Below are positions 1 through 64,000 of a stretch of DNA of 64,000 nt, in pieces. A program made the position numbers and the translations under genes. The notes beneath the pieces are model-generated. The model was given only the letters and a program-made list of their open reading frames with translations. It did not search any database and was not told where the DNA came from. Origin of the DNA: Rhizobiales bacterium GAS188 (lineage in GTDB: Bacteria; Pseudomonadota; Alphaproteobacteria; Rhizobiales; Beijerinckiaceae); contig FNSS01000001.1 of the NCBI GenBank assembly GCA_900104855.1, forward strand, positions 7,139,001 through 7,203,000, read 5' to 3'. Every line of letters starts with the position of its first letter. The first letter of the stretch is position 1.

Positions 1-601
1 CCAAGACCACCATCCCGGTCGCGAGCGGATACCAGGTCGCCACGAACAGCCCGCTGTCATCGTTGCAGTTCGCGGCGTAGAATGTCGCCGCGATGCCGCT
101 CGCCGCGAGGCCGGCCACGGCTCCCGCGAGTCCCGGCCGCGTCGGGGCGCCTCGACGCAAGGCGATCAGCAGGCAGGCAAGAGGGCCGCTCGCCAGGAGC
201 GGGATCACCGTCAGGCAGACCTTCGAATTCGATCCGACGAGGCTCGGCGCCCAGCTCGAGGCGGGGGTGGCGAGCAATTCGGCGACGACGCCGAGCGCCA
301 GCAGCACGGGGACAACTGCCAGCGCCCAGCCCCAGAGATCGGCTGGCGCCCCGGGCCGCGCCAGCCGCAAGACGAGGCCCGTCGCCGTGACCGCGAGGCT
401 GAGGGTGACCACGAATTTCAAGGGGAAGCGCAGGGTCTCGAGCGCCTGCCCGATATCCGGGCGAAAGCCGATCCCGAGGAAAAACAGCGTGCCTGCGACG
501 ATCGAGCCGACGACGACCGCGAGCCCCACGCTGCGTTCGAGCCTCCAGGGCGCGACAGCCTGATCCTGGACAAGGGCGTTGATCAGGTGGTTCGTTCTCA
601 C
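1..601 (-). CDS. nrsF: NrsF-type (DUF1109) membrane anti-sigma factor, partial
   Basis: This is the 3'-truncated gene of an integral-membrane anti-sigma factor of the NrsF/DUF1109 family, which holds its ECF sigma factor at the inner membrane until metal or oxidative stress. About 200 residues are visible and the gene runs off the window. The N-terminus (RTNHLINAL) is family-like, followed by several hydrophobic segments and the typical RRGAPT and FVATWYPLA stretches. Cysteines are seen at residues 129, 143 and 179. The 129/179 pair has the same 50-residue spacing as the two sensing cysteines I recall for Caulobacter NrsF (131 and 181). The GTG start overlaps the sigma factor stop (GTGA), so the two are translationally coupled. 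This frame is not the longest open frame here; it was chosen by homology. Confidence 0.85.
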   Translation of the reverse strand, partial: MRTNHLINALVQDQAVAPWRLERSVGLAVVVGSIVAGTLFFLGIGFRPDIGQALETLRFPLKFVVTLSLAVTATGLVLRLARPGAPADLWGWALAVVPVLLALGVVAELLATPASSWAPSLVGSNSKVCLTVIPLLASGPLACLLIALRRGAPTRPGLAGAVAGLAASGIAATFYAANCNDDSGLFVATWYPLATGMVVL

Positions 602-1155
602 TCGGCATCACCCCGGTAAAGGCAGGCGAGAGCCTTCAAGGCTCGGTGGAGCGCCACGCGCACTGCCCCCTCGCTCATCTTGAGCCGCTCCGCCGTCTCG
701 CGGATCGAGGCTCCATCCAGGGCCACCGAGCGCACGATATCGCGCTGCTGGTCGCGCAGCTTCGCCAGCAGGCGATCGAGATCGTGCCGGCCGAGACCGT
801 CGCTCGCCTCCTCGGCCGCGAGGCTGTCGATGACGGTCTCGATCGGGGTCTCGGCGCGATGGCCGCGACGACGCAGGGCGTCGATGCTCTTGTTGCGCGC
901 GATCGCCGCGATCCAGGGGCCGATCGGTCTCGACCGGTCCCAGGTGTGGCGCTTGAGGTGGATCGCCAGGAGCACCTCCTGGACGACATCCTCGGCATCG
1001 CCGAGCGCCAGGCCGAGGCGCGCGAAACGCCGGCGCGACATGGCGCGCAAGGACGCGGCGACCGAATCCAGGAAGCGACGGTAGGCAACCGTGTCGCCCG
1101 AGATCGCGGCACGCATCCATATAGCCCACTCCTCTTCACGCGCCGGGACATTCAC
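598..1155 (-). CDS. sigF: ECF RNA polymerase sigma factor, SigF-like
   Basis: This 185-residue ECF sigma factor has region 2 at about 25-97 (DAEDVVQE, then RHTWD and IGPWIAAIARNKSIDALRRR) and region 4 at about 125-176 ending in a helix-turn-helix (SEGAVRVALHRALKAL). It is the kind paired with NrsF, whose gene overlaps its 3' end. In Caulobacter, SigF drives bufferin-type operons under metal stress, and here such an operon lies divergently upstream. A promoter-like element at 1170-1195 places the likely transcript start only about 7-10 nt before the GTG codon, so the mRNA may be nearly leaderless. An internal ATG at residue 14 is the alternative start. Confidence 0.9.
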   Translation of the reverse strand: MNVPAREEEWAIWMRAAISGDTVAYRRFLDSVAASLRAMSRRRFARLGLALGDAEDVVQEVLLAIHLKRHTWDRSRPIGPWIAAIARNKSIDALRRRGHRAETPIETVIDSLAAEEASDGLGRHDLDRLLAKLRDQQRDIVRSVALDGASIRETAERLKMSEGAVRVALHRALKALACLYRGDAE

Positions 1156-1169
1156 GCGCTACCCAATCC

Positions 1170-1195
1170 TTCGCTGGTGACCATCGAATTATTAC
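1170..1195 (-). promoter_or_regulatory. SigF-type promoter of the sigma factor gene
   Basis: Read on the minus strand, GTAATA (1195-1190) is separated by exactly 16 nt from CGAA (1173-1170). The same -35/spacing/-10 combination occurs in the opposite direction before bufA1. It resembles the GTAACC-N16-CGAA element I recall for Caulobacter SigF. The likely meaning is autoregulation. Confidence 0.7.
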
Positions 1196-1275
1196 GCGCC
1201 TCATCGAGATTTATTGTCGCCCGGCGGCGATCACGAAAGCGTGTTGCCCTGGAGAGGGATAATCGGGCGAGATAT

Positions 1276-1301
1276 GTAATACCAAGGCTGCGGCCTTCGA
1301 A
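1276..1301 (+). promoter_or_regulatory. SigF-type promoter of the buf operon
   Basis: GTAATA (1276-1281), 16 nt, then CGAA (1298-1301). It is identical in -35, spacer length and -10 to the divergent element at 1170-1195. The predicted start near 1308 gives a leader of about 42 nt to the bufA1 ATG. Confidence 0.72.
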
Positions 1302-1310
1302 GAGGTTGTC

Positions 1311-1330
1311 GTGAGCCATTGGAGGCTCAC
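1311..1330 (+). other. 5'-UTR hairpin of the buf operon mRNA
   Basis: GTGAGCC (1311-1317) and GGCTCAC (1324-1330) form a perfect 7-bp stem with a 6-nt loop. It starts within a few nucleotides of the predicted transcript 5' end and lies just before the ribosome binding site (AAGGAGGA, about 1338-1345). It could stabilise the mRNA or modulate translation of the precursor. Confidence 0.5.
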
Positions 1331-1349
1331 CCACCCAAGGAGGAGTACT

Positions 1350-1619
1350 ATGGTTCGTCGTTCCGTCAATCTCGCACTTGCAGGCTCGCTTGCCTCCGCG
1401 CTCGCGCTGATCGCCGTGCCCGCCTCGGCGCAAGATGCCAGCAAGGAAAAGTGCTACGGTGTCGCGCTGAAGGGCGAAAACGACTGTGCGGCCGGCAAGC
1501 ATGCCTGCGCCCACATGTCCAAGGTGAGCTATGACAAGGCCTCCTTCAAGCTCGTCCCGACGGGCACCTGCACCGGCATCAAGACGCCGCATGGCCACGG
1601 CAAGCTGACGCCGGTTTGA
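1350..1619 (+). CDS. bufA1: Bufferin-type precursor peptide 1 (DUF2282), His-enriched
   Basis: The 89-residue product has a Sec signal peptide (residues 1-27, ending ASA before Gln28) and a short mature domain with four cysteines at 35, 46, 53 and 74 in the BufA pattern (EKCYG, NDCAAG, CAH, GTC). In characterised bufferins an MNIO enzyme converts such cysteines to thiooxazole-type groups that bind copper. Start: ATG 1350 follows a strong AAGGAGGA, while the upstream in-frame codon at 1311 lies in the leader hairpin. Compared with the next gene it is one residue shorter between cysteines 2 and 3 and carries extra histidines (51, 55, 81, 83, including HGHG near the C-terminus). That suggests a different metal preference (inference). 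Confidence 0.9.
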
Positions 1620-1666
1620 ACTGCCGAGCGTTCGCCGCGAGACGGAAAACAACGCTGGAGTCTTCC

Positions 1667-1948
1667 ATGTTCAAGACCACGACGGTCATGCTGGCGGCAT
1701 CGATCGCGGCCGCGCTGTCCGCGTCGGGCAACACGGCGTCAGCCGCCGACGATGCCAAGGAAAAATGCTACGGCATCGCCTTGAAGGGCCAGAATGATTG
1801 CGCGGCCGGCCCGGGAACGACCTGCGCCGCCACCTCCAAGATCGACTACCAGGGCAACTCCTGGAAGCTCGTCCCGAAAGGGACCTGCACCACCATGACG
1901 ACCCCCTTCGGGTCCGGGTCTCTCGTGCCGATCAAGCGACCGGCCTGA
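1667..1948 (+). CDS. bufA2: Bufferin-type precursor peptide 2 (DUF2282)
   Basis: This is a second precursor, 93 residues, with a signal peptide (1-26, ending ASA) and four cysteines at 34, 45, 53 and 74 (EKCYG, NDCAAG, TTCAA, GTC). It matches the family consensus better than its upstream paralogue ([18 protein letters not shown]). The two peptides align almost without gaps, so a local duplication is likely. The start at ATG 1667 is set by the signal peptide; an in-frame codon at 1616 overlaps the bufA1 stop. The gene lies 47 nt downstream of bufA1 and is followed by a perfect hairpin before bufB. Confidence 0.9.
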
Positions 1949-1952
1949 TATC

Positions 1953-1978
1953 CGGCGACGCGGCTCGCCGCGTCGCCG
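1953..1978 (+). other. Strong intercistronic hairpin between bufA2 and bufB
   Basis: CGGCGACGCGG (1953-1963) and its exact complement (1968-1978) form an 11-bp GC-rich stem with a CTCG tetraloop. It begins 5 nt after the bufA2 stop codon. No U-run follows, so it is not a classical intrinsic terminator. Its position fits partial attenuation or protection of the precursor mRNA 3' end. Confidence 0.75.
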
Positions 1979-1994
1979 TTCACTCGATTTCCTC

Positions 1995-2864
1995 GTGAGC
2001 ATTCACATGACGACATCGTTGCAGCTTCCCCCGCAGGCGGGTGTCGGCTTCAAGCCGGAGCATTTCTTCGCCATCGATGCTGCGCCACAGCCGATCGGCT
2101 TCTTCGAGATCCACGCCGAGAACTATATGGGTGAAGGCGGCCCGCCGCATGCGCAGCTGACCAGGTTGCGCCAGGATTATGCGCTCTCGATCCACGGCGT
2201 CGGCCTGTCCATCGGTTCCATGCAGCCGCTCGACCAGGATCACCTCATGCGGCTGCGTGGCTTGTGCGACCGCTACCAGCCGGAAAGCTTTTCCGAGCAT
2301 CTCGCCTGGTCGAGCCATGACGGCATCTTCCTCAATGATTTGCTCCCGCTCCCCTACACGGAGGAGACGCTGGCGCGCGTCGCGGAGCATGTCGACCAGG
2401 TCCAGAACGCCCTCAAGCGGCGGCTGCTCCTCGAAAACCCGTCCACCTATCTGCTGTTTGAGGACAGCACCATCCCGGAAGTCGAGTTCCTGGCGGAGGT
2501 GACGCGCCGCAGCGGCTGCGGCCTGCTTCTCGACGTCAACAATGTCTTCGTTGCCGCGACCAATCACCGGCTCGATCCGCGCGACTATCTCGCCTCCTTC
2601 CCGTTCGCTCATGTCGGGGAGATCCATCTCAGCGGCCATGCCGCGACGATCGATGAATTGGGCGCGCAACTGCTCATCGATTCGCATGACACGCCCGTCA
2701 CGGATCCGGTCTGGGCCCTCTATGAGGAGGTGATCGCGAAAACCGGGCCGGTGGCGAGCCTGGTGGAATGGGACAATGACGTTCCCGAATGGCCGGTGCT
2801 CCGGAGAGAAGCCGTTGCGGCGCAGGCCATCCTCGATCGCGCGCGCCACCGGGTCGCAGCTTGA
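1995..2864 (+). CDS. bufB: MNIO-family peptide-modifying enzyme (DUF692)
   Basis: This is a multinuclear non-haem iron-dependent oxidative enzyme of the DUF692 TIM-barrel family (MbnB/BufB type), expected to modify cysteines of the two upstream precursors in the cytoplasm. Likely metal ligands, numbered from the GTG at 1995, are H67 (SIHGVG), E101/H102 (SEHLAW), E147 (LLENPS), D180 (LLDVNN), H211/H215 (EIHLSGH), H231 and E258 (LVEWDND). All are present, so it looks active. The length (289, or 285 from ATG 2007) is normal. ATG 2007 is a plausible alternative start with GTGAG upstream. The gene is second in function after the precursors and is followed by bufC 36 nt later. Confidence 0.92.
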
Positions 2865-2900
2865 GGGCTCCACTCACGATTCTGGCCCAAGGTCTTGCTC

Positions 2901-3665
2901 ATGTCGACCGACATCCAATCCCGCTTTGCCGCCGCCCTGCTCGATAGCGGGCGGGCCGTCCCGTCAGGCCTCACCTCCTGGTCGGGCGCCTTGCCGGTGC
3001 GACACTTCGCGATCTACCGCAACAATGTCGTCACCGGCCTCGTCCGCGCGCTGGCGGCACGTTTCCCAGCGACCTCGAAGATCGTCGGTGAGGAGTTCTT
3101 CGCCGCCATGGCGCAAGCCTTCATCGAGCGGCATCCGCCGCGATCCCCCATGCTGCTCGCCTACGGCGAGGGCTTCGCCGATTTCGTCGAGAACTTCGAG
3201 CCGGCGGCCGAGCTCGTCTATCTGCCGGATGTGATCCGCCTCGAGGCGGCACGGGCTCGCGCCTATCACGCAAGCGACAAGGAGCCGCTCGAGCCGGGAG
3301 AATTGGCGAAGGTGCAGCCGGAGCGGCTCGGCGAGCTGATCATCGAGCTGCAGCCTTCGGCTGCGATCCTGCGTTCGCGCCATCCCGTGATCACCATCTG
3401 GGCGATGAATTCCGGCGAGGCCGAGCTCGGGCCGATCGATGATTGGAGGGGCGAGGATGCGCTGGTGGTGCGCCCCCAGCAGCTGGTGACGGTTCGCCGC
3501 CTGCCGAGCGGCGGGGCGGCATTCCTGCAAAGTCTCGGCGCCGGCATGCCGCTCTCGCGCGCCGTCGAGACCGCAACCGCCGAGACGGCCGATTTCGACC
3601 TTGCGGCCAATCTCGCGGGGATTCTCGACGCCGGCGTCGTCGTCGGCCTTCACCTCTCCGCTTGA
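2901..3665 (+). CDS. bufC: BufC, DUF2063 partner of the MNIO enzyme
   Basis: The 254-residue product has the N-terminal DUF2063 domain (about 5-95, with the typical HFAIYRNNV and FPATSKIVGEEFF motifs) and a C-terminal domain ending in a winged-helix-like segment. In characterised RiPP systems DUF2063 proteins are obligate partners of DUF692 enzymes and are thought to present the precursor peptide. The family's older label as a DNA-binding domain is not supported by this context. ATG 2901 is preferred over TTG 2895 and has AAGG upstream. The gene lies between bufB and a DoxX gene on the same strand. Confidence 0.9.
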   Translation: MSTDIQSRFAAALLDSGRAVPSGLTSWSGALPVRHFAIYRNNVVTGLVRALAARFPATSKIVGEEFFAAMAQAFIERHPPRSPMLLAYGEGFADFVENFEPAAELVYLPDVIRLEAARARAYHASDKEPLEPGELAKVQPERLGELIIELQPSAAILRSRHPVITIWAMNSGEAELGPIDDWRGEDALVVRPQQLVTVRRLPSGGAAFLQSLGAGMPLSRAVETATAETADFDLAANLAGILDAGVVVGLHLSA

Positions 3666-3677
3666 GGGAACGGGTCC

Positions 3678-4157
3678 ATGCACGAGGAGGCCGCCATCCT
3701 GGAGCCGGTCGATGCCCGAGGCCCTATCGGCCTCGTCGCCGCGATCTTGCATCTCTTCGACCACATCCCGTATTCGCTCGTCGCCTTCGCGGCCCGCCTG
3801 TTCCCGGCCGCCGTCTTCTGGCAATCGGGCGAGACCAAGATGGAAGGCTGGCATCTGTCGGACAATGCGGTCTATTTGTTCCGCGAGGAATACAAGCTGC
3901 CGCTGATCGATCCCGCCATCGCGGCGCATCTTGCGGCATTCGCCGAGCACGCCTTCCCGTTCCTCCTGGTGATAGGCCTTGCGAGCCGCTTTGCTGCGCT
4001 CGCCCTGCTGTGCATGACGCTGGTCATCGAGATCTTCGTCTATCCCGACGCATGGCCGACACACGGCGTCTGGGCGACCTGTTTCCTCATCGTCATGGCG
4101 CGCGGCCCCGGCGCCCTTTCGCTCGATCACCTGATCGCGCGGCGCCACGCGCCGTGA
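3678..4157 (+). CDS. DoxX-family membrane protein of the buf operon
   Basis: A 159-residue DoxX/DoxD-like inner-membrane protein with about four hydrophobic segments (roughly 20-45, 84-100, 103-122 and 128-145). DoxX proteins are a regular fourth member of DUF2282-DUF692-DUF2063 operons, sometimes called BufD, and probably handle redox chemistry or transport at the membrane. The exact reaction is unknown. It starts 12 nt after bufC, so it is co-transcribed, and it is the last gene of the operon. Confidence 0.85.
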   Translation: MHEEAAILEPVDARGPIGLVAAILHLFDHIPYSLVAFAARLFPAAVFWQSGETKMEGWHLSDNAVYLFREEYKLPLIDPAIAAHLAAFAEHAFPFLLVIGLASRFAALALLCMTLVIEIFVYPDAWPTHGVWATCFLIVMARGPGALSLDHLIARRHAP

Positions 4158-4276
4158 GCTCGGCGGCTCGCGCCGACTAGTGTCATGCAAATCTTGGTGG
4201 CGGCGGGCAAGGCGGGAGCATCGACGGGCATTCACGTGAACGTGACCTCGGCGAGGCGCATTCGCCGCTATTGGCT

Positions 4277-4302
4277 GTAACGCCATCGGTCGCGGCAACG
4301 AA
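4277..4302 (+). promoter_or_regulatory. Third SigF-type promoter, before the YHS gene
   Basis: GTAACG (4277-4282), exactly 16 nt, then CGAA (4299-4302). It matches the two elements at 1170-1195 and 1276-1301 in spacing and -10. The predicted leader to ATG 4451 is about 140 nt. The rest of the 4158-4450 gap shows no other clear signal. Confidence 0.65.
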
Positions 4303-4450
4303 ATCACCCATGGAGATGAGCTCGTTTCGATCACTGTTTCCGTTGTCGACGGCAAAGAAATTGACGACAACTTCTCTGTATTCATCCGTATTCAACGGGA
4401 TCACGGCCGCGGCTGCTCTCCAGATCAAAGCTCGAAAGGGAGATGATGCC

Positions 4451-4936
4451 ATGTTGAACAAGCGTGCCCTCATTGCGCTCGCGGCCGCCATCGCGGTCAC
4501 CGGAGGGATCACCGCAGCGATGCCTGCACTTGCGGCCGGTCCGCAGATCAACGCCACGATCACCGGCCTCGCCTTGCGCGGCTATGATCCGGTCGCCTAT
4601 TTCACGGACGGCAAGCCGGTGCTCGGCGACTTCACCATCACGGCCCAATTTGAGGGCGCGACCTATCGCTTCGCCTCCGAGGACCATAAGGCCCTCTTCG
4701 TGAAGGAGCCTGGCAAATACCTGCCGCAATTCGGCGGCTTCTGCGCCTTCGGCACCGCCCAGGGCTACAAGGTCGACGGCGATCCGAATGTCTGGAAAAT
4801 CGTCGACAACAAGCTCTACCTCAACCTCGCTCCGCCCGTCGCCGCGCGCTGGAACCAGGACATGGGCGGCTTTATCAAGACCGCAAACGAGAAATGGACG
4901 GACCTCAAGGACAAGGCGCCGAGCGAGCTGCAATAG
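4451..4936 (+). CDS. Secreted YHS-domain protein
   Basis: The 161-residue product has a Sec signal peptide (about 1-29) followed by a YHS-type domain (about 38-115: LALRGYDPVAYF, YRFASEDHKALF, PGKYLPQFGGFCAFG). YHS domains occur in heavy-metal ATPases and related proteins and are linked to metal binding. One cysteine (98) lies in the family's conserved position. ATG 4451 has AAGGGAG upstream and begins the signal peptide; the longer open frame from 4271 covers the promoter and is not translated. The SigF-type element upstream places it in the same regulon as the buf operon. Its ligand is unknown. Confidence 0.85.
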   Translation: MLNKRALIALAAAIAVTGGITAAMPALAAGPQINATITGLALRGYDPVAYFTDGKPVLGDFTITAQFEGATYRFASEDHKALFVKEPGKYLPQFGGFCAFGTAQGYKVDGDPNVWKIVDNKLYLNLAPPVAARWNQDMGGFIKTANEKWTDLKDKAPSELQ

Positions 4937-5175
4937 CGAGCCAAAGCTTTCGGCGGATGTGAGCTTCCAACGGATAGTCCGTCCGGTCCTGGCCGCGGAC
5001 GCTCGAGTTGCGTAGCTCGGGTAATGGCTCGCAGGATCGGATGAACATGGCGCCGCTCGCCGAGCGCCGTTTGCTCGAGGGCGCCTGACGCGCCGCGCGC
5101 CGGCGCAAGGGCGGAGGTCGGCGCTGTGGAACTGGCGGCAGGGCGAGGCTCCAAGTGGCCGTCGCCGGCGACCGC

Positions 5176-6711
5176 TCAAATCTGTCTCCCGGCCCCCTCC
5201 CAGTAAGGTTGGCGGAGCTTGCGCTTGAAGATCTTGCCGGAATCCTCGCGCGGCAGGCCGGTCTGGAACTCGATCACCTTGGGAACTTTGAAGGCGGCGA
5301 TGTGCTGGCGCAGGAACTCCGTGACGGCGGCGATGGTCAGCGTGGTGCCCGGCTGGGGCTCGACATATGCGCAGAGCTTTTCGCCGTATTCCTCGTCGGG
5401 AATGCCGAACACGGCGCAATCCTGCACGCCCGGCATGGTGATGAGGGCCGACTCGATCTCGGCCGGATAAATATTGACGCCGCCCGATATCACCATGTCG
5501 TGCCGGCGGTCGCACAAGAACAGATAGCCGTCCTCGTCGAGATAGCCGATGTCGCCGGCGGTGGTGAGGCCGTCATGCTCGGCCTCGCGCCGCGCGTTGT
5601 CCTTACGGTTGTAAGTGAAGTCGGGAAAGCCGGAGAGCCACATATAGATGTTGCCGACCTCGCCGGGGCCGAGCTCGCGAAACGCCTCGTCGAAGATCTT
5701 CGCTTGCGCGCCGTCGATCGGACGGCCGACGGTGCCGGGTTTCCTCAGCGCCTCTTCGGCGGTGTGGAAGACGATGCCGCCGATCTCGGTCGAGCCGTAA
5801 TACTCGTTGATCACCGGTCCCCACCATTCGATCATCCGGCGCTTGATTTCGGCCGAGCATGGCGCTGCCGCATGGGTGACAAATCTCAGCGAAGCGAGAT
5901 CGTATTTGCGCCGCACGGCTTCGGGCAGCTTGAGCAGCCGCACGAACATGGTGGGCACCATGTGCAGATGCGTGATCTTGTGGCGCTCGATCATCGCCAG
6001 CAATTCCTCTGGATCGAAGCGCGGCTGCAGCACGACGAGGCCACCATGTTGCGCCGCGAACAGCGCATAGAGATTGGGTGCGGCGTGATACACCGGACCG
6101 GTGATGACGGTGCGCATCCCGGCGCCAGGGCGGATATCGAAGATCGTCGCCGCCATTCGGCCCATGACCTGCTGCATCGCCGGCGTCTGCGGCTCGCGGC
6201 GCACGCCCTTGGGGCGGCCCGTGGTGCCCGATGTATAGATCATATTGGTGCGCACAGGCTTGGGCGGCTCGGCCCAGGGTGCCTGGCGCGCCACCCAAGC
6301 GCTCCAGTCGCTGCGTCCGGGCGGCACCACGCATCGCTCGGCGGCAATACCGTAGGCCGCGGTGATCTCGGGCGGCGTCGGCACCACGAAGATCGCCGTA
6401 TCGGCGGGAATGCCGGCTTCGACCTGCGGCAGGAGATCGGCGTGGACCACCACGGTCTTGGCGCCGCAATCCTCGATGATATAGCCGGCCTCCTCGGCAG
6501 TGTAGTGCCAGTTCACCGGCACCGCATAGGCGCCGACCAGCGCCGCGCCGATCGCCGCCTCGAAGAAGGCGAAGTCATTGCGCAAGATCATGGCGACGGC
6601 GCTGTCCTCGCCGATACCGAGCTCGTGAAATCCGCGAGCCGCGCGAGCTGCGCGCTCGAGCAATTCGCGCTGACTGAGCTCGCGCGTCCCGCTGACGATC
6701 AGCCCGTCCAT
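5176..6711 (-). CDS. Acyl-CoA synthetase (AMP-binding, ANL family)
   Basis: A 511-residue ANL-superfamily adenylating enzyme that would activate a carboxylic acid to its acyl-CoA in the cytoplasm. It has the P-loop YTSGTTGRPKGV, the YYGSTEIGG adenine-binding motif, the hinge GDIGYLDEDGYLFLCDRR, the A8 segment (GGVNIYPAEIE) and the catalytic lysine motif (SGKIFKRKLR). The substrate is not fixed by sequence; a medium or long-chain fatty acid or an aryl acid is likely. ATG 6711 was chosen because upstream residues lack family similarity. It is monocistronic and divergent from the gamma-glutamyltransferase gene. Confidence 0.85.
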   Translation of the reverse strand: MDGLIVSGTRELSQRELLERAARAARGFHELGIGEDSAVAMILRNDFAFFEAAIGAALVGAYAVPVNWHYTAEEAGYIIEDCGAKTVVVHADLLPQVEAGIPADTAIFVVPTPPEITAAYGIAAERCVVPPGRSDWSAWVARQAPWAEPPKPVRTNMIYTSGTTGRPKGVRREPQTPAMQQVMGRMAATIFDIRPGAGMRTVITGPVYHAAPNLYALFAAQHGGLVVLQPRFDPEELLAMIERHKITHLHMVPTMFVRLLKLPEAVRRKYDLASLRFVTHAAAPCSAEIKRRMIEWWGPVINEYYGSTEIGGIVFHTAEEALRKPGTVGRPIDGAQAKIFDEAFRELGPGEVGNIYMWLSGFPDFTYNRKDNARREAEHDGLTTAGDIGYLDEDGYLFLCDRRHDMVISGGVNIYPAEIESALITMPGVQDCAVFGIPDEEYGEKLCAYVEPQPGTTLTIAAVTEFLRQHIAAFKVPKVIEFQTGLPREDSGKIFKRKLRQPYWEGAGRQI

Positions 6712-7033
6712 CGCGTCCTCCGCGATTTTGTTTCCGGTTTGGTCGCCGGTATCGTTTGTCCCTGGATGAATTCCGGAGCGGCCTGGACGATAGCAGGCGG
6801 CGGGGTCACCCGGAAGCCGAAGACGCAATGCGATCGGAAGCTTGCCGACAACTCTGGTTTCAGGCGTATAGTGCCGAGACGCAACTTCACGAAGCCAGCG
6901 TCTTGGCCGACGAGCGCGTCGAGCCTTGTAGAAGGCCTGCGTAAGGCGGAGCTGCCGATCGTCGGCAAAAGTGACGCGCCAACGACAACAAGGCCTGCAT
7001 CATCGCGCTGAACAACGTCGGGAGGATGCTCAG
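6712..7033. other. Divergent intergenic region, acyl-CoA ligase / ggt
   Basis: About 320 nt between divergent starts. A possible -10 (TATAGT, 6867-6872) with TTGCCG at 6842-6847 could serve the gamma-glutamyltransferase gene, but the 19-nt spacing is poor. No hairpin, repeat or RNA gene was recognised. Confidence 0.3.
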
Positions 7034-8875
7034 ATGACGATTTCCGCGAGAGCCCTGTTCTGCATCGCGCTGTTGGCCCTGGCATTGCGACCAACCATCG
7101 GCCAGGCCCAGACCACGCCCCTGCTTTCGCCCTGCAAAGCCGATCCGAAACCGCCCGCCTGCGACGCCATGCGTGGTGACCGCGCCGATGGCTGGCGCGC
7201 CCAAACGCGCGCCGAGGTGATGGCGCAGCATGGCATGGTCACCACCAGCCAGCCACTCGCCTCGCAAGCCGGGCTGCAGATGTTGATGAAGGGCGGCAAC
7301 GCCATCGACGCCGCGGTCGCCGCTGCCGCCGTTCTCAATGTCGTCGAGCCGATGAATACCGGCCTCGCGGGCGATCTGTTCGCCATCATCTACATCGCCA
7401 AGGAGAACAAGCTCTATACGCTGAATGCCAGCGGCATGGCGCCGACCGGCGCGACGCTCGAGCATCTCAACGCGCTCGGCTATCGGGCGGACCCGGCGAA
7501 TTTCGGCCCCGGCTCCGGCATGCCGACCTACGGCATCCTGCCGGTCACCGTGCCGGGCTCGGCCTGGGGATGGGAGGAAGTCCTCAAGCGCTTCGGCAAG
7601 ATGGGCTTCAAGGAGGCGCTGGCGCCCGCCATCGACTATGCGGAGAACGGCTTTCCGGTCTCGCAGCGCATCGCCAATGACTGGAAGCTGCCCAATGCCT
7701 TGCCGCTGCAGGGCTGCTGCACGGCGCTCGACCCGGATTCGGTGAAGACCTGGTATATCGACGGCAAGCAGCCGGTCGCCGGCCAGATCTTCCGCAATCC
7801 CGACCTCGCCAAGACCTTGCGCCTGTTGCAGCGGCATGGGCGCGACGCCTTCTACAAAGGCGAGATCGCCAAGGCGATCGTGGCGAAGTCGACTGCGCTC
7901 GGCGGCACGCTGACGCTCGAGGACCTCGCCAACTACAAGGGCGAATGGGTCGAGGCGGCCGCGAGCGATTATCACGGCTTCAACCTCAACGAGCTGCCCC
8001 CGCCCTCGCAGGCCTGGGGCACCAATGTGATGCTCAATATCCTCGAGGTCTGCACGCCCAAATGGGCACAAGGGCGGACACTCGCGAGCCTTGGACCTAG
8101 GAACCCGAAATACTGGCACTTCCTGGTCGAGGCCAAGAAGCTCGCCTATGCGGATCTGTTTCGTTACAACGCCGACCCGAATTTCGTGAAGGTCCCGCTC
8201 GCCATGCTGCTCTCGAAGGCGCATGCCGAGGAGCTCTGCGGCAAGGTCGATCCCGACCATGCCTCCCCGACCGGGCTCGCTTCAACCGCGAGCGCGAACG
8301 GCGACACGATCGTGCTCTCGACCGCGGATGCCGAGGGCAACATGGTGTCATGGGTCAACAGCAATTATGCCGGCTTCGGCTCCGGCCTGACCGTGCCGGG
8401 ATATGGCTTCATCCTGCACAATCGCGGCGCGCTGTTCACGCTCGATGCGAAGAGCCCGAACCTGATCGCGCCGCATAAGCGGCCCTTCAACACGCTCTCG
8501 GCGGGCTTCGTCATGCGCGACAACAAGCCGCTGATGTCGATCCTGCTGATGGGCGGCGACATGCAGGCGCAAGGTCACGCCCAGACGCTGGTGAGCATCC
8601 TCGATCTCGGCGCCAACCTGCAGGCAGCGACCGACATGGCGCGCTTCCACCACGCCCAGGTTCAAAACAGGCTCGAGCTCGAATCGAACCTGTTCGACCT
8701 CGTCGGCAAGGATCTCGCGGCCATGGGCCATAACGTCGTCTCGATCAATGGCGCGCCGGTCGGCGGCTTCCAGTCGATCCTGTTCACGCCGCTTCCGGCG
8801 GGCGCGTCGCGCCTGCACGGCTTCTACCGGGCCGGTTCCGACCACAGGAAGGATGGCGAGGCGGTGGGATGGTAG
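7034..8875 (+). CDS. ggt: Periplasmic gamma-glutamyltransferase
   Basis: A 613-residue Ntn-hydrolase that transfers or hydrolyses gamma-glutamyl groups of glutathione. It has a signal peptide (about 1-23) and the large-subunit motifs GGNAIDAAVAAAAVLNVVEP and GPGSGMPTYG. Autocleavage should occur before Thr425 (GDTIVLSTADAEGNMVSW), where the small subunit begins. The small-subunit pocket motif lies at NRGALF. ATG 7034 follows GGAGG at 7021, and the upstream frame is not needed. The gene is alone and converges on thiL across a repeat-rich spacer. Confidence 0.9.
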   Translation: MTISARALFCIALLALALRPTIGQAQTTPLLSPCKADPKPPACDAMRGDRADGWRAQTRAEVMAQHGMVTTSQPLASQAGLQMLMKGGNAIDAAVAAAAVLNVVEPMNTGLAGDLFAIIYIAKENKLYTLNASGMAPTGATLEHLNALGYRADPANFGPGSGMPTYGILPVTVPGSAWGWEEVLKRFGKMGFKEALAPAIDYAENGFPVSQRIANDWKLPNALPLQGCCTALDPDSVKTWYIDGKQPVAGQIFRNPDLAKTLRLLQRHGRDAFYKGEIAKAIVAKSTALGGTLTLEDLANYKGEWVEAAASDYHGFNLNELPPPSQAWGTNVMLNILEVCTPKWAQGRTLASLGPRNPKYWHFLVEAKKLAYADLFRYNADPNFVKVPLAMLLSKAHAEELCGKVDPDHASPTGLASTASANGDTIVLSTADAEGNMVSWVNSNYAGFGSGLTVPGYGFILHNRGALFTLDAKSPNLIAPHKRPFNTLSAGFVMRDNKPLMSILLMGGDMQAQGHAQTLVSILDLGANLQAATDMARFHHAQVQNRLELESNLFDLVGKDLAAMGHNVVSINGAPVGGFQSILFTPLPAGASRLHGFYRAGSDHRKDGEAVGW

Positions 8876-8910
8876 GTTCGACTGGTTGTTGAAGCGGGTT
8901 GCTTGCGGCC

Positions 8911-9069
8911 GCGGGCGTCTCGTCCGCTATTGCGGCGGTGAGCCACGCCGCAGGGAAGGAAGAGCGACCGAGACGGTCGCGGTCCCAGTGGGAGCGCGGG
9001 CGTCTCGCCCTTGCAGCGGTGAGGCGCGCGGTCGGGAAGGAAGGGCGACCGGGACGGTCGCGGTCCCAG
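8911..9069. repeat. Tandem pair of palindromic intergenic repeats
   Basis: Two imperfect copies (8911-8988 and 8996-9069) each begin GCGGGCGTCTCG and end in a near-palindrome, GCGACCG-AGA/GGA-CGGTCGC, followed by CGGTCCCAG. Each can fold into a 7-bp hairpin. They lie between the convergent ends of ggt and thiL, where REP-like units usually sit, and may stabilise or terminate both transcripts. Confidence 0.75.
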
Positions 9070-9072
9070 GGC

Positions 9073-10071
9073 TCATAGATGGGAATAGGCGCTGCGGCTC
9101 AAGGCAAGCTCGCGTCCGGCCTTGGTCACCGTGACCTGTCCGGCCTCGCCATTTCCGACCTCACCGATCAGCGCGACCGGAATGCCCTGCGCCTCGGCTT
9201 CGGCGCGAAACAGGGGCCAGGATCCGGCATCGAGCGTCAGGAGCAGCTCGTAATCGTCGCCGCCCGCGAGAACCACTTCGAGTGCCGCTTGGTCGCCCGC
9301 AAGCGCGCGCCGAGCCGCCGGCGACAAAGGCAGGCGCTCCACCTCGATGCGGGCCGCGAGCCGCGAGGCCCGGCACAGGCGTTCGAGATCGCCCACGAGG
9401 CCGTCCGAGATATCCATGGCGGCGCGGGCATGGCGGCCGACCGCTTCGGCAAGCGAGCTGCGCGGGCTCGGCAGGAGATAGCGGTTCGCCAGATGCTCGC
9501 GTTCGGCTTGCGTCAGGCCCCATTTCGCTGCCCGCTGCGGATCGAGCCTCTGGACAAGGCCGAGGGCCGCATCGCCGATCGTGCCGCTGACGGCGATCAG
9601 GTCGCCCAGGCGCGCGTCGAGCCGGGTCGGCATGTGGCCGGGCCGGACCGCGCCGATCAGCGTGATCGAGACCGAGAGCGGTCCCGGCGTCTTCGTGGTG
9701 TCGCCGCCGAGCAGCGGGCAGGCGAAGGTGCGGCTGTCTTCCGCGAGCCCCGCGAAGAAGCTTTCGATCCAGGCCTGGTCGAGCGGCGCCGGCAGAGCGA
9801 GCGTCAGCAGGAAACCGAGCGGCCTTGCGCCCTTGCCCGCAAGGTCGGAGAGGTTCATTCGCAAGGCCTTGCGGGCGACGAGATCGGGCGGATCCTCCGG
9901 GAAGGCGTGCACGCCGAGCACGATCGCGTCGGTCGTGAGCACCAATTCGTGTCCGGCCGGCGGCACGAGCCTCGCGGCATCGTCCTTGAGATCGAAGGCC
10001 CCCTCGCCTGCGAGCGGCCGGATCAGCCGCGCGACGAACTCGTCCTCTGCGGAGGGTGGCCTCGCGCTCAC
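9073..10071 (-). CDS. thiL: Thiamine-monophosphate kinase
   Basis: A 332-residue PurM-fold kinase that phosphorylates thiamine monophosphate to the active diphosphate. Recognised motifs are DDAARL near the N-terminus, RKALRMNLSDLAGKGARPLG, CPLLGGDTT, AMDISDGLVGDLERL and AGGDDYELLLT. It is the last gene of the glyA-nrdR-rib-nusB string, starting about 46 nt after nusB, a common alphaproteobacterial order. The length is normal. ATG at 10071 gives a complete N-terminus (DEFVARL). Confidence 0.92.
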   Translation of the reverse strand: MSARPPSAEDEFVARLIRPLAGEGAFDLKDDAARLVPPAGHELVLTTDAIVLGVHAFPEDPPDLVARKALRMNLSDLAGKGARPLGFLLTLALPAPLDQAWIESFFAGLAEDSRTFACPLLGGDTTKTPGPLSVSITLIGAVRPGHMPTRLDARLGDLIAVSGTIGDAALGLVQRLDPQRAAKWGLTQAEREHLANRYLLPSPRSSLAEAVGRHARAAMDISDGLVGDLERLCRASRLAARIEVERLPLSPAARRALAGDQAALEVVLAGGDDYELLLTLDAGSWPLFRAEAEAQGIPVALIGEVGNGEAGQVTVTKAGRELALSRSAYSHL

Positions 10072-10117
10072 ATCGATCGCTCAGCGCGGCGGCTCACCCC
10101 AATGCTCACCGCGCGGC

Positions 10118-10594
10118 TCACCGCATTTGGGCCTTGGGCTTCATCTCGTCCGCGCGCAGGCGCCTTGCCACCGCGTCGAGCGCGCCGTTGATGAACTTCG
10201 TCTCGGCTTCGCCATGAAATCCGCCTGCGACCTCGAGATAGGCCGCGATGGTGGAGGCGACCGAGACGTCGCGACGGAAGGACAGCTCATAGGCGCCGGC
10301 GCGCAAGATGGCGCGCGACACCGCCTCGAGCCGCGACAGCCGCCAATTCTCGGCCAGCGTCTCGTCGAGGGTGCGGTCGATCACCGCCTGCTCGCGCAGC
10401 ACGCCGGAGACAAGGTCGCGGAAGAAGCCGCGATCGGCGGCGCCTGCGTCGATGCCGTCGACCTCGCGCCCGATCCAATGGCTCTCGAACTCGCTCATGG
10501 TCTCGAGGATGCCTTTGCCCGCGACATCCATCTGATAGAGCGCCTGCACGGCTGCGAGCCGGGCCGCGATCCTGGTCGCGCCACCTTTGCTCAT
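10118..10594 (-). CDS. nusB: Transcription antitermination factor NusB
   Basis: A 158-residue all-helical antitermination factor that, with NusE, binds boxA RNA in rRNA operons. Family motifs seen are [47 protein letters not shown] and the C-terminal [15 protein letters not shown]. The start overlaps the ribH stop by 4 nt (ATGA), so they are translationally coupled. Confidence 0.93.
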
Positions 10595-11103
10595 CTTGCC
10601 TTGCTCATCGCCTGTTCCCGCGACAGGGCGTGCCGCACGCCGAGCACGGCAAGCGCCGCCTCGGCGGCACCGCCTCCCTTGTCGAGGCGGGCGACTTCGG
10701 CGCGCTCGAGCGCCTGCGCCTCGGTGTTGACGGTCAGGATACCGTTGCCGAGCGGCAATCGGTAGGCGACCGAAATATCCATCAACGCCCGCGCGCTTTC
10801 GCCGGCGACGATGTCGTAATGGCCGGTATCGCCGCGGATCACGCAGCCGAGCGCCACCACCGCATCATAGGGCGCCCCATTGGCGTCGGCCGCCTCGAGC
10901 GCGATGACGACGGCCGAGGGCACTTCGAGGGCGCCCGGCACCGTCACCACGTCGACATGGGCGCCGGCTTTGTCGAAGACCGCGCGCGCCCCCTGCAGCA
11001 AGGCGTCGGCGATGTGCTGGTAATAGCGCGCCTCGACGATGAGGCAGCGAACCCCTTCGAAACGGGGACCATGCTTGGTCCCATGGTCTTTCTTGCGCTT
11101 CAT
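10591..11103 (-). CDS. ribH: 6,7-dimethyl-8-ribityllumazine synthase
   Basis: A 170-residue lumazine synthase that condenses the RibA/D pyrimidine with 3,4-dihydroxy-2-butanone 4-phosphate. Key segments are [46 protein letters not shown] (catalytic His) and [20 protein letters not shown] short Lys/Arg-rich N-terminal tail ([14 protein letters not shown]) precedes the fold. It lies 70 nt after ribE and overlaps nusB. Confidence 0.93.
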
Positions 11104-11173
11104 GCACGGGGCTCGCGCTTCATGGCAACACCGGCGGCCGCTCGCGGCCTTTGTTCGAGGAAGAGGAGACTAC

Positions 11174-11854
11174 CTAGCGCCCGGCCTGCGCCTCGGCAAG
11201 CCTCGCCGCATAGCGTGCCATCAGATCGACCTCGATATTCAGCCGGTCGCCGGCCCGACGTTCGCCGAAAGTGGTGACCGACAAGGTGTGAGGGATGAGC
11301 AGCACGGAGAATTGCGACCGGGTGACGGAATTCACCGTGAGCGAGACGCCATCGAGCGCGACCGAGCCTTTGCGGGCGACGAAGCCCGCAATCTCTTGCG
11401 GCACCTCGATCACGAAGCGCGCCGTGGCGCCCCAAAAATCGGAGGCCTTGGAATCGGAGGCCGCGGAATCCGAGCCTTTGGCGTCGGCTGCCGTGGTGAC
11501 GTCCTCGCGCGCCAGGATGGTCGCCATGGCGTCGATATGGCCGGTGACGAGATGGCCGCCGAGCTCATCGCCGATCTTTAGCGAGCGCTCGAGATTGATG
11601 TGGGTGCCGGATGTCCATTCGCCGACGGTGGTGAGCGCCAGCGTTTCGGCCGCAGCCTCCACCTCGAACCACGAGCCGCCCGGCCGTTTCCCCTTGGCGA
11701 CGACGGTGAGACATGGCCCGGCACAGGCGATCGAAGCGCCGATATCGATGCCCTCCGCCGCATAGGTCGAATGGATGCGCAGCCGCTTCAGCGTGCCCTG
11801 CATCCCGCCGCTGTCGACCACCTCGCCGATATCGGTCACGATTCCGGTGAACAT
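11174..11854 (-). CDS. ribE: Riboflavin synthase, alpha subunit
   Basis: A 226-residue two-domain lumazine-binding protein that dismutates two lumazines to riboflavin. The start MFTGIV is canonical (ATG 11854). Domain 1 is about 1-95 and domain 2 about 98-200, with GHLVTGHIDAM and VALDGVSLTVN. At residues about 118-140, between strands of domain 2, there is an Ala/Ser/Asp-rich insertion (GSDSAASDSKASDF) encoded by a 15-bp tandem repeat at 11439-11483. The gene overlaps the ribD end by 19 nt. Confidence 0.92.
   Translation of the reverse strand: MFTGIVTDIGEVVDSGGMQGTLKRLRIHSTYAAEGIDIGASIACAGPCLTVVAKGKRPGGSWFEVEAAAETLALTTVGEWTSGTHINLERSLKIGDELGGHLVTGHIDAMATILAREDVTTAADAKGSDSAASDSKASDFWGATARFVIEVPQEIAGFVARKGSVALDGVSLTVNSVTRSQFSVLLIPHTLSVTTFGERRAGDRLNIEVDLMARYAARLAEAQAGR
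11439..11498. repeat. In-frame 15-bp tandem repeat inside ribE
   Basis: Units at 11439-11453, 11454-11468, 11469-11483 and a degenerate fourth share the pattern TCGGAGGCCNNGGAA. They encode an Ala/Ser/Asp-rich insertion in a loop of riboflavin synthase domain 2. The frame is kept. Confidence 0.8.
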
Positions 11855-13011
11855 GCACAAACCCTCACATAGCGGGCCCAGCGGTCTTCGCCGAAGGCCA
11901 GTGTTTCCGTCTGAACCATCAGACCTTGCGCCAGAAGGCGCGACAATGAGGGGCCGATCGCCGCAAGGCCCTGTTCTTCGAGCCGCTTTGGCGAGGCGAT
12001 CGTGATGACCTCGTCGAGCACATTCTCGCCGGCGAGCGCATCGGCGAGGCCAGGCCCTCCTTCGCAGAGGAGGCGCGTGATGCCGCGAGCCGCGAGGGCC
12101 TGCAGGGCAGGACGGATGCCGACCCGCCCGGCTTCATCGAGCGCGACCCGCACGACTTCGACGCCTGCGCCGGCAAGCCTCGCCTCAGCTTCGCGCGGGG
12201 CATCGGCGCCGGCGATGATCCAGCTCGGCCGGATGCGGGAGGTCGCGACCAGCTTTGCCGTGACGGGCGTGCGCAGATGCGTATCGAGCACCACGCGGAT
12301 CGGGCTTCGCTCGGCGAGCCCCGGCAGCCGGCAATCGAGCTGCGGGTCATCCGCCAGCACCGTCCCGACCCCGACCAGGATGGCGTCGGAGCGCGCCCGC
12401 AGCAGATGCGTCTGGGCATTGGCGACGCTTCCGGTGATCGACACGGGACGCGGACCGCTCATGGCCGCGAAGCCATCGGCCGTCATCGCCAATTTCAGGG
12501 TCACCAAGGGCCGTTGCTGCGTGACGCGCAGAATATGGCCGGCATTGAGCTCCAGGCATTCCGGCGCCATCAGGCCCGGCAGGACCTCGATGCCGGATGC
12601 GCGCAGCATGGCGAATCCCTTGCCGGCGACGCGCGGATCCGGATCCTCGATGCCGCCGACGACGCGCGCGATGCCGGCCGCGATCACGGCCTCGGCGCAG
12701 GGCGGCGTCGAGCCGTGATGAGCACAGGGCTCGAGCGTCACGAACAAGGTCGCGCCACGCGCCCGGCCGCCGGCTGTCTCGATCGCCTGCCGCTCGGCAT
12801 GCGGGCGGCCGCCCGGCGCCGTCACGGTGCGAGCCAGGATTTCCGGACTGCCTTGCGTCTCATCGACCAATATCGCGCCGACCGAGGGGTTCGGTGCGGT
12901 CAGTCCGAGATGGCGTTCACCGAGTGCGATCGCCTGGCGCATGAAGGCTCGATCGGCCGGGCGCCAGCGCCCGTCGGGAGACGGCGTCGACGCGCCGGCG
13001 GCCGCCTTCAC
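11836..13011 (-). CDS. ribD: Bifunctional riboflavin deaminase/reductase RibD
   Basis: A 391-residue fusion of the pyrimidine deaminase (about 20-160; zinc motifs PHAERQAIE and [16 protein letters not shown]) and the reductase (about 165-385; [36 protein letters not shown]). It performs two consecutive steps of riboflavin synthesis. The start overlaps the nrdR stop (ATGA), and its end overlaps ribE. No FMN riboswitch was seen upstream, and the gene is embedded in the operon. Confidence 0.93.
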
Positions 13012-13493
13012 GAGGTCCCCGCTGCCCCGTGATCGGGTGCCGTTTCCGCAGCCAGCTCGTCGATCAGCTCTTCGAAATCGCGCGTTTCGCGGAAATTGCG
13101 GTAGACCGAGGCGAAGCGCACATAGGCGACGCTGTCGAGTGCCTTGAGACCGTTCATGACCAGCTCACCGATCGAGGCGCTCGCGACCTCGCTCTCGCCC
13201 GAGCTTTCGAGCTGGCGCACGATGCCGTTGACCATGCGCTCGATGGCCTCGGCCTCGACCGGACGCTTGCGCAAGGCGATCTCGAGCGAGCGCATCAGCT
13301 TGTCGCGCTCGAAGGGCTCACGCGCCCCATTATGCTTGATCACCGTGAGCTCGCGCAGCTGCACGCGCTCGAAAGTGGTGAAGCGGCCTCCGCAGGCCGG
13401 GCAGACGCGCCGGCGCCGGATCGCGGCATTGTCGTCGGAAGGCCGCGAATCCTTCACCTGCGTGTCGAGGCCGCCGCAATAGGGACAGCGCAT
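13008..13493 (-). CDS. nrdR: Transcriptional repressor NrdR
   Basis: A 161-residue ribonucleotide-reductase repressor. It has the N-terminal zinc ribbon (CPYCGG at 3-6, CPACGGRF at about 32-35) and an ATP-cone domain ([28 protein letters not shown]). It lies 18 nt downstream of glyA and overlaps ribD. It is of normal length with an extra acidic C-terminal tail. Confidence 0.94.
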
Positions 13494-13511
13494 GAAGTTT
13501 CGCGATCTCCC

Positions 13512-14819
13512 TTATGTGTAGATCGGGAAGCGGCGTGTGAGCGCCAAGGCGCGTTCCTTGACGCTCGCCTCGACCGCGGCATTGCCCTCTTCGCCATGCT
13601 GGCGCAGCCCATCGAGCACATCGGCGATCAAGGCGCCGACCTCCTTGAACTCGGCGGCGCCGAAACCGCGCGAGGTGCAGGCCGGCGAACCGAGCCGGAT
13701 GCCCGAGGTGATGGTCGGCTTCTGCGGGTCGAAGGGCACGCCGTTCTTGTTGCAGGTGATATGGGCGCGCGAAAGGGCGGCCTCGGCCGCCTTGCCGGTG
13801 AGCCCCTGCGAGCGCAGATCGACGAGCAGCAGGTGGTTTTCGGTCCCCCCGGTGACCAGGTCATAGCCACGCGACTTCAAGGATTCGCCAAGCACCACGG
13901 CGTTTTCCGCCACGGACTTCGCGTAAGTCTTGAAGTTTGACGCCAGCGCTTCGGCGAACGCCACCGCCTTCGCGGCGATCACATGCATCAAGGGCCCGCC
14001 CTGCAATCCCGGAAAGATCGCCGAATTGACCTTCTTGGCGATCTCCTCGTCGTTGGTGAGGATCATGCCGCCGCGCGGCCCTCGCAAGGTCTTATGCGTG
14101 GTCGTGGTCACCACATGGGCATGCGGGAACGGGCTCGGATGGGCGCCGCCGGCGACGAGGCCGGCGAAATGCGCCATATCGACCATGAAATAGGCGCCGA
14201 TCTCATCCGCGATGGCGCGGAACCGCGCAAAATCGAAATGGCGGGCATAGGCCGAGCCGCCGGCGATGATGAGCTTGGGCTTCTGCTCTTTGGCGAGGCG
14301 CTCGACCTCGTCCATGTCGATGCGGCTATCGGTCTTGTCGACGCCATAGCTCACCACCTTGAACCAGCGCCCGGACATGTTGACGGGCGAGCCATGGGTG
14401 AGATGGCCGCCGGCATTGAGGTCGAGCCCCATGAAGGTGTCGCCCGGCCTCAGCAAGGCGAGGAACACGCCCTGATTCGCCTGGCTGCCGGAATTCGGCT
14501 GCACATTGGCGAAGCGGCAATCGAACAGCTTGCAGGCGCGCTCGATGGCGAGCTTCTCGGCGATGTCGACGAATTGGCAGCCGCCATAATAGCGCCGGCC
14601 CGGATAGCCCTCCGCATATTTGTTGGTCATGACCGAGCCTTGCGCCTCGAGCACGGCGCGCGACACGATGTTTTCCGAGGCGATCAGCTCGATTTCGTCG
14701 CGCTGGCGGTTGAGCTCGAGCTCGATGGCGCGGGCGATCTCGGGATCGGCCTCCGCGAGCGGCGCGGAGAAGAAGCTGTTCGAGCGGTGGACGGCAAAAT
14801 TCGTCTGATGTGCGGTCAT
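13512..14819 (-). CDS. glyA: Serine hydroxymethyltransferase
   Basis: A 435-residue PLP enzyme interconverting serine and glycine with tetrahydrofolate. Motifs are [38 protein letters not shown], the PLP-lysine segment [15 protein letters not shown] and the C-terminal [17 protein letters not shown] 14819 ([11 protein letters not shown]) was chosen; the frame extends upstream only through tandem repeat DNA. It is the first gene of the glyA-nrdR-ribDEH-nusB-thiL string, so its promoter probably drives the operon. No glycine riboswitch was recognised. Confidence 0.93.
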
Positions 14820-14838
14820 GTCCGTTCCTATCCGCTTT

Positions 14839-14898
14839 GGCCTCGTGCAAGACTTGGCGTCGCGAAGACTTGGCCTCGTGCAAGACTTGGCCTCGTGA
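14839..14898. repeat. Imperfect 16-17 bp tandem repeat upstream of glyA
   Basis: Units GGCCTCGTGCAAGACTT at 14839-14855 and 14872-14888, with a variant (14856-14871) and a partial fourth (14889-14898). It sits about 20 nt before the glyA start, where the mRNA leader or promoter must be. Confidence 0.75.
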
Positions 14899-15107
14899 GC
14901 GCAGCGCCCCGATAACATGCGCGGCCGCTGGGGCCAAGCTGGCGGCGGCGGCCGACATCAATGGGCGCCGCGAAGGCACGAACCTGTCATTCGCGGCTGG
15001 CACCCGCAACCGTTGCTCCCGCGGCCCGGCGCTCGTATAGATGCGCCCTCGCTGCACCCGTCCGCGTCCGGGCGCAGATCACCTTGTTGGCCAGGAACAC
15101 GTCATCG

Positions 15108-17024
15108 ATGCTCAGCGGAATGCGCGAAGCCCAGAAGGGCTGGCTCGGGAAGATCATCGTCACCGTGATGTTCGGCTTTCTGATCCTGAGCTTCGGGATC
15201 TGGGGCATCGGCGACATTTTCCGCATCTCGCATCGCGAAGTGGTGGCGAGCGTCGGCTCACGCGACATCTCGACCATCGCCTATCGCGACGCCTTCCAGA
15301 CCGAGCTGCAACGCCAATCATCGCGAGCGCGGCGCAACATCACCACCACCGAGGCGCTGGCACTCGGCCTTGACCGGCAGCTTCTCGCGAGCCTGCTCAC
15401 GGATGCGGCGCTCGACCAGAAGGCGAGCCAGCTCGGCCTTGCCCTGTCCGACGCCACCATCACCCAGGCCGTGTTTGCCGATCCGACCTTCAGGAATCCG
15501 GATGGCAAATTCAATCCGGCGCGCTTCGGCGAGGTCCTGCGCCAGAGCGGCTATACCGAGCAGAGCTACCTGCGCGAGCAGCGTGGCTTCTATCTGCGCC
15601 GCCAGCTGGTCGCGGGGATCACCGGCGCCCCGCCCGTCCCCACCCTGATGCTCGACGCCCTGCATCGTTTCACCCGCGAGGCGCGCAGCATCGATTATCT
15701 GGTGCTGCCGCCGAGCTCGGTCGGCGAGATCGCCCAGCCTGACGACGCGGCCCTCACCGCCTTCTACAATGGGCGCAAGGCGGAGTTCGCAGCCCCCGAA
15801 TATCGCGCCTTGGTGCTGCTGCCGCTCGATCCGGAGAAGCTCGCCAAGCCCGAGACGGTCACCGAAGCGGAAGCGCGCGCCGAATACGAGAAACAGAAAG
15901 GCTCTCGCTTCACGATCGCAGAAAAGCGGAGCATCGAGCGCATCCCCTTCAAGGACAAGGCCGAGGCTGAGACAGCCGCCGCGAAGCTCAAGGCGGGCAC
16001 GAGTTTCGACGAGCTCGCATCCGAACGCGGCCTGACGAGCGAGGATCTGTCGATCGGCACGGCGATGACCAGGGCCGGCATCGCCGATCCGGCGCTCGCC
16101 GATTCTGCCTTCTCGCAGCCCCAAGGCGCGCCTTCCGACGTCGTCAACACGAAATTCGGCCCAGTGATCTTGCGCGTGACTGCGATCGAGCCGGCCATCG
16201 TCAAGCCCTTCGAGGAGGTCGAGGCGCAGCTACGCCAGGAGGTCGCGACCGAACGGGTCAAGACCGGCCTGCGCGATCTGCACGACAAGATCGAGGACCA
16301 GCGCGCTTCGGCAAAGCCGGTCGCCGAGGTCGCCGCGACCCTCAACCTGGCTTCGGTGAAGATCGATGCCATCGATGCCGCCGGCCGCGGCAAGGACGGC
16401 AAGCCGGCCGCGGACATCCCCGACAGGGACATGGTTCTGAAGGCCGCCTTTCAATCCGAGGTGGGCGGCGACAATGACGCCGTGTCGCTGCGCAATGGGG
16501 GATTCGTCTGGTTCGACGTCGCCAAGATCGATCCTGCCCATGATCGTCCCCTCGCCGAGGTCAGGAACGAGGTGTTGAACGCCTGGATGGCGGATCAACG
16601 CTCGGTCATGCTCGCCAAGAAGGCAGCCGATCTCGTCAAGCGCCTCGAAGGGGAAACGCCGATCGCCGACATCGCCAAGGAAGCGGCGCTCGAGGTCAAC
16701 ACGGTCGACGACATCACCCGCTCATCAACGCCACCGGGCCTTTCGCCCGCAGCCGTCAACGCAGCCTTCTCGGTCAAATCGGACGGGGCCGGCTATGCGC
16801 TCGGCACCGACGGGCTGAGCCGCATCGTCTTCAAGGTGAAGTCTGCAACCCTGCCGCCCGCCGATCCGGCGGCCGCGGCGACCCTCACGCCGCGCCTCAA
16901 AGTGGCGATCGAGGACGACATGATACAGGCTTATGTGCAGAAGCTCGAAGCCGATTTCGGTGTCTCGATCGACCGGGCGGCGACGCAGGCGGCCCTGCGC
17001 GGTTCCGACTCCCAGCAACAATAA
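15108..17024 (+). CDS. ppiD: Peptidyl-prolyl isomerase / periplasmic chaperone PpiD
   Basis: A 638-residue membrane-anchored SurA/PpiD-type folding factor. A single transmembrane segment (about 15-38, IIVTVMFGFLILSFGIWGIG) is followed by a SurA_N-like domain, a parvulin-like rotamase domain (about 215-350: EKRSIERIPFKDKAEAE, KAGTSFDELASERG) and a C-terminal extension. It acts on exported proteins near the translocon. ATG 15108 or 15120 is the start; the upstream open frame is unrelated to the family. It is divergent from glyA. Confidence 0.88.
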   Translation: MLSGMREAQKGWLGKIIVTVMFGFLILSFGIWGIGDIFRISHREVVASVGSRDISTIAYRDAFQTELQRQSSRARRNITTTEALALGLDRQLLASLLTDAALDQKASQLGLALSDATITQAVFADPTFRNPDGKFNPARFGEVLRQSGYTEQSYLREQRGFYLRRQLVAGITGAPPVPTLMLDALHRFTREARSIDYLVLPPSSVGEIAQPDDAALTAFYNGRKAEFAAPEYRALVLLPLDPEKLAKPETVTEAEARAEYEKQKGSRFTIAEKRSIERIPFKDKAEAETAAAKLKAGTSFDELASERGLTSEDLSIGTAMTRAGIADPALADSAFSQPQGAPSDVVNTKFGPVILRVTAIEPAIVKPFEEVEAQLRQEVATERVKTGLRDLHDKIEDQRASAKPVAEVAATLNLASVKIDAIDAAGRGKDGKPAADIPDRDMVLKAAFQSEVGGDNDAVSLRNGGFVWFDVAKIDPAHDRPLAEVRNEVLNAWMADQRSVMLAKKAADLVKRLEGETPIADIAKEAALEVNTVDDITRSSTPPGLSPAAVNAAFSVKSDGAGYALGTDGLSRIVFKVKSATLPPADPAAAATLTPRLKVAIEDDMIQAYVQKLEADFGVSIDRAATQAALRGSDSQQQ

Positions 17025-17120
17025 GGCTCCTCCCCGACGGGAGCTGCTCGCGCGGCCCCCGTTGCGGCTCAGCCCGAATCCGGCAAGCGCGGGACGAGCG
17101 CCCCGCTCGCCTGATTCCGC

Positions 17121-18098
17121 TCAGCCGAGCTTGCCTCCAAGCTCATCCTCGATATGGGCCCGCACGATATCGTCGAACGAGGTTTCCGCCGCAAAGCCGT
17201 GTTTCGTGGCACGCACCGGATCGAAGCGCTCGGGCCAGCCGGCGACGATGCGGGTGATCACCGGGTCGGGCTCGCGCCGGATCAGCTTCACCACCTTCTC
17301 GCCTGCGATGCGGCCGAGCGCGGCGATCTGCTCGCCGACCGTGACGCAGACGCCTGGCATCGACAGCGAGCGCCTGGGTCCGATGGCGTTGGTGTCCATG
17401 GTGGCGGCGTGAAGAAGGAAGTTCACCGCGGCCCGCGGCGAGGCATGGGTATGGCGCACGCTCTCCGGCACCGGCAGCACCACGTCCTTGCCGGCGAGCG
17501 GCTCACGGATGATGTTCGAGAAGAAGCCTGAAGCGGCCTTGTTTGGCGCGCCCGGGCGCACGCAGATCGTGGGGAAGCGCAGGCCGACCCCGTCGAGGAA
17601 GCCGCGCCGCGTATAGTCGGCGAGCAGCAATTCGCCGATCGCCTTCTGCGTGCCATAGCTCGTCAGCGGCGTGAGGTGGAACTCGTCCGGGATGGTCTCG
17701 GGAAAGGGTGCCCCGAACACGGCGATCGAGGACGAGAAGACGAAGCGCGGCCGGTAGCCGTCGCCGACCTTGCGCACGGCTTCAAGGAGATAGCGCGTCC
17801 CGTCGAGATTGACCCGGTAGCCCTTCTCGAAATCGCTTTCGGCCTCCCCCGACACGATGGCCGCGAGATGCACGATGAGCTCGGGGCGCCCCTTCACCAG
17901 CGCTTCGGCGATGCCGGGCGCTGCAATGTCGTCGGCCCGCGCCTCGATCGCGATCGCGCTTTTCGCCGGGCTCGGCGCGACGATATCAGTGAGCGTCAGC
18001 TTCTCGACCGGCCGCCCCCCGAGGCGCCCGTCGCGCATCACCCGCTCCACGAATTTTCGCCCGATCATGCCGGCCGCGCCAGTCACCAGGATATGCAT
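17121..18098 (-). CDS. denD: DenD-type D-erythronate dehydrogenase (SDR)
   Basis: A 325-residue extended SDR with the NAD motif GAAGMIG, the family signature FVFSSSIAVFGAPFPETIPDE, catalytic YGTQK and SVRHTHASPRAAVNFLLHA. This matches the DenD family, which oxidises D-erythronate to 2-keto-D-erythronate; close relatives are often called NAD-dependent epimerases. ATG 18098 has a strong AGGTGAGC upstream. No other erythronate genes (otnC, otnI, otnK) are adjacent, so the substrate is inferred from family only. Confidence 0.75.
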   Translation of the reverse strand: MHILVTGAAGMIGRKFVERVMRDGRLGGRPVEKLTLTDIVAPSPAKSAIAIEARADDIAAPGIAEALVKGRPELIVHLAAIVSGEAESDFEKGYRVNLDGTRYLLEAVRKVGDGYRPRFVFSSSIAVFGAPFPETIPDEFHLTPLTSYGTQKAIGELLLADYTRRGFLDGVGLRFPTICVRPGAPNKAASGFFSNIIREPLAGKDVVLPVPESVRHTHASPRAAVNFLLHAATMDTNAIGPRRSLSMPGVCVTVGEQIAALGRIAGEKVVKLIRREPDPVITRIVAGWPERFDPVRATKHGFAAETSFDDIVRAHIEDELGGKLG

Positions 18099-18313
18099 GC
18101 TCACCTCCGATTGTTGCCGCATGTGAGGAAGTTGCGAGCCGTTGGTCAAGCATCGCGTGATATGCAATTTGGCCATGGTCGACGGCCGCGTGGGCATCAG
18201 ACATGCAAATATCGCATGCCGAACCCCTGGTTTTGCCACACTCAAAGGCGAGGTCGGCGCGTCCGGGCTGGGGAGTGCGGGTGAACCCCTCCAAACCAGC
18301 AAGGATCGAATTG

Positions 18314-18661
18314 ATGCAGAAACTGATGGCCGTTGCTCTCGTCACAAGCCTCCTGCCCGCCGTGGCGAGCGCGGCAAGCTGGACCGGGAAGGCCTCATAT
18401 TATTCCTATACCGGCAACAAGACAGCGAGCGGACACAGCTTCCATGCGGGCGCCATGACGGCCGCGCATCGCACTTTGCCATTCGGCACTCCGGTCAAGG
18501 TCACGAATCTCGAGAACGGCCGCACGGCGCGGCTGGTCGTGAACGATCGCGGCCCCTTTATTCGCGGTCGCGTGATCGACGTCACCACCCATGCGGCCGA
18601 TGTCCTCGCTTTCCGCAATCAGGGCGTCGCCCGCGTGCGCGTCGACACCATCAGGGATTGA
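18314..18661 (+). CDS. RlpA-like double-psi beta-barrel protein
   Basis: A small 115-residue exported protein with a signal peptide (1-20) and one double-psi beta-barrel domain with the RlpA signatures GKASYYSYTGNKTASGHSF, AAHRTLPFGTPVKVTNLENGRT and VNDRGPF--RVIDV. The catalytic-type Asp and His of RlpA lytic transglycosylases are in place. It lacks the SPOR domain, so it is not a full-length RlpA. ATG 18314 has AAGGA at 18301; upstream in-frame codons would destroy the signal peptide. Confidence 0.85.
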   Translation: MQKLMAVALVTSLLPAVASAASWTGKASYYSYTGNKTASGHSFHAGAMTAAHRTLPFGTPVKVTNLENGRTARLVVNDRGPFIRGRVIDVTTHAADVLAFRNQGVARVRVDTIRD

Positions 18662-18667
18662 TTCCTC

Positions 18668-19576
18668 TCATGCCCGGCGAGGCTCGCGCAGCGAGTCTCG
18701 GCGGACATCGCTCTCACTCTCCCCTTTCAGGAATGCGTCGATCGCCCCGGTCTCGACCTTGCCGGAGGCGAAATCGGCGGCCAGCCGCTCATAGAGCCGC
18801 GCCAGACCCTGGAACATCGTGGCCGCCGCCTGATCCTCGCCCAGGAACGCGGCGATCTCCTCCATTTCGGCGACCCAGCGATAGGCCTTCGGATACATCT
18901 CCGGCAGTGTCTTCGCGAAGCGCGCCAGCAAGGCCGCCTGGCTGTCGCCGAGCTCGGCCCGCAGCGCCTCGGCCGCGCCCTCGCGGCTGGCGGCGAGCAG
19001 CATGGCGGCCGCGAGACCCGAAAGCCCCTTGGTGATGCCCGCATACGACATCTTGAGCGCCGAGGCCGCTCCGATGGGCGCCTCGAGCACCTTCACGGTC
19101 AGCCCATGTTCCGCCAGCACGGCGAAGCGGCTCGCCGCTTTCCCCGAGGCGTAGAAGCTCGGCCCCTCGACGCCATCGCGCGGCGGACCGCCGATGATGC
19201 CGGCATCGACGAAGGCCACGCCCGCAGCTTCGGCCTGCCCGGCAATGCCCTTCACCGTGCTGGGGCTGATGGCATTGCAATCCACATAGAGCGGGCCCGT
19301 TCCCTGGCCGGCCAAACGCGGCAGCAGCATCTCGGCAAGGGAAACGGCCTCGCCCGGCGGCACGATGGAGAGCACCATATCGGCCGCAGCCAGCTGATCG
19401 AGCCCGCCGGCTTGCATTCCGGCGGCTTCGGCCCGTTTGCGGCTCGCCTCGCTGCGGCCTTCGAGCGAGGTCAGCACCTCGATTCCATGTGAGGTCAATC
19501 GCCTTCCGACCGCCGCGCCCATATTGCCCGGCGCGATGATCGCAATTCTTGGGCTCATCGGGAAATTTGGCTTCAT
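18668..19576 (-). CDS. 6-phosphogluconate dehydrogenase-like oxidoreductase (DUF1932)
   Basis: A 302-residue NAD(P)-dependent dehydrogenase with an N-terminal Rossmann motif (APGNMGAAVGRRL), a conserved DCNAISPSTV segment, GIIGGPP, and a C-terminal DUF1932 domain with the catalytic-type lysine (ALKMSYAGITKG). The substrate is unknown and is probably a beta-hydroxyacid. Start: GGGAG precedes ATG 19576 at good spacing, while the next ATG (19558) has no ribosome site. It converges on the RlpA-like gene with only 6 nt between the stops. Confidence 0.8.
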   Translation of the reverse strand: MKPNFPMSPRIAIIAPGNMGAAVGRRLTSHGIEVLTSLEGRSEASRKRAEAAGMQAGGLDQLAAADMVLSIVPPGEAVSLAEMLLPRLAGQGTGPLYVDCNAISPSTVKGIAGQAEAAGVAFVDAGIIGGPPRDGVEGPSFYASGKAASRFAVLAEHGLTVKVLEAPIGAASALKMSYAGITKGLSGLAAAMLLAASREGAAEALRAELGDSQAALLARFAKTLPEMYPKAYRWVAEMEEIAAFLGEDQAAATMFQGLARLYERLAADFASGKVETGAIDAFLKGESESDVRRDSLREPRRA

Positions 19577-19778
19577 CGGGAACTCCCGTGACCGGCCCTT
19601 TGCCGATGCCGCGCCCCTCTTAGCCGATGCGGCGGCGGCGCGCATCAGCCGGGCCGGGATCGCCGGGGCGCGGCCGCTGCATGGCGGCGAAGGGCACGCC
19701 CCCGCCCCGCATCGGGAAAGTGGGGAACCGAATCTTCACCATGTCGGGTGATCCTGCGCCATGCGGAGGTTCCTGCCG

Positions 19779-21002
19779 ATGATCGAGACGATGCGCAGCG
19801 GCGCCTTCCTGACGCGTGAGCGTCTACGCATGTACCCGCTGATCCTCGTGATCGCTTATGCGCTCTCGCTCGGCTTGCTGTTCGCGACCTCGCATGCCGA
19901 CATGGACATGCTTGGCCGGCCGCTGGGCACGGATTTTTCGGAGGTCTACGCGGCAGGCATTTTCGTGCGCGAGGGCGAGCCGGCCAAGCCCTTCGACAAT
20001 CTCGCCCATGCGGCGATGCAAAAGACGCTCTTCGGCCCGGACGCTCCCTTCTATGCCTGGGGCTATCCTCCCTATTTCCTGGTGCTTGCGGCGCTCCTCT
20101 CATGTCTGCCCTATCTCGTCGCCCTCATCGTCTGGCAGGCGGCGACCCTTTCGCTCTATCTCGCGGCCATGCGTCGGATCGTGGCGAGCAAGGCCACGCT
20201 TTTGCTCGCGCTCGGCTTCCCCGCCGTCTATGTCAACCTCACCCATGGGCAGAACGGTTTCCTCACGGCCTCGCTGATGGCCGGCGGCCTCCTTGCGCTC
20301 GACAAGCGGCCGCTGCTTGCCGGCATGTTGTTTGGCTGCCTCGCCTACAAGCCGCAATTCTGCGTCCTCCTGCCCGTCGCCCTGATCGCCGGGCGCCATT
20401 GGCGCGCGAGCCTCGCCGCCGCAGCCATGCTGGCCGTCATGACGCTTGCGACCCTCCTTGCTTTCGGCAGCGAGACGTGGATGGCGTTCCTGGACTCCCT
20501 GCCCTTCTCGCGCCAAGTGATAATCGAGCAAGGCAATACGGGCTTCGAGAAGTTCCAGACGGTGTTCGGAGCGCTGCGGCTGCTCGGCGGGCCGATCCCG
20601 CTCGCCTATGTCCTGCAGAGCACCTCGACGATCGCCGTGGCCGCCATCGTCGCTCTCCTGTGGTGGACCGGCGCGGAGCGTCGCCTGCGCAGCGCAGCGC
20701 TGATGGCCGCGACATTGCTCGCCACGCCCTATGCGCTCGATTACGACATGATGATTCTGGGTCCGGCGATCGCCTTCCTCGCCTCATATGGGCTCGAGAA
20801 CGGCTTTCGTCCTCACGAGAAGCTGCTCCTTGGCTGCGTGTGGTGCGTGCCGTTGCTCGCCCGCAGCACCGCCCAATATGCCAGCATCCCGATCGGCGTC
20901 ATTTGCATCGCGCTGCTCTTTGTCGCGGCGGTCAGCCGCGCTCTCAGCGATCGGCGCAGCGAGAACCGCGTGATCGCCACGACGGTTCCGAGAGGCTCCT
21001 GA
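19779..21002 (+). CDS. GT87-family (DUF2029) membrane glycosyltransferase
   Basis: A 407-residue polytopic protein with about ten hydrophobic segments and the family landmarks GTDFSEVYAAG near the N-terminus, YAWGYPPYFLVL, LTHGQNGFL, KPQFCVLLPVALIAGR and TPYALDYDMMIL. GT87 enzymes use polyprenyl-phosphate sugars at the membrane; the acceptor is unknown. ATG 19779 has CGGAGG ten bases upstream; the in-frame ATG at 19761 overlaps that site. It is monocistronic. Confidence 0.8.
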   Translation: MIETMRSGAFLTRERLRMYPLILVIAYALSLGLLFATSHADMDMLGRPLGTDFSEVYAAGIFVREGEPAKPFDNLAHAAMQKTLFGPDAPFYAWGYPPYFLVLAALLSCLPYLVALIVWQAATLSLYLAAMRRIVASKATLLLALGFPAVYVNLTHGQNGFLTASLMAGGLLALDKRPLLAGMLFGCLAYKPQFCVLLPVALIAGRHWRASLAAAAMLAVMTLATLLAFGSETWMAFLDSLPFSRQVIIEQGNTGFEKFQTVFGALRLLGGPIPLAYVLQSTSTIAVAAIVALLWWTGAERRLRSAALMAATLLATPYALDYDMMILGPAIAFLASYGLENGFRPHEKLLLGCVWCVPLLARSTAQYASIPIGVICIALLFVAAVSRALSDRRSENRVIATTVPRGS

Positions 21003-21055
21003 TAGATTCGGGCTCGTCCTAGATTTGGCGTCCTGAAGCAGATCCGATCTCATCG

Positions 21056-22942
21056 TCACATCAACGGCCGCGTCACCTCGCCGAGCCAGCGTGTCGTGTC
21101 ACGATCGAGGAACGGCGAGATCGCGGCGCGCACCCGCCCGTGATAGGCATTGAGCCAGGCGGCCTCCGCGGAGGTCAGCAAGATCGGATCGATCAGCGTC
21201 AAATCGATCGGCGCGAGCGACAAGGTCTCGAAGCCGAGCATCTCGCGTTCGGCCCCCTCGATCTGCCGCCTCTCCACCAGGAGCAGGTTCTCGATGCGGA
21301 TGCCGTATTCGCCGGCCTTGTAATAGCCGGGCTCGTTGGAGACGATCATGCCGGCCTCGAGCGGTGCATGGCCGAGGGCGGAAATGCGCTGGGGCCCCTC
21401 ATGCACCGACAGATAGGAGCCGATGCCGTGGCCGGTGCCATGGTCGAAATCGAGCCCCATCTCCCAGAGCGGCCGGCGCGCGAAGGCATCGATGCGCGCC
21501 CCCGAGATGCCTTTGGGAAAGACAGAGGTCGCGATGGCGATATGCCCCTTCAGCACGCGCGTGAAGCGATCGCGCATCTCGTCGCTCGGCGGCCCGACCG
21601 CGACGGTGCGGGTGATGTCGGTCGTGCCGTCCTGATATTGCGCACCCGAATCGACGAGAAAGATGCCCGGCGTGATCGGTTGGCTCGACGCCGTCGTCAC
21701 CCGATAATGCGGGATCGCGGAATGCGGGCCAGCGCCTGCGATGGTGGGGAAGGATAGCTGCTTCAACAGCGCCGTCTCGAAACGATAATCCTCGAGCTTC
21801 AGCGCCGCTTCGACCTCGGTGAGTGCGCCGCGCGGCGCCTCCTTGGCGAGCCAGGCGAGGAAGCGCGTCACCGCGACCCCATCGCGCAGATGCGCCTGGC
21901 GCGAGCCTTCGATCTCGGTTGCGTTCTTGACGGCCTTCATCAGGGCGATCGGATCGCGTCCGACATCGGCCGTCCCGCCGGCCTCTTCGATTGCGAGCCG
22001 CAGACGCTCGCCGGCGGTCGCGGCATCGAGCCGCACTCGTGCCTTCGCGGCGCCGAGGTCGCGCAGGGTCGCATCGAAACGGGAAGGCTCCTCGACCTCG
22101 GCAAGCTCGGAGAGCGAGGCGCGCACCGCATTGTCGAGCTTGCGCCCATCGATGAAGGTCGATGGGCGTCCCTCGGCCGGCACGACGGCATCGCCAATGA
22201 CGAGCGGCGTATGCGCCACATCGCCGCCGCGGATGTTGAACAGCCAGCACAGAGCGTGCGGATCGCTCACCACCAGCGCGTCGAGCTTCTCTTTGGCGAG
22301 TGCTGCCTGCACGCGTTTGAGTTTCTCCGCGGCGCTCTCGCCGGCGAAGCTCGCATCGTGCAGCACGACCGGCGCCGGAACGGGTTCCGGGCGATCGGTC
22401 CATATGGCATCGATCGGGTTCGCGGCGACCGGCGCGAGGCGAGCGCCTGCGCGCGCCAGGGCGCGGCTGAAACGCTCGACCATGTCGGGCGTGTGGAGCG
22501 CCGGATCGAAGCCGATGACACCGCCTTTCGGGGCATGCTCGGCGAGCCAGTCATCGACCGAGACCTCGACGGATGAGACCGGCGTAAAGGCCGTGTCGTC
22601 GACCTGCTGGCGCACCTGCAACGTGTAGCGCCCATCGACGAAGACGGCGGCAATCTGCGGCAGCACCACGCACAGCCCGGCCGAGCCGGTGAAGCCGCAC
22701 AGCCAGGCGAGGCGTTCCTCCGATCGCGGCACGTATTCACTCTGATGGGCATCCGCCCTCGGAACCACGAAGCCGTCGAGCTTGGCTTCCTTAAGGGCAT
22801 CCCGAAGGGCCGCGAGCCGGGCCGGGCCCTCGGCTCTCTCGGAGGCATCCTCGAATGTCTGGAAACGGCTTCGCAGGGGTAGATTTGGCAAGGGAAGATT
22901 CGGCACGGGAATATTGGGCACGGGAGGATCCTGCGTCATCAC
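21056..22942 (-). CDS. pepP: Aminopeptidase P family protein (M24)
   Basis: A 628-residue M24 metallopeptidase that removes N-terminal residues before proline. It has two creatinase-like N-terminal domains and a C-terminal pita-bread domain with all metal ligands: the Asp pair in VDSGAQYQDGTTDITRT, His in GTGHGIG, Glu in SNEPGYY and Glu in GIRIENLLLV. The long three-domain form is the eukaryote-like cytosolic type common in alphaproteobacteria. The N-terminus carries a repetitive VPNIPVPNLPLPNLPL stretch from a 15-bp repeat (22881-22925), so the mature start may be later. It lies 11 nt after the dGTPase gene, probably in one operon. Confidence 0.88.
   Translation of the reverse strand: MMTQDPPVPNIPVPNLPLPNLPLRSRFQTFEDASERAEGPARLAALRDALKEAKLDGFVVPRADAHQSEYVPRSEERLAWLCGFTGSAGLCVVLPQIAAVFVDGRYTLQVRQQVDDTAFTPVSSVEVSVDDWLAEHAPKGGVIGFDPALHTPDMVERFSRALARAGARLAPVAANPIDAIWTDRPEPVPAPVVLHDASFAGESAAEKLKRVQAALAKEKLDALVVSDPHALCWLFNIRGGDVAHTPLVIGDAVVPAEGRPSTFIDGRKLDNAVRASLSELAEVEEPSRFDATLRDLGAAKARVRLDAATAGERLRLAIEEAGGTADVGRDPIALMKAVKNATEIEGSRQAHLRDGVAVTRFLAWLAKEAPRGALTEVEAALKLEDYRFETALLKQLSFPTIAGAGPHSAIPHYRVTTASSQPITPGIFLVDSGAQYQDGTTDITRTVAVGPPSDEMRDRFTRVLKGHIAIATSVFPKGISGARIDAFARRPLWEMGLDFDHGTGHGIGSYLSVHEGPQRISALGHAPLEAGMIVSNEPGYYKAGEYGIRIENLLLVERRQIEGAEREMLGFETLSLAPIDLTLIDPILLTSAEAAWLNAYHGRVRAAISPFLDRDTTRWLGEVTRPLM
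22881..22925. repeat. In-frame 15-bp tandem repeat at the aminopeptidase N-terminus
   Basis: Three units (22881-22895, 22896-22910, 22911-22925) of the form AGATTNGGCAAGGGA encode a repeated (V/L)PN(I/L)P motif just after the start codon. The first structured family residues follow it. Confidence 0.8.
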
Positions 22943-22953
22943 ATATCACCTGA

Positions 22954-24195
22954 TCAGAAGTCACTTGGAGTTGCCTGTCGTCCGGTCAGCCGCGCCTGTT
23001 CGGCGGCCGCGTAACGATCCGTCATGCCGGCGATATAATCGGCGATGCGGCGGGCGCGTCGCGCCTCGTCAGCCCCATCGAGCCCTTCTCCCCATTCGGC
23101 CGGCAACAGATGCGGAGCCTCGAAAAAGCGCTCGAACAGCTGGCGCAGGACCTGGTCGGCCTCGACGCGCATGCGCACAACCTTGGGGTCGCGATAGACA
23201 TGCCCGAACAGCAGGCGCTTGATGCTGCGATCGGCGACCTCCATGGTGGCCGAGAAAGCCACGATGGAGCGGTCGGCAGCCCGGATGTCATCGGCCGAGC
23301 CCGGCGCCAGGGCCGCAAGACGGGCGCGGCTCTCGCCGATCACATCCTCGACAAAACGGGTGATGACGCGGCGCACCAATTCGTTGACGAGGCGCGGCTT
23401 GGCGAGGCCAGGCGTGCGGCCATCGATCTCGTCCAGCAGCTCGGCCAGGAAATCGACCTCGCGTAGCAATCCGGTCTCGAGCAGGCCCGAGCGCGTGCCG
23501 TCATCGATGTCATGGGCGTCATAGGCGATATCGTCGGCGATCGCCGCCACTTGCGCCTCGCCGCTGGCGAAGCGCGCAAGCTCGAGCGGATGGCGCTCGT
23601 CATATTCGAGGATGGCGACCGGGATGCCGCGCTTGCGATAGCGTCCCAGCGGTTGCCCCTCGGCGTCGAGCATCGGCCCGTTATGCTTGACGAGGCCTTC
23701 CAGCGTCTCCCAGGTGAGGTTCAGCCCATCGAAATGCGCATAACGGCGTTCCAGCCGGGTCACGATGCGCAAGGCCTGGGCGTTGTGATCGAAACCCCCG
23801 TAATTGCGCATGCAGTCGTCGAGAGCGTCCTCGCCCGTATGGCCAAAGGGCGTATGGCCGAGATCATGGGCGAGAGCCAGGGCCTCCGCCAGATCCTCGT
23901 CGAGGCCGAGCGCCCTTGCGAGGGAACGGGCGATCTGGGCGACCTCGATGGTATGGGTGAGGCGCGAGCGGAAATGATCGCCCTCATGGTAAAGGAAGAC
24001 CTGCGTCTTGTGCGCCAGGCGCCGGAATGCCGTGGAATGGATGATGCGGTCGCGGTCGCGCTGGAATTCGGAGCGCGTCGCCGATGCGGGCTCGGCGATC
24101 AGCCGTCCATGCGAAGCGACCGGGTCGACCGCATAGGCGGCCCGCCAGCGTTCACCGACCCGCCGATTCACGCCTCGCGTTGAATCATTCATCAT
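22954..24195 (-). CDS. Deoxyguanosinetriphosphate triphosphohydrolase-like protein
   Basis: A 413-residue HD-domain dNTPase that would release tripolyphosphate from dNTPs. The HD motif is complete: the first His in [15 protein letters not shown] in [15 protein letters not shown], the following DHNAQALRI and the later Asp in DDIAYDAHD. Length and order match the alphaproteobacterial dgt-type group annotated as dGTPase-like. It is divergent from the iron-sulfur carrier gene with a 74-nt shared promoter region. Confidence 0.9.
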
Positions 24196-24269
24196 GGCGA
24201 CTTACGTTAGAGTGGCGTCGCGACGCAATCGCGACGAGATTTGCGCGACGGGATTCGGAAGGCATCGAG

Positions 24270-24635
24270 ATGGCCGGAACAGATTTGGCTGAGGCAGGGA
24301 CCATGGACGGGACGCCTTTGGCTCTGAGCGAGAGCGCAGCGCGGCGCATCCGCGAGATCATGAGGGGCGAGGCCGCAGGCTCGCTCTTGCGCATCTCGGT
24401 GAGCGGCGGCGGCTGTTCGGGCTTCCAATACGCCTTCGACGTGGTACCGCAGCCGGCGCCTGACGATCTCGTGATCGAGCGCGACGGCGCCCGCGTCGCG
24501 GTCGATGACGTGTCGCTGCCTTTCCTGCAAGGCTCGAGGCTCGATTTCGTCGATGACCTGATCGGCCAATCCTTCCGCTTCGACAACCCGAACGCCACCT
24601 CATCTTGCGGCTGCGGCACGTCGTTTTCGGTTTGA
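24270..24635 (+). CDS. erpA: A-type iron-sulfur carrier protein (ErpA/IscA family)
   Basis: A 121-residue carrier that passes iron-sulfur clusters to apoproteins. The three ligand cysteines are at 49 (SGGGCSGFQY), 113 and 115 (SSCGCGTSF). ATG 24270 with CGGAAGG upstream is preferred; an internal ATG (MDGTP, residue 12) is possible. It sits alone opposite the dGTPase-like gene, a pairing common in Hyphomicrobiales. Confidence 0.9.
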   Translation: MAGTDLAEAGTMDGTPLALSESAARRIREIMRGEAAGSLLRISVSGGGCSGFQYAFDVVPQPAPDDLVIERDGARVAVDDVSLPFLQGSRLDFVDDLIGQSFRFDNPNATSSCGCGTSFSV

Positions 24636-24745
24636 GGCAGCCATAACTGCGCCTTAAGGGCGCCACGCCCGCGTCGAACTGAGCCGCGTCCCTCTCGGGC
24701 GTTATCCATGATTTGTGCCCGGACAGCGGCCTTTCGGCCTTTCCT

Positions 24746-24774
24746 TTGAACAATCTTTTGTCGCAAGCTATGCT
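24746..24774 (+). promoter_or_regulatory. Sigma-70 promoter of the large exported protein gene
   Basis: TTGAAC (24746-24751), 17 nt, then TATGCT (24769-24774). This is a good housekeeping promoter in an AT-richer patch. It is about 60 nt before the ATG at 24835, after a leader with GGGAGC repeats. Confidence 0.6.
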
Positions 24775-24834
24775 TACAGCTTAGATCGTTGGCTAAATCG
24801 GCCATTCCAACGTGAGCGGGAGCGGGAGCGACAA

Positions 24835-26676
24835 ATGAAGCGTAGTTCAGCATTCATACTGGGCCTTGGATTTGTCGCCGCGGCACCTGCCGCAGCAAGC
24901 ATGGTCGACAGCCTGGTCGCCTCTCGCAACGCGGCCTCATGGTCGCTCGGCTGGGTCAGCTCCGCACAGGCGGCCGAGGACGTATCCTTCGACAACCTGT
25001 CCTTCGCGATCGGCGATGCGAGCATCAAGATTCCGCATATCGCGATCAACGGCTCCTCGCTCTCGAAGGGCGACGTGCAGAACCTGGTCAGCGGTCCCTG
25101 GAGCTTGTCCTCCGCCGATACCTTGGCGAAGTTCGACGCCACCTCCATCGTCATTCCCGAGGTCGATCTGACCATGACCTCGCCGATGCCCGGCAAGGAT
25201 GGGCCGATGACGCAGGTGGTGACCTATCACGACTTCCATATCGACGGCATCAAGGGCGGCAAGGCTGCCCGCATCAGTTCCGCCGGCATGACGGCCGACG
25301 TCAAGGGGCCGATGCCGATGAGCTACACGGTCGGAACCTTCCTCGCGACCGATTACGATCTCGCCGGCGCGGTGCGCATGTTCTACGCTGCGGCGCAGCC
25401 TGGCGAGGCGCCCAAGCAGCTGGTCGGCCCCTCCTCCATCGAGAGCATGAAGTTCAAGGGGCCGCAGGGAGTCGAGGTCAATATCGGGCATCTCAGCGCA
25501 GGCGCCATGAAGATGCGGCCGCTGTCCACGCCTCTCGCGAGCCTGATGCAGACCGCGATGCAGGCGGGCGCCGCCAATCCCGGCAAGCCCCTGCCTCCGG
25601 CCGAGACAGCCAAGATGGTCGGCATGCTCGCCGAATTCTACGATGCCTTCGCGGTCGACGGAATGTCGGCGTCGGATATCTCGATCAAGGTTCCCGACCC
25701 CTCTTTCCAAGGCGCCTCGCTCAAGACCTTCAAGATCGGCGCGATTGCCAATTCCCGCTTCGCCGAGTTCGGCATCGAAGGCCTCGAGGTGAATGCGGCG
25801 GGCGGCCATGTGAAGCTTGGGCGCGCGGCCCTGCTCGGCATGGATCTGAAGCCCTTCCTGAGCGCGCTCGCGGCCGTCGCCAAGACCGGAGATGTAAGCG
25901 ACGCCGCGATGAGCAACCTCGATTGGCGCACCGCCATCCCGCATCTCGACGGCATCGTGCTCAAGAGCGTCGATGTCTCGGTGCCCCAGGGGCCGTCGCC
26001 CAAATCCGTCACCCTCGCCGGCTATGAGCTGAAGCTCGGCAATTATGTCGGTGCCATCCCGACCAGCATCCGCACGCAGCTCGACGATCTCAGCGCCGAT
26101 GTCGGCCTCATGCAGGACCAGGCGGCGCAGCTGCAGCAGCTCGGCTATAAGAGCGTCGATGTGTCGAACATCGTCGATCTCATCTGGCACGAGAACAGCA
26201 AATCCATCAGCGTCAACGAGCTCAGCGCCAAGGGCGCCAATATGGGCGCGGTGTCGCTGAAGGGCACCTTCGGCAATGTGCCGCGCGAGCTGTTCGCCGG
26301 CAATATCGCGCAGATGCAGGTCGCAGGTCTTGGGGTCACTCTCGGCGACGCGACCCTGCGGCTCGAGAATACCGGGCTGCTCGACAAGATCGTGGCGCTG
26401 ATGGCCAAGGGGCAGAACACCACGCCCGACAATCTGCGCGCCCAATGGGGCACGCAGGCGGCGCTCGGCATTCCGCAACTGCTTGGCGGTTCCGACAAGG
26501 CGAAGTCCCTGGCCAATGCCGTCGCGAGCTTCATCGCCAAGCCGAAGAGCTTGACGATCTCGGTGAAGGCGAAGGATGCGACCGGCCTCGGCCTGACCGA
26601 CGTCGTGGGCGGCGGCGGTCCCGATCCGGCAGCGATCTTCAACAAGCTCGACGTGACGGCGACGGCCAATCAATAA
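24835..26676 (+). CDS. Large exported protein of unknown function
   Basis: A 613-residue protein I do not recognise. It has a signal peptide (about 1-22, AAAPAAA) and then a long soluble region rich in Ala, Gly and Met with repeated beta-type patterns such as VTLAGYELKLGN, VSLKGTFGNVP, LTISVKAKD and DVTATA. The only two histidine-containing stretches are ordinary, and there are no cysteines. This suggests a periplasmic or outer-membrane-associated beta-rich protein, loosely like AsmA/DUF945-type repeats, but that is only a guess. ATG 24835 was chosen for the signal peptide. It is a single-gene transcript with its own promoter and a strong terminator. Confidence 0.8.
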   Translation: MKRSSAFILGLGFVAAAPAAASMVDSLVASRNAASWSLGWVSSAQAAEDVSFDNLSFAIGDASIKIPHIAINGSSLSKGDVQNLVSGPWSLSSADTLAKFDATSIVIPEVDLTMTSPMPGKDGPMTQVVTYHDFHIDGIKGGKAARISSAGMTADVKGPMPMSYTVGTFLATDYDLAGAVRMFYAAAQPGEAPKQLVGPSSIESMKFKGPQGVEVNIGHLSAGAMKMRPLSTPLASLMQTAMQAGAANPGKPLPPAETAKMVGMLAEFYDAFAVDGMSASDISIKVPDPSFQGASLKTFKIGAIANSRFAEFGIEGLEVNAAGGHVKLGRAALLGMDLKPFLSALAAVAKTGDVSDAAMSNLDWRTAIPHLDGIVLKSVDVSVPQGPSPKSVTLAGYELKLGNYVGAIPTSIRTQLDDLSADVGLMQDQAAQLQQLGYKSVDVSNIVDLIWHENSKSISVNELSAKGANMGAVSLKGTFGNVPRELFAGNIAQMQVAGLGVTLGDATLRLENTGLLDKIVALMAKGQNTTPDNLRAQWGTQAALGIPQLLGGSDKAKSLANAVASFIAKPKSLTISVKAKDATGLGLTDVVGGGGPDPAAIFNKLDVTATANQ

Positions 26677-26701
26677 CCGTTCGCGCCGCGCAGCCTCTTT
26701 C

Positions 26702-26734
26702 GGCCGAAGCCGGCAAGCCCGGCTTCGGCCTTTT
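26702..26734 (+). terminator. Intrinsic terminator after the large exported protein gene
   Basis: GGCCGAAGCC (26702-26711) pairs perfectly with GGCTTCGGCC (26721-26730), with inner G-C pairs, followed by TTTT. It lies 25 nt after the stop codon and faces the convergent speE end. Confidence 0.85.
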
Positions 26735-26750
26735 CATGTACGCCGGCGCG

Positions 26751-27629
26751 TCAGCCGAGCGCCTTGCCGACGAGCTCGCGGATGAAGCGGGGCAGCGCGA
26801 AGGCAGCCTTATGGACGTCCGGCGTGTAATAGCGGGTCTCGAGCTTGGCCTCGGCGAAACGCCGTTCGAGCGTCGCCGGCGAGATGGCGCGCAGCTCCTT
26901 GTCGTCGGTCGCAAAGCCCATGGTCATATGGCCGCCGACATAGGTCGGGATGGCGGCCACATAGGCGTAAGGATCGGCGAACAGGCTGCGCCAGATGCCG
27001 AGCGTTCCGAGAAGCTCGTCGGGCTGGAAGAAGGGCACGCCGTTTTGCGTCACCATCACCCCGCCCTGCCTGAGGCACTTCCTGGCGCCTTCGTAGAACT
27101 CGCGCGAGAACAACACCGCGCCCGGCCCCTGCGGATCGGTGGAATCGACGATGATCACATCGAAGCAGCCGTGATTGGCCGGGTCGGCCACATAATGCAT
27201 GCCGTCGGCGATGACGCTGTCGATGCGCTTATCCTCGAAGAAGGGACGGTTCCACTCGAGGAAATACTCTCTCGAGAAGTCGAGCACGGCCTTGTCGATC
27301 TCGACCTGCACGCAGCGCTCGACGCCCTTGTGCTTGAGCACCTCCTCGGCGATCAGGCAGTCCCCGCCGCCGATGATCAGCACATCCTTGGCCCGGCCAT
27401 GGGCGAGGATCGGCACATGGCTCATCATCTCCGAATAGATGAACTCGTCGGCCGTCGTCACCTGCGTCGCCCCGTCGAGCATCAGCATCCGACCGAAACG
27501 CTTATTCTCGAACAGGACGAGGCTCTGCAGATCCCCCTGCCCCTGGAACACGATTTTCTCGGCCGCAAAGCTCATGCGGAAGCCGAGCTCGTCGAACAGG
27601 GTTTCTTGGATGTAGCGCGGTTCGGTCAT
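26751..27629 (-). CDS. speE: Spermidine synthase
   Basis: A 292-residue aminopropyltransferase that makes spermidine from putrescine and decarboxylated S-adenosylmethionine. Motifs: QSLVLFENKRFGRMLMLDGATQ, IYSEMMSHVP, VLIIGGGDCLIAEEVLKH (cofactor loop), EIDKAVLDFSREYF and the gatekeeping VDSTDPQGPG. ATG 27629 (MTEPRYIQETLF) was chosen over the longer frame. It is on the same strand as speD, 232 nt downstream. Confidence 0.93.
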   Translation of the reverse strand: MTEPRYIQETLFDELGFRMSFAAEKIVFQGQGDLQSLVLFENKRFGRMLMLDGATQVTTADEFIYSEMMSHVPILAHGRAKDVLIIGGGDCLIAEEVLKHKGVERCVQVEIDKAVLDFSREYFLEWNRPFFEDKRIDSVIADGMHYVADPANHGCFDVIIVDSTDPQGPGAVLFSREFYEGARKCLRQGGVMVTQNGVPFFQPDELLGTLGIWRSLFADPYAYVAAIPTYVGGHMTMGFATDDKELRAISPATLERRFAEAKLETRYYTPDVHKAAFALPRFIRELVGKALG

Positions 27630-27861
27630 GGAGGTCAGCCTGTGAGGAGGTTGGACAGCGCGGCTATCTAGCAGCCGCATGATCTCGAGGCGACCCCGCT
27701 GCCGGACGGCAAGCCGTGTTTGTGGATTGCTTGCCGGCAATGGGCCGCAAAGAGAAATGCGCGCAGGCGTCAGCCCGCGCGCATCGATCAATCGTCATGT
27801 TCTTGGAGGTTTTGCCGACGGCTGGAAGCAACCGTCGGGATCAGTCGACCTTGTGGCCCCG

Positions 27862-28341
27862 TTACACGTCCTTGCCGCGCAACAAGGTGTCGACCTCGAT
27901 CCGCTTGGCGGAGAAGGCCTTTTTCAGCACCGGCACGCATTTCTCAGGCTCGGCCGCGCCACACATGAACACGTCGAGCGCGGCATAGCCGCATTCGGGC
28001 CAGCTATGGATGGAGATATGGCTCTCCGCGAGGACCGCGACGCCAGATACTCCACCATTCGGCTCGAAATGGTGCAGATGGATATGCAGCAGTGTCGCGC
28101 CGGCGGCCTCGACACAGGCGCGCAACGCCCTGTCGATATGACCGATATCGGCGAGATGTCGAGCCCCGTAGAGCTCGATGATGAGGTGCGTCCCGGCGCA
28201 ACGCACGCCGTTCTTCACCACGAAATGATCCTTACGGTCGTCGTCAGAGACATACGAACCGATATAGGATGTATCTTCCTTTCGGGTGGTGCTTGGAAGC
28301 TCCAAGTCCATCCCCGATTGGAAGAGGGCGTCTCGATCCAT
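27862..28341 (-). CDS. speD: S-adenosylmethionine decarboxylase proenzyme
   Basis: A 159-residue pyruvoyl-dependent decarboxylase of the small prokaryotic type, which makes the aminopropyl donor used by SpeE. The self-cleavage site is Glu106-Ser107 in LAESHISIHSWPE; His112 and Cys126 (FMCG) are the other catalytic residues. It has an N-terminal extension of about 40 residues before the fold (VVKNGVRCAGTHLIIELYGA). ATG 28341 has GGGAGGG upstream. A candidate promoter is annotated at 28446-28474. Confidence 0.93.
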   Translation of the reverse strand: MDRDALFQSGMDLELPSTTRKEDTSYIGSYVSDDDRKDHFVVKNGVRCAGTHLIIELYGARHLADIGHIDRALRACVEAAGATLLHIHLHHFEPNGGVSGVAVLAESHISIHSWPECGYAALDVFMCGAAEPEKCVPVLKKAFSAKRIEVDTLLRGKDV

Positions 28342-28445
28342 GGGAACCCTCCCCAACCAGTAGATGCAGACCCGGCAAGCCGGAGCGAAGTAGTCTACAA
28401 AGCGCCCCGTGAATCCAAGCCTATGGCGACGCGCCTCGAAGCGCG

Positions 28446-28474
28446 CATATGGGTCCCGAATCGCTTAGGGTCAA
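28446..28474 (-). promoter_or_regulatory. Candidate promoter of speD-speE
   Basis: On the minus strand TTGACC (28474-28469), 17 nt, then CATATG (28451-28446), giving a leader of about 100 nt. The -10 is a weak match. The rest of the 28342-28710 gap holds two copies of ATGTGACA near 28595-28612 and no RNA motif that I recognise. Confidence 0.35.
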
Positions 28475-28710
28475 GTAAAAATTTGCCCCTGGGCCCAGAA
28501 AAATTGCATGCCTCTCCAACATACTCCGGCGACTTTGCATTCCATCACCCGAGCATGGCCCATCAGGCTCCTGTGCGCCCTGTGGATATGACAATGTGAC
28601 AGGATGTGACAGTGCGGGTTGCCGCTCGCGGATGCGCAGCCTATACCGGGCGCCCATGTCGGCCCCAACCGATCGCCCGCCTCGAGGCCGGCTCGCTCCT
28701 GACATTTCGA

Positions 28711-29403
28711 ATGGCAACGCTGCATCATCATCCCATCTGCCCGCATTCGCGATTCATCCGGCTCGTCCTCGGCGAGATCGGCATCGAAGCCGAGCTCAAG
28801 GAGGAGCGCGTCTGGGAAAGGCGGCGCGAATTCCTGGCGCTCAACCCGGCCGGGACGACACCGGTGCTGAGCGAGGAATCGATCGCCTCCGTTCCAGGCG
28901 CCAGCGTGATCGCCGAATATCTCGACGAGACGCGTGGCCTCGCGCTCGGAGAGCGGCGGCTCCTGCCCGAGGACCCGACGAGCCGCGTCGAGGTGCGCCG
29001 CCTGACCGAGTGGTTCTTGAACAAGTTCGACGCCGAGGTCTCCTCCTTCCTGGTCACCGAGAAGGTCTATAAGCGCTTCATGCCGCACGCGGAGGGTGGC
29101 GGCGCGCCCGACATGCCCTCGATCCGGGCGGCGCGCGCCAATATGCGCTATCATCTCAAATATATCGGCTGGCTGCTCAGCGAGCGGAACTGGCTTGCCG
29201 GGCCGCGCATGACCTATGCGGATCTGGCGGCGGCGGCGCAGTTGTCGAGCATGGATTTTCTCGGCGATGTGGCCTGGGACGAGGATGAGACGGCGCGCAC
29301 ATGGTATTCGCGGATGAAATCGCGGCCGAGCTTTCGCCCGCTGCTCGCGGACCGCATCCCCGGCGTCACGCCGCCCGCGCATTACGCCGATCTCGACTTC
29401 TGA
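28711..29403 (+). CDS. fzlA: FzlA-like GST-family cell-division regulator
   Basis: A 230-residue GST-fold protein. Relative to catalytic GSTs it shows the FzlA signatures: CPHSRFIRLVLGE, ERVWERRREFLALNPAGTTPVL, ANMRYHLKYIGWLLSERNWLAG, SSMDFLGDVAWDED and the C-terminal PPAHYADLDF. In Caulobacter, FzlA binds FtsZ filaments and promotes septal synthesis and lacks GST activity; I infer the same here. ATG 28711 starts the thioredoxin fold. The adjacent downstream queG is a common alphaproteobacterial neighbour. Confidence 0.8.
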   Translation: MATLHHHPICPHSRFIRLVLGEIGIEAELKEERVWERRREFLALNPAGTTPVLSEESIASVPGASVIAEYLDETRGLALGERRLLPEDPTSRVEVRRLTEWFLNKFDAEVSSFLVTEKVYKRFMPHAEGGGAPDMPSIRAARANMRYHLKYIGWLLSERNWLAGPRMTYADLAAAAQLSSMDFLGDVAWDEDETARTWYSRMKSRPSFRPLLADRIPGVTPPAHYADLDF

Positions 29404-29491
29404 TCGCGGCCGGCACGGGGCGGGCCGAGCTGCTTGTAACCCCAAATCCGAGGCCGGCAGCCCTTGCCGGCCCGTCGGGAGCAAGGCTCGC

Positions 29492-30721
29492 ATGATGCAC
29501 GCTCCAGACGTCAACGCTCCAGATCTCGACGCTCCGGATCTGCCGCCGCCTGCCGGTCCGGGAATAGTTGCCCGGCCGCAGACGAAGACGGACCCTGCCA
29601 TGCTCCTGCGCTCACGCCTCGAGCAGCGCGCCCGACGGCTCGGTTTCACCTCGTTCGGAGTGACCTCCCCTGCGGCCTCGCCCGAGCTCGAGGCGAGGCT
29701 CGGTACCTGGCTCGCGGCGGGCGAGCATGGCGGCATGGGCTGGATGGCGCGCGACCCGCAGCGGCGCGCCTCCCCGCAAGCGCTGTGGGGCGAGGTCCGC
29801 AGCATCATCATGCTGGGCCTCGACGCGCCGCCGCTCTCCGACCCGCTCGCAGCGCTCAGCCGGCGCGATGCCGGTCTCGTTGCCGCCTATGCGCGCCGCC
29901 GCGACTATCACGACGTGATCAAAGGACGGCTGAAGGAGCTGGCGCAGACGCTCGTCGCGCTCGCCGGCGCCGAGGTGAAAGTCTTCGTCGACACCGCGCC
30001 GGTGATGGAAAAGCCGCTCGCCGCCGCGGCCGGGCTCGGCTGGCAAGGCAAGCACACCGTGCTGTTGTCGCGCGAGACCGGCAACTGGCTGCTGCTCGGG
30101 TCGATCTTCACCACCGCGCAACTGCCCCTCGACGAGCCGGGGACCGACCATTGCGGCACGTGTCGACGCTGCCTCGACATTTGCCCGACCAAGGCCTTCC
30201 CGGCCCCCTACCGCCTCGATGCCCGCCGCTGCATCGCCTATCTCACCATCGAGCATAAGGGGCCGATCCCGCGCGAGTTCCGCGAAGCCATCGGCAACCG
30301 CGTCTTCGGCTGCGATGATTGCCTCGCCATCTGCCCCTGGAACAAATACGCCAAGGCGAGCCATGACACGCGCATGGCCGAGCGCGGCGAGCTCGCCGCC
30401 CGTCCCTTGCGCGAATTGGCGCGGCTCGACGACAGCGCCTTCCGCAAGCTCTTCGCCGGCACTCCCATCAAGCGCACCGGGCGCGATCGCTTCCTGCGCA
30501 ACGTGCTGATCGCCATCGGCAATTCCGGCGATAGCGAGCTCGCGGACGAAGCCGTGCGGTTGCTCGACGACCCCTCCCCGCTGGTGCGCGGCATGGCCGT
30601 CTGGGCGGCTTCGCGCCTCCTGCCGCAGGCGCGCTTCGCCGCCTTGGCAAGACGCTGCCGCGCCCATGAGATCGATGCGCAGGTACTGGCGGAATACGCT
30701 GAGGGCGAGGCGACTACATGA
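29492..30721 (+). CDS. queG: Epoxyqueuosine reductase
   Basis: A 409-residue cobalamin-dependent reductase for the last step of queuosine tRNA modification. Two 4Fe-4S motifs are complete (CGTCRRCLDICP and CDDCLAICP), and the catalytic Asp-type region is VFVDTAPVMEKPLAAAAGLGW. A C-terminal HEAT-like helical segment is present (DEAVRLLDDPSPLVRGMAVW). The first 36 residues are a repetitive Ala-Pro-Asp-rich tail encoded by three 15-bp repeats (29501-29545). The start may therefore be ATG 29600. Confidence 0.92.
   Translation: MMHAPDVNAPDLDAPDLPPPAGPGIVARPQTKTDPAMLLRSRLEQRARRLGFTSFGVTSPAASPELEARLGTWLAAGEHGGMGWMARDPQRRASPQALWGEVRSIIMLGLDAPPLSDPLAALSRRDAGLVAAYARRRDYHDVIKGRLKELAQTLVALAGAEVKVFVDTAPVMEKPLAAAAGLGWQGKHTVLLSRETGNWLLLGSIFTTAQLPLDEPGTDHCGTCRRCLDICPTKAFPAPYRLDARRCIAYLTIEHKGPIPREFREAIGNRVFGCDDCLAICPWNKYAKASHDTRMAERGELAARPLRELARLDDSAFRKLFAGTPIKRTGRDRFLRNVLIAIGNSGDSELADEAVRLLDDPSPLVRGMAVWAASRLLPQARFAALARRCRAHEIDAQVLAEYAEGEATT
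29501..29545. repeat. In-frame 15-bp tandem repeat at the queG N-terminus
   Basis: Three units of GCTCCAGAtsTCrAC type (29501-29515, 29516-29530, 29531-29545) encode APDVN-APDLD-APDLP. They lie immediately after the annotated start and outside the conserved fold. Confidence 0.85.
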
Positions 30722-30746
30722 ATATCTTCATCCGATGAGCATTTTT

Positions 30747-30774
30747 ATATCATGATCTTCATATCATGATCTTC
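30747..30774. repeat. 14-bp direct duplication spanning a start codon
   Basis: ATATCATGATCTTC occurs twice head to tail (30747-30760, 30761-30774). Each copy carries an ATG. The upstream one is out of frame and stops after four codons, and the second (30766) is the real start of the following SDR gene. Confidence 0.85.
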
Positions 30775-31641
30775 ATTCTTGGCCTCGGCTATTCGGCGAC
30801 CGTCTTCGCCCGACGCATGCGCGCCGCCGGCTGGCAGGTGGGCGGCACGGTGCGGACCGCCGAGCGGGCAGCGCTCCTGCGCTCGGAGGGCATCGAGGCC
30901 TCGAGCTTCGACGCATCCGGCGACGATTCCGGCGTCCTGGCCGCACCGCTGCAAGCGGCCGAGGCGTTGCTCATCTCGATCCCTCCCAGCCCCATGGGCG
31001 ATCCGTTGCCGGACAGGCTCGCCAAGATCATGGCCGGCGCCACGAAACTGCGCTGGATCGGCTATCTCTCGACGGTCGGCGTCTATGGCGATCATGGCGG
31101 CGCCTGGATCGACGAGACGACACCGGCCACGCCGGCATCCCCACGCAGCCGAGCGCGGCTCGAGGCCGAGGCGCAATGGCGAGCGCTCGGCGAGCTTGCC
31201 GGGAAGCCTGTGATCGTCTTTCGCCTGCCGGGGATTTATGGACCGGCCCGCAACGCGCTCGTTGCCCTGCGCAAGGGCACCGCGCGTCGCATCGTCAAGC
31301 CCGGACAGATGTTCAACCGCGTGCACGTCGACGACATCGCGACGGGGCTTTCGCTGTCCCTCGCCAAGGACAGCGCCGAAGCCGTCTACAACCTGACCGA
31401 TGACGAGCCTTCTCCGCCCCAGGACGTGATCGCCTATGCGGCCGAGCTCCTGGGCGTCGAGGCACCTCCCGAAATCGCCTTCGCGGAGGCTGATCTCTCG
31501 CCGATGGCGGCGAGCTTCTACGCCGAGAGCAAGCGCGTGAGGAACCTCGCGATCAAGCGCGCCCTCGGATTCGCGCCGGCCTTTCCGAGCTATCGCGAAG
31601 GTCTGCAGGCGCTGCTGCGGCAAGGCGAAGGCGCGAGCTGA
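30766..31641 (+). CDS. SDR-family NAD(P)-dependent sugar-nucleotide-like oxidoreductase
   Basis: A 291-residue atypical SDR of the NAD(P)-binding GDP-L-fucose synthase/YeeZ-like group. Motifs: MIFILGLGYSATVFARRM (nucleotide loop GLGYSA), IGYLSTVGVYGDHGGAWIDE, a catalytic segment with RLPGIYGPARNAL and FNRVHVDDIATGL. There is no classical YxxxK, which is usual for this group. It starts 44 nt after queG and may be co-transcribed. The substrate is unknown. Confidence 0.82.
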   Translation: MIFILGLGYSATVFARRMRAAGWQVGGTVRTAERAALLRSEGIEASSFDASGDDSGVLAAPLQAAEALLISIPPSPMGDPLPDRLAKIMAGATKLRWIGYLSTVGVYGDHGGAWIDETTPATPASPRSRARLEAEAQWRALGELAGKPVIVFRLPGIYGPARNALVALRKGTARRIVKPGQMFNRVHVDDIATGLSLSLAKDSAEAVYNLTDDEPSPPQDVIAYAAELLGVEAPPEIAFAEADLSPMAASFYAESKRVRNLAIKRALGFAPAFPSYREGLQALLRQGEGAS

Positions 31642-31729
31642 ACTCGCGGGCTTGCGGCGTCACCGCAAAAGGCGCCTGGTCCTTGGGCAAGATCGCGTTT
31701 CAGGAGAACAAAGTTGCGGCCGCGCGACC

Positions 31730-32764
31730 TCAGGCCGCCTTGCGCACCTCGGGCGCGCCGAGATGATGCAGGTAGCGCTCGGCAATGACGCTGGTGCGCA
31801 GGAGCACGAATACATCGGTGGTGCCGAATTGACGGTCGATCACCGCCCCCTCGCCGAAGGTCGCGCCGAGGCGCAGATAGCCCTTGATCAAAGGCGGCAG
31901 ACTGCGCAGCGCCGCCTTGGCGTCGATCTGCGATTTGGGCAGCATGTTCATCGAGACATAGCGCTCGTCCCTGGCACGCACCTGCCAGCCTTCGGGGCAT
32001 GGCGCGTAATGGTGCAGGAAGCTGAGCTGCTGGGCGAGCGCTGAGGGATCGGTGCCTTCGAGGCTGGCGCAGCCCATCATCACATCGATGCCATGGCGGC
32101 GGATATAGGCGTAGATGCCGCGCCAGAGAAGTTCGAGCGAGCGCTTGTCGCGATAATCTGCCAGGACGCAAGAGCGGCCGAGCTCGAGGAAGTGCTTATC
32201 GCGATGCGCCGCGATCAGGGGTGCAATGTCGTATTCGCCTTGCGTGTAGAAGCCGAAAGCCTCTTCGGCCACGGGCTGGCGCAACAGGCGATAAGTGCCG
32301 ACCACCTTCGATCCGCCCATGCCGAAATTCGGCCGTGCCTCGCGGTCGATGACGAGGAGATGATCGCAGATGCGATCGAAGCGATCCATGTCCCGGCGCA
32401 GCAAGGCAGTCATCGGGTTGGCGAGGGCGGACATCTCCTCGTAGAAGACGCGAAAGCGCAGCCTCTGCGCCTGGCGCAACTCGCGCGCGTCGCGGGCGAG
32501 GCGCACTTCGAGCGAGCCGAGCCTTCCCAGGACATCGCCCTCACGCGCCAGTCGCCATTCGCGGAAGCTCCTGCCCGCGGCCCGCGAGGCGACGGCCGGG
32601 CTGAGCGCGAGGCGCACGAGGCCGTCCGGCGCACCCATGCGCCGCAAAGCGAGTGCAGGCTTGGCCAGGAGCGCAGGCTTGGCGAGCGGCGCCGTCAGGC
32701 CGCGCTCGCCCTGGATAATGCTCCAGAAGGGCCGCAACCCCATCGAAGGTCGGCTGTTGGTCAC
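31730..32764 (-). CDS. olsB: OlsB-like GNAT N-acyltransferase
   Basis: A 344-residue protein of the OlsB/hemolysin-like acyltransferase family (Acetyltransf_5). In ornithine-lipid synthesis OlsB transfers a 3-hydroxyacyl group from ACP to ornithine. Motifs: EVRLARDARELRQAQRLRFRVFYEE, DHLLVIDR, VGTYRLLRQPVAE, FLELGRSCVLADYR and GCASLEGTDP. No olsA is adjacent, so the role is family inference. The N-terminal 40 residues contain a duplicated AKPALL unit from an 18-bp repeat. It lies about 110 nt downstream of the hybrid kinase. Confidence 0.8.
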   Translation of the reverse strand: MTNSRPSMGLRPFWSIIQGERGLTAPLAKPALLAKPALALRRMGAPDGLVRLALSPAVASRAAGRSFREWRLAREGDVLGRLGSLEVRLARDARELRQAQRLRFRVFYEEMSALANPMTALLRRDMDRFDRICDHLLVIDREARPNFGMGGSKVVGTYRLLRQPVAEEAFGFYTQGEYDIAPLIAAHRDKHFLELGRSCVLADYRDKRSLELLWRGIYAYIRRHGIDVMMGCASLEGTDPSALAQQLSFLHHYAPCPEGWQVRARDERYVSMNMLPKSQIDAKAALRSLPPLIKGYLRLGATFGEGAVIDRQFGTTDVFVLLRTSVIAERYLHHLGAPEVRKAA

Positions 32765-32843
32765 CTGGCGTTGCCCCTGCGATTCCCGTCAGGAAACGCC
32801 AACACGACGAGATGACGCCAGAATGACGGGCGCGACGACTTAA

Positions 32844-32890
32844 GCTCAAGCGACCTTGGGCTCAAGCGACCTTTGGCTCAAGCGACTTTG
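32844..32890. repeat. 16-bp tandem repeat at the hybrid kinase 3' end
   Basis: Three units GCTCAAGCGACCTTGG (32844-32859, 32860-32875, 32876-32890). The last unit contains the kinase stop codon and its final codons, and the other two lie just downstream. Confidence 0.8.
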
Positions 32891-34968
32891 CTTTTCGCCG
32901 GGGCTTGCGACAGCAGGCGCTGCAGGTCGTCGCGTCGCATCGGCTTGACGAGGAACATGTCGAAGCCAGCGGCGCGCGCCGTCGCCTGATCCTCCGTGAA
33001 TGCGTTCGCGGTGAGGGCGACGAGTTTCAAAGGTGCGTGCCTCAATCGGGCTTCCGCCTTGCGCAACCGCCTTGCGACCTCATTGCCGTCGAGGCCCGGC
33101 ATGCGGATATCGAGGAGAGCGAGATCGAAAGGTGGGCGCCGCCCCTCGACTGCGCCGACCGCGGCGTCGAGGGCTGCGAGCCCGTTCTGATGGCGTTCGA
33201 CCACGGCGCCGGCCCGCTCCAGCAGACGCGTCGCCAAGAGAGCATTGACCTCATCATCCTCGGCGAGCAGCACCCGAAGCGGCGCCGGCAGCGAGGGGCT
33301 CGAGCGGGTTTCCTGCGGCTCGCCCTTGAGTGGTTCGCGCCGATCGGGATCGAGGAGGCGCGCCCTGAGCGAGCGCTCGCGGATCGGCTTGACGAGGTAG
33401 CCATCGAAGCCGAAGACGCTCGGCGCACCGATCTGGCGCCGCTCGAAGGGCGAGAGCAGCACCAGGCGCGATTGCGTCCCCGCTTCCATGGCGCGTGCCG
33501 CGACGGCGCGCGCCGCGGCTTCGCCGATCGCCGCATCGACCACGAGCAATTGCGGGGCCGCGGAATTGGCGAGCAGCGCCAGCGCGTCCGGCGCATCCAC
33601 GGCCTGGTCGACCTCGAAGCCGAGCTCGCGCAGCTTTTCGCAGAGGTATGGCGCTTCGAATGGCGAACGGGCGACGACCAGAGCGCGGCTGCCAGCCGGG
33701 AATGAGCGTCTCGGCACGGGCTGCTGCAGCACGGCCGCGAGGGGAATCTGCGCCGTGAAGGTCGAGCCGCGTCCGAGCGCGCTTTCGACCGTGAGCGTGC
33801 CGCCCATCATCTCGACGAGGCGACGCGAGATCGCGAGCCCGAGCCCTGCGCCTGCTTTCGCGCCCTCGCCTTGCTCGAACTCCTCGAAGATCCGTTGCAG
33901 GCGGTCAGGGCCGATGCCCTCCCCGGTATCGGCGACCGTGAACACGGTGCGCCCCTCGGCCGTGACCTGCACGGACAGGCCGACGCCGCCGCTCGCGGAG
34001 AATTTGACGGCGTTGCCGGCAAGATTGAGGAGGATCTGGCGCAACCGCGCCGGATCGCCGGTCAGCTGACGCGGCGTGCGCGGCGCAATGAAGCTCGCGA
34101 TCTCGATGCCTTTGTCCTGAGCCCGCGGCGCCAGGAGCTCAACCACCCCTTCCACCAGCGCGGTGAGATCGAAGACATCATGCGCGAGCTCCAGCTTGCC
34201 GGATTCGATCTTCGAGAAATCGAGAATCTCGTCGATCAGCGAGAGCAGCGACTCGCCTGAGCTCTTCACGGCGCGCGCATAGGTCGTCTGCTCGGGCGTC
34301 AACCCCGTATCGACGAGAAGATCCGCCATGCCCATGATGCCGCTGAGCGGCGTGCGCAGCTCATGGCTCACCGTCGCCAGGAAGCGCGACTTGGCGGCGC
34401 TCGCGGCCTCGGCGCGGCGTTGCGCCCCGGCGATCGCTTCCTCGGCTATGCGCCTCTCGGTGATGTCGCGGCCGACCGACTGCGTCAGCATCCGCCCATC
34501 CGGCTCGCGCACGGTGGTCTCGATCCAGGAGAGCCAGCGCCGCCCCCGGCTGGTATCGATCTCCTGGTCGAAGCTGCGCGCCCCGGATGCCGTAAGGGTC
34601 GCCTCGCTGATGGCCGCCGAGGTGAGCACGAAGCGCGAGCCGATGATCGCCTCGCCCTGCCCGGCCATCTCCAGGAAGGCCGCATTGGCATAGACGATGC
34701 ACCCGTCCCGATCGCGGCGCAGGATGAGGTCGTTTTGTCCTTCGATCAGGCTGCGATAGCGCTCCTCGCTCTCGCGCGCCTGCCAGATCTCGTCGCGCAC
34801 ATGCTCCATCTCGCCTTCGCGCCTCAACGCCTGCCGATCGGCCCGGCGCAGGTCGCGCAGCAGCAACAGCGCGACGACGGCAAGCGAGATGGTAACCGGA
34901 ACGCAAACAGCCGCGATCAAGCCGGCCATGCCCGACGAAATACTCAACATGATAGCCGTCCCCGTCAT
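32878..34968 (-). CDS. Hybrid sensor histidine kinase with PAS and two receiver domains
   Basis: A 696-residue inner-membrane kinase. There is one transmembrane segment (about 12-37), a PAS domain (about 68-170), HisKA with His202 (SHELRTPLSG) and an HATPase (N-box LLNLAGNAVKFS, then DTGEGIG and GAGLGLAISRRLVEMMGG). A first receiver-like domain (about 445-555) lacks the acidic pair that binds magnesium but keeps a central Asp and Lys. A complete second receiver (about 570-690: LLAEDDEVNALLA, LLDIRMPG, ALTAN) follows. No response regulator is adjacent, so output likely goes through a separate phosphotransfer protein. The stimulus is unknown. Confidence 0.9.
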   Translation of the reverse strand: MTGTAIMLSISSGMAGLIAAVCVPVTISLAVVALLLLRDLRRADRQALRREGEMEHVRDEIWQARESEERYRSLIEGQNDLILRRDRDGCIVYANAAFLEMAGQGEAIIGSRFVLTSAAISEATLTASGARSFDQEIDTSRGRRWLSWIETTVREPDGRMLTQSVGRDITERRIAEEAIAGAQRRAEAASAAKSRFLATVSHELRTPLSGIMGMADLLVDTGLTPEQTTYARAVKSSGESLLSLIDEILDFSKIESGKLELAHDVFDLTALVEGVVELLAPRAQDKGIEIASFIAPRTPRQLTGDPARLRQILLNLAGNAVKFSASGGVGLSVQVTAEGRTVFTVADTGEGIGPDRLQRIFEEFEQGEGAKAGAGLGLAISRRLVEMMGGTLTVESALGRGSTFTAQIPLAAVLQQPVPRRSFPAGSRALVVARSPFEAPYLCEKLRELGFEVDQAVDAPDALALLANSAAPQLLVVDAAIGEAAARAVAARAMEAGTQSRLVLLSPFERRQIGAPSVFGFDGYLVKPIRERSLRARLLDPDRREPLKGEPQETRSSPSLPAPLRVLLAEDDEVNALLATRLLERAGAVVERHQNGLAALDAAVGAVEGRRPPFDLALLDIRMPGLDGNEVARRLRKAEARLRHAPLKLVALTANAFTEDQATARAAGFDMFLVKPMRRDDLQRLLSQAPAKSKVA

Positions 34969-35085
34969 CGAAGGCCGCGCAGTTTTCGCGCGTTATTGGG
35001 GCCAACATGCCGGACATAGATTGATATTCGGTTGGCGCGCCGTCCGCCGGCGACGCTGAAAGCGCGAATGCTTAACGCATTGGCA

Positions 35086-36132
35086 TCAGCCGCGCCTGCG
35101 GTCGCGCCGGCGCGGCTCGGCGCCTTCGGCTCTCGGGGGCTGGGCCAGCGGACCGAGCGCCGCGACGACCGCCTCGAGGCTCGGCGGAGCCCGCCGTTCA
35201 TGCTGGTCGAGCGCCAGCCGCATGGCGGCGAGATGGGCCGGCGCGGTGCCGCAGCAGCCGCCGATGATGCGCGCGCCCGCGTCATAGGCGAGGCACGCAT
35301 AGGCGCCCATCACGGCGGGCGTGCCGGAATAATGGATATGGGCGCCTTGCCATCGCGGGATGCCGGCATTGGCCTTGGCGATGATCGGCGTGCCATTGGC
35401 GCCTGCGGCGAGATCGAGAACCGACATGACGAGGTCGGAAGCCCCGACCCCGCAATTGGCGCCGAGCGCCTCCGGCTGCGGCGACAGCGTCGCGGTGAAG
35501 GCCGGCAGCGCCGCGGGAGCAAGCCCCATCATGGTGCGCCCGGCAGTGTCGAAGCTCGCCGTCAGCGTATAGGGCATCCCGAGGCTGGCGGCCGCCCTCG
35601 CGGCGGCGCGCATCTCCTCTTGCGCCGACATGGTCTCGATCCAGGCGAGCTCGGCCCCACCTTCCCGGAGCCCGGCGATCTGCTCGGCGAACACCGCCAC
35701 GGCCTCCTCCTCGGTCAGCGGGCCGAGCGGCGCCAGAAGATCGCCCGTCGGTCCGACCGAGCCGGCGACGATGACGCGCCGCGGCGCCTTGTCGGCGACG
35801 GCGCGCGCCAATTGCGCCGCCATGCGGTTGAGCTCGCGCGCTCGGCTCTGCAGGTCGTGAAGCATCAGGCGGCGCTGGTTGCAGCCGAAAGTATTGGTCA
35901 AGATGAGATCCGCGCCCGCATCCACGAAGCTCTGATGCAGCGCCATGATGCGATCGGGGTGGCTGTCGATCCACAATTCCGGCGCCTCGCCGGAGACCAG
36001 CCCCATCTCGAACAGGTTGGTCCCCGTCGCCCCGTCGGCAAGGAGGAAGGGCCGTTCCGCCAAAAGCTCCGTCAGCAAGCGCACATCCTTCCGGTCGTCG
36101 ATCCCCGCCGGCGCCCATGACCAACCAATCAT
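35086..36132 (-). CDS. bmt: Homocysteine S-methyltransferase family protein (betaine type)
   Basis: A 348-residue zinc-dependent methyltransferase TIM barrel that makes methionine from homocysteine. Motifs: LLADGATGTNLF, ILTNTFGCN, GSVGPTGDLLAPLG and the zinc ligands GANCGVG and IIGGCCGTAPAHL. The alphaproteobacterial group is usually called betaine-homocysteine methyltransferase; the methyl donor is not fixed by sequence. ATG 36132 is the assigned start, with the fold beginning near residue 28. A hairpin with a T-run lies about 30 nt upstream. Confidence 0.87.
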   Translation of the reverse strand: MIGWSWAPAGIDDRKDVRLLTELLAERPFLLADGATGTNLFEMGLVSGEAPELWIDSHPDRIMALHQSFVDAGADLILTNTFGCNQRRLMLHDLQSRARELNRMAAQLARAVADKAPRRVIVAGSVGPTGDLLAPLGPLTEEEAVAVFAEQIAGLREGGAELAWIETMSAQEEMRAAARAAASLGMPYTLTASFDTAGRTMMGLAPAALPAFTATLSPQPEALGANCGVGASDLVMSVLDLAAGANGTPIIAKANAGIPRWQGAHIHYSGTPAVMGAYACLAYDAGARIIGGCCGTAPAHLAAMRLALDQHERRAPPSLEAVVAALGPLAQPPRAEGAEPRRRDRRRG

Positions 36133-36541
36133 CCCTGGCTGTCAAGGGTCGCTGCAAGGAAAACGGCCGGCCCCTGAGGGACCGGCCGGAGGAGTTTGCC
36201 GTGCGACGGTGTCGGCGTGCGCTGGTCGAATTGGTGACAAATCTCGGGACGATGGTCTGCTGCGCAGCCGTCGTCAGTTCGGAGTTCGCCTGTGGGGCGC
36301 GTGTGCCTCCCATGATGGCCACTTTGCCGCGCTTGTGCAGCAGAAGACGGCGGCCGACGCGACCCGCGACGCGCTTGAGGAAGCCCGACATCTTCTCGAC
36401 CTTGGAATCAAACCCCAGGGATCGAGCTCTCTAGCCGCAGAAAAGCTTAAGCCGACGCAAATCAATCGTAAGAATTTTAGCGGTTTCGCCTCGTGCGGGC
36501 ACAAATTGCGCGCCTCACGGCCTGCGAAGGCCCGCTCCGCC
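36133..36541. other. Intergenic region upstream of the methyltransferase gene
   Basis: This 409-nt region lies between the cyclase stop and the methyltransferase start on the minus strand. It contains the GC-rich hairpin listed separately. A minus-strand open frame starts at 36391 after AAGGTCGAG (MSGFLKRVAGRVGRRLLL), but it runs into the methyltransferase gene in another frame without a stop, so it is not called as a gene. No SAM or SAH riboswitch core was recognised. Confidence 0.4.
36160..36188 (-). terminator. Candidate intrinsic terminator/attenuator before the methyltransferase
   Basis: On the minus strand CGGCCGG (36188-36182) and CCGGCCG (36170-36164) form a 7-bp stem around an 11-nt loop, followed directly by TTTTCC. 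It is about 30 nt before the methyltransferase start. It could end the upstream cyclase transcript or attenuate this gene. Confidence 0.5.
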
Positions 36542-37909
36542 TCAGCCGATATCGAAGAACGTCGCCTTGGGAGAGCGATAGACGTTCTCGAGCGTCGCGT
36601 CGGTGAGTTCCGGGCGATAGATCTCGACGGGGTCGACAAAACCCTTGGCCGGGAAGCTCCCGAGCGAGGTGACCTTCTGGCCGAGCTCCTCGGCGAAGGC
36701 CGCGGACAGCAATAACGGTTCGTCGAGCGTGCGATTCATGTCGGCCACGCGGCTCGCAAGGCTCACATCGCGCCCGATCACCGTGAAGTCGAGCCGTGTC
36801 CCGGAGCCGATATTGCCATAGGCGGCCTCGCCGTAATGCAGAGCAAGGCCCGCGCGCATCTGCGGCTTGTCGGGGTGCTGGATGTTGAAAGCATTGAGTG
36901 TAGCGAGGCCGTCGCGGGCTGCCGCGAGTGCCCGTTCGGGCGCGTCGCACTTCCCTCCGTCCTTGGATTCGCGAAAGATGGCCAACAGGCCATCGCCCAT
37001 ATATTTCAGCACTTCGCCATGGCGCGACTCGATGGCCGGCACCAGGCAATCGAAGAAGGAATTGAACAATTCGACGGCCCCGACCACACCGAGCTCGACC
37101 GTGTGCTGGGTCGAGTCCCGCATATCGGCGAACAGGATGGCGGAGCGGATCGTCGAGACCTGGCCGCGCTTGACGTTGCCGCTGAGAATGGCCTGGCGCG
37201 GCTCGTCTCCCACATAGATGCGCAGCACATTGCGCAAGGTGCCCCAGGCGACGCGCAATTCGAGCAGCGCCGAGAAGGGCGGCATGATCGAGGCAAAAAC
37301 GGCGAGGTCGCGCGAGGAAAAGCCCCCCGGAGAGCGCGTCGCCAAGGTCACCCAGGCCGTCATGTCGTTGATGAAGGTGATCGGGATGCAGATATAGTGC
37401 GTATAGCCCTGCGCCTTCAATTCGGGCACGATGCCGAAGCGGTCATCGGGCGTTTCGGCAAGCCGCATCTCCACCCATTCACGCGAGACCAGGGAGGCGT
37501 AGAAAGGGCTACGCAGATACACCGGATCGTCGGGGCCGGGGCTGACATAGACCCGCTCCTCGACGCCCCCATCCTTCTGCCAGATGCGCCCGATCGCGTC
37601 ATGCTCGGCATGCAGGGTCGAGATCGAAATCGCCACCCGATCGATGGGAATCCCGATCGCCAGCAGCCAGTTGCACAGTTCGGTGACGTTCTTGGTGGGA
37701 TCATCGGCGCGCCTGGCATCACCCAGCAGCCAATCGCGCAGCGAGGCGACCTCCATCATCGCCTGCGACCCCATCAGGTCGCGCAATTGCCGCGAGCTCA
37801 TCTTGGAGATGGTCCGGGCGTCGAGCGCCGTCGCGCTCCCCTGAGGGGCCAGGATCAGCGAGGCAGTATTTGAGGGGGATGCGTCGAGGACGCGATGTTC
37901 ATTCGCCAT
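36542..37909 (-). CDS. Class III adenylate/guanylate cyclase with N-terminal sensor region
   Basis: A 455-residue soluble cyclase. Residues about 40-235 resemble a GAF-like sensory region (FIND--AWVTLATRSPGGFSSRDLAVFASIMPPFSALLE). The catalytic domain (about 260-430) has the metal aspartates in ILFADMRDSTQHT and YMGDGLLAIF, and the segment LDFTVIGRDVSLASRV. It probably makes cAMP, with the N-terminal ligand unknown. ATG 37909 has AGGGCGG upstream. It is divergent from the formamidase-like gene, with 244 nt between the starts. Confidence 0.85.
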   Translation of the reverse strand: MANEHRVLDASPSNTASLILAPQGSATALDARTISKMSSRQLRDLMGSQAMMEVASLRDWLLGDARRADDPTKNVTELCNWLLAIGIPIDRVAISISTLHAEHDAIGRIWQKDGGVEERVYVSPGPDDPVYLRSPFYASLVSREWVEMRLAETPDDRFGIVPELKAQGYTHYICIPITFINDMTAWVTLATRSPGGFSSRDLAVFASIMPPFSALLELRVAWGTLRNVLRIYVGDEPRQAILSGNVKRGQVSTIRSAILFADMRDSTQHTVELGVVGAVELFNSFFDCLVPAIESRHGEVLKYMGDGLLAIFRESKDGGKCDAPERALAAARDGLATLNAFNIQHPDKPQMRAGLALHYGEAAYGNIGSGTRLDFTVIGRDVSLASRVADMNRTLDEPLLLSAAFAEELGQKVTSLGSFPAKGFVDPVEIYRPELTDATLENVYRSPKATFFDIG

Positions 37910-38153
37910 GCCGCCCTGATATGGCCATTCCACGCGAAGACACAAGGCTTTTGGGCGGCTTTCGCCGCTTTCCAAAGGGCTTTTCGGAGAAGCTGATCGG
38001 CGCCATTGCCGCCATCCGGCGAGCCGGTAGCCCAAGCGGTTCTCGGCGCGACGCGGCGCGGTCGACGAGTGGCGCCGCGCTCCGTTTGGACGAGAAGCCG
38101 GAACGTGCTGTGATCGGCGCATCGATCACGCAACATCACGGAACTGCAACACC

Positions 38154-39104
38154 ATGCGCTCCCCTCGCCTCGAGCCCGATCCAGAGAATGTCCATTGGGG
38201 CTTCTTCGATGCCAAGCTCCCTCCCGCATTAACCATTCCCAATGGCGGCCGCGTCACCATATCGACGGTGTCGGGGTCGCCCGAATCGCTGCCGGCGCCG
38301 CCACTCGTCATTCCGCCGCAGCTCACGGCCATTCACGCCAAGGTGACGCCGAAGCTGCAAGGGCATATCTGCACCGGTCCGGTCGCCGTCGAAGGCGCAA
38401 AGGCCGGGCAGACCTTGCAAGTCGACATCGAGGCGATCGAGCCCTTCTACGATTGGGGCTATCAGGTCGTGCGCCCGCTCGCCGGCGCCCTGCCGGACGA
38501 TTTCGCCGAAAGCCGCCTGTTCCACATCACCCTCGACCGGGCCCGGAAGAGCTGGCGTCTGCCCTGGGGGCAGGAGGTTCCGCTTGCGCCCTTCTTCGGC
38601 GTGATGGGCACCGCCCCGCCCGCCGGTTGGGGCATGGTGTCGACGCTGCCGCCGCGCCGCAATGGCGGCAATCTCGACAATAAGGAGCTGGTCGCCGGCA
38701 CCACGCTCTATCTGCCGATCTTCGTCGACGGCGCCTTGTTCTCGGTGGGTGACGGCCATGGCGCGCAAGGCGACGGGGAAGTCTGCATCACGGCCGTCGA
38801 GACCGGGCTCACCGGCACTTTCCGCCTGACGCTGCGCGACGATATCAAACTGGAGTGGCCGCTCGCCGAGACGCCGACCCATATGATCACCATGGCTTTC
38901 GACCCTGATCTCGACGATTGCGTCGTGATTGCGCTGCGCCAGATGCTCGATCTCGTCTGCGCCCGCACCGGGCTCGACCGCTACCAGGCCTATGCGCTTG
39001 CGAGCCTTGCGGCGGATCTGCGCGTGACGCAGGTCGTCAACGGCAATAAGGGCGTGCATGTCATGCTCGAGAAGCGCTATTTCGAGCCCGTCCGCCCTGC
39101 TTGA
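38154..39104 (+). CDS. Acetamidase/formamidase family protein
   Basis: A 316-residue FmdA/AmdA-family hydrolase that would release ammonia from a short amide. Recognised segments are GHICTGPVAVEGAKAGQTLQVDI, GMVSTLPPRRNGGNLDNKELVAGTTLYLPIFVDGALFSVGDGHGAQGDGEVC and the C-terminal NGNKGVHVML. The substrate may be formamide, acetamide or another amide. It is followed after 13 nt by the helicase gene, probably co-transcribed. Confidence 0.85.
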   Translation: MRSPRLEPDPENVHWGFFDAKLPPALTIPNGGRVTISTVSGSPESLPAPPLVIPPQLTAIHAKVTPKLQGHICTGPVAVEGAKAGQTLQVDIEAIEPFYDWGYQVVRPLAGALPDDFAESRLFHITLDRARKSWRLPWGQEVPLAPFFGVMGTAPPAGWGMVSTLPPRRNGGNLDNKELVAGTTLYLPIFVDGALFSVGDGHGAQGDGEVCITAVETGLTGTFRLTLRDDIKLEWPLAETPTHMITMAFDPDLDDCVVIALRQMLDLVCARTGLDRYQAYALASLAADLRVTQVVNGNKGVHVMLEKRYFEPVRPA

Positions 39105-39117
39105 GGCTAAGTCCCGC

Positions 39118-40227
39118 ATGCCCGAATTCTCCGTCCATCAGGAGGCCGCCCGCAAGGCGGTCGCAGCCTGGCTGAAGTCGAAGCCCGGACGGCGCGGCGT
39201 GCCGCAGATCTTCCGACTGTTCGGCTATGCCGGGACCGGCAAGACGACGCTGGCACGCCATCTCGCCGAAAGCGTCGACGGCAAGGTGCTGTTTGCGGCC
39301 TTCACCGGCAAAGCTGCGCATGTCATGCGCAACAAGGGCTGCCCCGGCGCCTCGACCATCCACAGCCTGATCTACAAGGCGCTTGAAAGCGGCGAGGAGA
39401 CGCCGAATTTCGAGTTGTGGGACGACGCACCCGCCTCGCGGGCGAAGCTGATCGTCATCGACGAATGCTCGATGGTCGACGCCGAATTGGGGCGTGACCT
39501 GATCTCCTTCGGCGTGCCCCTGCTGGTGCTGGGCGACCCGGCCCAGCTGCCGCCGATCCAGGGCGGCGGCTTCTTCACCGAGGCCGAGCCCGACGCCATG
39601 CTCACCGAAGTGCACCGCCAGGCGCAAGACGATCCGATCGTGCGCCTGTCGATGCAGGTGCGCGAAGGCCAGCGCCTCGTGCCGGGCGAATATGGGCTCA
39701 CCCAGGTGGTGAAGCGCCAGGCCCTCGATCCGACCCGGGTGCTCGGGGCCGACCAGGTGCTGGTCGGCCGCAACGCCACGCGGCGGGCCTATAATGGCCG
39801 CATGCGCGAGCGCCGCGGCTTCGCCGAAACCCTGCCGCTAGCCGGCGACAAGCTCGTCTGCCTGCGCAACAACCGCAAGAAGGGCCTGTTCAATGGCGGG
39901 CTGTGGAGCGTCGCCGAAAGCGGCACCCGCCGCACCGGCATCCTGTCGCTGCGCCTCTCCCCCGACGAGGATGCGGGCGGGCGGGCCGTCAGGGTCTCGG
40001 TGCGGCCGGAATGCTTCCTCGGCAATATCGAGGGCTTCGATTGGGAGCAGCGCAAGCGCTATGACGAGTTCGATTACGGCTATGTGCTCACAGTGCACAA
40101 GGCGCAGGGCTCGCAATGGGACGATGTCGTGCTGTTCGATGAGAGCTTCGCTTTCTCGGACAGCCGCGAGCGCTGGCTCTATACCGGCATCACCAGGGCC
40201 GCCAAGCAATTGACCGTGGTCGTGTGA
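39118..40227 (+). CDS. RecD-like superfamily 1 DNA helicase
   Basis: A 369-residue SF1B helicase. Walker A is GYAGTGKTTLA, Walker B VIDECSMVD, motif III GDPAQLPPI, and the C-terminal UvrD_C_2 motif VHKAQGSQWDDVVLFDE is followed by RWLYTGITRA. It is much shorter than RecD or RecD2 and lacks their N-terminal domains. It resembles small AAA_30 helicases of phage Dda type found in alphaproteobacteria. ATG 39118 starts the conserved region, and the longer upstream frame overlaps the formamidase gene. Confidence 0.87.
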   Translation: MPEFSVHQEAARKAVAAWLKSKPGRRGVPQIFRLFGYAGTGKTTLARHLAESVDGKVLFAAFTGKAAHVMRNKGCPGASTIHSLIYKALESGEETPNFELWDDAPASRAKLIVIDECSMVDAELGRDLISFGVPLLVLGDPAQLPPIQGGGFFTEAEPDAMLTEVHRQAQDDPIVRLSMQVREGQRLVPGEYGLTQVVKRQALDPTRVLGADQVLVGRNATRRAYNGRMRERRGFAETLPLAGDKLVCLRNNRKKGLFNGGLWSVAESGTRRTGILSLRLSPDEDAGGRAVRVSVRPECFLGNIEGFDWEQRKRYDEFDYGYVLTVHKAQGSQWDDVVLFDESFAFSDSRERWLYTGITRAAKQLTVVV

Positions 40228-40301
40228 AGCACTTCCGGTTCGGCGGTCCTGTCCTTGCCCGCTCCTGCATGCGGATGTCGGCGGCGATAAATGCGGCGGC
40301 G

Positions 40302-41558
40302 CTAACCGAATTTCCGCCTGGCGTCGAGCGCCAAGCCGACACCGACGCTGCCCAGAAGGTCCCCTTTCACAACAAGGGAGCTGGGGAAGAGCGACACAAT
40401 GCTGTCGCGCAGCATGGGAACCGAGCTTGAGCCGCCCGTCACGAAGATGGTGCTGATCGCACCAGGCCCGAGACCTGCCCCGCTCAGCAACTTATGAACC
40501 GTCTGCATAATGCGCTCGACGGAATTCTCGATCGCATCGTTGAATTCGGAGCGAGTGATATGGATGGTCTCTCCGTCACAATAAGAGGCCAAGTCGATGG
40601 CCGCCGTTGATCGCGAAGTCAGCTCGATCTTCGCCTGCTCCGTCTCCAGAGCCAGCGTGTGTCCGCGTCGGTCCTGGACGATGCGGATCAGCCGCTCGAT
40701 CAGGTCGCGTCTCTCCGCCTCATAGCGAACCTGCCGCAGCTCCATCGTCACTCTCTTATTGTAGAGTGAGTTGATGCAGTGCCAGGTCGCCAGATCGTGA
40801 AAATACCGCGACGGCAAATTGCGCTTTCGATCGGTCGTCCACGTGCCGAAACCGAAATGCGGCATCACCCGCGCAAGGCTCAAAAGACGGTCGAAATCCG
40901 TGCCTCCGATATGCACGCCCCCATTCGCGAGTATGTCTTGTTTCCGCTCCGCTCGCCCTGCGCGCTCCGGTGAGACCCTGACGATGGAGAAATCGGAGGT
41001 TCCGCCACCGATGTCCACGATCAGAGCAAGTTCCTCGCGGGTGACCCGCTGCTCATAATCGAGCGCAGCGGCGATCGGCTCGTATTGGAACGTCACATGC
41101 CGGAACCCCTGGCTGCGCGCGATTGCCTCGAGGGCCTGCTGAGCGGTGGCGTCCGCGACATCGTCCGCATCGACAAACCGGACAGGACGGCCGAGGACAA
41201 CCTCTTGCACGTCCTGCCGGACCTCGTGCTCCAGACGGGCCTTCAAGAATGCGAAAAAGCTTCCGAGGATGTCCGTGAACGTCATCGACTTCCTGCGGAT
41301 GCGCGTCGTCTCGTGAATCAGGGACGTGCCCAGAACGCTTTTCAGCGCCCGCATCAAACGCCCCTCCTCTCCGTCGACATAGGCATCGATGGCAGATCGC
41401 CCGAAGAGGACATTGTGATCGCTGAAATTGAAGAAGATGGCGCTCGGAAGTGTGGAACGTCCTCCCTCCAGAGGAAGAAGACGCGCCTGTGAGAGGTCGC
41501 TCACTCCGACGGTTGAGTTCGAGGTTCCAAAGTCGATTCCACAATAAATGCGCTTCAT
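40302..41558 (-). CDS. Hsp70-family ATPase without substrate-binding domain (YegD-like)
   Basis: A 418-residue actin-fold ATPase. Phosphate loop 1 is IYCGIDFGTSNSTVGV, loop 2 LIVDIGGGTSDFSIV and the adenosine motif IFVTGGSSSVPMLRDSI. It ends right after the ATPase domain, so it lacks the peptide-binding domain of DnaK and resembles YegD. Such proteins have no assigned client. No DnaJ or GrpE is nearby. ATG 41558 was chosen; the upstream frame has no family similarity. It is a single gene, divergent from the ABC operon. Confidence 0.88.
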   Translation of the reverse strand: MKRIYCGIDFGTSNSTVGVSDLSQARLLPLEGGRSTLPSAIFFNFSDHNVLFGRSAIDAYVDGEEGRLMRALKSVLGTSLIHETTRIRRKSMTFTDILGSFFAFLKARLEHEVRQDVQEVVLGRPVRFVDADDVADATAQQALEAIARSQGFRHVTFQYEPIAAALDYEQRVTREELALIVDIGGGTSDFSIVRVSPERAGRAERKQDILANGGVHIGGTDFDRLLSLARVMPHFGFGTWTTDRKRNLPSRYFHDLATWHCINSLYNKRVTMELRQVRYEAERRDLIERLIRIVQDRRGHTLALETEQAKIELTSRSTAAIDLASYCDGETIHITRSEFNDAIENSVERIMQTVHKLLSGAGLGPGAISTIFVTGGSSSVPMLRDSIVSLFPSSLVVKGDLLGSVGVGLALDARRKFG

Positions 41559-41989
41559 CGTTGGGCTTTCGCATGATTGCTGACGATCTGCGAACCAACC
41601 CAAAGACCAATGTGAGGGAGTCACAGAAACGAGCCATCTCGACATCGGCTCCGACCGAAACGCACCCGTGGCGCGGGACGCTGATCGGTTCACGGTCCAT
41701 AAAGATGATGCCAGCCAGTGCAGCGCGCCGAGCACTGTGTCAAGCGCGTTCAACGGCATCGCCTAAGGCCTTGGCGGTCGTGAAGCTGGCTCAGGTTCAG
41801 GCTGGCCCAGGTTCAGGCTGGCCCAGGTTCAGGCTTGCTCGGAACACCAAACCGACGCAGGATGATGGTGCAACTCACAGCTACCCGCCAAATGTCGGCT
41901 CGCGTCTCTGTTCTCGAGTCGACCGCATCAAAACATATAGGCGCGAGGCGATTATTCGTTTCGTTACATAAAAAATGGAAGGGAACGAC
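41559..41989. other. Divergent spacer, Hsp70-like gene / ABC operon
   Basis: 431 nt between divergent starts, holding a 16-bp tandem repeat (41792-41834) and an AT-rich stretch (about 41930-41975, TTACATAAAAAA) that probably contains the ABC operon promoter. No clear -35/-10 pair or small gene was recognised. Confidence 0.4.
41792..41834. repeat. 16-bp tandem repeat
   Basis: CAGGTTCAGGCTGGCC occurs at 41792-41807 and 41808-41823, with a partial third copy at 41824-41834. It lies in the divergent spacer upstream of the ABC transporter operon. Confidence 0.85.
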
Positions 41990-43219
41990 ATGAGAGGCAA
42001 GCTCAGCCGCCGCGAGCTGGGATTGGCCATGGCGGCCACCGGGACCTTTGCGATGACGGCCGGCCGGGTCGGCCAAGCCAGCGCGCAAACGGAGCCGTTG
42101 AAGATCGGCGGCCTCTTGCCTCGATCGGGATTTCTCGCCCTCATCGGTCAGGCTTGCCAGCGTGGCCGTGATCTCTCGCTGCCCATCCTCAAGGATATGG
42201 GCTACTCGGTCGAGTTGATGAATGCCGACTTCGAATCCAAGCCCGATGTCGCGCGCACCCAGGCCGAGAAGCTCATTCGCGATGGCGCGCATATCCTGCT
42301 CGGGGCCTTCGAGTCCGGCGCGACGCTGGCGATCGCCCAAGTTGCCGAGCAACACGGCATACCCTTCGTCATCGATATCGGCTCCGAGCCCAGCATCACC
42401 GAGCAGGGGTTCAAGTTCATATTCCGCAACTTCCCGACCAGCGTGCTGCTGGCGAATAACGGCCTGGCGCGCTTCGGCGATATTTTCCAGGCCGCAGGGA
42501 CCGCACCCAAGACCGCCGTGCTGATGCATGTGAACGACACCTTCGGGCAATCGATGCTGAAGGCCATCGACAGCTACGCCGATGCCGGCAAATTGCCGTT
42601 CAAGATCCTCGATAAGATCTCCTACGATCCGCAAGCCAAGGACCTGTCGATCGAGGTCGCCAAAGCGAAGGCCGCGGGCGCCGACCTGCATATGGTCGTG
42701 ACCCGCCTCAACGACGCCATCCTCATGGTCCGCGAGATGGTGAAGCAGAGATACGAACCGATGGGCATCATCAGCCCCGGCAGCCCCGGCATGTACGACC
42801 TGCAATTCCTCAAGGTGCTCGGCAAATACGCCGATTACTGCATCACCAACGTGCCCTGGATGGATCCGAAGCAGGAGCTCGCGCAGCGCCTGCGCACCGA
42901 TTTCTACAAGCAGTACCCGCAGGAATCCTTCGACATCAATGCCGGCTTCTGCTTCGAGGGCGTGCTGATCTGCGCCGACGCCCATAAGCGCGCCGGCTCG
43001 ACCAAGCCCGAAGCCCTGGCCGCGGCGCTGCGCCAGACAAGTTTGACGCAACGCGTGATGATCGGCGGCGCCATCCATTTCGATGCCAAGGGGCAGAACC
43101 CCGACCAGATTTCCGCGGCGGTGCAAAATCTCGGCGGCAAGCCCGTGCCGGTCCTGCCGGCCGCCAACGCGGAAGGAAAGCTGGCTTTCCCCATGCCGGG
43201 CTGGGGACAACGCGGCTAG
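41990..43219 (+). CDS. Branched-chain amino-acid-type ABC transporter, substrate-binding protein
   Basis: A 409-residue periplasmic binding protein (Peripla_BP_6). Its leader has a twin-arginine-like motif (SRRELGLA) and cleavage near ASAQ (about residue 33). Ligand-fold segments are KIGGLLPRSGFLALIGQACQRG and IPFVIDIGSEPSITEQG. ATG 41990 is preceded by GGAAGGGA. It is the first gene of a five-gene transporter operon. Family members bind branched amino acids, amides, urea or aromatic compounds, and the ligand cannot be told here. Confidence 0.88.
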   Translation: MRGKLSRRELGLAMAATGTFAMTAGRVGQASAQTEPLKIGGLLPRSGFLALIGQACQRGRDLSLPILKDMGYSVELMNADFESKPDVARTQAEKLIRDGAHILLGAFESGATLAIAQVAEQHGIPFVIDIGSEPSITEQGFKFIFRNFPTSVLLANNGLARFGDIFQAAGTAPKTAVLMHVNDTFGQSMLKAIDSYADAGKLPFKILDKISYDPQAKDLSIEVAKAKAAGADLHMVVTRLNDAILMVREMVKQRYEPMGIISPGSPGMYDLQFLKVLGKYADYCITNVPWMDPKQELAQRLRTDFYKQYPQESFDINAGFCFEGVLICADAHKRAGSTKPEALAAALRQTSLTQRVMIGGAIHFDAKGQNPDQISAAVQNLGGKPVPVLPAANAEGKLAFPMPGWGQRG

Positions 43220-43247
43220 CGGGCTCTCCTTCCGGCCGCTTCCGTCA

Positions 43248-44111
43248 GTGCTGATCTATCTCAACATCGTCGTCGCCGGCATGCTGACCGGCGCCGTCTA
43301 CGGGCTGATGGCGCTCGGCCTCTCGATCATTTTCGGCGTCATCAAGGTCGTGAATTTCGCGCATGGCGAGATGATGGTGCTCGGCATGTACGCAGCGCTG
43401 CTCCTCAACCAGTATTTCGGCCTCGATCCCTTGCTCATGGTGCCGGCGATCGCGGCGCTGTTGTTCGTGTTCGGCTATTGGCTGCAGCGCGGCCTGATCA
43501 ACCGCTTCATCACGCGACCGGACCATGAGCAGTTCATCCTGCTTCTCGCCGTCGCCATCCTGCTCACCAGCAGCACTTTGATGGCATTCGGACCCGACGC
43601 CCGCAATGTTCAGGTCGGCTATGCTTATGAGAGCTATGAGCTGCGCGGCCTGCTCTTCGACAAGGTGCGGGTGCTGGCGGCGATCGGCGCGATCGGCGGC
43701 GTCGCCGTCCTGACGCTCTTCTTCCGCTTCACGCGCACCGGCAAGGCGATCCGCGCCTGCGCAGACAATCAGATCGGGGCGCAGGTGGTCGGCCTCGATG
43801 TGAAGCGCCTCTATGCGATCACTTTCGGACTTGGCGCTGCCTGCGTCGGCGCGGCGGGCGCATTGCTGCTGCTGCTCGTCGACGTGCAGCCCTATATTGC
43901 CTCGGACTACACCCTGCTCGCCTTCATCATCGTCATCCTGGGCGGGCTCGGCAGCATGCCGGGAGCCCTGCTCGGCGGATTGCTGGTCGGCGTCTCGGAA
44001 GCGCTGTCGGGCTTCATCATCATGCCGTCGCTGAAGAGCATGTTCAGCTTTGCGCTTCTCATCATCGTCCTGCTGGTGCGGCCGCAAGGGCTGCTGGGGC
44101 GGCGCGCGTGA
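43248..44111 (+). CDS. livH: Branched-chain amino-acid-type ABC transporter permease LivH
   Basis: A 287-residue inner-membrane permease with about eight hydrophobic segments and the LivH signatures ALGLSIIFGVIKVVNFAHGEMMVLG, TGKAIRACADNQIGAQVVGLDVKRLYAITFGLGAA and FIIVILGGLGSMPGALLGGLLVG. GTG 43248 includes the first transmembrane helix; no strong ribosome site is seen. It follows the binding-protein gene by 28 nt and overlaps livM (ATGA-type, GTGA). Confidence 0.87.
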   Translation: MLIYLNIVVAGMLTGAVYGLMALGLSIIFGVIKVVNFAHGEMMVLGMYAALLLNQYFGLDPLLMVPAIAALLFVFGYWLQRGLINRFITRPDHEQFILLLAVAILLTSSTLMAFGPDARNVQVGYAYESYELRGLLFDKVRVLAAIGAIGGVAVLTLFFRFTRTGKAIRACADNQIGAQVVGLDVKRLYAITFGLGAACVGAAGALLLLLVDVQPYIASDYTLLAFIIVILGGLGSMPGALLGGLLVGVSEALSGFIIMPSLKSMFSFALLIIVLLVRPQGLLGRRA

Positions 44112-45163
44112 TCGAGATCTCGGTGACCGAGGGACTTCCGGCAGCCGGCGCTCTTCGGGTCGCGCCGAGGCAAATGGCGGCGATCGCGGTCCTGGTGGCG
44201 GTCGTGCTGGCGATGCCGCTCTTCGTCGGCTCCTATGTCCTTTCGGTGCTCATCGTCATCTTGTTGGCGGCCTATTTCGGATCGGCCTGGAACATCATGA
44301 TGGGCTTTGCCGGGCAGCTCTCGATCGGCCACGCCCTCTATGTCGGTCTAGGCGCCTATACGAGCGCGGCGCTGTTCGTGAAATTCGGCGTCTCGCCCTG
44401 GCTCGGAATGGCGGCCGGCGCCCTGCTTGCCGGTCTGGTGGGCAGCTTCATTGCGGCGCTGAGCTTCCGCTTCGGCGTCACCGGCGTCTACTTTGCCTTG
44501 CTGACGATCGCGTTCAATGAGTTCACGAGAATCCTGTTCGACAATTTCGGCTGGGTCGGGGGCTCGAGCGGCCTCTTCCTGCCGGTCGCCAATCGGGCCA
44601 GCAACGACCTCGTCACGCTGCGCGGCGCGCCGACGATGTTCTACTACCTTCTCACCGTGCTGACCTTCGCGGTGATCGTGTTCAGCCGCTACGTGCTGCG
44701 CCGTCGCCTCGGCTATTACTGGCGGGCGATCCGCGAGGATCAGGAAGCCGCGCAGGCGCTGGGTATCGATTTGTTTCGATACAAGCTCGCCGCCGTCGCG
44801 ATCTCGGCGATGCTGACCGCAATCGGCGGCACTATCTTGGCCTTCTACGACAACAACCTCTATCCCGACACGATCTTCGCCACCTCGCGCTCCGTCGAGA
44901 TCATGATCGGTCCCATCGTCGGCGGGATCGGCACCTTGTTCGGCCCGCTGGTCGGCGCTTCCGTCTTGACCTCGCTCGGAGAGGTCATGACCGGGCTCAG
45001 CGCGTCCTTCGAGATTCCCGGCCTCAAGCAATGGTTCTACGGCGCCGTGTTGCTGGGGATCGTCACCCTGAAACCCTCCGGCCTCTGGCCCTGGATCCGC
45101 GATGCCTTGGCGCTCGGAGAGGCGAAGCCAAGCAAGGCGAAACCGGGCGAGACGAGACCATGA
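44108..45163 (+). CDS. livM: Branched-chain amino-acid-type ABC transporter permease LivM
   Basis: A 351-residue permease with the LivM motifs GFAGQLSIGHALYVGLGAYTSA, FALLTIAFNEFTRIL, GYYWRAIREDQEAAQALGIDLFRYKLAAVAISA and GPIVGGIGTLFGPLVGA. It pairs with LivH to form the channel. The GTG start overlaps livH and its end overlaps livG by 4 nt. A Lys-rich C-terminal tail (GEAKPSKAKPGETRP) is unusual but harmless. Confidence 0.88.
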   Translation: MIEISVTEGLPAAGALRVAPRQMAAIAVLVAVVLAMPLFVGSYVLSVLIVILLAAYFGSAWNIMMGFAGQLSIGHALYVGLGAYTSAALFVKFGVSPWLGMAAGALLAGLVGSFIAALSFRFGVTGVYFALLTIAFNEFTRILFDNFGWVGGSSGLFLPVANRASNDLVTLRGAPTMFYYLLTVLTFAVIVFSRYVLRRRLGYYWRAIREDQEAAQALGIDLFRYKLAAVAISAMLTAIGGTILAFYDNNLYPDTIFATSRSVEIMIGPIVGGIGTLFGPLVGASVLTSLGEVMTGLSASFEIPGLKQWFYGAVLLGIVTLKPSGLWPWIRDALALGEAKPSKAKPGETRP

Positions 45164-45894
45164 GCGCGCCGCTTCTCGAGGTGGACGCGATCTCGAAGCG
45201 ATTTCGCGGGCTTCAGGCTGTCGATCGCGTGAGCTTCTCGGTGCCGCGCGGCGCCATCATCGGCCTGATCGGCCCCAACGGCGCCGGCAAGACGACCATT
45301 TTCAACATGATCGCGGGTGTGTTTGCCCCGGACAGCGGCAGCATCCGCCTCGACGGCAACGACATCACCAGGCTACGCCCCGACCAGACCTGCCGAGCCG
45401 GCATAGGTCGCACTTTTCAGCTGGTCAAGCCGTTTGCGGCCCTTTCGGTGCTCGAAAACGTGGTGATCGGCGCCTTCCGTCAAAGCGAGAACCTTGCCAA
45501 GGCCGAGCGCCTGGCGATGCAAACTCTCGAACGGCTCGGCCTCGCCGACAAGGCGTCCGAGGTCGCAAGCAGCTTGACCTTGCCGGAGCGCAAGCGGCTC
45601 GAGACGGCGCGCGCGCTGGCGACCGCTCCAAAACTGCTCTTGCTCGATGAGGTGATGGCGGGTCTGCGGCCGACGGAAATCGACGCCATGGTGCGCTTCT
45701 TCTCGGAACTCTGCCGCGACACCGGTCTGACCATCCTGCTCACCGAGCATGTGATGCGGGCCGTGATGGCCCTCTCGCACCATATCGTGGTGGTGCATCA
45801 TGGGCAGAAGATCTGCGAGGGCTCGCCGCAGGAGGTCGCCCACGATCCCAAGGTCCTCGAATGTTATCTCGGCTCGACGCAGGCAGGCGCGTGA
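45160..45894 (+). CDS. livG: ABC transporter ATP-binding protein LivG
   Basis: A 244-residue ATPase of the transporter. Walker A GPNGAGKTT, signature-like LTLPERKRLETARALA (the LivG form), Walker B LLLLDEVMAGLRPTE and the switch His in LLTEHVM. ATG 45160 overlaps the livM stop. The operon order is binding protein-livH-livM-livG-livF. Confidence 0.9.
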   Translation: MSAPLLEVDAISKRFRGLQAVDRVSFSVPRGAIIGLIGPNGAGKTTIFNMIAGVFAPDSGSIRLDGNDITRLRPDQTCRAGIGRTFQLVKPFAALSVLENVVIGAFRQSENLAKAERLAMQTLERLGLADKASEVASSLTLPERKRLETARALATAPKLLLLDEVMAGLRPTEIDAMVRFFSELCRDTGLTILLTEHVMRAVMALSHHIVVVHHGQKICEGSPQEVAHDPKVLECYLGSTQAGA

Positions 45895-45898
45895 GCCC

Positions 45899-46630
45899 GT
45901 GAACACCCCTGTGAGCGCGCCCATGCTGGAAATACGCGATCTCGACCTGTTCTATGGCGACGCGCAGGCGCTCGATCACGTATCCCTGGAGGTGGCCGCC
46001 GGCGAGATGATCGCCATCGTCGGCGCCAACGGCGCCGGCAAGACCTCGCTCATCCGTACCATTTTCGGCATGCAGCAGCCGACGCACGGAGCGATCCGCT
46101 TCGAGGGAAGCGAGATCGCCGGGGAACCGCCGCACCTGATTTGCAATCTCGGCATTGGGCAAGTCGCGGAAGGCCGTCAGATATTTCCCAATATGAGCGT
46201 CGCCGAGAACCTTGAAATGGGCGCCGCGATCCCTCGCGCCCGCGCCGGCGCCAAGGCCTCCCTGGACAAGGTGCTGACCATGTTCCCGCGCCTGGCGGAG
46301 CGCCGCCGCCAATTGGCGGGCACCCTGTCCGGCGGAGAGCAGCAGATGCTGGCGATCGGCCGCTGCCTGATGGGCCAGCCGCGCCTCATCATGTTCGACG
46401 AGCCATCGCTTGGGCTCGCACCCGTGGTCGTCGAACAGGTGATGCGCGTCATCCGCGATCTCAACACCGCAGGCGGCATCACCATCGTGCTGGTCGAGCA
46501 GAACGTCGCGCAGTCCCTGTCATTGGCGGATCGCGGCTATGTCCTCGAAAACGGCCGTATCGCGATGAGCGGCACCGGGGCCGAGCTTCTCGCCGATGAC
46601 CGGGTGCGCAAGGCCTATGTCGGGCTGTGA
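45899..46630 (+). CDS. livF: ABC transporter ATP-binding protein LivF
   Basis: A 243-residue second ATPase. Walker A GANGAGKTS, Q-loop region GQVAEGRQIFPNMSVAENLEMGA, signature LSGGEQQMLAIGRCL, Walker B LIMFDEPSLGLAP and switch VLVEQNV. The GTG at 45899 is assigned, but ATG 45923 (MLEIRDLDLFYG) is equally plausible. It is the last gene of the transporter operon. Confidence 0.89.
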   Translation: MNTPVSAPMLEIRDLDLFYGDAQALDHVSLEVAAGEMIAIVGANGAGKTSLIRTIFGMQQPTHGAIRFEGSEIAGEPPHLICNLGIGQVAEGRQIFPNMSVAENLEMGAAIPRARAGAKASLDKVLTMFPRLAERRRQLAGTLSGGEQQMLAIGRCLMGQPRLIMFDEPSLGLAPVVVEQVMRVIRDLNTAGGITIVLVEQNVAQSLSLADRGYVLENGRIAMSGTGAELLADDRVRKAYVGL

Positions 46631-46683
46631 TCGGCCGCTCGGGCGCGCTCGTCTCGTCCGGCAAAGCCGGTTAAGCTTCTCGG

Positions 46684-47409
46684 ATGGACCCGCGCGCCCC
46701 GCATGACGGTGCCAATCCTCGCCGCACCAAGAGTCACGGCACCAAGAGTCACGGCGCCGAGAATGACGACTCCAAGAACGACGACACTCGGAGCTACGCC
46801 CTCTATCTGCGGCTGCCCGACCGCAGCTCATTTTGGGGAATGAAGGATCAGGGCATCACCCTTACCCGCGACAGCATCTCGTGGTCGGTCGACGGGCAGG
46901 ACGTTGTCGCACCGCTCACGGATATCGCCGAGGTGCATCTCCAAACGGGCGCCATAGGCGGAGACAAAATCGCAAGTTGCAGGTTGCGCTTCGCGGATTG
47001 GAGCCAGATCTCGATTCTGAGCTGTGACAGCCGTGGCGGCGGCGACACGACTGCCGCCCAAGCCGAGCTCTACAGCGATTTCGTTCATGACCTGCATGCG
47101 AGGCTCGCAGCGCTGACGGGCGCCTCGATCGCGTTCACGGCGGGTTTCAGCGAGGCCCGCTATCAGTTCGGCAAGGTGCTCGTCGCCATTGTCGTGGGGT
47201 TCTTCGTCGTGATGCCGACCGTGCTGGTGCTGATCACCGGCCAGCTCAAAGCGCTCGCGGTGCTGTATGGCGGGGTGGTCCTGGCCTGGCCGGTCTACCA
47301 AGTGGTGACGGCCAATGCGCCGCGCAATTACGATCCCGACAACCTCCCCGAAGAGCTCGTGAGAACGAGGTCGGCGCTGCGGAACTGGCTGTCCTGGATC
47401 CAGAATTGA
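46684..47409 (+). CDS. Membrane protein of unknown function
   Basis: A 241-residue protein I do not recognise. A polar N-terminal tail (1-37) contains a duplicated TKSHG unit from a 15-bp repeat (46725-46754) and an Asp/Asn-rich stretch. The soluble domain (about 40-150: YALYLRLPDRSSFWGM, ITLTRDSISWSVDGQDVVAPLTDIAEVHLQTG) looks like a PH-like beta fold. Two hydrophobic helices follow (about 162-185 and 190-208). It sits 53 nt after livF on the same strand and may or may not belong to that operon. Confidence 0.75.
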   Translation: MDPRAPHDGANPRRTKSHGTKSHGAENDDSKNDDTRSYALYLRLPDRSSFWGMKDQGITLTRDSISWSVDGQDVVAPLTDIAEVHLQTGAIGGDKIASCRLRFADWSQISILSCDSRGGGDTTAAQAELYSDFVHDLHARLAALTGASIAFTAGFSEARYQFGKVLVAIVVGFFVVMPTVLVLITGQLKALAVLYGGVVLAWPVYQVVTANAPRNYDPDNLPEELVRTRSALRNWLSWIQN

Positions 47410-47624
47410 GAGGTTCGGCGCGATCGGCGCGTCGTTTTCGATCGTGGCTGCGAGCCAAGCCGATACGCAAAGACCAAGTCAGAACAAACAGATGCATCGT
47501 TGAGCTCATGTGATCGAAGGGCGATTGCGCTTTGGCCCACCCCCGCGGTCACGGTCGGTACACGAATTTCGTGTTGGATAGCCCAACATCCATGCGCATC
47601 GGCCTCAATCAAGGGCTTTGAACC

Positions 47625-47924
47625 ATGTGGCCAGTCCAGATCGATCCCCTCGTCGCGGCCGGCGTCGTGGTCGCGACCGCAGCGACCGATGCCGTCTATG
47701 TCATGTTCACGGCCGCCGTATCGGCACGCCGGCGCCTGCCGGCGGCGAGCTGGAGCAGCATCTGGTATCTGCTCTCCTCCTTCGCGGTGATCAGCTACAC
47801 CAGCAACTGGATCTATGTCTGCTTCGCGGCGCTCGGCTCCTGGATCGGCGCTTATGCCTCGATGACCTTCTTGGACCGAGGCCCGAGCCACCCTCCCCCG
47901 CCTCTCGCTCCGATGGCGGATTGA
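47625..47924 (+). CDS. Small conserved membrane protein
   Basis: A 99-residue protein with two or three hydrophobic segments (about 10-31, 46-60 and 62-80), the pattern DAVYVMFTAAVSARRRLPAASWSSIWYLLSSFAVISYT and a Pro-rich tail. Similar small proteins occur in many alphaproteobacteria, with no known function. ATG 47625 begins the first membrane helix. Confidence 0.7.
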   Translation: MWPVQIDPLVAAGVVVATAATDAVYVMFTAAVSARRRLPAASWSSIWYLLSSFAVISYTSNWIYVCFAALGSWIGAYASMTFLDRGPSHPPPPLAPMAD

Positions 47925-48119
47925 AGCTGCGGCACGCGCCTCGTTCTCCCGCCCTGTTGTTGGGGATGTAGCCGTCCCGGCGACGACCTATATGACATGC
48001 TGAGGCACGACGCCGCTTCCCATACTTCCGATTCAGCCGAGCGATGCGCCCGGGCGCCAAGCCTCGCCAAAACACCAACCGCGACACATCGAATCGCGCA
48101 GCATGGAAACGGCCAGATC

Positions 48120-48587
48120 ATGAGCAGGGCGTTCACCAAGGACCAGGAAGACGCGGATATCTTCGACGAGCTGCCCGACCGGCCGATCTCGCCGCATCCG
48201 AACTTCGTCACCGCCGAGGGGTTGGCCGCGATCGAGGCCGAGTTCGCACGGCTGCAGCAGGATTACGCCCTGGCAAAGGCCGAGGGCGATCGCGCCCGGA
48301 TCGCCGCCGTCGCCCGTGATCTGCGCTATTGGACGGCGAGGCGCGCGAGCGCCCAGGTGCTCGCGCCGCCGCACAAGACCGACAAGGTGCAATTCGGCTC
48401 GACCGTGACGCTCCTTCGCGATGACGGCCGTCGCCAGACCTTCCGCATCGTCGGCGAGGACGAGGCCGAGCCCGCTCGCGGCACGCTCTCCCATGAGTCG
48501 CCCCTGGCGCGAGCCCTTTTCGGCAAGGGCGTGGGCGACACGGTCCAGGCGGGCCAGACCGAGGCCGAGGTCGTGGCGATCAAGTAG
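48120..48587 (+). CDS. GreA/GreB-like transcription elongation factor family protein
   Basis: A 155-residue protein with a reduced N-terminal coiled coil (about 30-75: EGLAAIEAEFARLQQDYALAKAEGDR) and a C-terminal FKBP-like domain (about 90-153: VQFGSTVTLLRDDGRRQTFRIVGEDEAE, LSHESPLARALFGKGVGDTV). It resembles the short GreB-like proteins of alphaproteobacteria that act on backtracked RNA polymerase or compete for its secondary channel. ATG 48120 starts the similarity. It converges on rpoD with 96 nt between the ends. Confidence 0.85.
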   Translation: MSRAFTKDQEDADIFDELPDRPISPHPNFVTAEGLAAIEAEFARLQQDYALAKAEGDRARIAAVARDLRYWTARRASAQVLAPPHKTDKVQFGSTVTLLRDDGRRQTFRIVGEDEAEPARGTLSHESPLARALFGKGVGDTVQAGQTEAEVVAIK

Positions 48588-48683
48588 TTCAACGGCTCAC
48601 GCTCGGCCGCGATTGTCCAGCGGACGCGGCGATCCGGCGCGCCTGGAAGAAAGACTCTCCGAGGCGCGGGCCGGCCCCCAAGA

Positions 48684-50816
<2,133 letters not shown>

Positions 50817-51313
50817 CAGATGCTCCAGAATATTCGTTTCGGTGCGGCAAGGCACCGTCAGGCTTAGATGGGCCAACCCCGGTCGGCCAACCGGGCCGGG
50901 CAGATGAGCGCGGACAGGGCTGTCCAAGATACGCAAACCAAGAGTTACGAACCAAGATACACCAACGCCCGCCACCGCATCCCGTGATGCGTCCGGCTGG
51001 TCGAAAGCGACCCTGGCATCAAGGCAACGTGATTCGGCTTAAATCCCTCTTAACCCCATCTCGGAGCTACGAAAAGTCGGCAGGCCTACACCTACATTCG
51101 ACCACAGCTTGCATTTGAGCGCCTACAACGCCGCAACCCGGCTCGTCACCCCGAAATCATCCGTCAAGCCGTGGTTGCGCAGCATGGGCGCACTCCGCTA
51201 TGTAGCGCGCCCACCGATTGATGCAAGACGACAGCTTGACACAACCGGGCAAAAATGTCGCCGAACCACGTGAATTGCGCCGATATCGGACGTTCTCGAC
51301 ATCAGACTTGCCC
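50817..51313. other. dnaG-rpoD intergenic region
   Basis: 497 nt between dnaG and rpoD, long for this pair. It contains the candidate rpoD promoter at 51199-51226. No terminator, RNA gene or conserved small ORF was recognised; the open frame from 50975 in the rpoD frame extends the gene without conservation. Confidence 0.4.
51199..51226 (-). promoter_or_regulatory. Candidate rpoD promoter
   Basis: On the minus strand TTGCAT (51226-51221), 16 nt, then TACATA (51204-51199). This would give rpoD its own transcript with a leader of about 370 nt, independent of dnaG. Confidence 0.4.
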
Positions 51314-53293
51314 TCACCTCAGCTGCTTGCGCACCGGTGCTTCAGCGATAGCCTGTTCCAGGCTGCGCCCGCCACTACCTTGAGTGTCGGCGGAGGCCGG
51401 CAGATGCTGCAACAGGGCAAGCCGGCCATGGACATCCGACAGCCAGGCGAGATTGGCTTCCGTGGCCTCCGCGCCCAAGGCCTGCTCGGCGTCGCGCAGC
51501 TCGCTCCTGAGGGCCCGCGACAGGTCATGCAGGGAAATCGCCTGCCGCAATTCGGCCTCGAGCTCGGCGGCGACATGGTGCGGCTGCAGAAAACGCCCGT
51601 CCCCAGGGCGCAGCTTGCGCCTCAACCTCGTGCGCAGCGCTTCGAATTCCGGAACGGACGGGGACGCGGCGGTCCCCTCCCGCTCATCTTCGAAGGCGTG
51701 GTCGTCGAGAAGGCAGCGAGCCAGCGAACGCGCATCCGGATCGGAGAAAGCGAGGCTCGCCAATTCCTCGGCGAGCTCGACCAGGAGGTCGCGCCGCGCA
51801 TCGAGGCCGAGCACGATCAGCGCCTCCTGCGCCACCCCGGAACCGACGCCGCTATAGGTCGAGGCGCTGGCGAGCATCGGGCTCGGCGCGAGCGGTAGCC
51901 GAAAGCGGCTCTCGGGCCCGCCCCAAGATCCGCTCCCACCCGAAGATCTGCCGTCACGGCCGCCGCGACCTTGGTCTCGCCCAAAGCCACCACCGGCGGA
52001 ACGGGAGAAGCGTCCCTGTGGCCTCGAGGGGGCGATGGCCTCCAGCCGCTCGGCGATATCGGCCTCGTAATAGCGCCTGGCGAGCGGGTCGCCGATATGC
52101 GAGACCGCCTCGCGCAGCCGCCGCTCCATCGCGGCGCGTCGTTCGGGCGTGTCGAGCGGGCCTGCCGCCGTTTCACGCATCCACAAAACGTCCGAGAGCG
52201 GCCGCGCCCCGGCGAGCACTTGCTCCATTGCGACTGCGCCGGCGGCGCGCACCAGGTCATCTGGATCCTGCCCCTCGGGCAGGAAGGCGAACCGCACGCT
52301 TTTCCCGGGTTCGAGGCGCGCCAGCGCCAGATCGATGGCCCGGAAGGCCGCCCGCTGGCCGGCCTTGTCGCCGTCGAAGCACAGGATCGGCTCGTCGGCC
52401 ATGCGCCAGAGCAACCCCATCTGCTCCTCGGTCAAGGCCGTGCCGAGCGGCGCCACGGTCTCTGCAAAACCGGCCGCGCTCATGGCGATGGCGTCCATAT
52501 AGCCTTCGACCGCGACCACCCTGCCCTTGTCATGGGCGGCCTTGCGGGCGCGATGCTGGTTGAACAGCAAGGATCCCTTGTGGAACAGCGAAGTCTCGGG
52601 GGAATTGAGATATTTCGCGGAGACTTCGGGGTCGAGCGTGCGCCCGCCGAAGGCGATGGCGCGCCCGCGCCCGTCCTGGATCGGGAACATGACGCGGTTG
52701 CGGAAACGGTCATAGGCCACCGGAATATCGGGACCGGAGACCAGCAGCCCCGCCTCCACCATGACCTCGAGGTCGACGCCCTTGCCCGCCAGATGGTCGC
52801 GCAGGCCATGGCGCTCGGCCGGTGCATAACCGACCCGGAACTCGGCGCGCATGGCTTCGGCGAGGCCACGCCCGGTGAGGTAGTCGCGCGCGGTGCGGCC
52901 GAGCGATCCCTTGAATACCGCCTCGAAATAAGAGGTGGCCATCTCCATGACCTCGACCAGGCCGGCGCGCTTCTTTTCCTGGCGCTCGGCATCGATCGAG
53001 CGGGCCGGCAGCGGCACGCCGGCCTCGGCCGCGAGCCGCTCGACGGCCTCGGGAAAAGACAGGCCCTCGCTCTCGATGACGAAATCGAAGATGTTGCCGT
53101 TCTTGCCGGAGGAGAAGTCGAACCAGGCCTGTTTCTGGTCGTTGACGAAGAAGGAGGGCGTCTTCTCCGCATTGAAGGGCGACAAGCCTTTCCATTCGCG
53201 CCCGGCCTTGGTGAGCCGCACGCGCCGCCCGACCACCTGCGACACCGGCAGGCGAGCCTTGATCTCGTCGAGGAGCGAGGGCGAAAAGCGCAT
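51314..53293 (-). CDS. dnaG: DNA primase
   Basis: A 659-residue primase that makes RNA primers at the replication fork. TOPRIM motifs are VVAVEGYMDAIAMSAAGF and PILCFDGDKAGQRAA, and the C-terminal helicase-binding region is present. The N-terminal zinc ribbon is degenerate: the four expected ligands are Ser38, Asn41, Asp59 and Ser62 (GLSPFNAEKTPSFF, then WFDFSSGK). A Gly/Arg/Ser-rich linker (about residues 430-465) separates the core and the helicase-binding domain. The fold is otherwise intact, so it is functional. Confidence 0.94.
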   Translation of the reverse strand: MRFSPSLLDEIKARLPVSQVVGRRVRLTKAGREWKGLSPFNAEKTPSFFVNDQKQAWFDFSSGKNGNIFDFVIESEGLSFPEAVERLAAEAGVPLPARSIDAERQEKKRAGLVEVMEMATSYFEAVFKGSLGRTARDYLTGRGLAEAMRAEFRVGYAPAERHGLRDHLAGKGVDLEVMVEAGLLVSGPDIPVAYDRFRNRVMFPIQDGRGRAIAFGGRTLDPEVSAKYLNSPETSLFHKGSLLFNQHRARKAAHDKGRVVAVEGYMDAIAMSAAGFAETVAPLGTALTEEQMGLLWRMADEPILCFDGDKAGQRAAFRAIDLALARLEPGKSVRFAFLPEGQDPDDLVRAAGAVAMEQVLAGARPLSDVLWMRETAAGPLDTPERRAAMERRLREAVSHIGDPLARRYYEADIAERLEAIAPSRPQGRFSRSAGGGFGRDQGRGGRDGRSSGGSGSWGGPESRFRLPLAPSPMLASASTYSGVGSGVAQEALIVLGLDARRDLLVELAEELASLAFSDPDARSLARCLLDDHAFEDEREGTAASPSVPEFEALRTRLRRKLRPGDGRFLQPHHVAAELEAELRQAISLHDLSRALRSELRDAEQALGAEATEANLAWLSDVHGRLALLQHLPASADTQGSGGRSLEQAIAEAPVRKQLR

Positions 53294-53372
53294 GATCGGG
53301 CCTGCGTTAGGCCGATGTTATAGCGCGATCATGGCGGGACGCTCAGCAAAGCCGCAGGTTGTTCACAGCCGC

Positions 53373-53411
53373 GTCTCAGAGGCGTGTCTCAGAGGCGTGT
53401 CTTGCAGGCGT
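53373..53411. repeat. 13-bp tandem repeat
   Basis: GTCTCAGAGGCGT occurs at 53373-53385 and 53386-53398, with a diverged third unit at 53399-53411. It lies upstream of the beta-barrel gene in the spacer from dnaG, which is divergent. Confidence 0.8.
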
Positions 53412-53549
53412 ATCCTGGCCGAAAGCACCCTTTCCGGCCCTTCCAACCTTCCATTAACCAAATCCGTTTACCAAAAATGAACCTAATGGAATCGCCGCGA
53501 GCCGGTATTGCGCCAGCCTCCCGAAACGCCGCACACCTTCTGCCGCGCC

Positions 53550-55304
53550 ATGCGCCAAGCGCTTCACACCCGCATTGGCGTGGCGCCGCTCGTGCTCGCG
53601 CTGAGTCTCGCCGCGAGTCCCGCCGCGAGTCCCGCGCGATCACAGAATACCAATACATTACCGCTGCTTAGAGGAACACCCTCGACTTCTACTGCAAATT
53701 CGTCGGATGTCTCCGGCTCGGGCGCAACCGGGTCCGCCGCACAACGGGGCTCGACGCAGACACGCTTGGCGCAAACAGGCTTGGCGCAAAACGTCCAAGT
53801 CGGGGCGACCTCGGCGGGCGCCGCGAATGCTGCGGGTGACGAGCCGCCTCTGCCTGCTCCCGTGCCGCCGACGCCGACCGGCCAGGCCGGTGCCTCGACC
53901 CGCCCCATTCCGGGCACGCCGGTCGAGGCGCAGACACGGCGCCGTTTCAACCTGACGACGCCGCCGAACCTGCATGGCATCGTGCAGCGGCCCGTCTATG
54001 TCGCGACCTCGCCCGACCGCACCAAGCGGCAAAGCCAGCTCCCTCCAAAGCTTTCCGGCGTGTCCGGGACGCCCGACCACCCGGCAAGCACAGATCCGGT
54101 CGTCTCCCCGGCCTACACCGATGCCGAGCTGAAGCGCCTCGCCGCGCATAAGCGCGAGCTGCGCGACGCCGACCCTTACGCGCCGCTCGGCCTCCGGATC
54201 GGATCGCTCTATGTGACGCCCTCGATCGAGGAGAGCGTCGGCTACGACACCAATCCGGGCCAGGTCCAGAGCGGCAAGGGCTCGCGGCAATCGCGCACCG
54301 ACGCCGAGGTCAAGCTGCGGTCGGATTGGTCGTCGAACGAGCTGACGGCCGATCTGCGCGGCGGCTATTCCTATTTCCCCGACGTGAAGGGCTCGAACCG
54401 GCCGGACGGCGACGGCAAGGTCGATCTGCGCGTCGACGCCACCAACGACCTGAACTTCCAGTTCGAAGGCCGTGGCTCCCTCACGACGCAGCAGCCCGGC
54501 AGCGTCAACCTTCCGCAGGCGACCCAATCGCGCCCGCTGGTCTGGGGCTACGGAGGATCGGTCGGGACGACCTACCATCCGGGCTATTGGACCTACTCGT
54601 TGCGCGGCAATATCGACCGCACCGAATATGAGAACGCCAAGCTCGCCGACGGCACAACCCTCAACCAGAGCGACCGCAACGTGACCCAATACGAGCTGCG
54701 CGCCCGGCTCGGCTATGACCTCACGCCCGGCATCAAGCCATTCGTGGAAGCGCGCCTCGATACGCGGCAATACGACCAGACCTTCGATTCCTCGGGCTTC
54801 GACCGCTCATCGAACGGACTCGCAGGGTTTGGAGGTATGGCCTTCGAGTTCACCCGCAAGCTGACCGGCGAAGTGTCGCTCGGCTACGGCAACCGCAGCT
54901 ATGACGATCCACGCCTGAAGGATCTGCGGGGGCCGCTGCCGGAAGCCTCGCTGATCTGGTCGGTGACCCCCCTCACGACGGTGACCCTGAAAGGCTCGAC
55001 GCAGCTCGTCGAGACGACGCTCGCCGGGTCGCCCGGCGCGGTCGAGCGCCAGCTCGGCCTCGAAGTCTCGCATGCGCTCCTGCGCAACCTGATCATCACC
55101 GGCACGCTCGGCTGGACCCGCGATCAGTTCCAGGCAAATCCCGAGCGCGACACCACGGTCACGGCCGGAGTCAAGGCCGAGTGGAAGCTCAACCGCAACA
55201 TGGTCATCAAGGCGAGCTTCCTGCACACTCAGGAGACCTCGAATGTGGCCGGCCGCGCCTTCGGCGAGAACACCTATCTGATCGGGATGCGCTGGCAATA
55301 TTGA
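53550..55304 (+). CDS. Outer-membrane beta-barrel protein (BBP2 family)
   Basis: A 584-residue exported protein. A signal peptide (about 1-30) contains a 12-bp repeat (SLAASPAASPA). A long low-complexity Ser/Thr/Ala/Pro/Gln linker follows (about 30-150), with a 15-bp repeat at 53763-53792 (RLAQT-GLAQN). The C-terminal part (about 215-584) is made of alternating beta strands and ends in MRWQY, an aromatic end typical of Bam-inserted barrels. The barrel is of the BBP2 (PF10082) type, often linked to polysaccharide export. It converges on galU, which fits an envelope role. Confidence 0.82.
   Translation: MRQALHTRIGVAPLVLALSLAASPAASPARSQNTNTLPLLRGTPSTSTANSSDVSGSGATGSAAQRGSTQTRLAQTGLAQNVQVGATSAGAANAAGDEPPLPAPVPPTPTGQAGASTRPIPGTPVEAQTRRRFNLTTPPNLHGIVQRPVYVATSPDRTKRQSQLPPKLSGVSGTPDHPASTDPVVSPAYTDAELKRLAAHKRELRDADPYAPLGLRIGSLYVTPSIEESVGYDTNPGQVQSGKGSRQSRTDAEVKLRSDWSSNELTADLRGGYSYFPDVKGSNRPDGDGKVDLRVDATNDLNFQFEGRGSLTTQQPGSVNLPQATQSRPLVWGYGGSVGTTYHPGYWTYSLRGNIDRTEYENAKLADGTTLNQSDRNVTQYELRARLGYDLTPGIKPFVEARLDTRQYDQTFDSSGFDRSSNGLAGFGGMAFEFTRKLTGEVSLGYGNRSYDDPRLKDLRGPLPEASLIWSVTPLTTVTLKGSTQLVETTLAGSPGAVERQLGLEVSHALLRNLIITGTLGWTRDQFQANPERDTTVTAGVKAEWKLNRNMVIKASFLHTQETSNVAGRAFGENTYLIGMRWQY
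53603..53637. repeat. In-frame 12-bp tandem repeat in a signal peptide
   Basis: Units at 53603-53614, 53615-53626 and partial 53627-53637 of the form GAGTCCCGCCGC encode SLAA-SPAA-SPA around the predicted cleavage region of the beta-barrel protein. Confidence 0.75.
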
Positions 55305-55316
55305 GGCCGGGAGGCG

Positions 55317-56189
55317 TCAGCCCAGCATGGCCTTCAGCTCCTTGCGCAAGGCCGGGCCGAGATCCGGCCGCTCCAGCGCATAGGCGCAATTGGCGGCGAG
55401 GAAGCCGATCTTGGTGCCCGTGTCGTAGATCTGGCCGTCGAAGCGATAGGCCGAGAAGGGTCGCGATTTGGCGAGCGTGATCATCGCATCGGTGAGCTGG
55501 ATCTCGCCGCCCGCGCCGCGCGGCTGCGTCTCCAGGATGTTGAAGATCGAGGGTTCGAGGATATAGCGGCCGGACACTGCGAGATTGGACGGCGCCGTGC
55601 CCTTCGGCGGCTTCTCGACCATCGAGACGACCGGCATCAGCCCGCCCTTCCCTTGCTGGCCGACGCCGAGGATGCCGTATTGATGGGTTTCGCTCATCGG
55701 CACCTCATAGACGGCGATGATGTTCGACGGGTTGCTCTCATAGGCGTTGATCATGCCTTTCAGGCAGGGCTGCGAGCCATGATGCAGCATGTCGGGCAGG
55801 AGCACCGCGAAGGGCTCATTGCCGACGATCTCCCTGGCGCACCAGACCGCATGTCCGAGACCGAGCGGGGCCTGCTGGCGCGTGAAGCTCGCAGCCCCCG
55901 CCTGCGGCAGATCGCGCTGCAGCTCCTCGATCTCCTTCACCTTGCCGCGCTCGGCCAAGGTGCGGTCGAGCTCGTAGGCCATGTCGAAATGGTCCTCGAT
56001 CACGTTCTTGTTGCGGCCGGTGACGAAGATCAGGTGCTCGATGCCGGCGGCGCGCGCCTCGTCGACCACGTGCTGGATCACCGGTCGGTCGACCACGGTC
56101 AGCATTTCCTTGGGGATCGCCTTAGTGGCGGGCAGGAAACGTGTGCCGAGGCCGGCAACAGGGAATACCGCCTTGCGGATGCGCGTCAT
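55317..56189 (-). CDS. galU: UTP-glucose-1-phosphate uridylyltransferase
   Basis: A 290-residue nucleotidyltransferase making UDP-glucose. Motifs: VFPVAGLGTRFLPATKAIPKEMLTVVDRP, FVTGRNKNVIEDHFD, PLGLGHAVWCAREIVGNEPFAVLLPDM and VEKPPKGTAPSNLAVSGRYIL. Full length, ATG 56189. It is divergent from galE with a 260-nt spacer, so UDP-glucose and UDP-galactose synthesis are co-located. Confidence 0.95.
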   Translation of the reverse strand: MTRIRKAVFPVAGLGTRFLPATKAIPKEMLTVVDRPVIQHVVDEARAAGIEHLIFVTGRNKNVIEDHFDMAYELDRTLAERGKVKEIEELQRDLPQAGAASFTRQQAPLGLGHAVWCAREIVGNEPFAVLLPDMLHHGSQPCLKGMINAYESNPSNIIAVYEVPMSETHQYGILGVGQQGKGGLMPVVSMVEKPPKGTAPSNLAVSGRYILEPSIFNILETQPRGAGGEIQLTDAMITLAKSRPFSAYRFDGQIYDTGTKIGFLAANCAYALERPDLGPALRKELKAMLG

Positions 56190-56449
56190 GGATACCTCGA
56201 GGCTAGATTCGTGTCTCTGCCGTGCTGTGCCATCGCGAATTTGTCAATTTCGCGGGGGCCGGCGTCACAGGCCCGGCGCGGCTCGACGGGAGGGCTTTGG
56301 ACGGCAAGAGCTTTGTAGGAGAAGGGCTTTTTAAAGGGTTTCCCGCGCAAGAGAATTTGCGATAGGTCAACGATCCCGACAGGCGCCGCTCGCTCCGGCG
56401 CAGCCGCCAAGTAGCCGTTAAGCAGCCGCCGCCGGCAAGGAGAACAGAG

Positions 56450-57439
56450 ATGGCCATATTGGTGACCGGTGGCGCCGGCTATATCGGCAGCCACATGGTG
56501 CTTGAGCTCCTCGATGCCGGCGAGGCCGTGGTGGTGCTCGACGATGTGTCGACGGGTTTCGCCTGGGCGGTGCCGGCCGGCGCCACCTTCATCCGCGGCG
56601 ATGCCGGCGATCCAGCCCTCGTCCTGCGGATGATCGCCGAACATGGAATCGAGGCGATCGCGCATTTCGCGGCTAAGATCGTGGTCCCTGAATCGGTGTC
56701 CGATCCGCTCGGTTATTATCTCGGCAACACGGTCAAATCGCGCAACCTGATCGAGGCTGCGGTGCGCGGCGGCGTCAAGCAGCTGATCTTCTCGTCCACC
56801 GCGGCGGTCTACGGCAATCCGCGCGAAAACCCGGTCGGCGAAGATGCCGTGCTCGATCCCGTCTCGCCCTATGGCCGCTCGAAGCTGATGACCGAATGGA
56901 TGCTCCAGGATGCCGGGCGGGCTCACGGGCTGCGCCATGTGGTGCTGCGCTATTTCAACGTCGCCGGGGCCGATCCGAAGGGACGCTCCGGGCAATCGAC
57001 GCCGCGCGCCACGCATCTGATCAAGGCCGGCGTGCAGACCGCGCTCGGGCAGCGCCCCTATCTCGAGGTGTTCGGCACCGATTATCCGACACCGGACGGC
57101 TCCTGCCTGCGCGATTACATCCAGGTGACTGATCTCGCCCGCGCCCATCTCGCGGCGCTCGCCCATCTGCGCCGCGGCGGCGACAGCCTGACCTTGAATT
57201 GCGGCTATGGCAGCGGCTTCTCGGTGCTCGAGGTGGTCGAGGTGGTCAAGCGCGTCTCGGGCGTGGATTTCGAGGTGAGGCTCTCGCCGCGGCGCCCCGG
57301 CGATCCGGCCGCCATCATCGCCAAGGCCGATCGCATCCGGGCCGAGCTCGGCTGGACGCCACAGCATGAGGATCTCGACGAGATCGTCACCCAGGCGCTC
57401 ACCTGGGAGAAGCGACTCATCGATCGGCGCGCCGCCTGA
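56450..57439 (+). CDS. galE: UDP-glucose 4-epimerase
   Basis: A 329-residue SDR interconverting UDP-glucose and UDP-galactose. The NAD loop is GGAGYIGSHMV, the catalytic Ser is in FSSTAAVYGNP, YGRSK carries Tyr and Lys, and RYFNVAGADPKG and DGSCLRDYIQVTDLA are substrate segments. AAGGAGA precedes ATG 56450. The downstream lytic transglycosylase starts directly after the stop, so the two are co-transcribed. Confidence 0.95.
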   Translation: MAILVTGGAGYIGSHMVLELLDAGEAVVVLDDVSTGFAWAVPAGATFIRGDAGDPALVLRMIAEHGIEAIAHFAAKIVVPESVSDPLGYYLGNTVKSRNLIEAAVRGGVKQLIFSSTAAVYGNPRENPVGEDAVLDPVSPYGRSKLMTEWMLQDAGRAHGLRHVVLRYFNVAGADPKGRSGQSTPRATHLIKAGVQTALGQRPYLEVFGTDYPTPDGSCLRDYIQVTDLARAHLAALAHLRRGGDSLTLNCGYGSGFSVLEVVEVVKRVSGVDFEVRLSPRRPGDPAAIIAKADRIRAELGWTPQHEDLDEIVTQALTWEKRLIDRRAA

Positions 57440-57440
57440 G

Positions 57441-58688
57441 GTGCGCGTTTCGCGGTCGCGTACCGCTTTCGTCCTTGCGCTTGCGGCATTCGTCGTAGGC
57501 GCCCTTCCCGCAACCGCGAGCGCGGCCCCAAAGGCCGCAGCTGCCACCAAACCCGCCGCCCGCCCGGCGGATGACAACCGTGCCTTCCAGGCCTTCCTCA
57601 CGGGGCTGTGGCCCGATGCGCAACAGGCCGGCGTGTCGCGCGAGACATTTGACCTCGCCCTTGTCGGCCTGCGTCTCGACACATCGGTCCTCGATCACAC
57701 CCGCAAACAGGCGGAATTCGAACGCACGATCCGCGATTATCTCGCCGCGACGGTCTCCGGCGGCCAGGTCGAGAAGGGCCGCGCGCTTGCGGCGCGCTGG
57801 AGCGAGGCGCTCGCCGTCATCGAGCGGCGCTTCGGCGTCGACCGCAACATTCTCGTCGCCCTATGGGGGCTGGAATCGGGATATGGCACGGGCATCGGCG
57901 GCAAGGACGTCATCTCGTCACTGGCGAGCTTGGCCTTTATCGGCTTCCGCGACGGGTTGTTCCGCGACGAATTGATCGATGCGCTGGTGATCCTCGAGCA
58001 GGGCCATGTGGCGCGCCCCGACATGAAGGGGTCCTGGGCGGGCGCCATGGGCCAGGCGCAGTTCATGCCGTCGAGCTTCCTGAAATATGCCACCGCCTAC
58101 GATGGTGGGGCCCGCAAGGACATCTGGGCGAACCCGCGCGACGTCCTCACCTCGATCGCCAATTTTCTCAAGGCCAATGGCTGGCGCGCCGGCCTGCCCT
58201 GGGGCCTTGAGGTGGTGCTGCCGCAAAGCTTCGATTACGGCGTGTCGCAGGCCGCATTCAGCGAATGGAAGCGGCGTGGCCTGTCGCGCGCCGATGGCGG
58301 CCCCATGCCTGCTTCGGGCGAGGCCCTTCTGTTCTTCCCGGCCGGCTGGCGTGGCCCGGCCTTCCTGATCACCGAGAATTTCTTCGTGATCAAGAACTAC
58401 AACACCTCTGATTCCTATGCCCTGTCGGTCGGGGTGCTGGCCGACCGCATCGGCGGCGCGTCGGGGCTCCGCGCCGCCTGGCCGGCCGTCATCGACGGGC
58501 TCGACCACGCCAGGCTCCTCGAGGTGCAAAAGCTCCTTCGAGCGCTCGGTCTCTATGACGACAAGCTCGATGGGCGCCTCGGACCAGCTTTGCGCGCCGC
58601 CGCAAGAGGGTTCCAGGCAGGCCACGGCCTCGTCCCCGACGGGTTCCCGACGCCCGAACTCCTCGCCAAATTGCGCGCCGCGCATTGA
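57441..58688 (+). CDS. Lytic murein transglycosylase (MltB family)
   Basis: A 415-residue periplasmic enzyme that cleaves glycan strands to 1,6-anhydro products. Signal peptide about 1-29; SLT_2 domain with catalytic Glu145 (LWGLESGYGTGIG), GSWAGAMGQAQFMPSSFLKYA and WANPRDVLTSIANFL; C-terminal peptidoglycan-binding domain (about 350-412: LLRALGLYDDKLDGRLGPALRAAARGFQ). The GTG 57441 starts one base after the galE stop. It is soluble, with no lipobox. Confidence 0.88.
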   Translation: MRVSRSRTAFVLALAAFVVGALPATASAAPKAAAATKPAARPADDNRAFQAFLTGLWPDAQQAGVSRETFDLALVGLRLDTSVLDHTRKQAEFERTIRDYLAATVSGGQVEKGRALAARWSEALAVIERRFGVDRNILVALWGLESGYGTGIGGKDVISSLASLAFIGFRDGLFRDELIDALVILEQGHVARPDMKGSWAGAMGQAQFMPSSFLKYATAYDGGARKDIWANPRDVLTSIANFLKANGWRAGLPWGLEVVLPQSFDYGVSQAAFSEWKRRGLSRADGGPMPASGEALLFFPAGWRGPAFLITENFFVIKNYNTSDSYALSVGVLADRIGGASGLRAAWPAVIDGLDHARLLEVQKLLRALGLYDDKLDGRLGPALRAAARGFQAGHGLVPDGFPTPELLAKLRAAH

Positions 58689-58733
58689 CGCAAGCGCATG
58701 GTCAAGCCCATATCCCGCCATGAACCGGCGATA

Positions 58734-59972
58734 ATGAAGCTCATGCGTCGCTCCTTTCGCTATGCGGCACTGATTTTGGCGCTTGCCCTGGCATCGGGGC
58801 CGGTGACGCTCGCCAACGCTCAGGAATCCTTCTGGCAACGCTTCATCCGCGCCGGCGCCCCGCCCTCGAAGGCCGCCAAACCTCCCACGATCCGCCCGCC
58901 CTCCTCCGCTAATCAGGGCATCAGCCATGTGGCGCACCGCGCGGCGAGCGTCCGCGAGGCTGCACCGGCCGAGGAGCAGATCAAGACCAAGACCACCCCC
59001 TCGACCGCCATTCTGGTGGTCGGCGATGCGCTCGCCGACAAGCTCGCACAGGGCATCGACCAGGAATTCGCCGATAATCCCGACATCCAGGTGGTGCGCA
59101 AGACCAAATCGGTCTCGAGCCTGACGCGCCTCGACGTGTATGATTGGGTCGAGGGCGCGCGCGCCGCCACTGCCGGGCCCCAGCGTTACGACGTCGCCGT
59201 GATCCTTATCGGCATCAATGACTGGCAGCCGATGCAGAATGGCAGCGTGACGCTCGAGCCGGGCTCGGAGGCCTGGAAGGAGGTCTACGGCAAGAGGGTC
59301 GAGGCGCTGCTCGCCGTGTTCAAGGAGAAGAATATCCCGGTGGTCTGGGTCGGGCTGCCCGTGATGAGCTTCGCCAAATTCTCCGAGCAGCTGCAGGGCC
59401 TCAATGGCATCGTCCGCGAGGCAGTCCATGGGCGCGGCCAGGCTTTCGTCGACCTGCACGACGCCTTTATCGATGAGAACGGCAAATACACCGATACCGG
59501 CCCGGCGATGAACGGCGCCATCGTGAAGCTGCGTACCAGCGATGGGGTGAGCTTCACCAAGGCGGGAGCGCTGAAAGCCGCCTATTTCGCCGATGTCGAG
59601 GTCAAACGCATCCTCGCCGACCGACCGGCCGCGGCGCCGGACGCCGTGGTCGCCTCGCCGGCGCTACCAGGTGCGGCGCCGGCGCCCTCCGCCGCGTCGT
59701 CGGCGGCGCCGAGCAAGGCCGATGTCGAGCGCCTGATCGATCTGATGGCCGGAACCCCGCCCGCAGCCGATGCGGTGCCCCTCATCGCCAAGCTCCCGGA
59801 ACGGCCGATCGTCGGCCCGGTGATCTCGCTCACCACGCCCGAGCGCGCTTCGGACGGCCAGCTCGTACCGCCGGCGGCGGCGCGACCCGTCGCCGCTTCC
59901 TTCGCGGCCGACCCGCTGCGCGCCGCAAAACCCGGCCGATCCGACGATTTCACCTGGCGCCAGTCGCCCTGA
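58734..59972 (+). CDS. DUF459 SGNH-fold protein lacking catalytic Ser and His
   Basis: A 412-residue exported protein: signal peptide about 1-29, Pro-rich linker, then an SGNH/DUF459 domain (about 90-290: TAILVVGDALADKLAQG, VILIGINDWQPM, WVGLPVMSFAKF, FVDLHDAFIDENGKY) and an Ala/Pro-rich tail. In active SGNH hydrolases the first block has GDS and the last DxxH. Here Ala99 and Ser273 replace Ser and His, while Asn162 and Asp270 remain. It is therefore probably a binding or scaffold protein. It lies 46 nt after the lytic transglycosylase, so a peptidoglycan or envelope polymer role is likely. Confidence 0.82.
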   Translation: MKLMRRSFRYAALILALALASGPVTLANAQESFWQRFIRAGAPPSKAAKPPTIRPPSSANQGISHVAHRAASVREAAPAEEQIKTKTTPSTAILVVGDALADKLAQGIDQEFADNPDIQVVRKTKSVSSLTRLDVYDWVEGARAATAGPQRYDVAVILIGINDWQPMQNGSVTLEPGSEAWKEVYGKRVEALLAVFKEKNIPVVWVGLPVMSFAKFSEQLQGLNGIVREAVHGRGQAFVDLHDAFIDENGKYTDTGPAMNGAIVKLRTSDGVSFTKAGALKAAYFADVEVKRILADRPAAAPDAVVASPALPGAAPAPSAASSAAPSKADVERLIDLMAGTPPAADAVPLIAKLPERPIVGPVISLTTPERASDGQLVPPAAARPVAASFAADPLRAAKPGRSDDFTWRQSP

Positions 59973-59980
59973 GCCTGCCC

Positions 59981-60056
59981 GTCACTGCGAGCGAAGCAAT
60001 CCAGGCTCTTACGCCGCTTTGGATCGCTTCGTCGGCACTGCCTCCTCGCAATGACG
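59981..60056. repeat. REP-like palindromic intergenic element
   Basis: GTCACTGCGAGCGAAGCAAT (59981-60000) reappears as the complement at the other end (GGATCGCTTCG, then TCGCAATGAC), making a large imperfect hairpin with arms around 59981-60006 and 60019-60056. Elements of this sequence are widespread between alphaproteobacterial genes. It follows the DUF459 gene. Confidence 0.85.
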
Positions 60057-60122
60057 CTCGCGTTTCGTTCGTGATAAGATCGCCTGTCGGCTATCCGTCC
60101 TTGCCGAGATGAGGAGAAACGC

Positions 60123-60788
60123 GTGCAGCTCTATTCCCTGCCCTTGTCGCCCTACGCCGCCAGGGTGCGCGGCGCGATCTATGCCAAAGGGTTGCCGATC
60201 GAGATCGTGCCGCCGCCCGCCGATTGGCGCAGCTCACCGGAATATCGTTCGATCAATCCGGCGGTGCGCATTCCGGTGCTGCTCCTCGATGACGGGACGG
60301 TGTTGCCGGAATCGGGCGTGATCGTCGAATATCTCGAGGATGCCTACCCGACCCCGTCATTGCGGCCGGACACGGCCGAAGCGCTTTCACGCGTGCGGCT
60401 GATCACGCAAGTTGCCGATCTCTATGTCATGCGGGCCGCCATGCCGCTCTTCGAGCTGCTCGATACGAAGACCCGGAGGGAGGCGACCGTCGCGGCCCAA
60501 TTCGCCAAGCTTGACGAGGGTTTGAGCCATCTCGACGCGATGCTGCTCGCCGGCGAATACGCCTTTCCGGGCCAGCTCACGACGGCCGATGTCTGGCTGA
60601 CGCCGTTGCGCTTCACGATCGAAGGCTTGATGAGATTTGCGCGCAAGCCCAACCTCATCGACCGCCACAAAGCCTTCGCCGCCTACGCCGACACGGCCAA
60701 GCGCGATGCTGCGCTCGGGCGTGTCTGGGACGAGATGGCCGAAGCGCATGAGGATTTTCTGGCGGCGAGGGCGGCAAGCGTTGCCTGA
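60123..60788 (+). CDS. Glutathione S-transferase family protein
   Basis: A 221-residue GST: thioredoxin-like N-domain (about 1-78: YSLPLSPYAARVRGAIYAKGLPIE, RIPVLLLDDGTVLPESGVIVEYLED) and an all-helical C-domain. The N-terminal active-site position is a Ser/Pro type, not Cys. Substrate unknown. The GTG at 60123 follows GAGGAGAAAC. Single gene. Confidence 0.83.
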   Translation: MQLYSLPLSPYAARVRGAIYAKGLPIEIVPPPADWRSSPEYRSINPAVRIPVLLLDDGTVLPESGVIVEYLEDAYPTPSLRPDTAEALSRVRLITQVADLYVMRAAMPLFELLDTKTRREATVAAQFAKLDEGLSHLDAMLLAGEYAFPGQLTTADVWLTPLRFTIEGLMRFARKPNLIDRHKAFAAYADTAKRDAALGRVWDEMAEAHEDFLAARAASVA

Positions 60789-60890
60789 GGGCGACCGAGC
60801 CTTTCTGCTCAACTCCGCGACTGAGGGCGCAGGAGCGCAGACGAAAGACGCATCAGCTCTGCCCTGCCCCGGGCGTGACAAGGCGAGGGA

Positions 60891-61163
60891 TCAGCGCCAG
60901 GGCAGCAATGCCGCCAACAGCCTTTCCAGAAGGCGCGGCAGAAAGGCGCCGGATCGGCCCCGAGCCCCGCCACCATGCCCCAATGGGCGCCACCCGGCCA
61001 TGATCTTGCGAACATGCGCCGATGGGTGCCTTTCCGGCCACCAGCCCACGTTGCGCAGCAGCGACCGACTAGCGGCGAAAGCTGGGGCCGGCCGCAGCTC
61101 CGGAAGCGAGGCAGCGGCTCGAGCGGTGGCTCGAGTGGTGGCTTGGGCGTTCATGCGCGACAT
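60891..61163 (-). CDS. Small basic protein of unknown function
   Basis: A 90-residue Arg/Ala-rich open frame ([19 protein letters not shown]..., ending [13 protein letters not shown]) with a near-perfect AGGAGG five bases before its ATG at 61163. It has no recognised domain; the C-terminal third may be an amphipathic helix. The ribosome site is the main support. It could be a recent or spurious gene in a region with few other features. Confidence 0.4.
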
Positions 61164-61256
61164 GGGATCCTCCTGGCGTTGGCGATGGAGGATTATCGAC
61201 CCCTATTCCTGACATCCGACGTCAGGATTTTGCCGGGCTTCAGGATCTCCGCTGCA

Positions 61257-61388
61257 TTAAAGCCGCGGGGCGATCGATGCTCCCTGCCCGCCGGACGGCA
61301 GTCGAAGCGCCAGTGCAAGTCTGTTGGCGGAAAGGTCGCGCGCGGCAAGTTCGCGCTTGAGGACGCGGCCGGGATGAACAGGAAGCAT
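61257..61388 (-). pseudogene. Truncated HigA-type antitoxin remnant
   Basis: From ATG 61388, with GAGGAG upstream, the frame encodes [20 protein letters not shown] followed by [13 protein letters not shown]. This is the N-terminal helix-turn-helix part of HigA antitoxins. It then leaves the family and stops after 43 residues. The expected second half of the DNA-binding domain is missing in all frames, and no HigB toxin was recognised upstream, where gltD ends. This looks like a decayed toxin-antitoxin module. Confidence 0.55.
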
Positions 61389-61474
61389 ATCGTTGCGCTC
61401 CTCAGTGCCAGCGCCGCCAATCGCCATATACATCCCGCGACTCGTTACGAGCCATGCCTGGCGCGGCATCGCAA

Positions 61475-62896
<1,422 letters not shown>

Positions 62897-63015
62897 TCTA
62901 TCCTACGTCAACCTTCGTTTGCGCCCCGCATTGGGGGCGGCAGGGCTTCCGATCCGACGACAGCTAGGCTCGATCGGAGCTACCGAAGCCATCGAGCCGC
63001 GTCGCTGCCCATCCT

Positions 63016-63630
63016 TCAGGCAGCAACCTTGGCGCTTTCGATACCGAGTGCTGCCTCGCTGCGGGCGATCCAGGCGCGCACGGCCGGGCGCGCCGCCAGA
63101 TCGAAACCACCCTCATGCGCGAGGCGCGTGTAGGCCAGAAGTGAGATATCGGCAATGCTCAGCCGATCGTCCACGAAGAAGGAGCGTCCCGTCAGCAGCT
63201 TCTCCATGAGGTCGAGCGCCGCTTCGCCGCGCTCGACCCGTTGCGGCTCGCGCGCTTCCTTCGCCCAGCCGAGATACACCATGTGGAAGCGACAGACCGC
63301 CACATAGGGCTCGTGGTTGTACTGTTCCCATGCCAGGAGCTCGTCGACCTTGGCCTGCAGGAAAAGATCCTGCGGCAGGAGTTCCGTGCCGGCCGCGAGA
63401 TAGCGGATGATCGCGTTCGACTGCGCCAGCGCCCGCCCGTCGGCGAGCTCGATCGTCGGCACCTGTCCCAAAGGGTTAAGCTGCAGGAATTGCGGCGTGC
63501 GGCTCTCCCCTTTCATGATGTCGACCGGCACCCAGCTATAGGGCAATTTGAGGAAATCGGCCGTGTATTTGACCTTCAGGCAATTGCCTGAACGCAAATC
63601 GCCGTAGATCCTCATGGCTTGGCTCATCAT
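63016..63630 (-). CDS. Glutathione S-transferase family protein between gltB and gltD
   Basis: A 204-residue GST (from MMSQAMRIYGDL). N-domain: GNCLKVKYTADFLKLPYSWVPVD, PLGQVPTIELADGRALAQSNAIIRYLA; C-domain: FVDDRLSIADISLLAYTRLAHEGGFDL. A Ser/Asn-type active site is likely. GGAG lies upstream of ATG 63630; an ATG at 63615 is also possible. It lies 20 nt after gltB and 119 nt before gltD, so it is probably in the gltBD operon. Its link to glutamate synthesis is not known. Confidence 0.83.
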   Translation of the reverse strand: MMSQAMRIYGDLRSGNCLKVKYTADFLKLPYSWVPVDIMKGESRTPQFLQLNPLGQVPTIELADGRALAQSNAIIRYLAAGTELLPQDLFLQAKVDELLAWEQYNHEPYVAVCRFHMVYLGWAKEAREPQRVERGEAALDLMEKLLTGRSFFVDDRLSIADISLLAYTRLAHEGGFDLAARPAVRAWIARSEAALGIESAKVAA

Positions 63631-63650
63631 TTGGCTCCGGGTCGCCATCG

Positions 63651-64000
63651 TCATTCGCCTGCTAGCGCGAAGGCGGGCATGGCCCGTTCGGCATTCAGCT
63701 CGGCGAGCGCGCGCCGATATTCGACGGGCATCACCTTGCGGAATTTGGGCAGATACTCGTCCCAATGATCGAGGATGAGCTTGGCCCGTCCCGACCCAGT
63801 ATAGGCCGCGTGCTTGGCGATCAGCTGGTGCAGCCGCTCGCCGTCAAAGCGGTCCATATCGGCCATGACGTCGACGAGGCCATGGCCCTCGAGATCGCCG
63901 CCATGATGATGCAGGCGCTGCATCATCACCTCTTCCTCCTCGACCGGCTCGAGATCGACCATCGAGAGGTTGCAGCGTTTGGCGAAGGACCCGTCCTCGT
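63651..64000 (-). CDS. gltB: Glutamate synthase large subunit, C-terminal end (partial)
   Basis: Only the last 115 or so codons are in the window, with the 5' part outside. The segment reads SFAKRCN, then MVDLEPVEEEEVM and HDYERLHQLI-like GERLHQLIAKHAAYTGSGRAKLILDHWDEYLPKFRKVMPVEYRRAL. This is the characteristic GltB C-terminal tail. The GST gene follows 20 nt later, then gltD. Confidence 0.9.
   Translation of the reverse strand, partial: EDGSFAKRCNLSMVDLEPVEEEEVMMQRLHHHGGDLEGHGLVDVMADMDRFDGERLHQLIAKHAAYTGSGRAKLILDHWDEYLPKFRKVMPVEYRRALAELNAERAMPAFALAGE

Follow-up and report, generated by a model that had tools for sequence, protein, structure and literature searches.

The bufferin locus of Rhizobiales bacterium GAS188 is probably a sigma-F-type regulon of the Buf1 kind that includes a periplasmic YHS protein with a single cysteine, acting on copper or on thiol redox. 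Bufferins are recently described, widespread copper-chelating peptides whose published core comprises four genes. A fifth gene that recurs and answers to the same sigma factor would give the YHS family a physiological context and a directly testable role. Because it has an apparent common stress promoter and recurs beside bufferin clusters in other bacteria, the gene for the small, secreted-looking YHS protein is likely to be an overlooked part of the bufferin system. The DNA analysed, here called the window, comprises 64,000 nucleotides of contig FNSS01000001.1 (positions 7,139,001–7,203,000, assembly GCA_900104855.1), and coordinates below are those of the window.

Gene content of the bufferin locus

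The sigF-like ECF sigma factor gene (598–1155, minus strand) matched Pfam Sigma70_r2 at 40.2 bits (cut-off 24) and Sigma70_r4_2 at 49.6 bits (cut-off 25.7), and its product exceeded the cut-off of the PRK12512 equivalog model (264.2 bits against 198). The sigma stop codon is overlapped by the start codon of nrsF, which encodes the anti-sigma factor (1–601, minus strand; Pfam NrsF 169.6 bits, cut-off 26.8), giving the sigma-F/NrsF arrangement, in which the gene for an ECF sigma factor precedes one for NrsF (DUF1109). The nrsF gene continues for 38 bp outside the window on the left, and its complete genomic copy encodes 212 aa (L028:11963-12601); the window sequence, from which the last residues are absent, scored 86.8 bits with the narrow NCBIfam equivalog AntiSigF_NrsF, below its cut-off of 300. 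NrsF contains cysteines C129, C143 and C179. The first and last of these are close in number to C131 and C181 of Caulobacter NrsF, a comparison made by position and not by alignment; substitution of the Caulobacter pair is described as altering basal regulon expression (PMC3511200).

The genes bufA1 (1350–1619, plus strand, 89 aa) and bufA2 (1667–1948, plus strand, 93 aa) encode DUF2282 precursors, scoring 72.4 and 89.1 bits against a Pfam cut-off of 22.4. Each product has exactly four cysteines, at residues 35, 46, 53 and 74 in the first and 34, 45, 53 and 74 in the second, and the two are 53–61% identical. The N-terminus of the bufA1 product resembles a signal peptide, and both products combine the DUF2282 domain, four cysteines and signal peptide of a Buf1 precursor, the signal peptides being judged by eye; their NCBIfam Cu_RiPP_BufA2 scores (22.6 and 22.0) are below the cut-off of 60. 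The MNIO (DUF692) maturase gene bufB (1995–2864, plus strand) scored 352.4 bits with Pfam MbnB_TglH_ChrH (cut-off 25) and 382.8 bits with NCBIfam MNIO_BufB (cut-off 310), so that an MNIO gene lies beside the precursors as in Buf1, and BufB matched PDB entry 3bww (E 2.6e-38). The DUF2063 partner protein is encoded by bufC (2901–3665, plus strand; Pfam DUF2063 93.3 bits, cut-off 27.2) and gave no match to a PDB chain at 0.001. It is followed by doxX (3678–4157, plus strand; Pfam DoxX 61.4 bits, cut-off 23.6), a gene for a DoxX-family membrane protein. The DUF2063 and DoxX components of Buf1 were therefore both found by Pfam, and the NCBIfam HvfC and HvfX models scored below cut-off (40.8 against 142 and 47.7 against 80).

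All genes named in an earlier note on this DNA were recovered by profile search, the two DUF2282, DUF692, DUF2063 and DoxX genes each above the Pfam cut-off; the interval it gave, 598–4936, leaves nrsF (601 to 1) outside. This locus accounts for every match in the genome to MNIO (one) and to DUF2282 (two). The gene order recurs in relatives and so is not a matter of chance. Without the YHS gene it is an ordinary Buf1 bufferin locus of an already published kind and, since tandem precursors are also known from publications, the novelty lies in the YHS gene. Searches of the sequence for RNA families gave no matches, a repeat search returned nothing useful, and sigma-70 and terminator scans gave counts not above those in shuffles.

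The YHS protein

The YHS gene (4451–4936, plus strand) encodes 161 aa and matched NCBIfam YHS_seleno_dom (NF041384) at 145 bits (cut-off 70), with a Pfam YHS (PF04945) score of 22.7 bits that is under the cut-off of 30.3. The preferred start is the ATG at 4451; the longest open reading frame, from 4271, spans a promoter-like site. The N-terminus looks by eye like a signal peptide, and the only cysteine, C98, lies within a GGFCA motif and is invariant in the alignment. AlphaFold gave a pLDDT of 42.8 from 5 sequences and 88.8 from 73 sequences, and a Foldseek search with the latter model gave no match at E ≤0.001. The two best Foldseek matches were ciliary proteins at 1.8e-3 and 0.03 (0.0012 and 0.014 by sequence), and with such weak matches no function can be deduced from the structure.

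We know of no tested function for family NF041384. The GAS188 member stands out in being linked to bufferin genes and preceded by a sigma-F-type site, and it carries GxC where the table of a review places the selenoprotein GxU (PMC13188914). A second YHS gene in the GAS188 genome is an ordinary open reading frame whose residue at the aligned position is a cysteine, and a YHS selenoprotein in this genome was dropped as a candidate.

Sigma-F-type promoter sites

Sites were sought by relaxing the sigma-F promoter published for Caulobacter, GTAACC-N16-CGAA; the published search itself is described as permitting two substitutions (PMC3511200). The sequence GTAATA-N16-CGAA lies ahead of the sigma gene (1170–1195, minus strand, 14 bp from the start of the open reading frame) and again ahead of bufA1 (1276–1301, plus strand, 48 bp from the ATG), and GTAACG-N16-CGAA lies ahead of YHS (4277–4302, plus strand, 148 bp from the ATG). 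All three differ from GTAACC at one or two of the first six bases, consistent with the promoters of a sigma-F/NrsF regulon. The 64 kb window contains these three sites against 0.22 expected, a number reached in none of 100 shuffles, and each precedes a unit of the locus. The whole genome contains 24 sites compared with 67 for a reversed-pattern control, and the case for promoters therefore rests on clustering, with three sites in 4.4 kb (Poisson 2.6e-7). The other 21 sites lie outside the bufferin locus. Six of the 24 fall in no open reading frame of 80 aa or more, and one of these six belongs to a second sigma-NrsF pair; reading frames after the other five, viewed by eye, gave no clear target for a genome-wide regulon.

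Linkage of YHS and bufferin genes in other genomes

The YHS gene recurs by bufferin genes in other genomes, and some lineages also share the site. At least five of the 397 host-family genomes have YHS near DUF2282, and those five hold the top five scores among the 140 host-family genomes with a YHS match. The exact site is found ahead of YHS in four of the five, compared with none of 25 retrieved YHS loci without linkage (Fisher 0.0002), while in the fifth YHS closes the buf operon about 50 bp after doxX. The class sample has 55 genomes with both genes among the matches listed, and in 18 of them YHS and DUF2282 are at most 6 kb apart, against a chance expectation of about 0.3 such pairs with genomes taken as 4 Mb. 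The linkage extends to a minority of bufferin genomes: at least 5 of 118 in the host family, 18 of 135 in the class sample among the matches listed, and 4 of 106, just one of them tight, in the family of Thalassovita.

On a Thalassobaculum plasmid the annotated order is YHS, DUF2282, DUF692, a DNA-binding domain protein that is a bufC match, DoxX, sigma and NrsF, with the site ahead of YHS. Two near-identical Sphingobium loci were noticed by the site ahead of YHS and a weak bufC-like match at the edge of the flank, and these genomes have bufferin genes, sigF and more sites within about 17 kb. Among 80 close YHS relatives, of which 13 had a short flank, 58 were without bufA within 8 kb; the site was present in 3 of the 22 bufA-linked loci and 2 of the 58 others, a difference that is not significant (Fisher p = 0.12). 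The two site-bearing loci counted as unlinked are those of Sphingobium. The other 19 linked loci have neither a detectable sigma gene nor a site, and locus L252 has sigF and bufferin genes without the exact site ahead of YHS.

The YHS tree shows 13 changes of linkage label, counted with L208 as linked, L250 and L251 as unlinked and L126 left out. In the well-supported YHS clade around GAS188 (19 rows) 18 of 19 genomes contain a DUF2282 gene, compared with 135 of 385 genomes of the class and 2 of 14 selected ones outside the clade. All nine genomes of the Thalassovita family whose YHS match reached E ≤1e-50 have DUF2282 (p about 0.05), in a family where the base rate is 106 of 149; given this rate, co-occurrence without linkage was set aside as mostly taxonomic.

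Membership of YHS in the bufferin regulon is well supported. The common sigma-F-type sites and the recurrent linkage back the compact sigma/anti-sigma regulon with two precursors proposed in the earlier note, and raise YHS from a possible to a likely extra component.

Proposed function of the regulon

A metal response, peptide modification and export are predicted for the GAS188 locus. Envelope metal stress would cause NrsF to free the sigma factor for transcription of three units, namely sigma-nrsF, bufA1-bufA2-bufB-bufC-doxX and YHS. BufB and BufC would convert the inner cysteines of both precursors to thiooxazoles, and the exported bufferin peptides would hold copper in the periplasm. Beside them the single cysteine of exported YHS could be a thiol-redox partner or a copper-holding site, a redox role being about as likely as a metal role.

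The strongest alternative, which we consider a substantial though minority prospect, is that the sigma-F-type factor controls YHS in parallel, as a gene of general envelope stress or sulphur redox that has only the stress in common with bufferins and does not interact with them directly. The majority of the 80 YHS relatives are not close to bufA, the Sphingobium YHS region contains redoxin, Sulf_transp, thioredoxin and DsbD-like genes, and YedY (CC2748) is reported as a sigma-F target in Caulobacter (PMC3511200), all in keeping with this explanation. Against it, 32 of 41 linked loci have bufA downstream of YHS in the same orientation, at a distance of 100 bp or less in 17 of the 32, which suggests matched production; nine of the 32 show no bufB near YHS. 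A more specific proposal, somewhat less probable again, is that bufferins do not work alone and that YHS serves them as a dedicated partner in the periplasm, its single, selenocysteine-replaceable cysteine handing copper on to them or keeping nearby thiols reduced; if so, the thioredoxin, glutaredoxin and redoxin genes near YHS elsewhere would represent the same relay.

It is improbable that YHS is an unrelated neighbour, preceded by a site by chance and linked elsewhere through general gene shuffling. The 58 relatives without nearby bufA and the 21 genomic sites elsewhere would suit such a gene, but the 18 linked genomes among the class-sample matches listed far exceed the chance pairs, the site separates linked from unlinked host-family loci, and the same coupling is seen in Thalassobaculum and Sphingobium. 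Least probable is that YHS is a client of BufB/BufC with its cysteine oxidised like those of bufferins: the protein looks secreted with one invariant cysteine, and PMC12452194 raises the possibility of whole-protein modification by MNIO enzymes and gives preliminary results making the signal peptide part of recognition, but the confidently predicted YHS fold is a folded domain and not a short peptide, the GxU form in the review table (PMC13188914) points to a free thiol or selenol in the family, and the same cysteine is kept in genomes that yielded no DUF2282 gene (13 of 24, all 13 YHS in the alignment, a count in which the cysteine belonged to one of two search patterns and several genomes are metagenome bins).

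Comparison with known systems

The Caulobacter SigF precedent cited in the earlier note is correct. In the sigma-F/NrsF regulon described there (CC3252-CC3257, CC2907-CC2905; PMC3511200) sigF-nrsF likewise adjoins a DUF2282-DUF692-DUF2063-DoxX operon, with sigma-F-type promoters ahead of both units; GAS188 differs in its two tandem precursors and in a YHS gene that is preceded by a site of its own. The published sigma-F target table includes YedY and no YHS gene. The same source reports that sigF is not strongly auto-regulated, and that loss of sigF or either MNIO gene left dichromate/cadmium survival unlowered.

The Buf1 clusters of PMC12452194 share with GAS188 the core genes, four-cysteine DUF2282 precursors, sigma/NrsF pair and tandem precursors, and YHS does not occur in the main text. 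That study counted unrelated genes only when no more than 10 bp separated them from a relevant one. As just one of the 32 upstream YHS loci has a gap of ≤10 bp, this rule may miss regulon members with their own promoter or a longer gap.

Captophorins such as fontiphorin (PMC12668002) are also made with an MNIO and a partner protein, although the main product described derives from an EGKCG-repeat precursor, unlike those of GAS188. The main text of that paper contains no occurrence of YHS, and its captophorin landscape includes DUF2282 precursors.

Organization of the locus and its promoter-like sites

The genes of the bufferin locus in the window were examined using Pfam and NCBIfam scores, and the gene set named by the earlier note was found within positions 1–4936. 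The sigma gene and nrsF lie on the reverse strand, with nrsF continuing 38 bp outside the window and complete in the genome (L028). Two DUF2282 precursors lie on the forward strand, followed by the MNIO, DUF2063, doxX and YHS genes. The genes of the buf operon are separated by 47, 46, 36 and 12 bp, with a further 293 bp up to YHS, and both precursors contain four cysteines and a signal-peptide-like start, as judged by eye. The 9.09 Mb genome (3 contigs) gave a single MNIO match and two DUF2282 matches. The core locus is of an already known type, and the novelty is the sigma-F-type site on YHS taken together with the recurrent linkage between YHS and bufferin genes.

The sigma-F site of Caulobacter is stated in PMC3511200 to be GTAACC-N16-CGAA; the same source describes the promoters mapped by experiment 5' of sigF, CC2907 and CC3254 as very similar, and the CC2748 site as the product of a motif search with two substitutions permitted. 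Searching for GTAAYN-N16 or N17-CGAA gave three matches in the window, all N16, one 5' of each unit of the locus, while 100 shuffled windows gave a mean of 0.22 matches and none reached three. The motif was not enriched across the genome (24 N16 matches compared to 67 for the reversed pattern), so it is the clustering at the locus that carries the weight. YHS occupies 4451–4936 on the forward strand. A distance of 148 bp separates its site from the ATG, and the site falls inside the longest ORF, which starts at 4271; the true start is therefore most likely 4451.

A second sigma-NrsF pair with its own sigma-F-type site is located elsewhere in this genome (G000:C1, L257:6154–14734), its sigma being 41% identical to that of the window over 180 aa. 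Genes for YtkA, an outer-membrane efflux protein, a CusB-like protein and an RND pump run divergently from this pair, and metal efflux may thus come under sigma-F-type control as well; no site was found 5' of the pump genes.

Linkage of YHS and bufferin genes

The family to which the window belongs was represented by 397 genomes, its own among them; DUF2282 was matched in 118 and YHS in 140. The earlier note proposed YHS as a possible extra component and suggested testing its conservation by gene order across Hyphomicrobiales. YHS recurred within about 5 kb of DUF2282 in at least five genomes (listings read by eye), those with the five best YHS scores in the family. These are a minority of the 118 DUF2282 genomes, and their arrangements vary. 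In the window YHS is downstream of the buf operon with its own site, and in G106, a genome of the same genus, it lies about 50 bp past doxX without one. In G002 and G224 it has its own site on the opposite strand to the buf genes, and in G216 it immediately precedes sigma-nrsF on the same strand, with a site 5' of YHS. Among 30 YHS loci fetched from the family, an exact N16 site within 700 bp was present at four of five linked and none of 25 unlinked loci, the latter including an N15 variant (L075) and two one-mismatch versions (L065, L068).

The class sample of 385 Alphaproteobacteria genomes contained DUF2282 in 135 and YHS in 111 at 1e-25, the queries being the five linked YHS, which may bias toward linked ones. 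Among the matches listed (150 places each, spanning 128 genomes for DUF2282 and 105 for YHS) 55 genomes had both, and in 18 of these, own genome included, they were within 6 kb, compared to about 0.3 chance pairs. Linkage is a minority state here too, in at least 18 of the 135 DUF2282 genomes, and in the family of Thalassovita four of 106 had YHS within 6 kb among the matches listed, one pair being tight. The other 17 linked class loci were fetched for gene order: in 13, bufA followed YHS in the same orientation after 12–200 bp, bufB and bufC coming next in all except L238, where they were not detected. Two had YHS and bufA on opposite strands, and L250 and L251 are weak cases, with 4.4 kb between YHS and bufA and bufB not detected.

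The best 80 of at least 531 YHS relatives, 13 with a short flank on one side, had bufA within 8 kb in 22 cases, including Erythrobacter, Porphyrobacter, Sphingorhabdus, Sandarakinorhabdus, Bosea, Chitinibacter, Deefgea, Colwellia and one Lysobacteraceae genome. Over all sets, 41 linked loci excluding the window, YHS was upstream of bufA on the same strand in 32, on the opposite strand in six and downstream in three; with gaps measured from longest ORF starts, 17 of the 32 were below 100 bp and one was at most 10 bp, and bufB was not detected near YHS in nine. Six Chitinibacteraceae-type loci (L123, L124, L127, L129, L138, L144) had YHS, bufA and doxX with bufB not found within the flank, and the L123 locus is interspersed with genes for carboxymuconolactone decarboxylase, glutaredoxin and DUF302.

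Linked proteins were clustered on a tree built from 146 YHS sequences, with 13 label changes over 145 rows against a mean of 35 and a lowest value of 29 in 300 shuffles. The linked proteins do not form one clade, indicating that the association was gained or lost several times.

Within the set of 80, sites 5' of YHS were found in five loci: L108 (the G224 gene), L114 (the G216 gene), L112, and the near-identical Sphingobium loci L159 and L161. The Sphingobium pair gave only a weak bufC-like match at the edge of the flank, and in their genomes a stretch of about 17 kb carries two bufferin operons, sigF and six exact sites besides the one before YHS. SigF was detected in the flank of four of the 80, three with a site before YHS and the fourth (L155) without bufA. 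SigF was not detected at 19 of the bufA-linked loci, and none of these had a site before YHS; YHS must therefore be under other regulation in other lineages, perhaps often as the first gene of the buf operon. On a Thalassobaculum plasmid the annotated order runs uninterrupted from YHS through the buf genes to sigma and NrsF, and YHS is preceded by a site.

In Sphingobium, L265 (100–17081) contains seven exact sites in about 17 kb together with two bufferin operons, sigF-nrsF, YHS, redoxin, Sulf_transp, ABC transporter, thioredoxin and DsbD-like genes, and is a possible regulon island. In a plasmid collection DUF2282 was matched in 241 records, of which 104 are typed conjugative; Escherichia accounts for 60 of the 241, Klebsiella for 17 and Salmonella for 8.

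Possible role of the YHS protein

The term YHS is absent from the main texts of PMC12452194 and PMC12668002. In the openly licensed literature the YHS domain was not found tied to MNIO, DUF692, ECF sigma or bacterial periplasmic metal-binding, and YHS domain-containing protein together with copper gave two selenoprotein reviews only.

The YHS protein has a single cysteine, C98 in GGFCA, invariant in an alignment of 73 sequences, although this is partly built in, as one of two search patterns required it. The GxU selenoprotein form listed for the YHS family in one review (PMC13188914) fits G96-F97-C98. Neighbours at linked loci include thioredoxin (L171, Colwellia; L170, a gammaproteobacterium), glutaredoxin and DUF302 (L123, Chitinibacter), and redoxin, Sulf_transp, thioredoxin and a DsbD-like protein (L265). 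Judged from sequence, the lone cysteine, GxU form and redox-type neighbours favour a role in thiol redox or thiol-bound metal, and do not choose between the two.

A second YHS gene in the same genome (G000:C1:1065393–1065758, L258) is 40% identical and distant from bufferin genes, with no sigma-F-type site listed nearby. The ORF just past the next gene in the window (6971–8875, forward strand) appears gamma-glutamyltransferase-like by eye; the proximity of a glutathione-related gene to a thiol-related locus may be chance.
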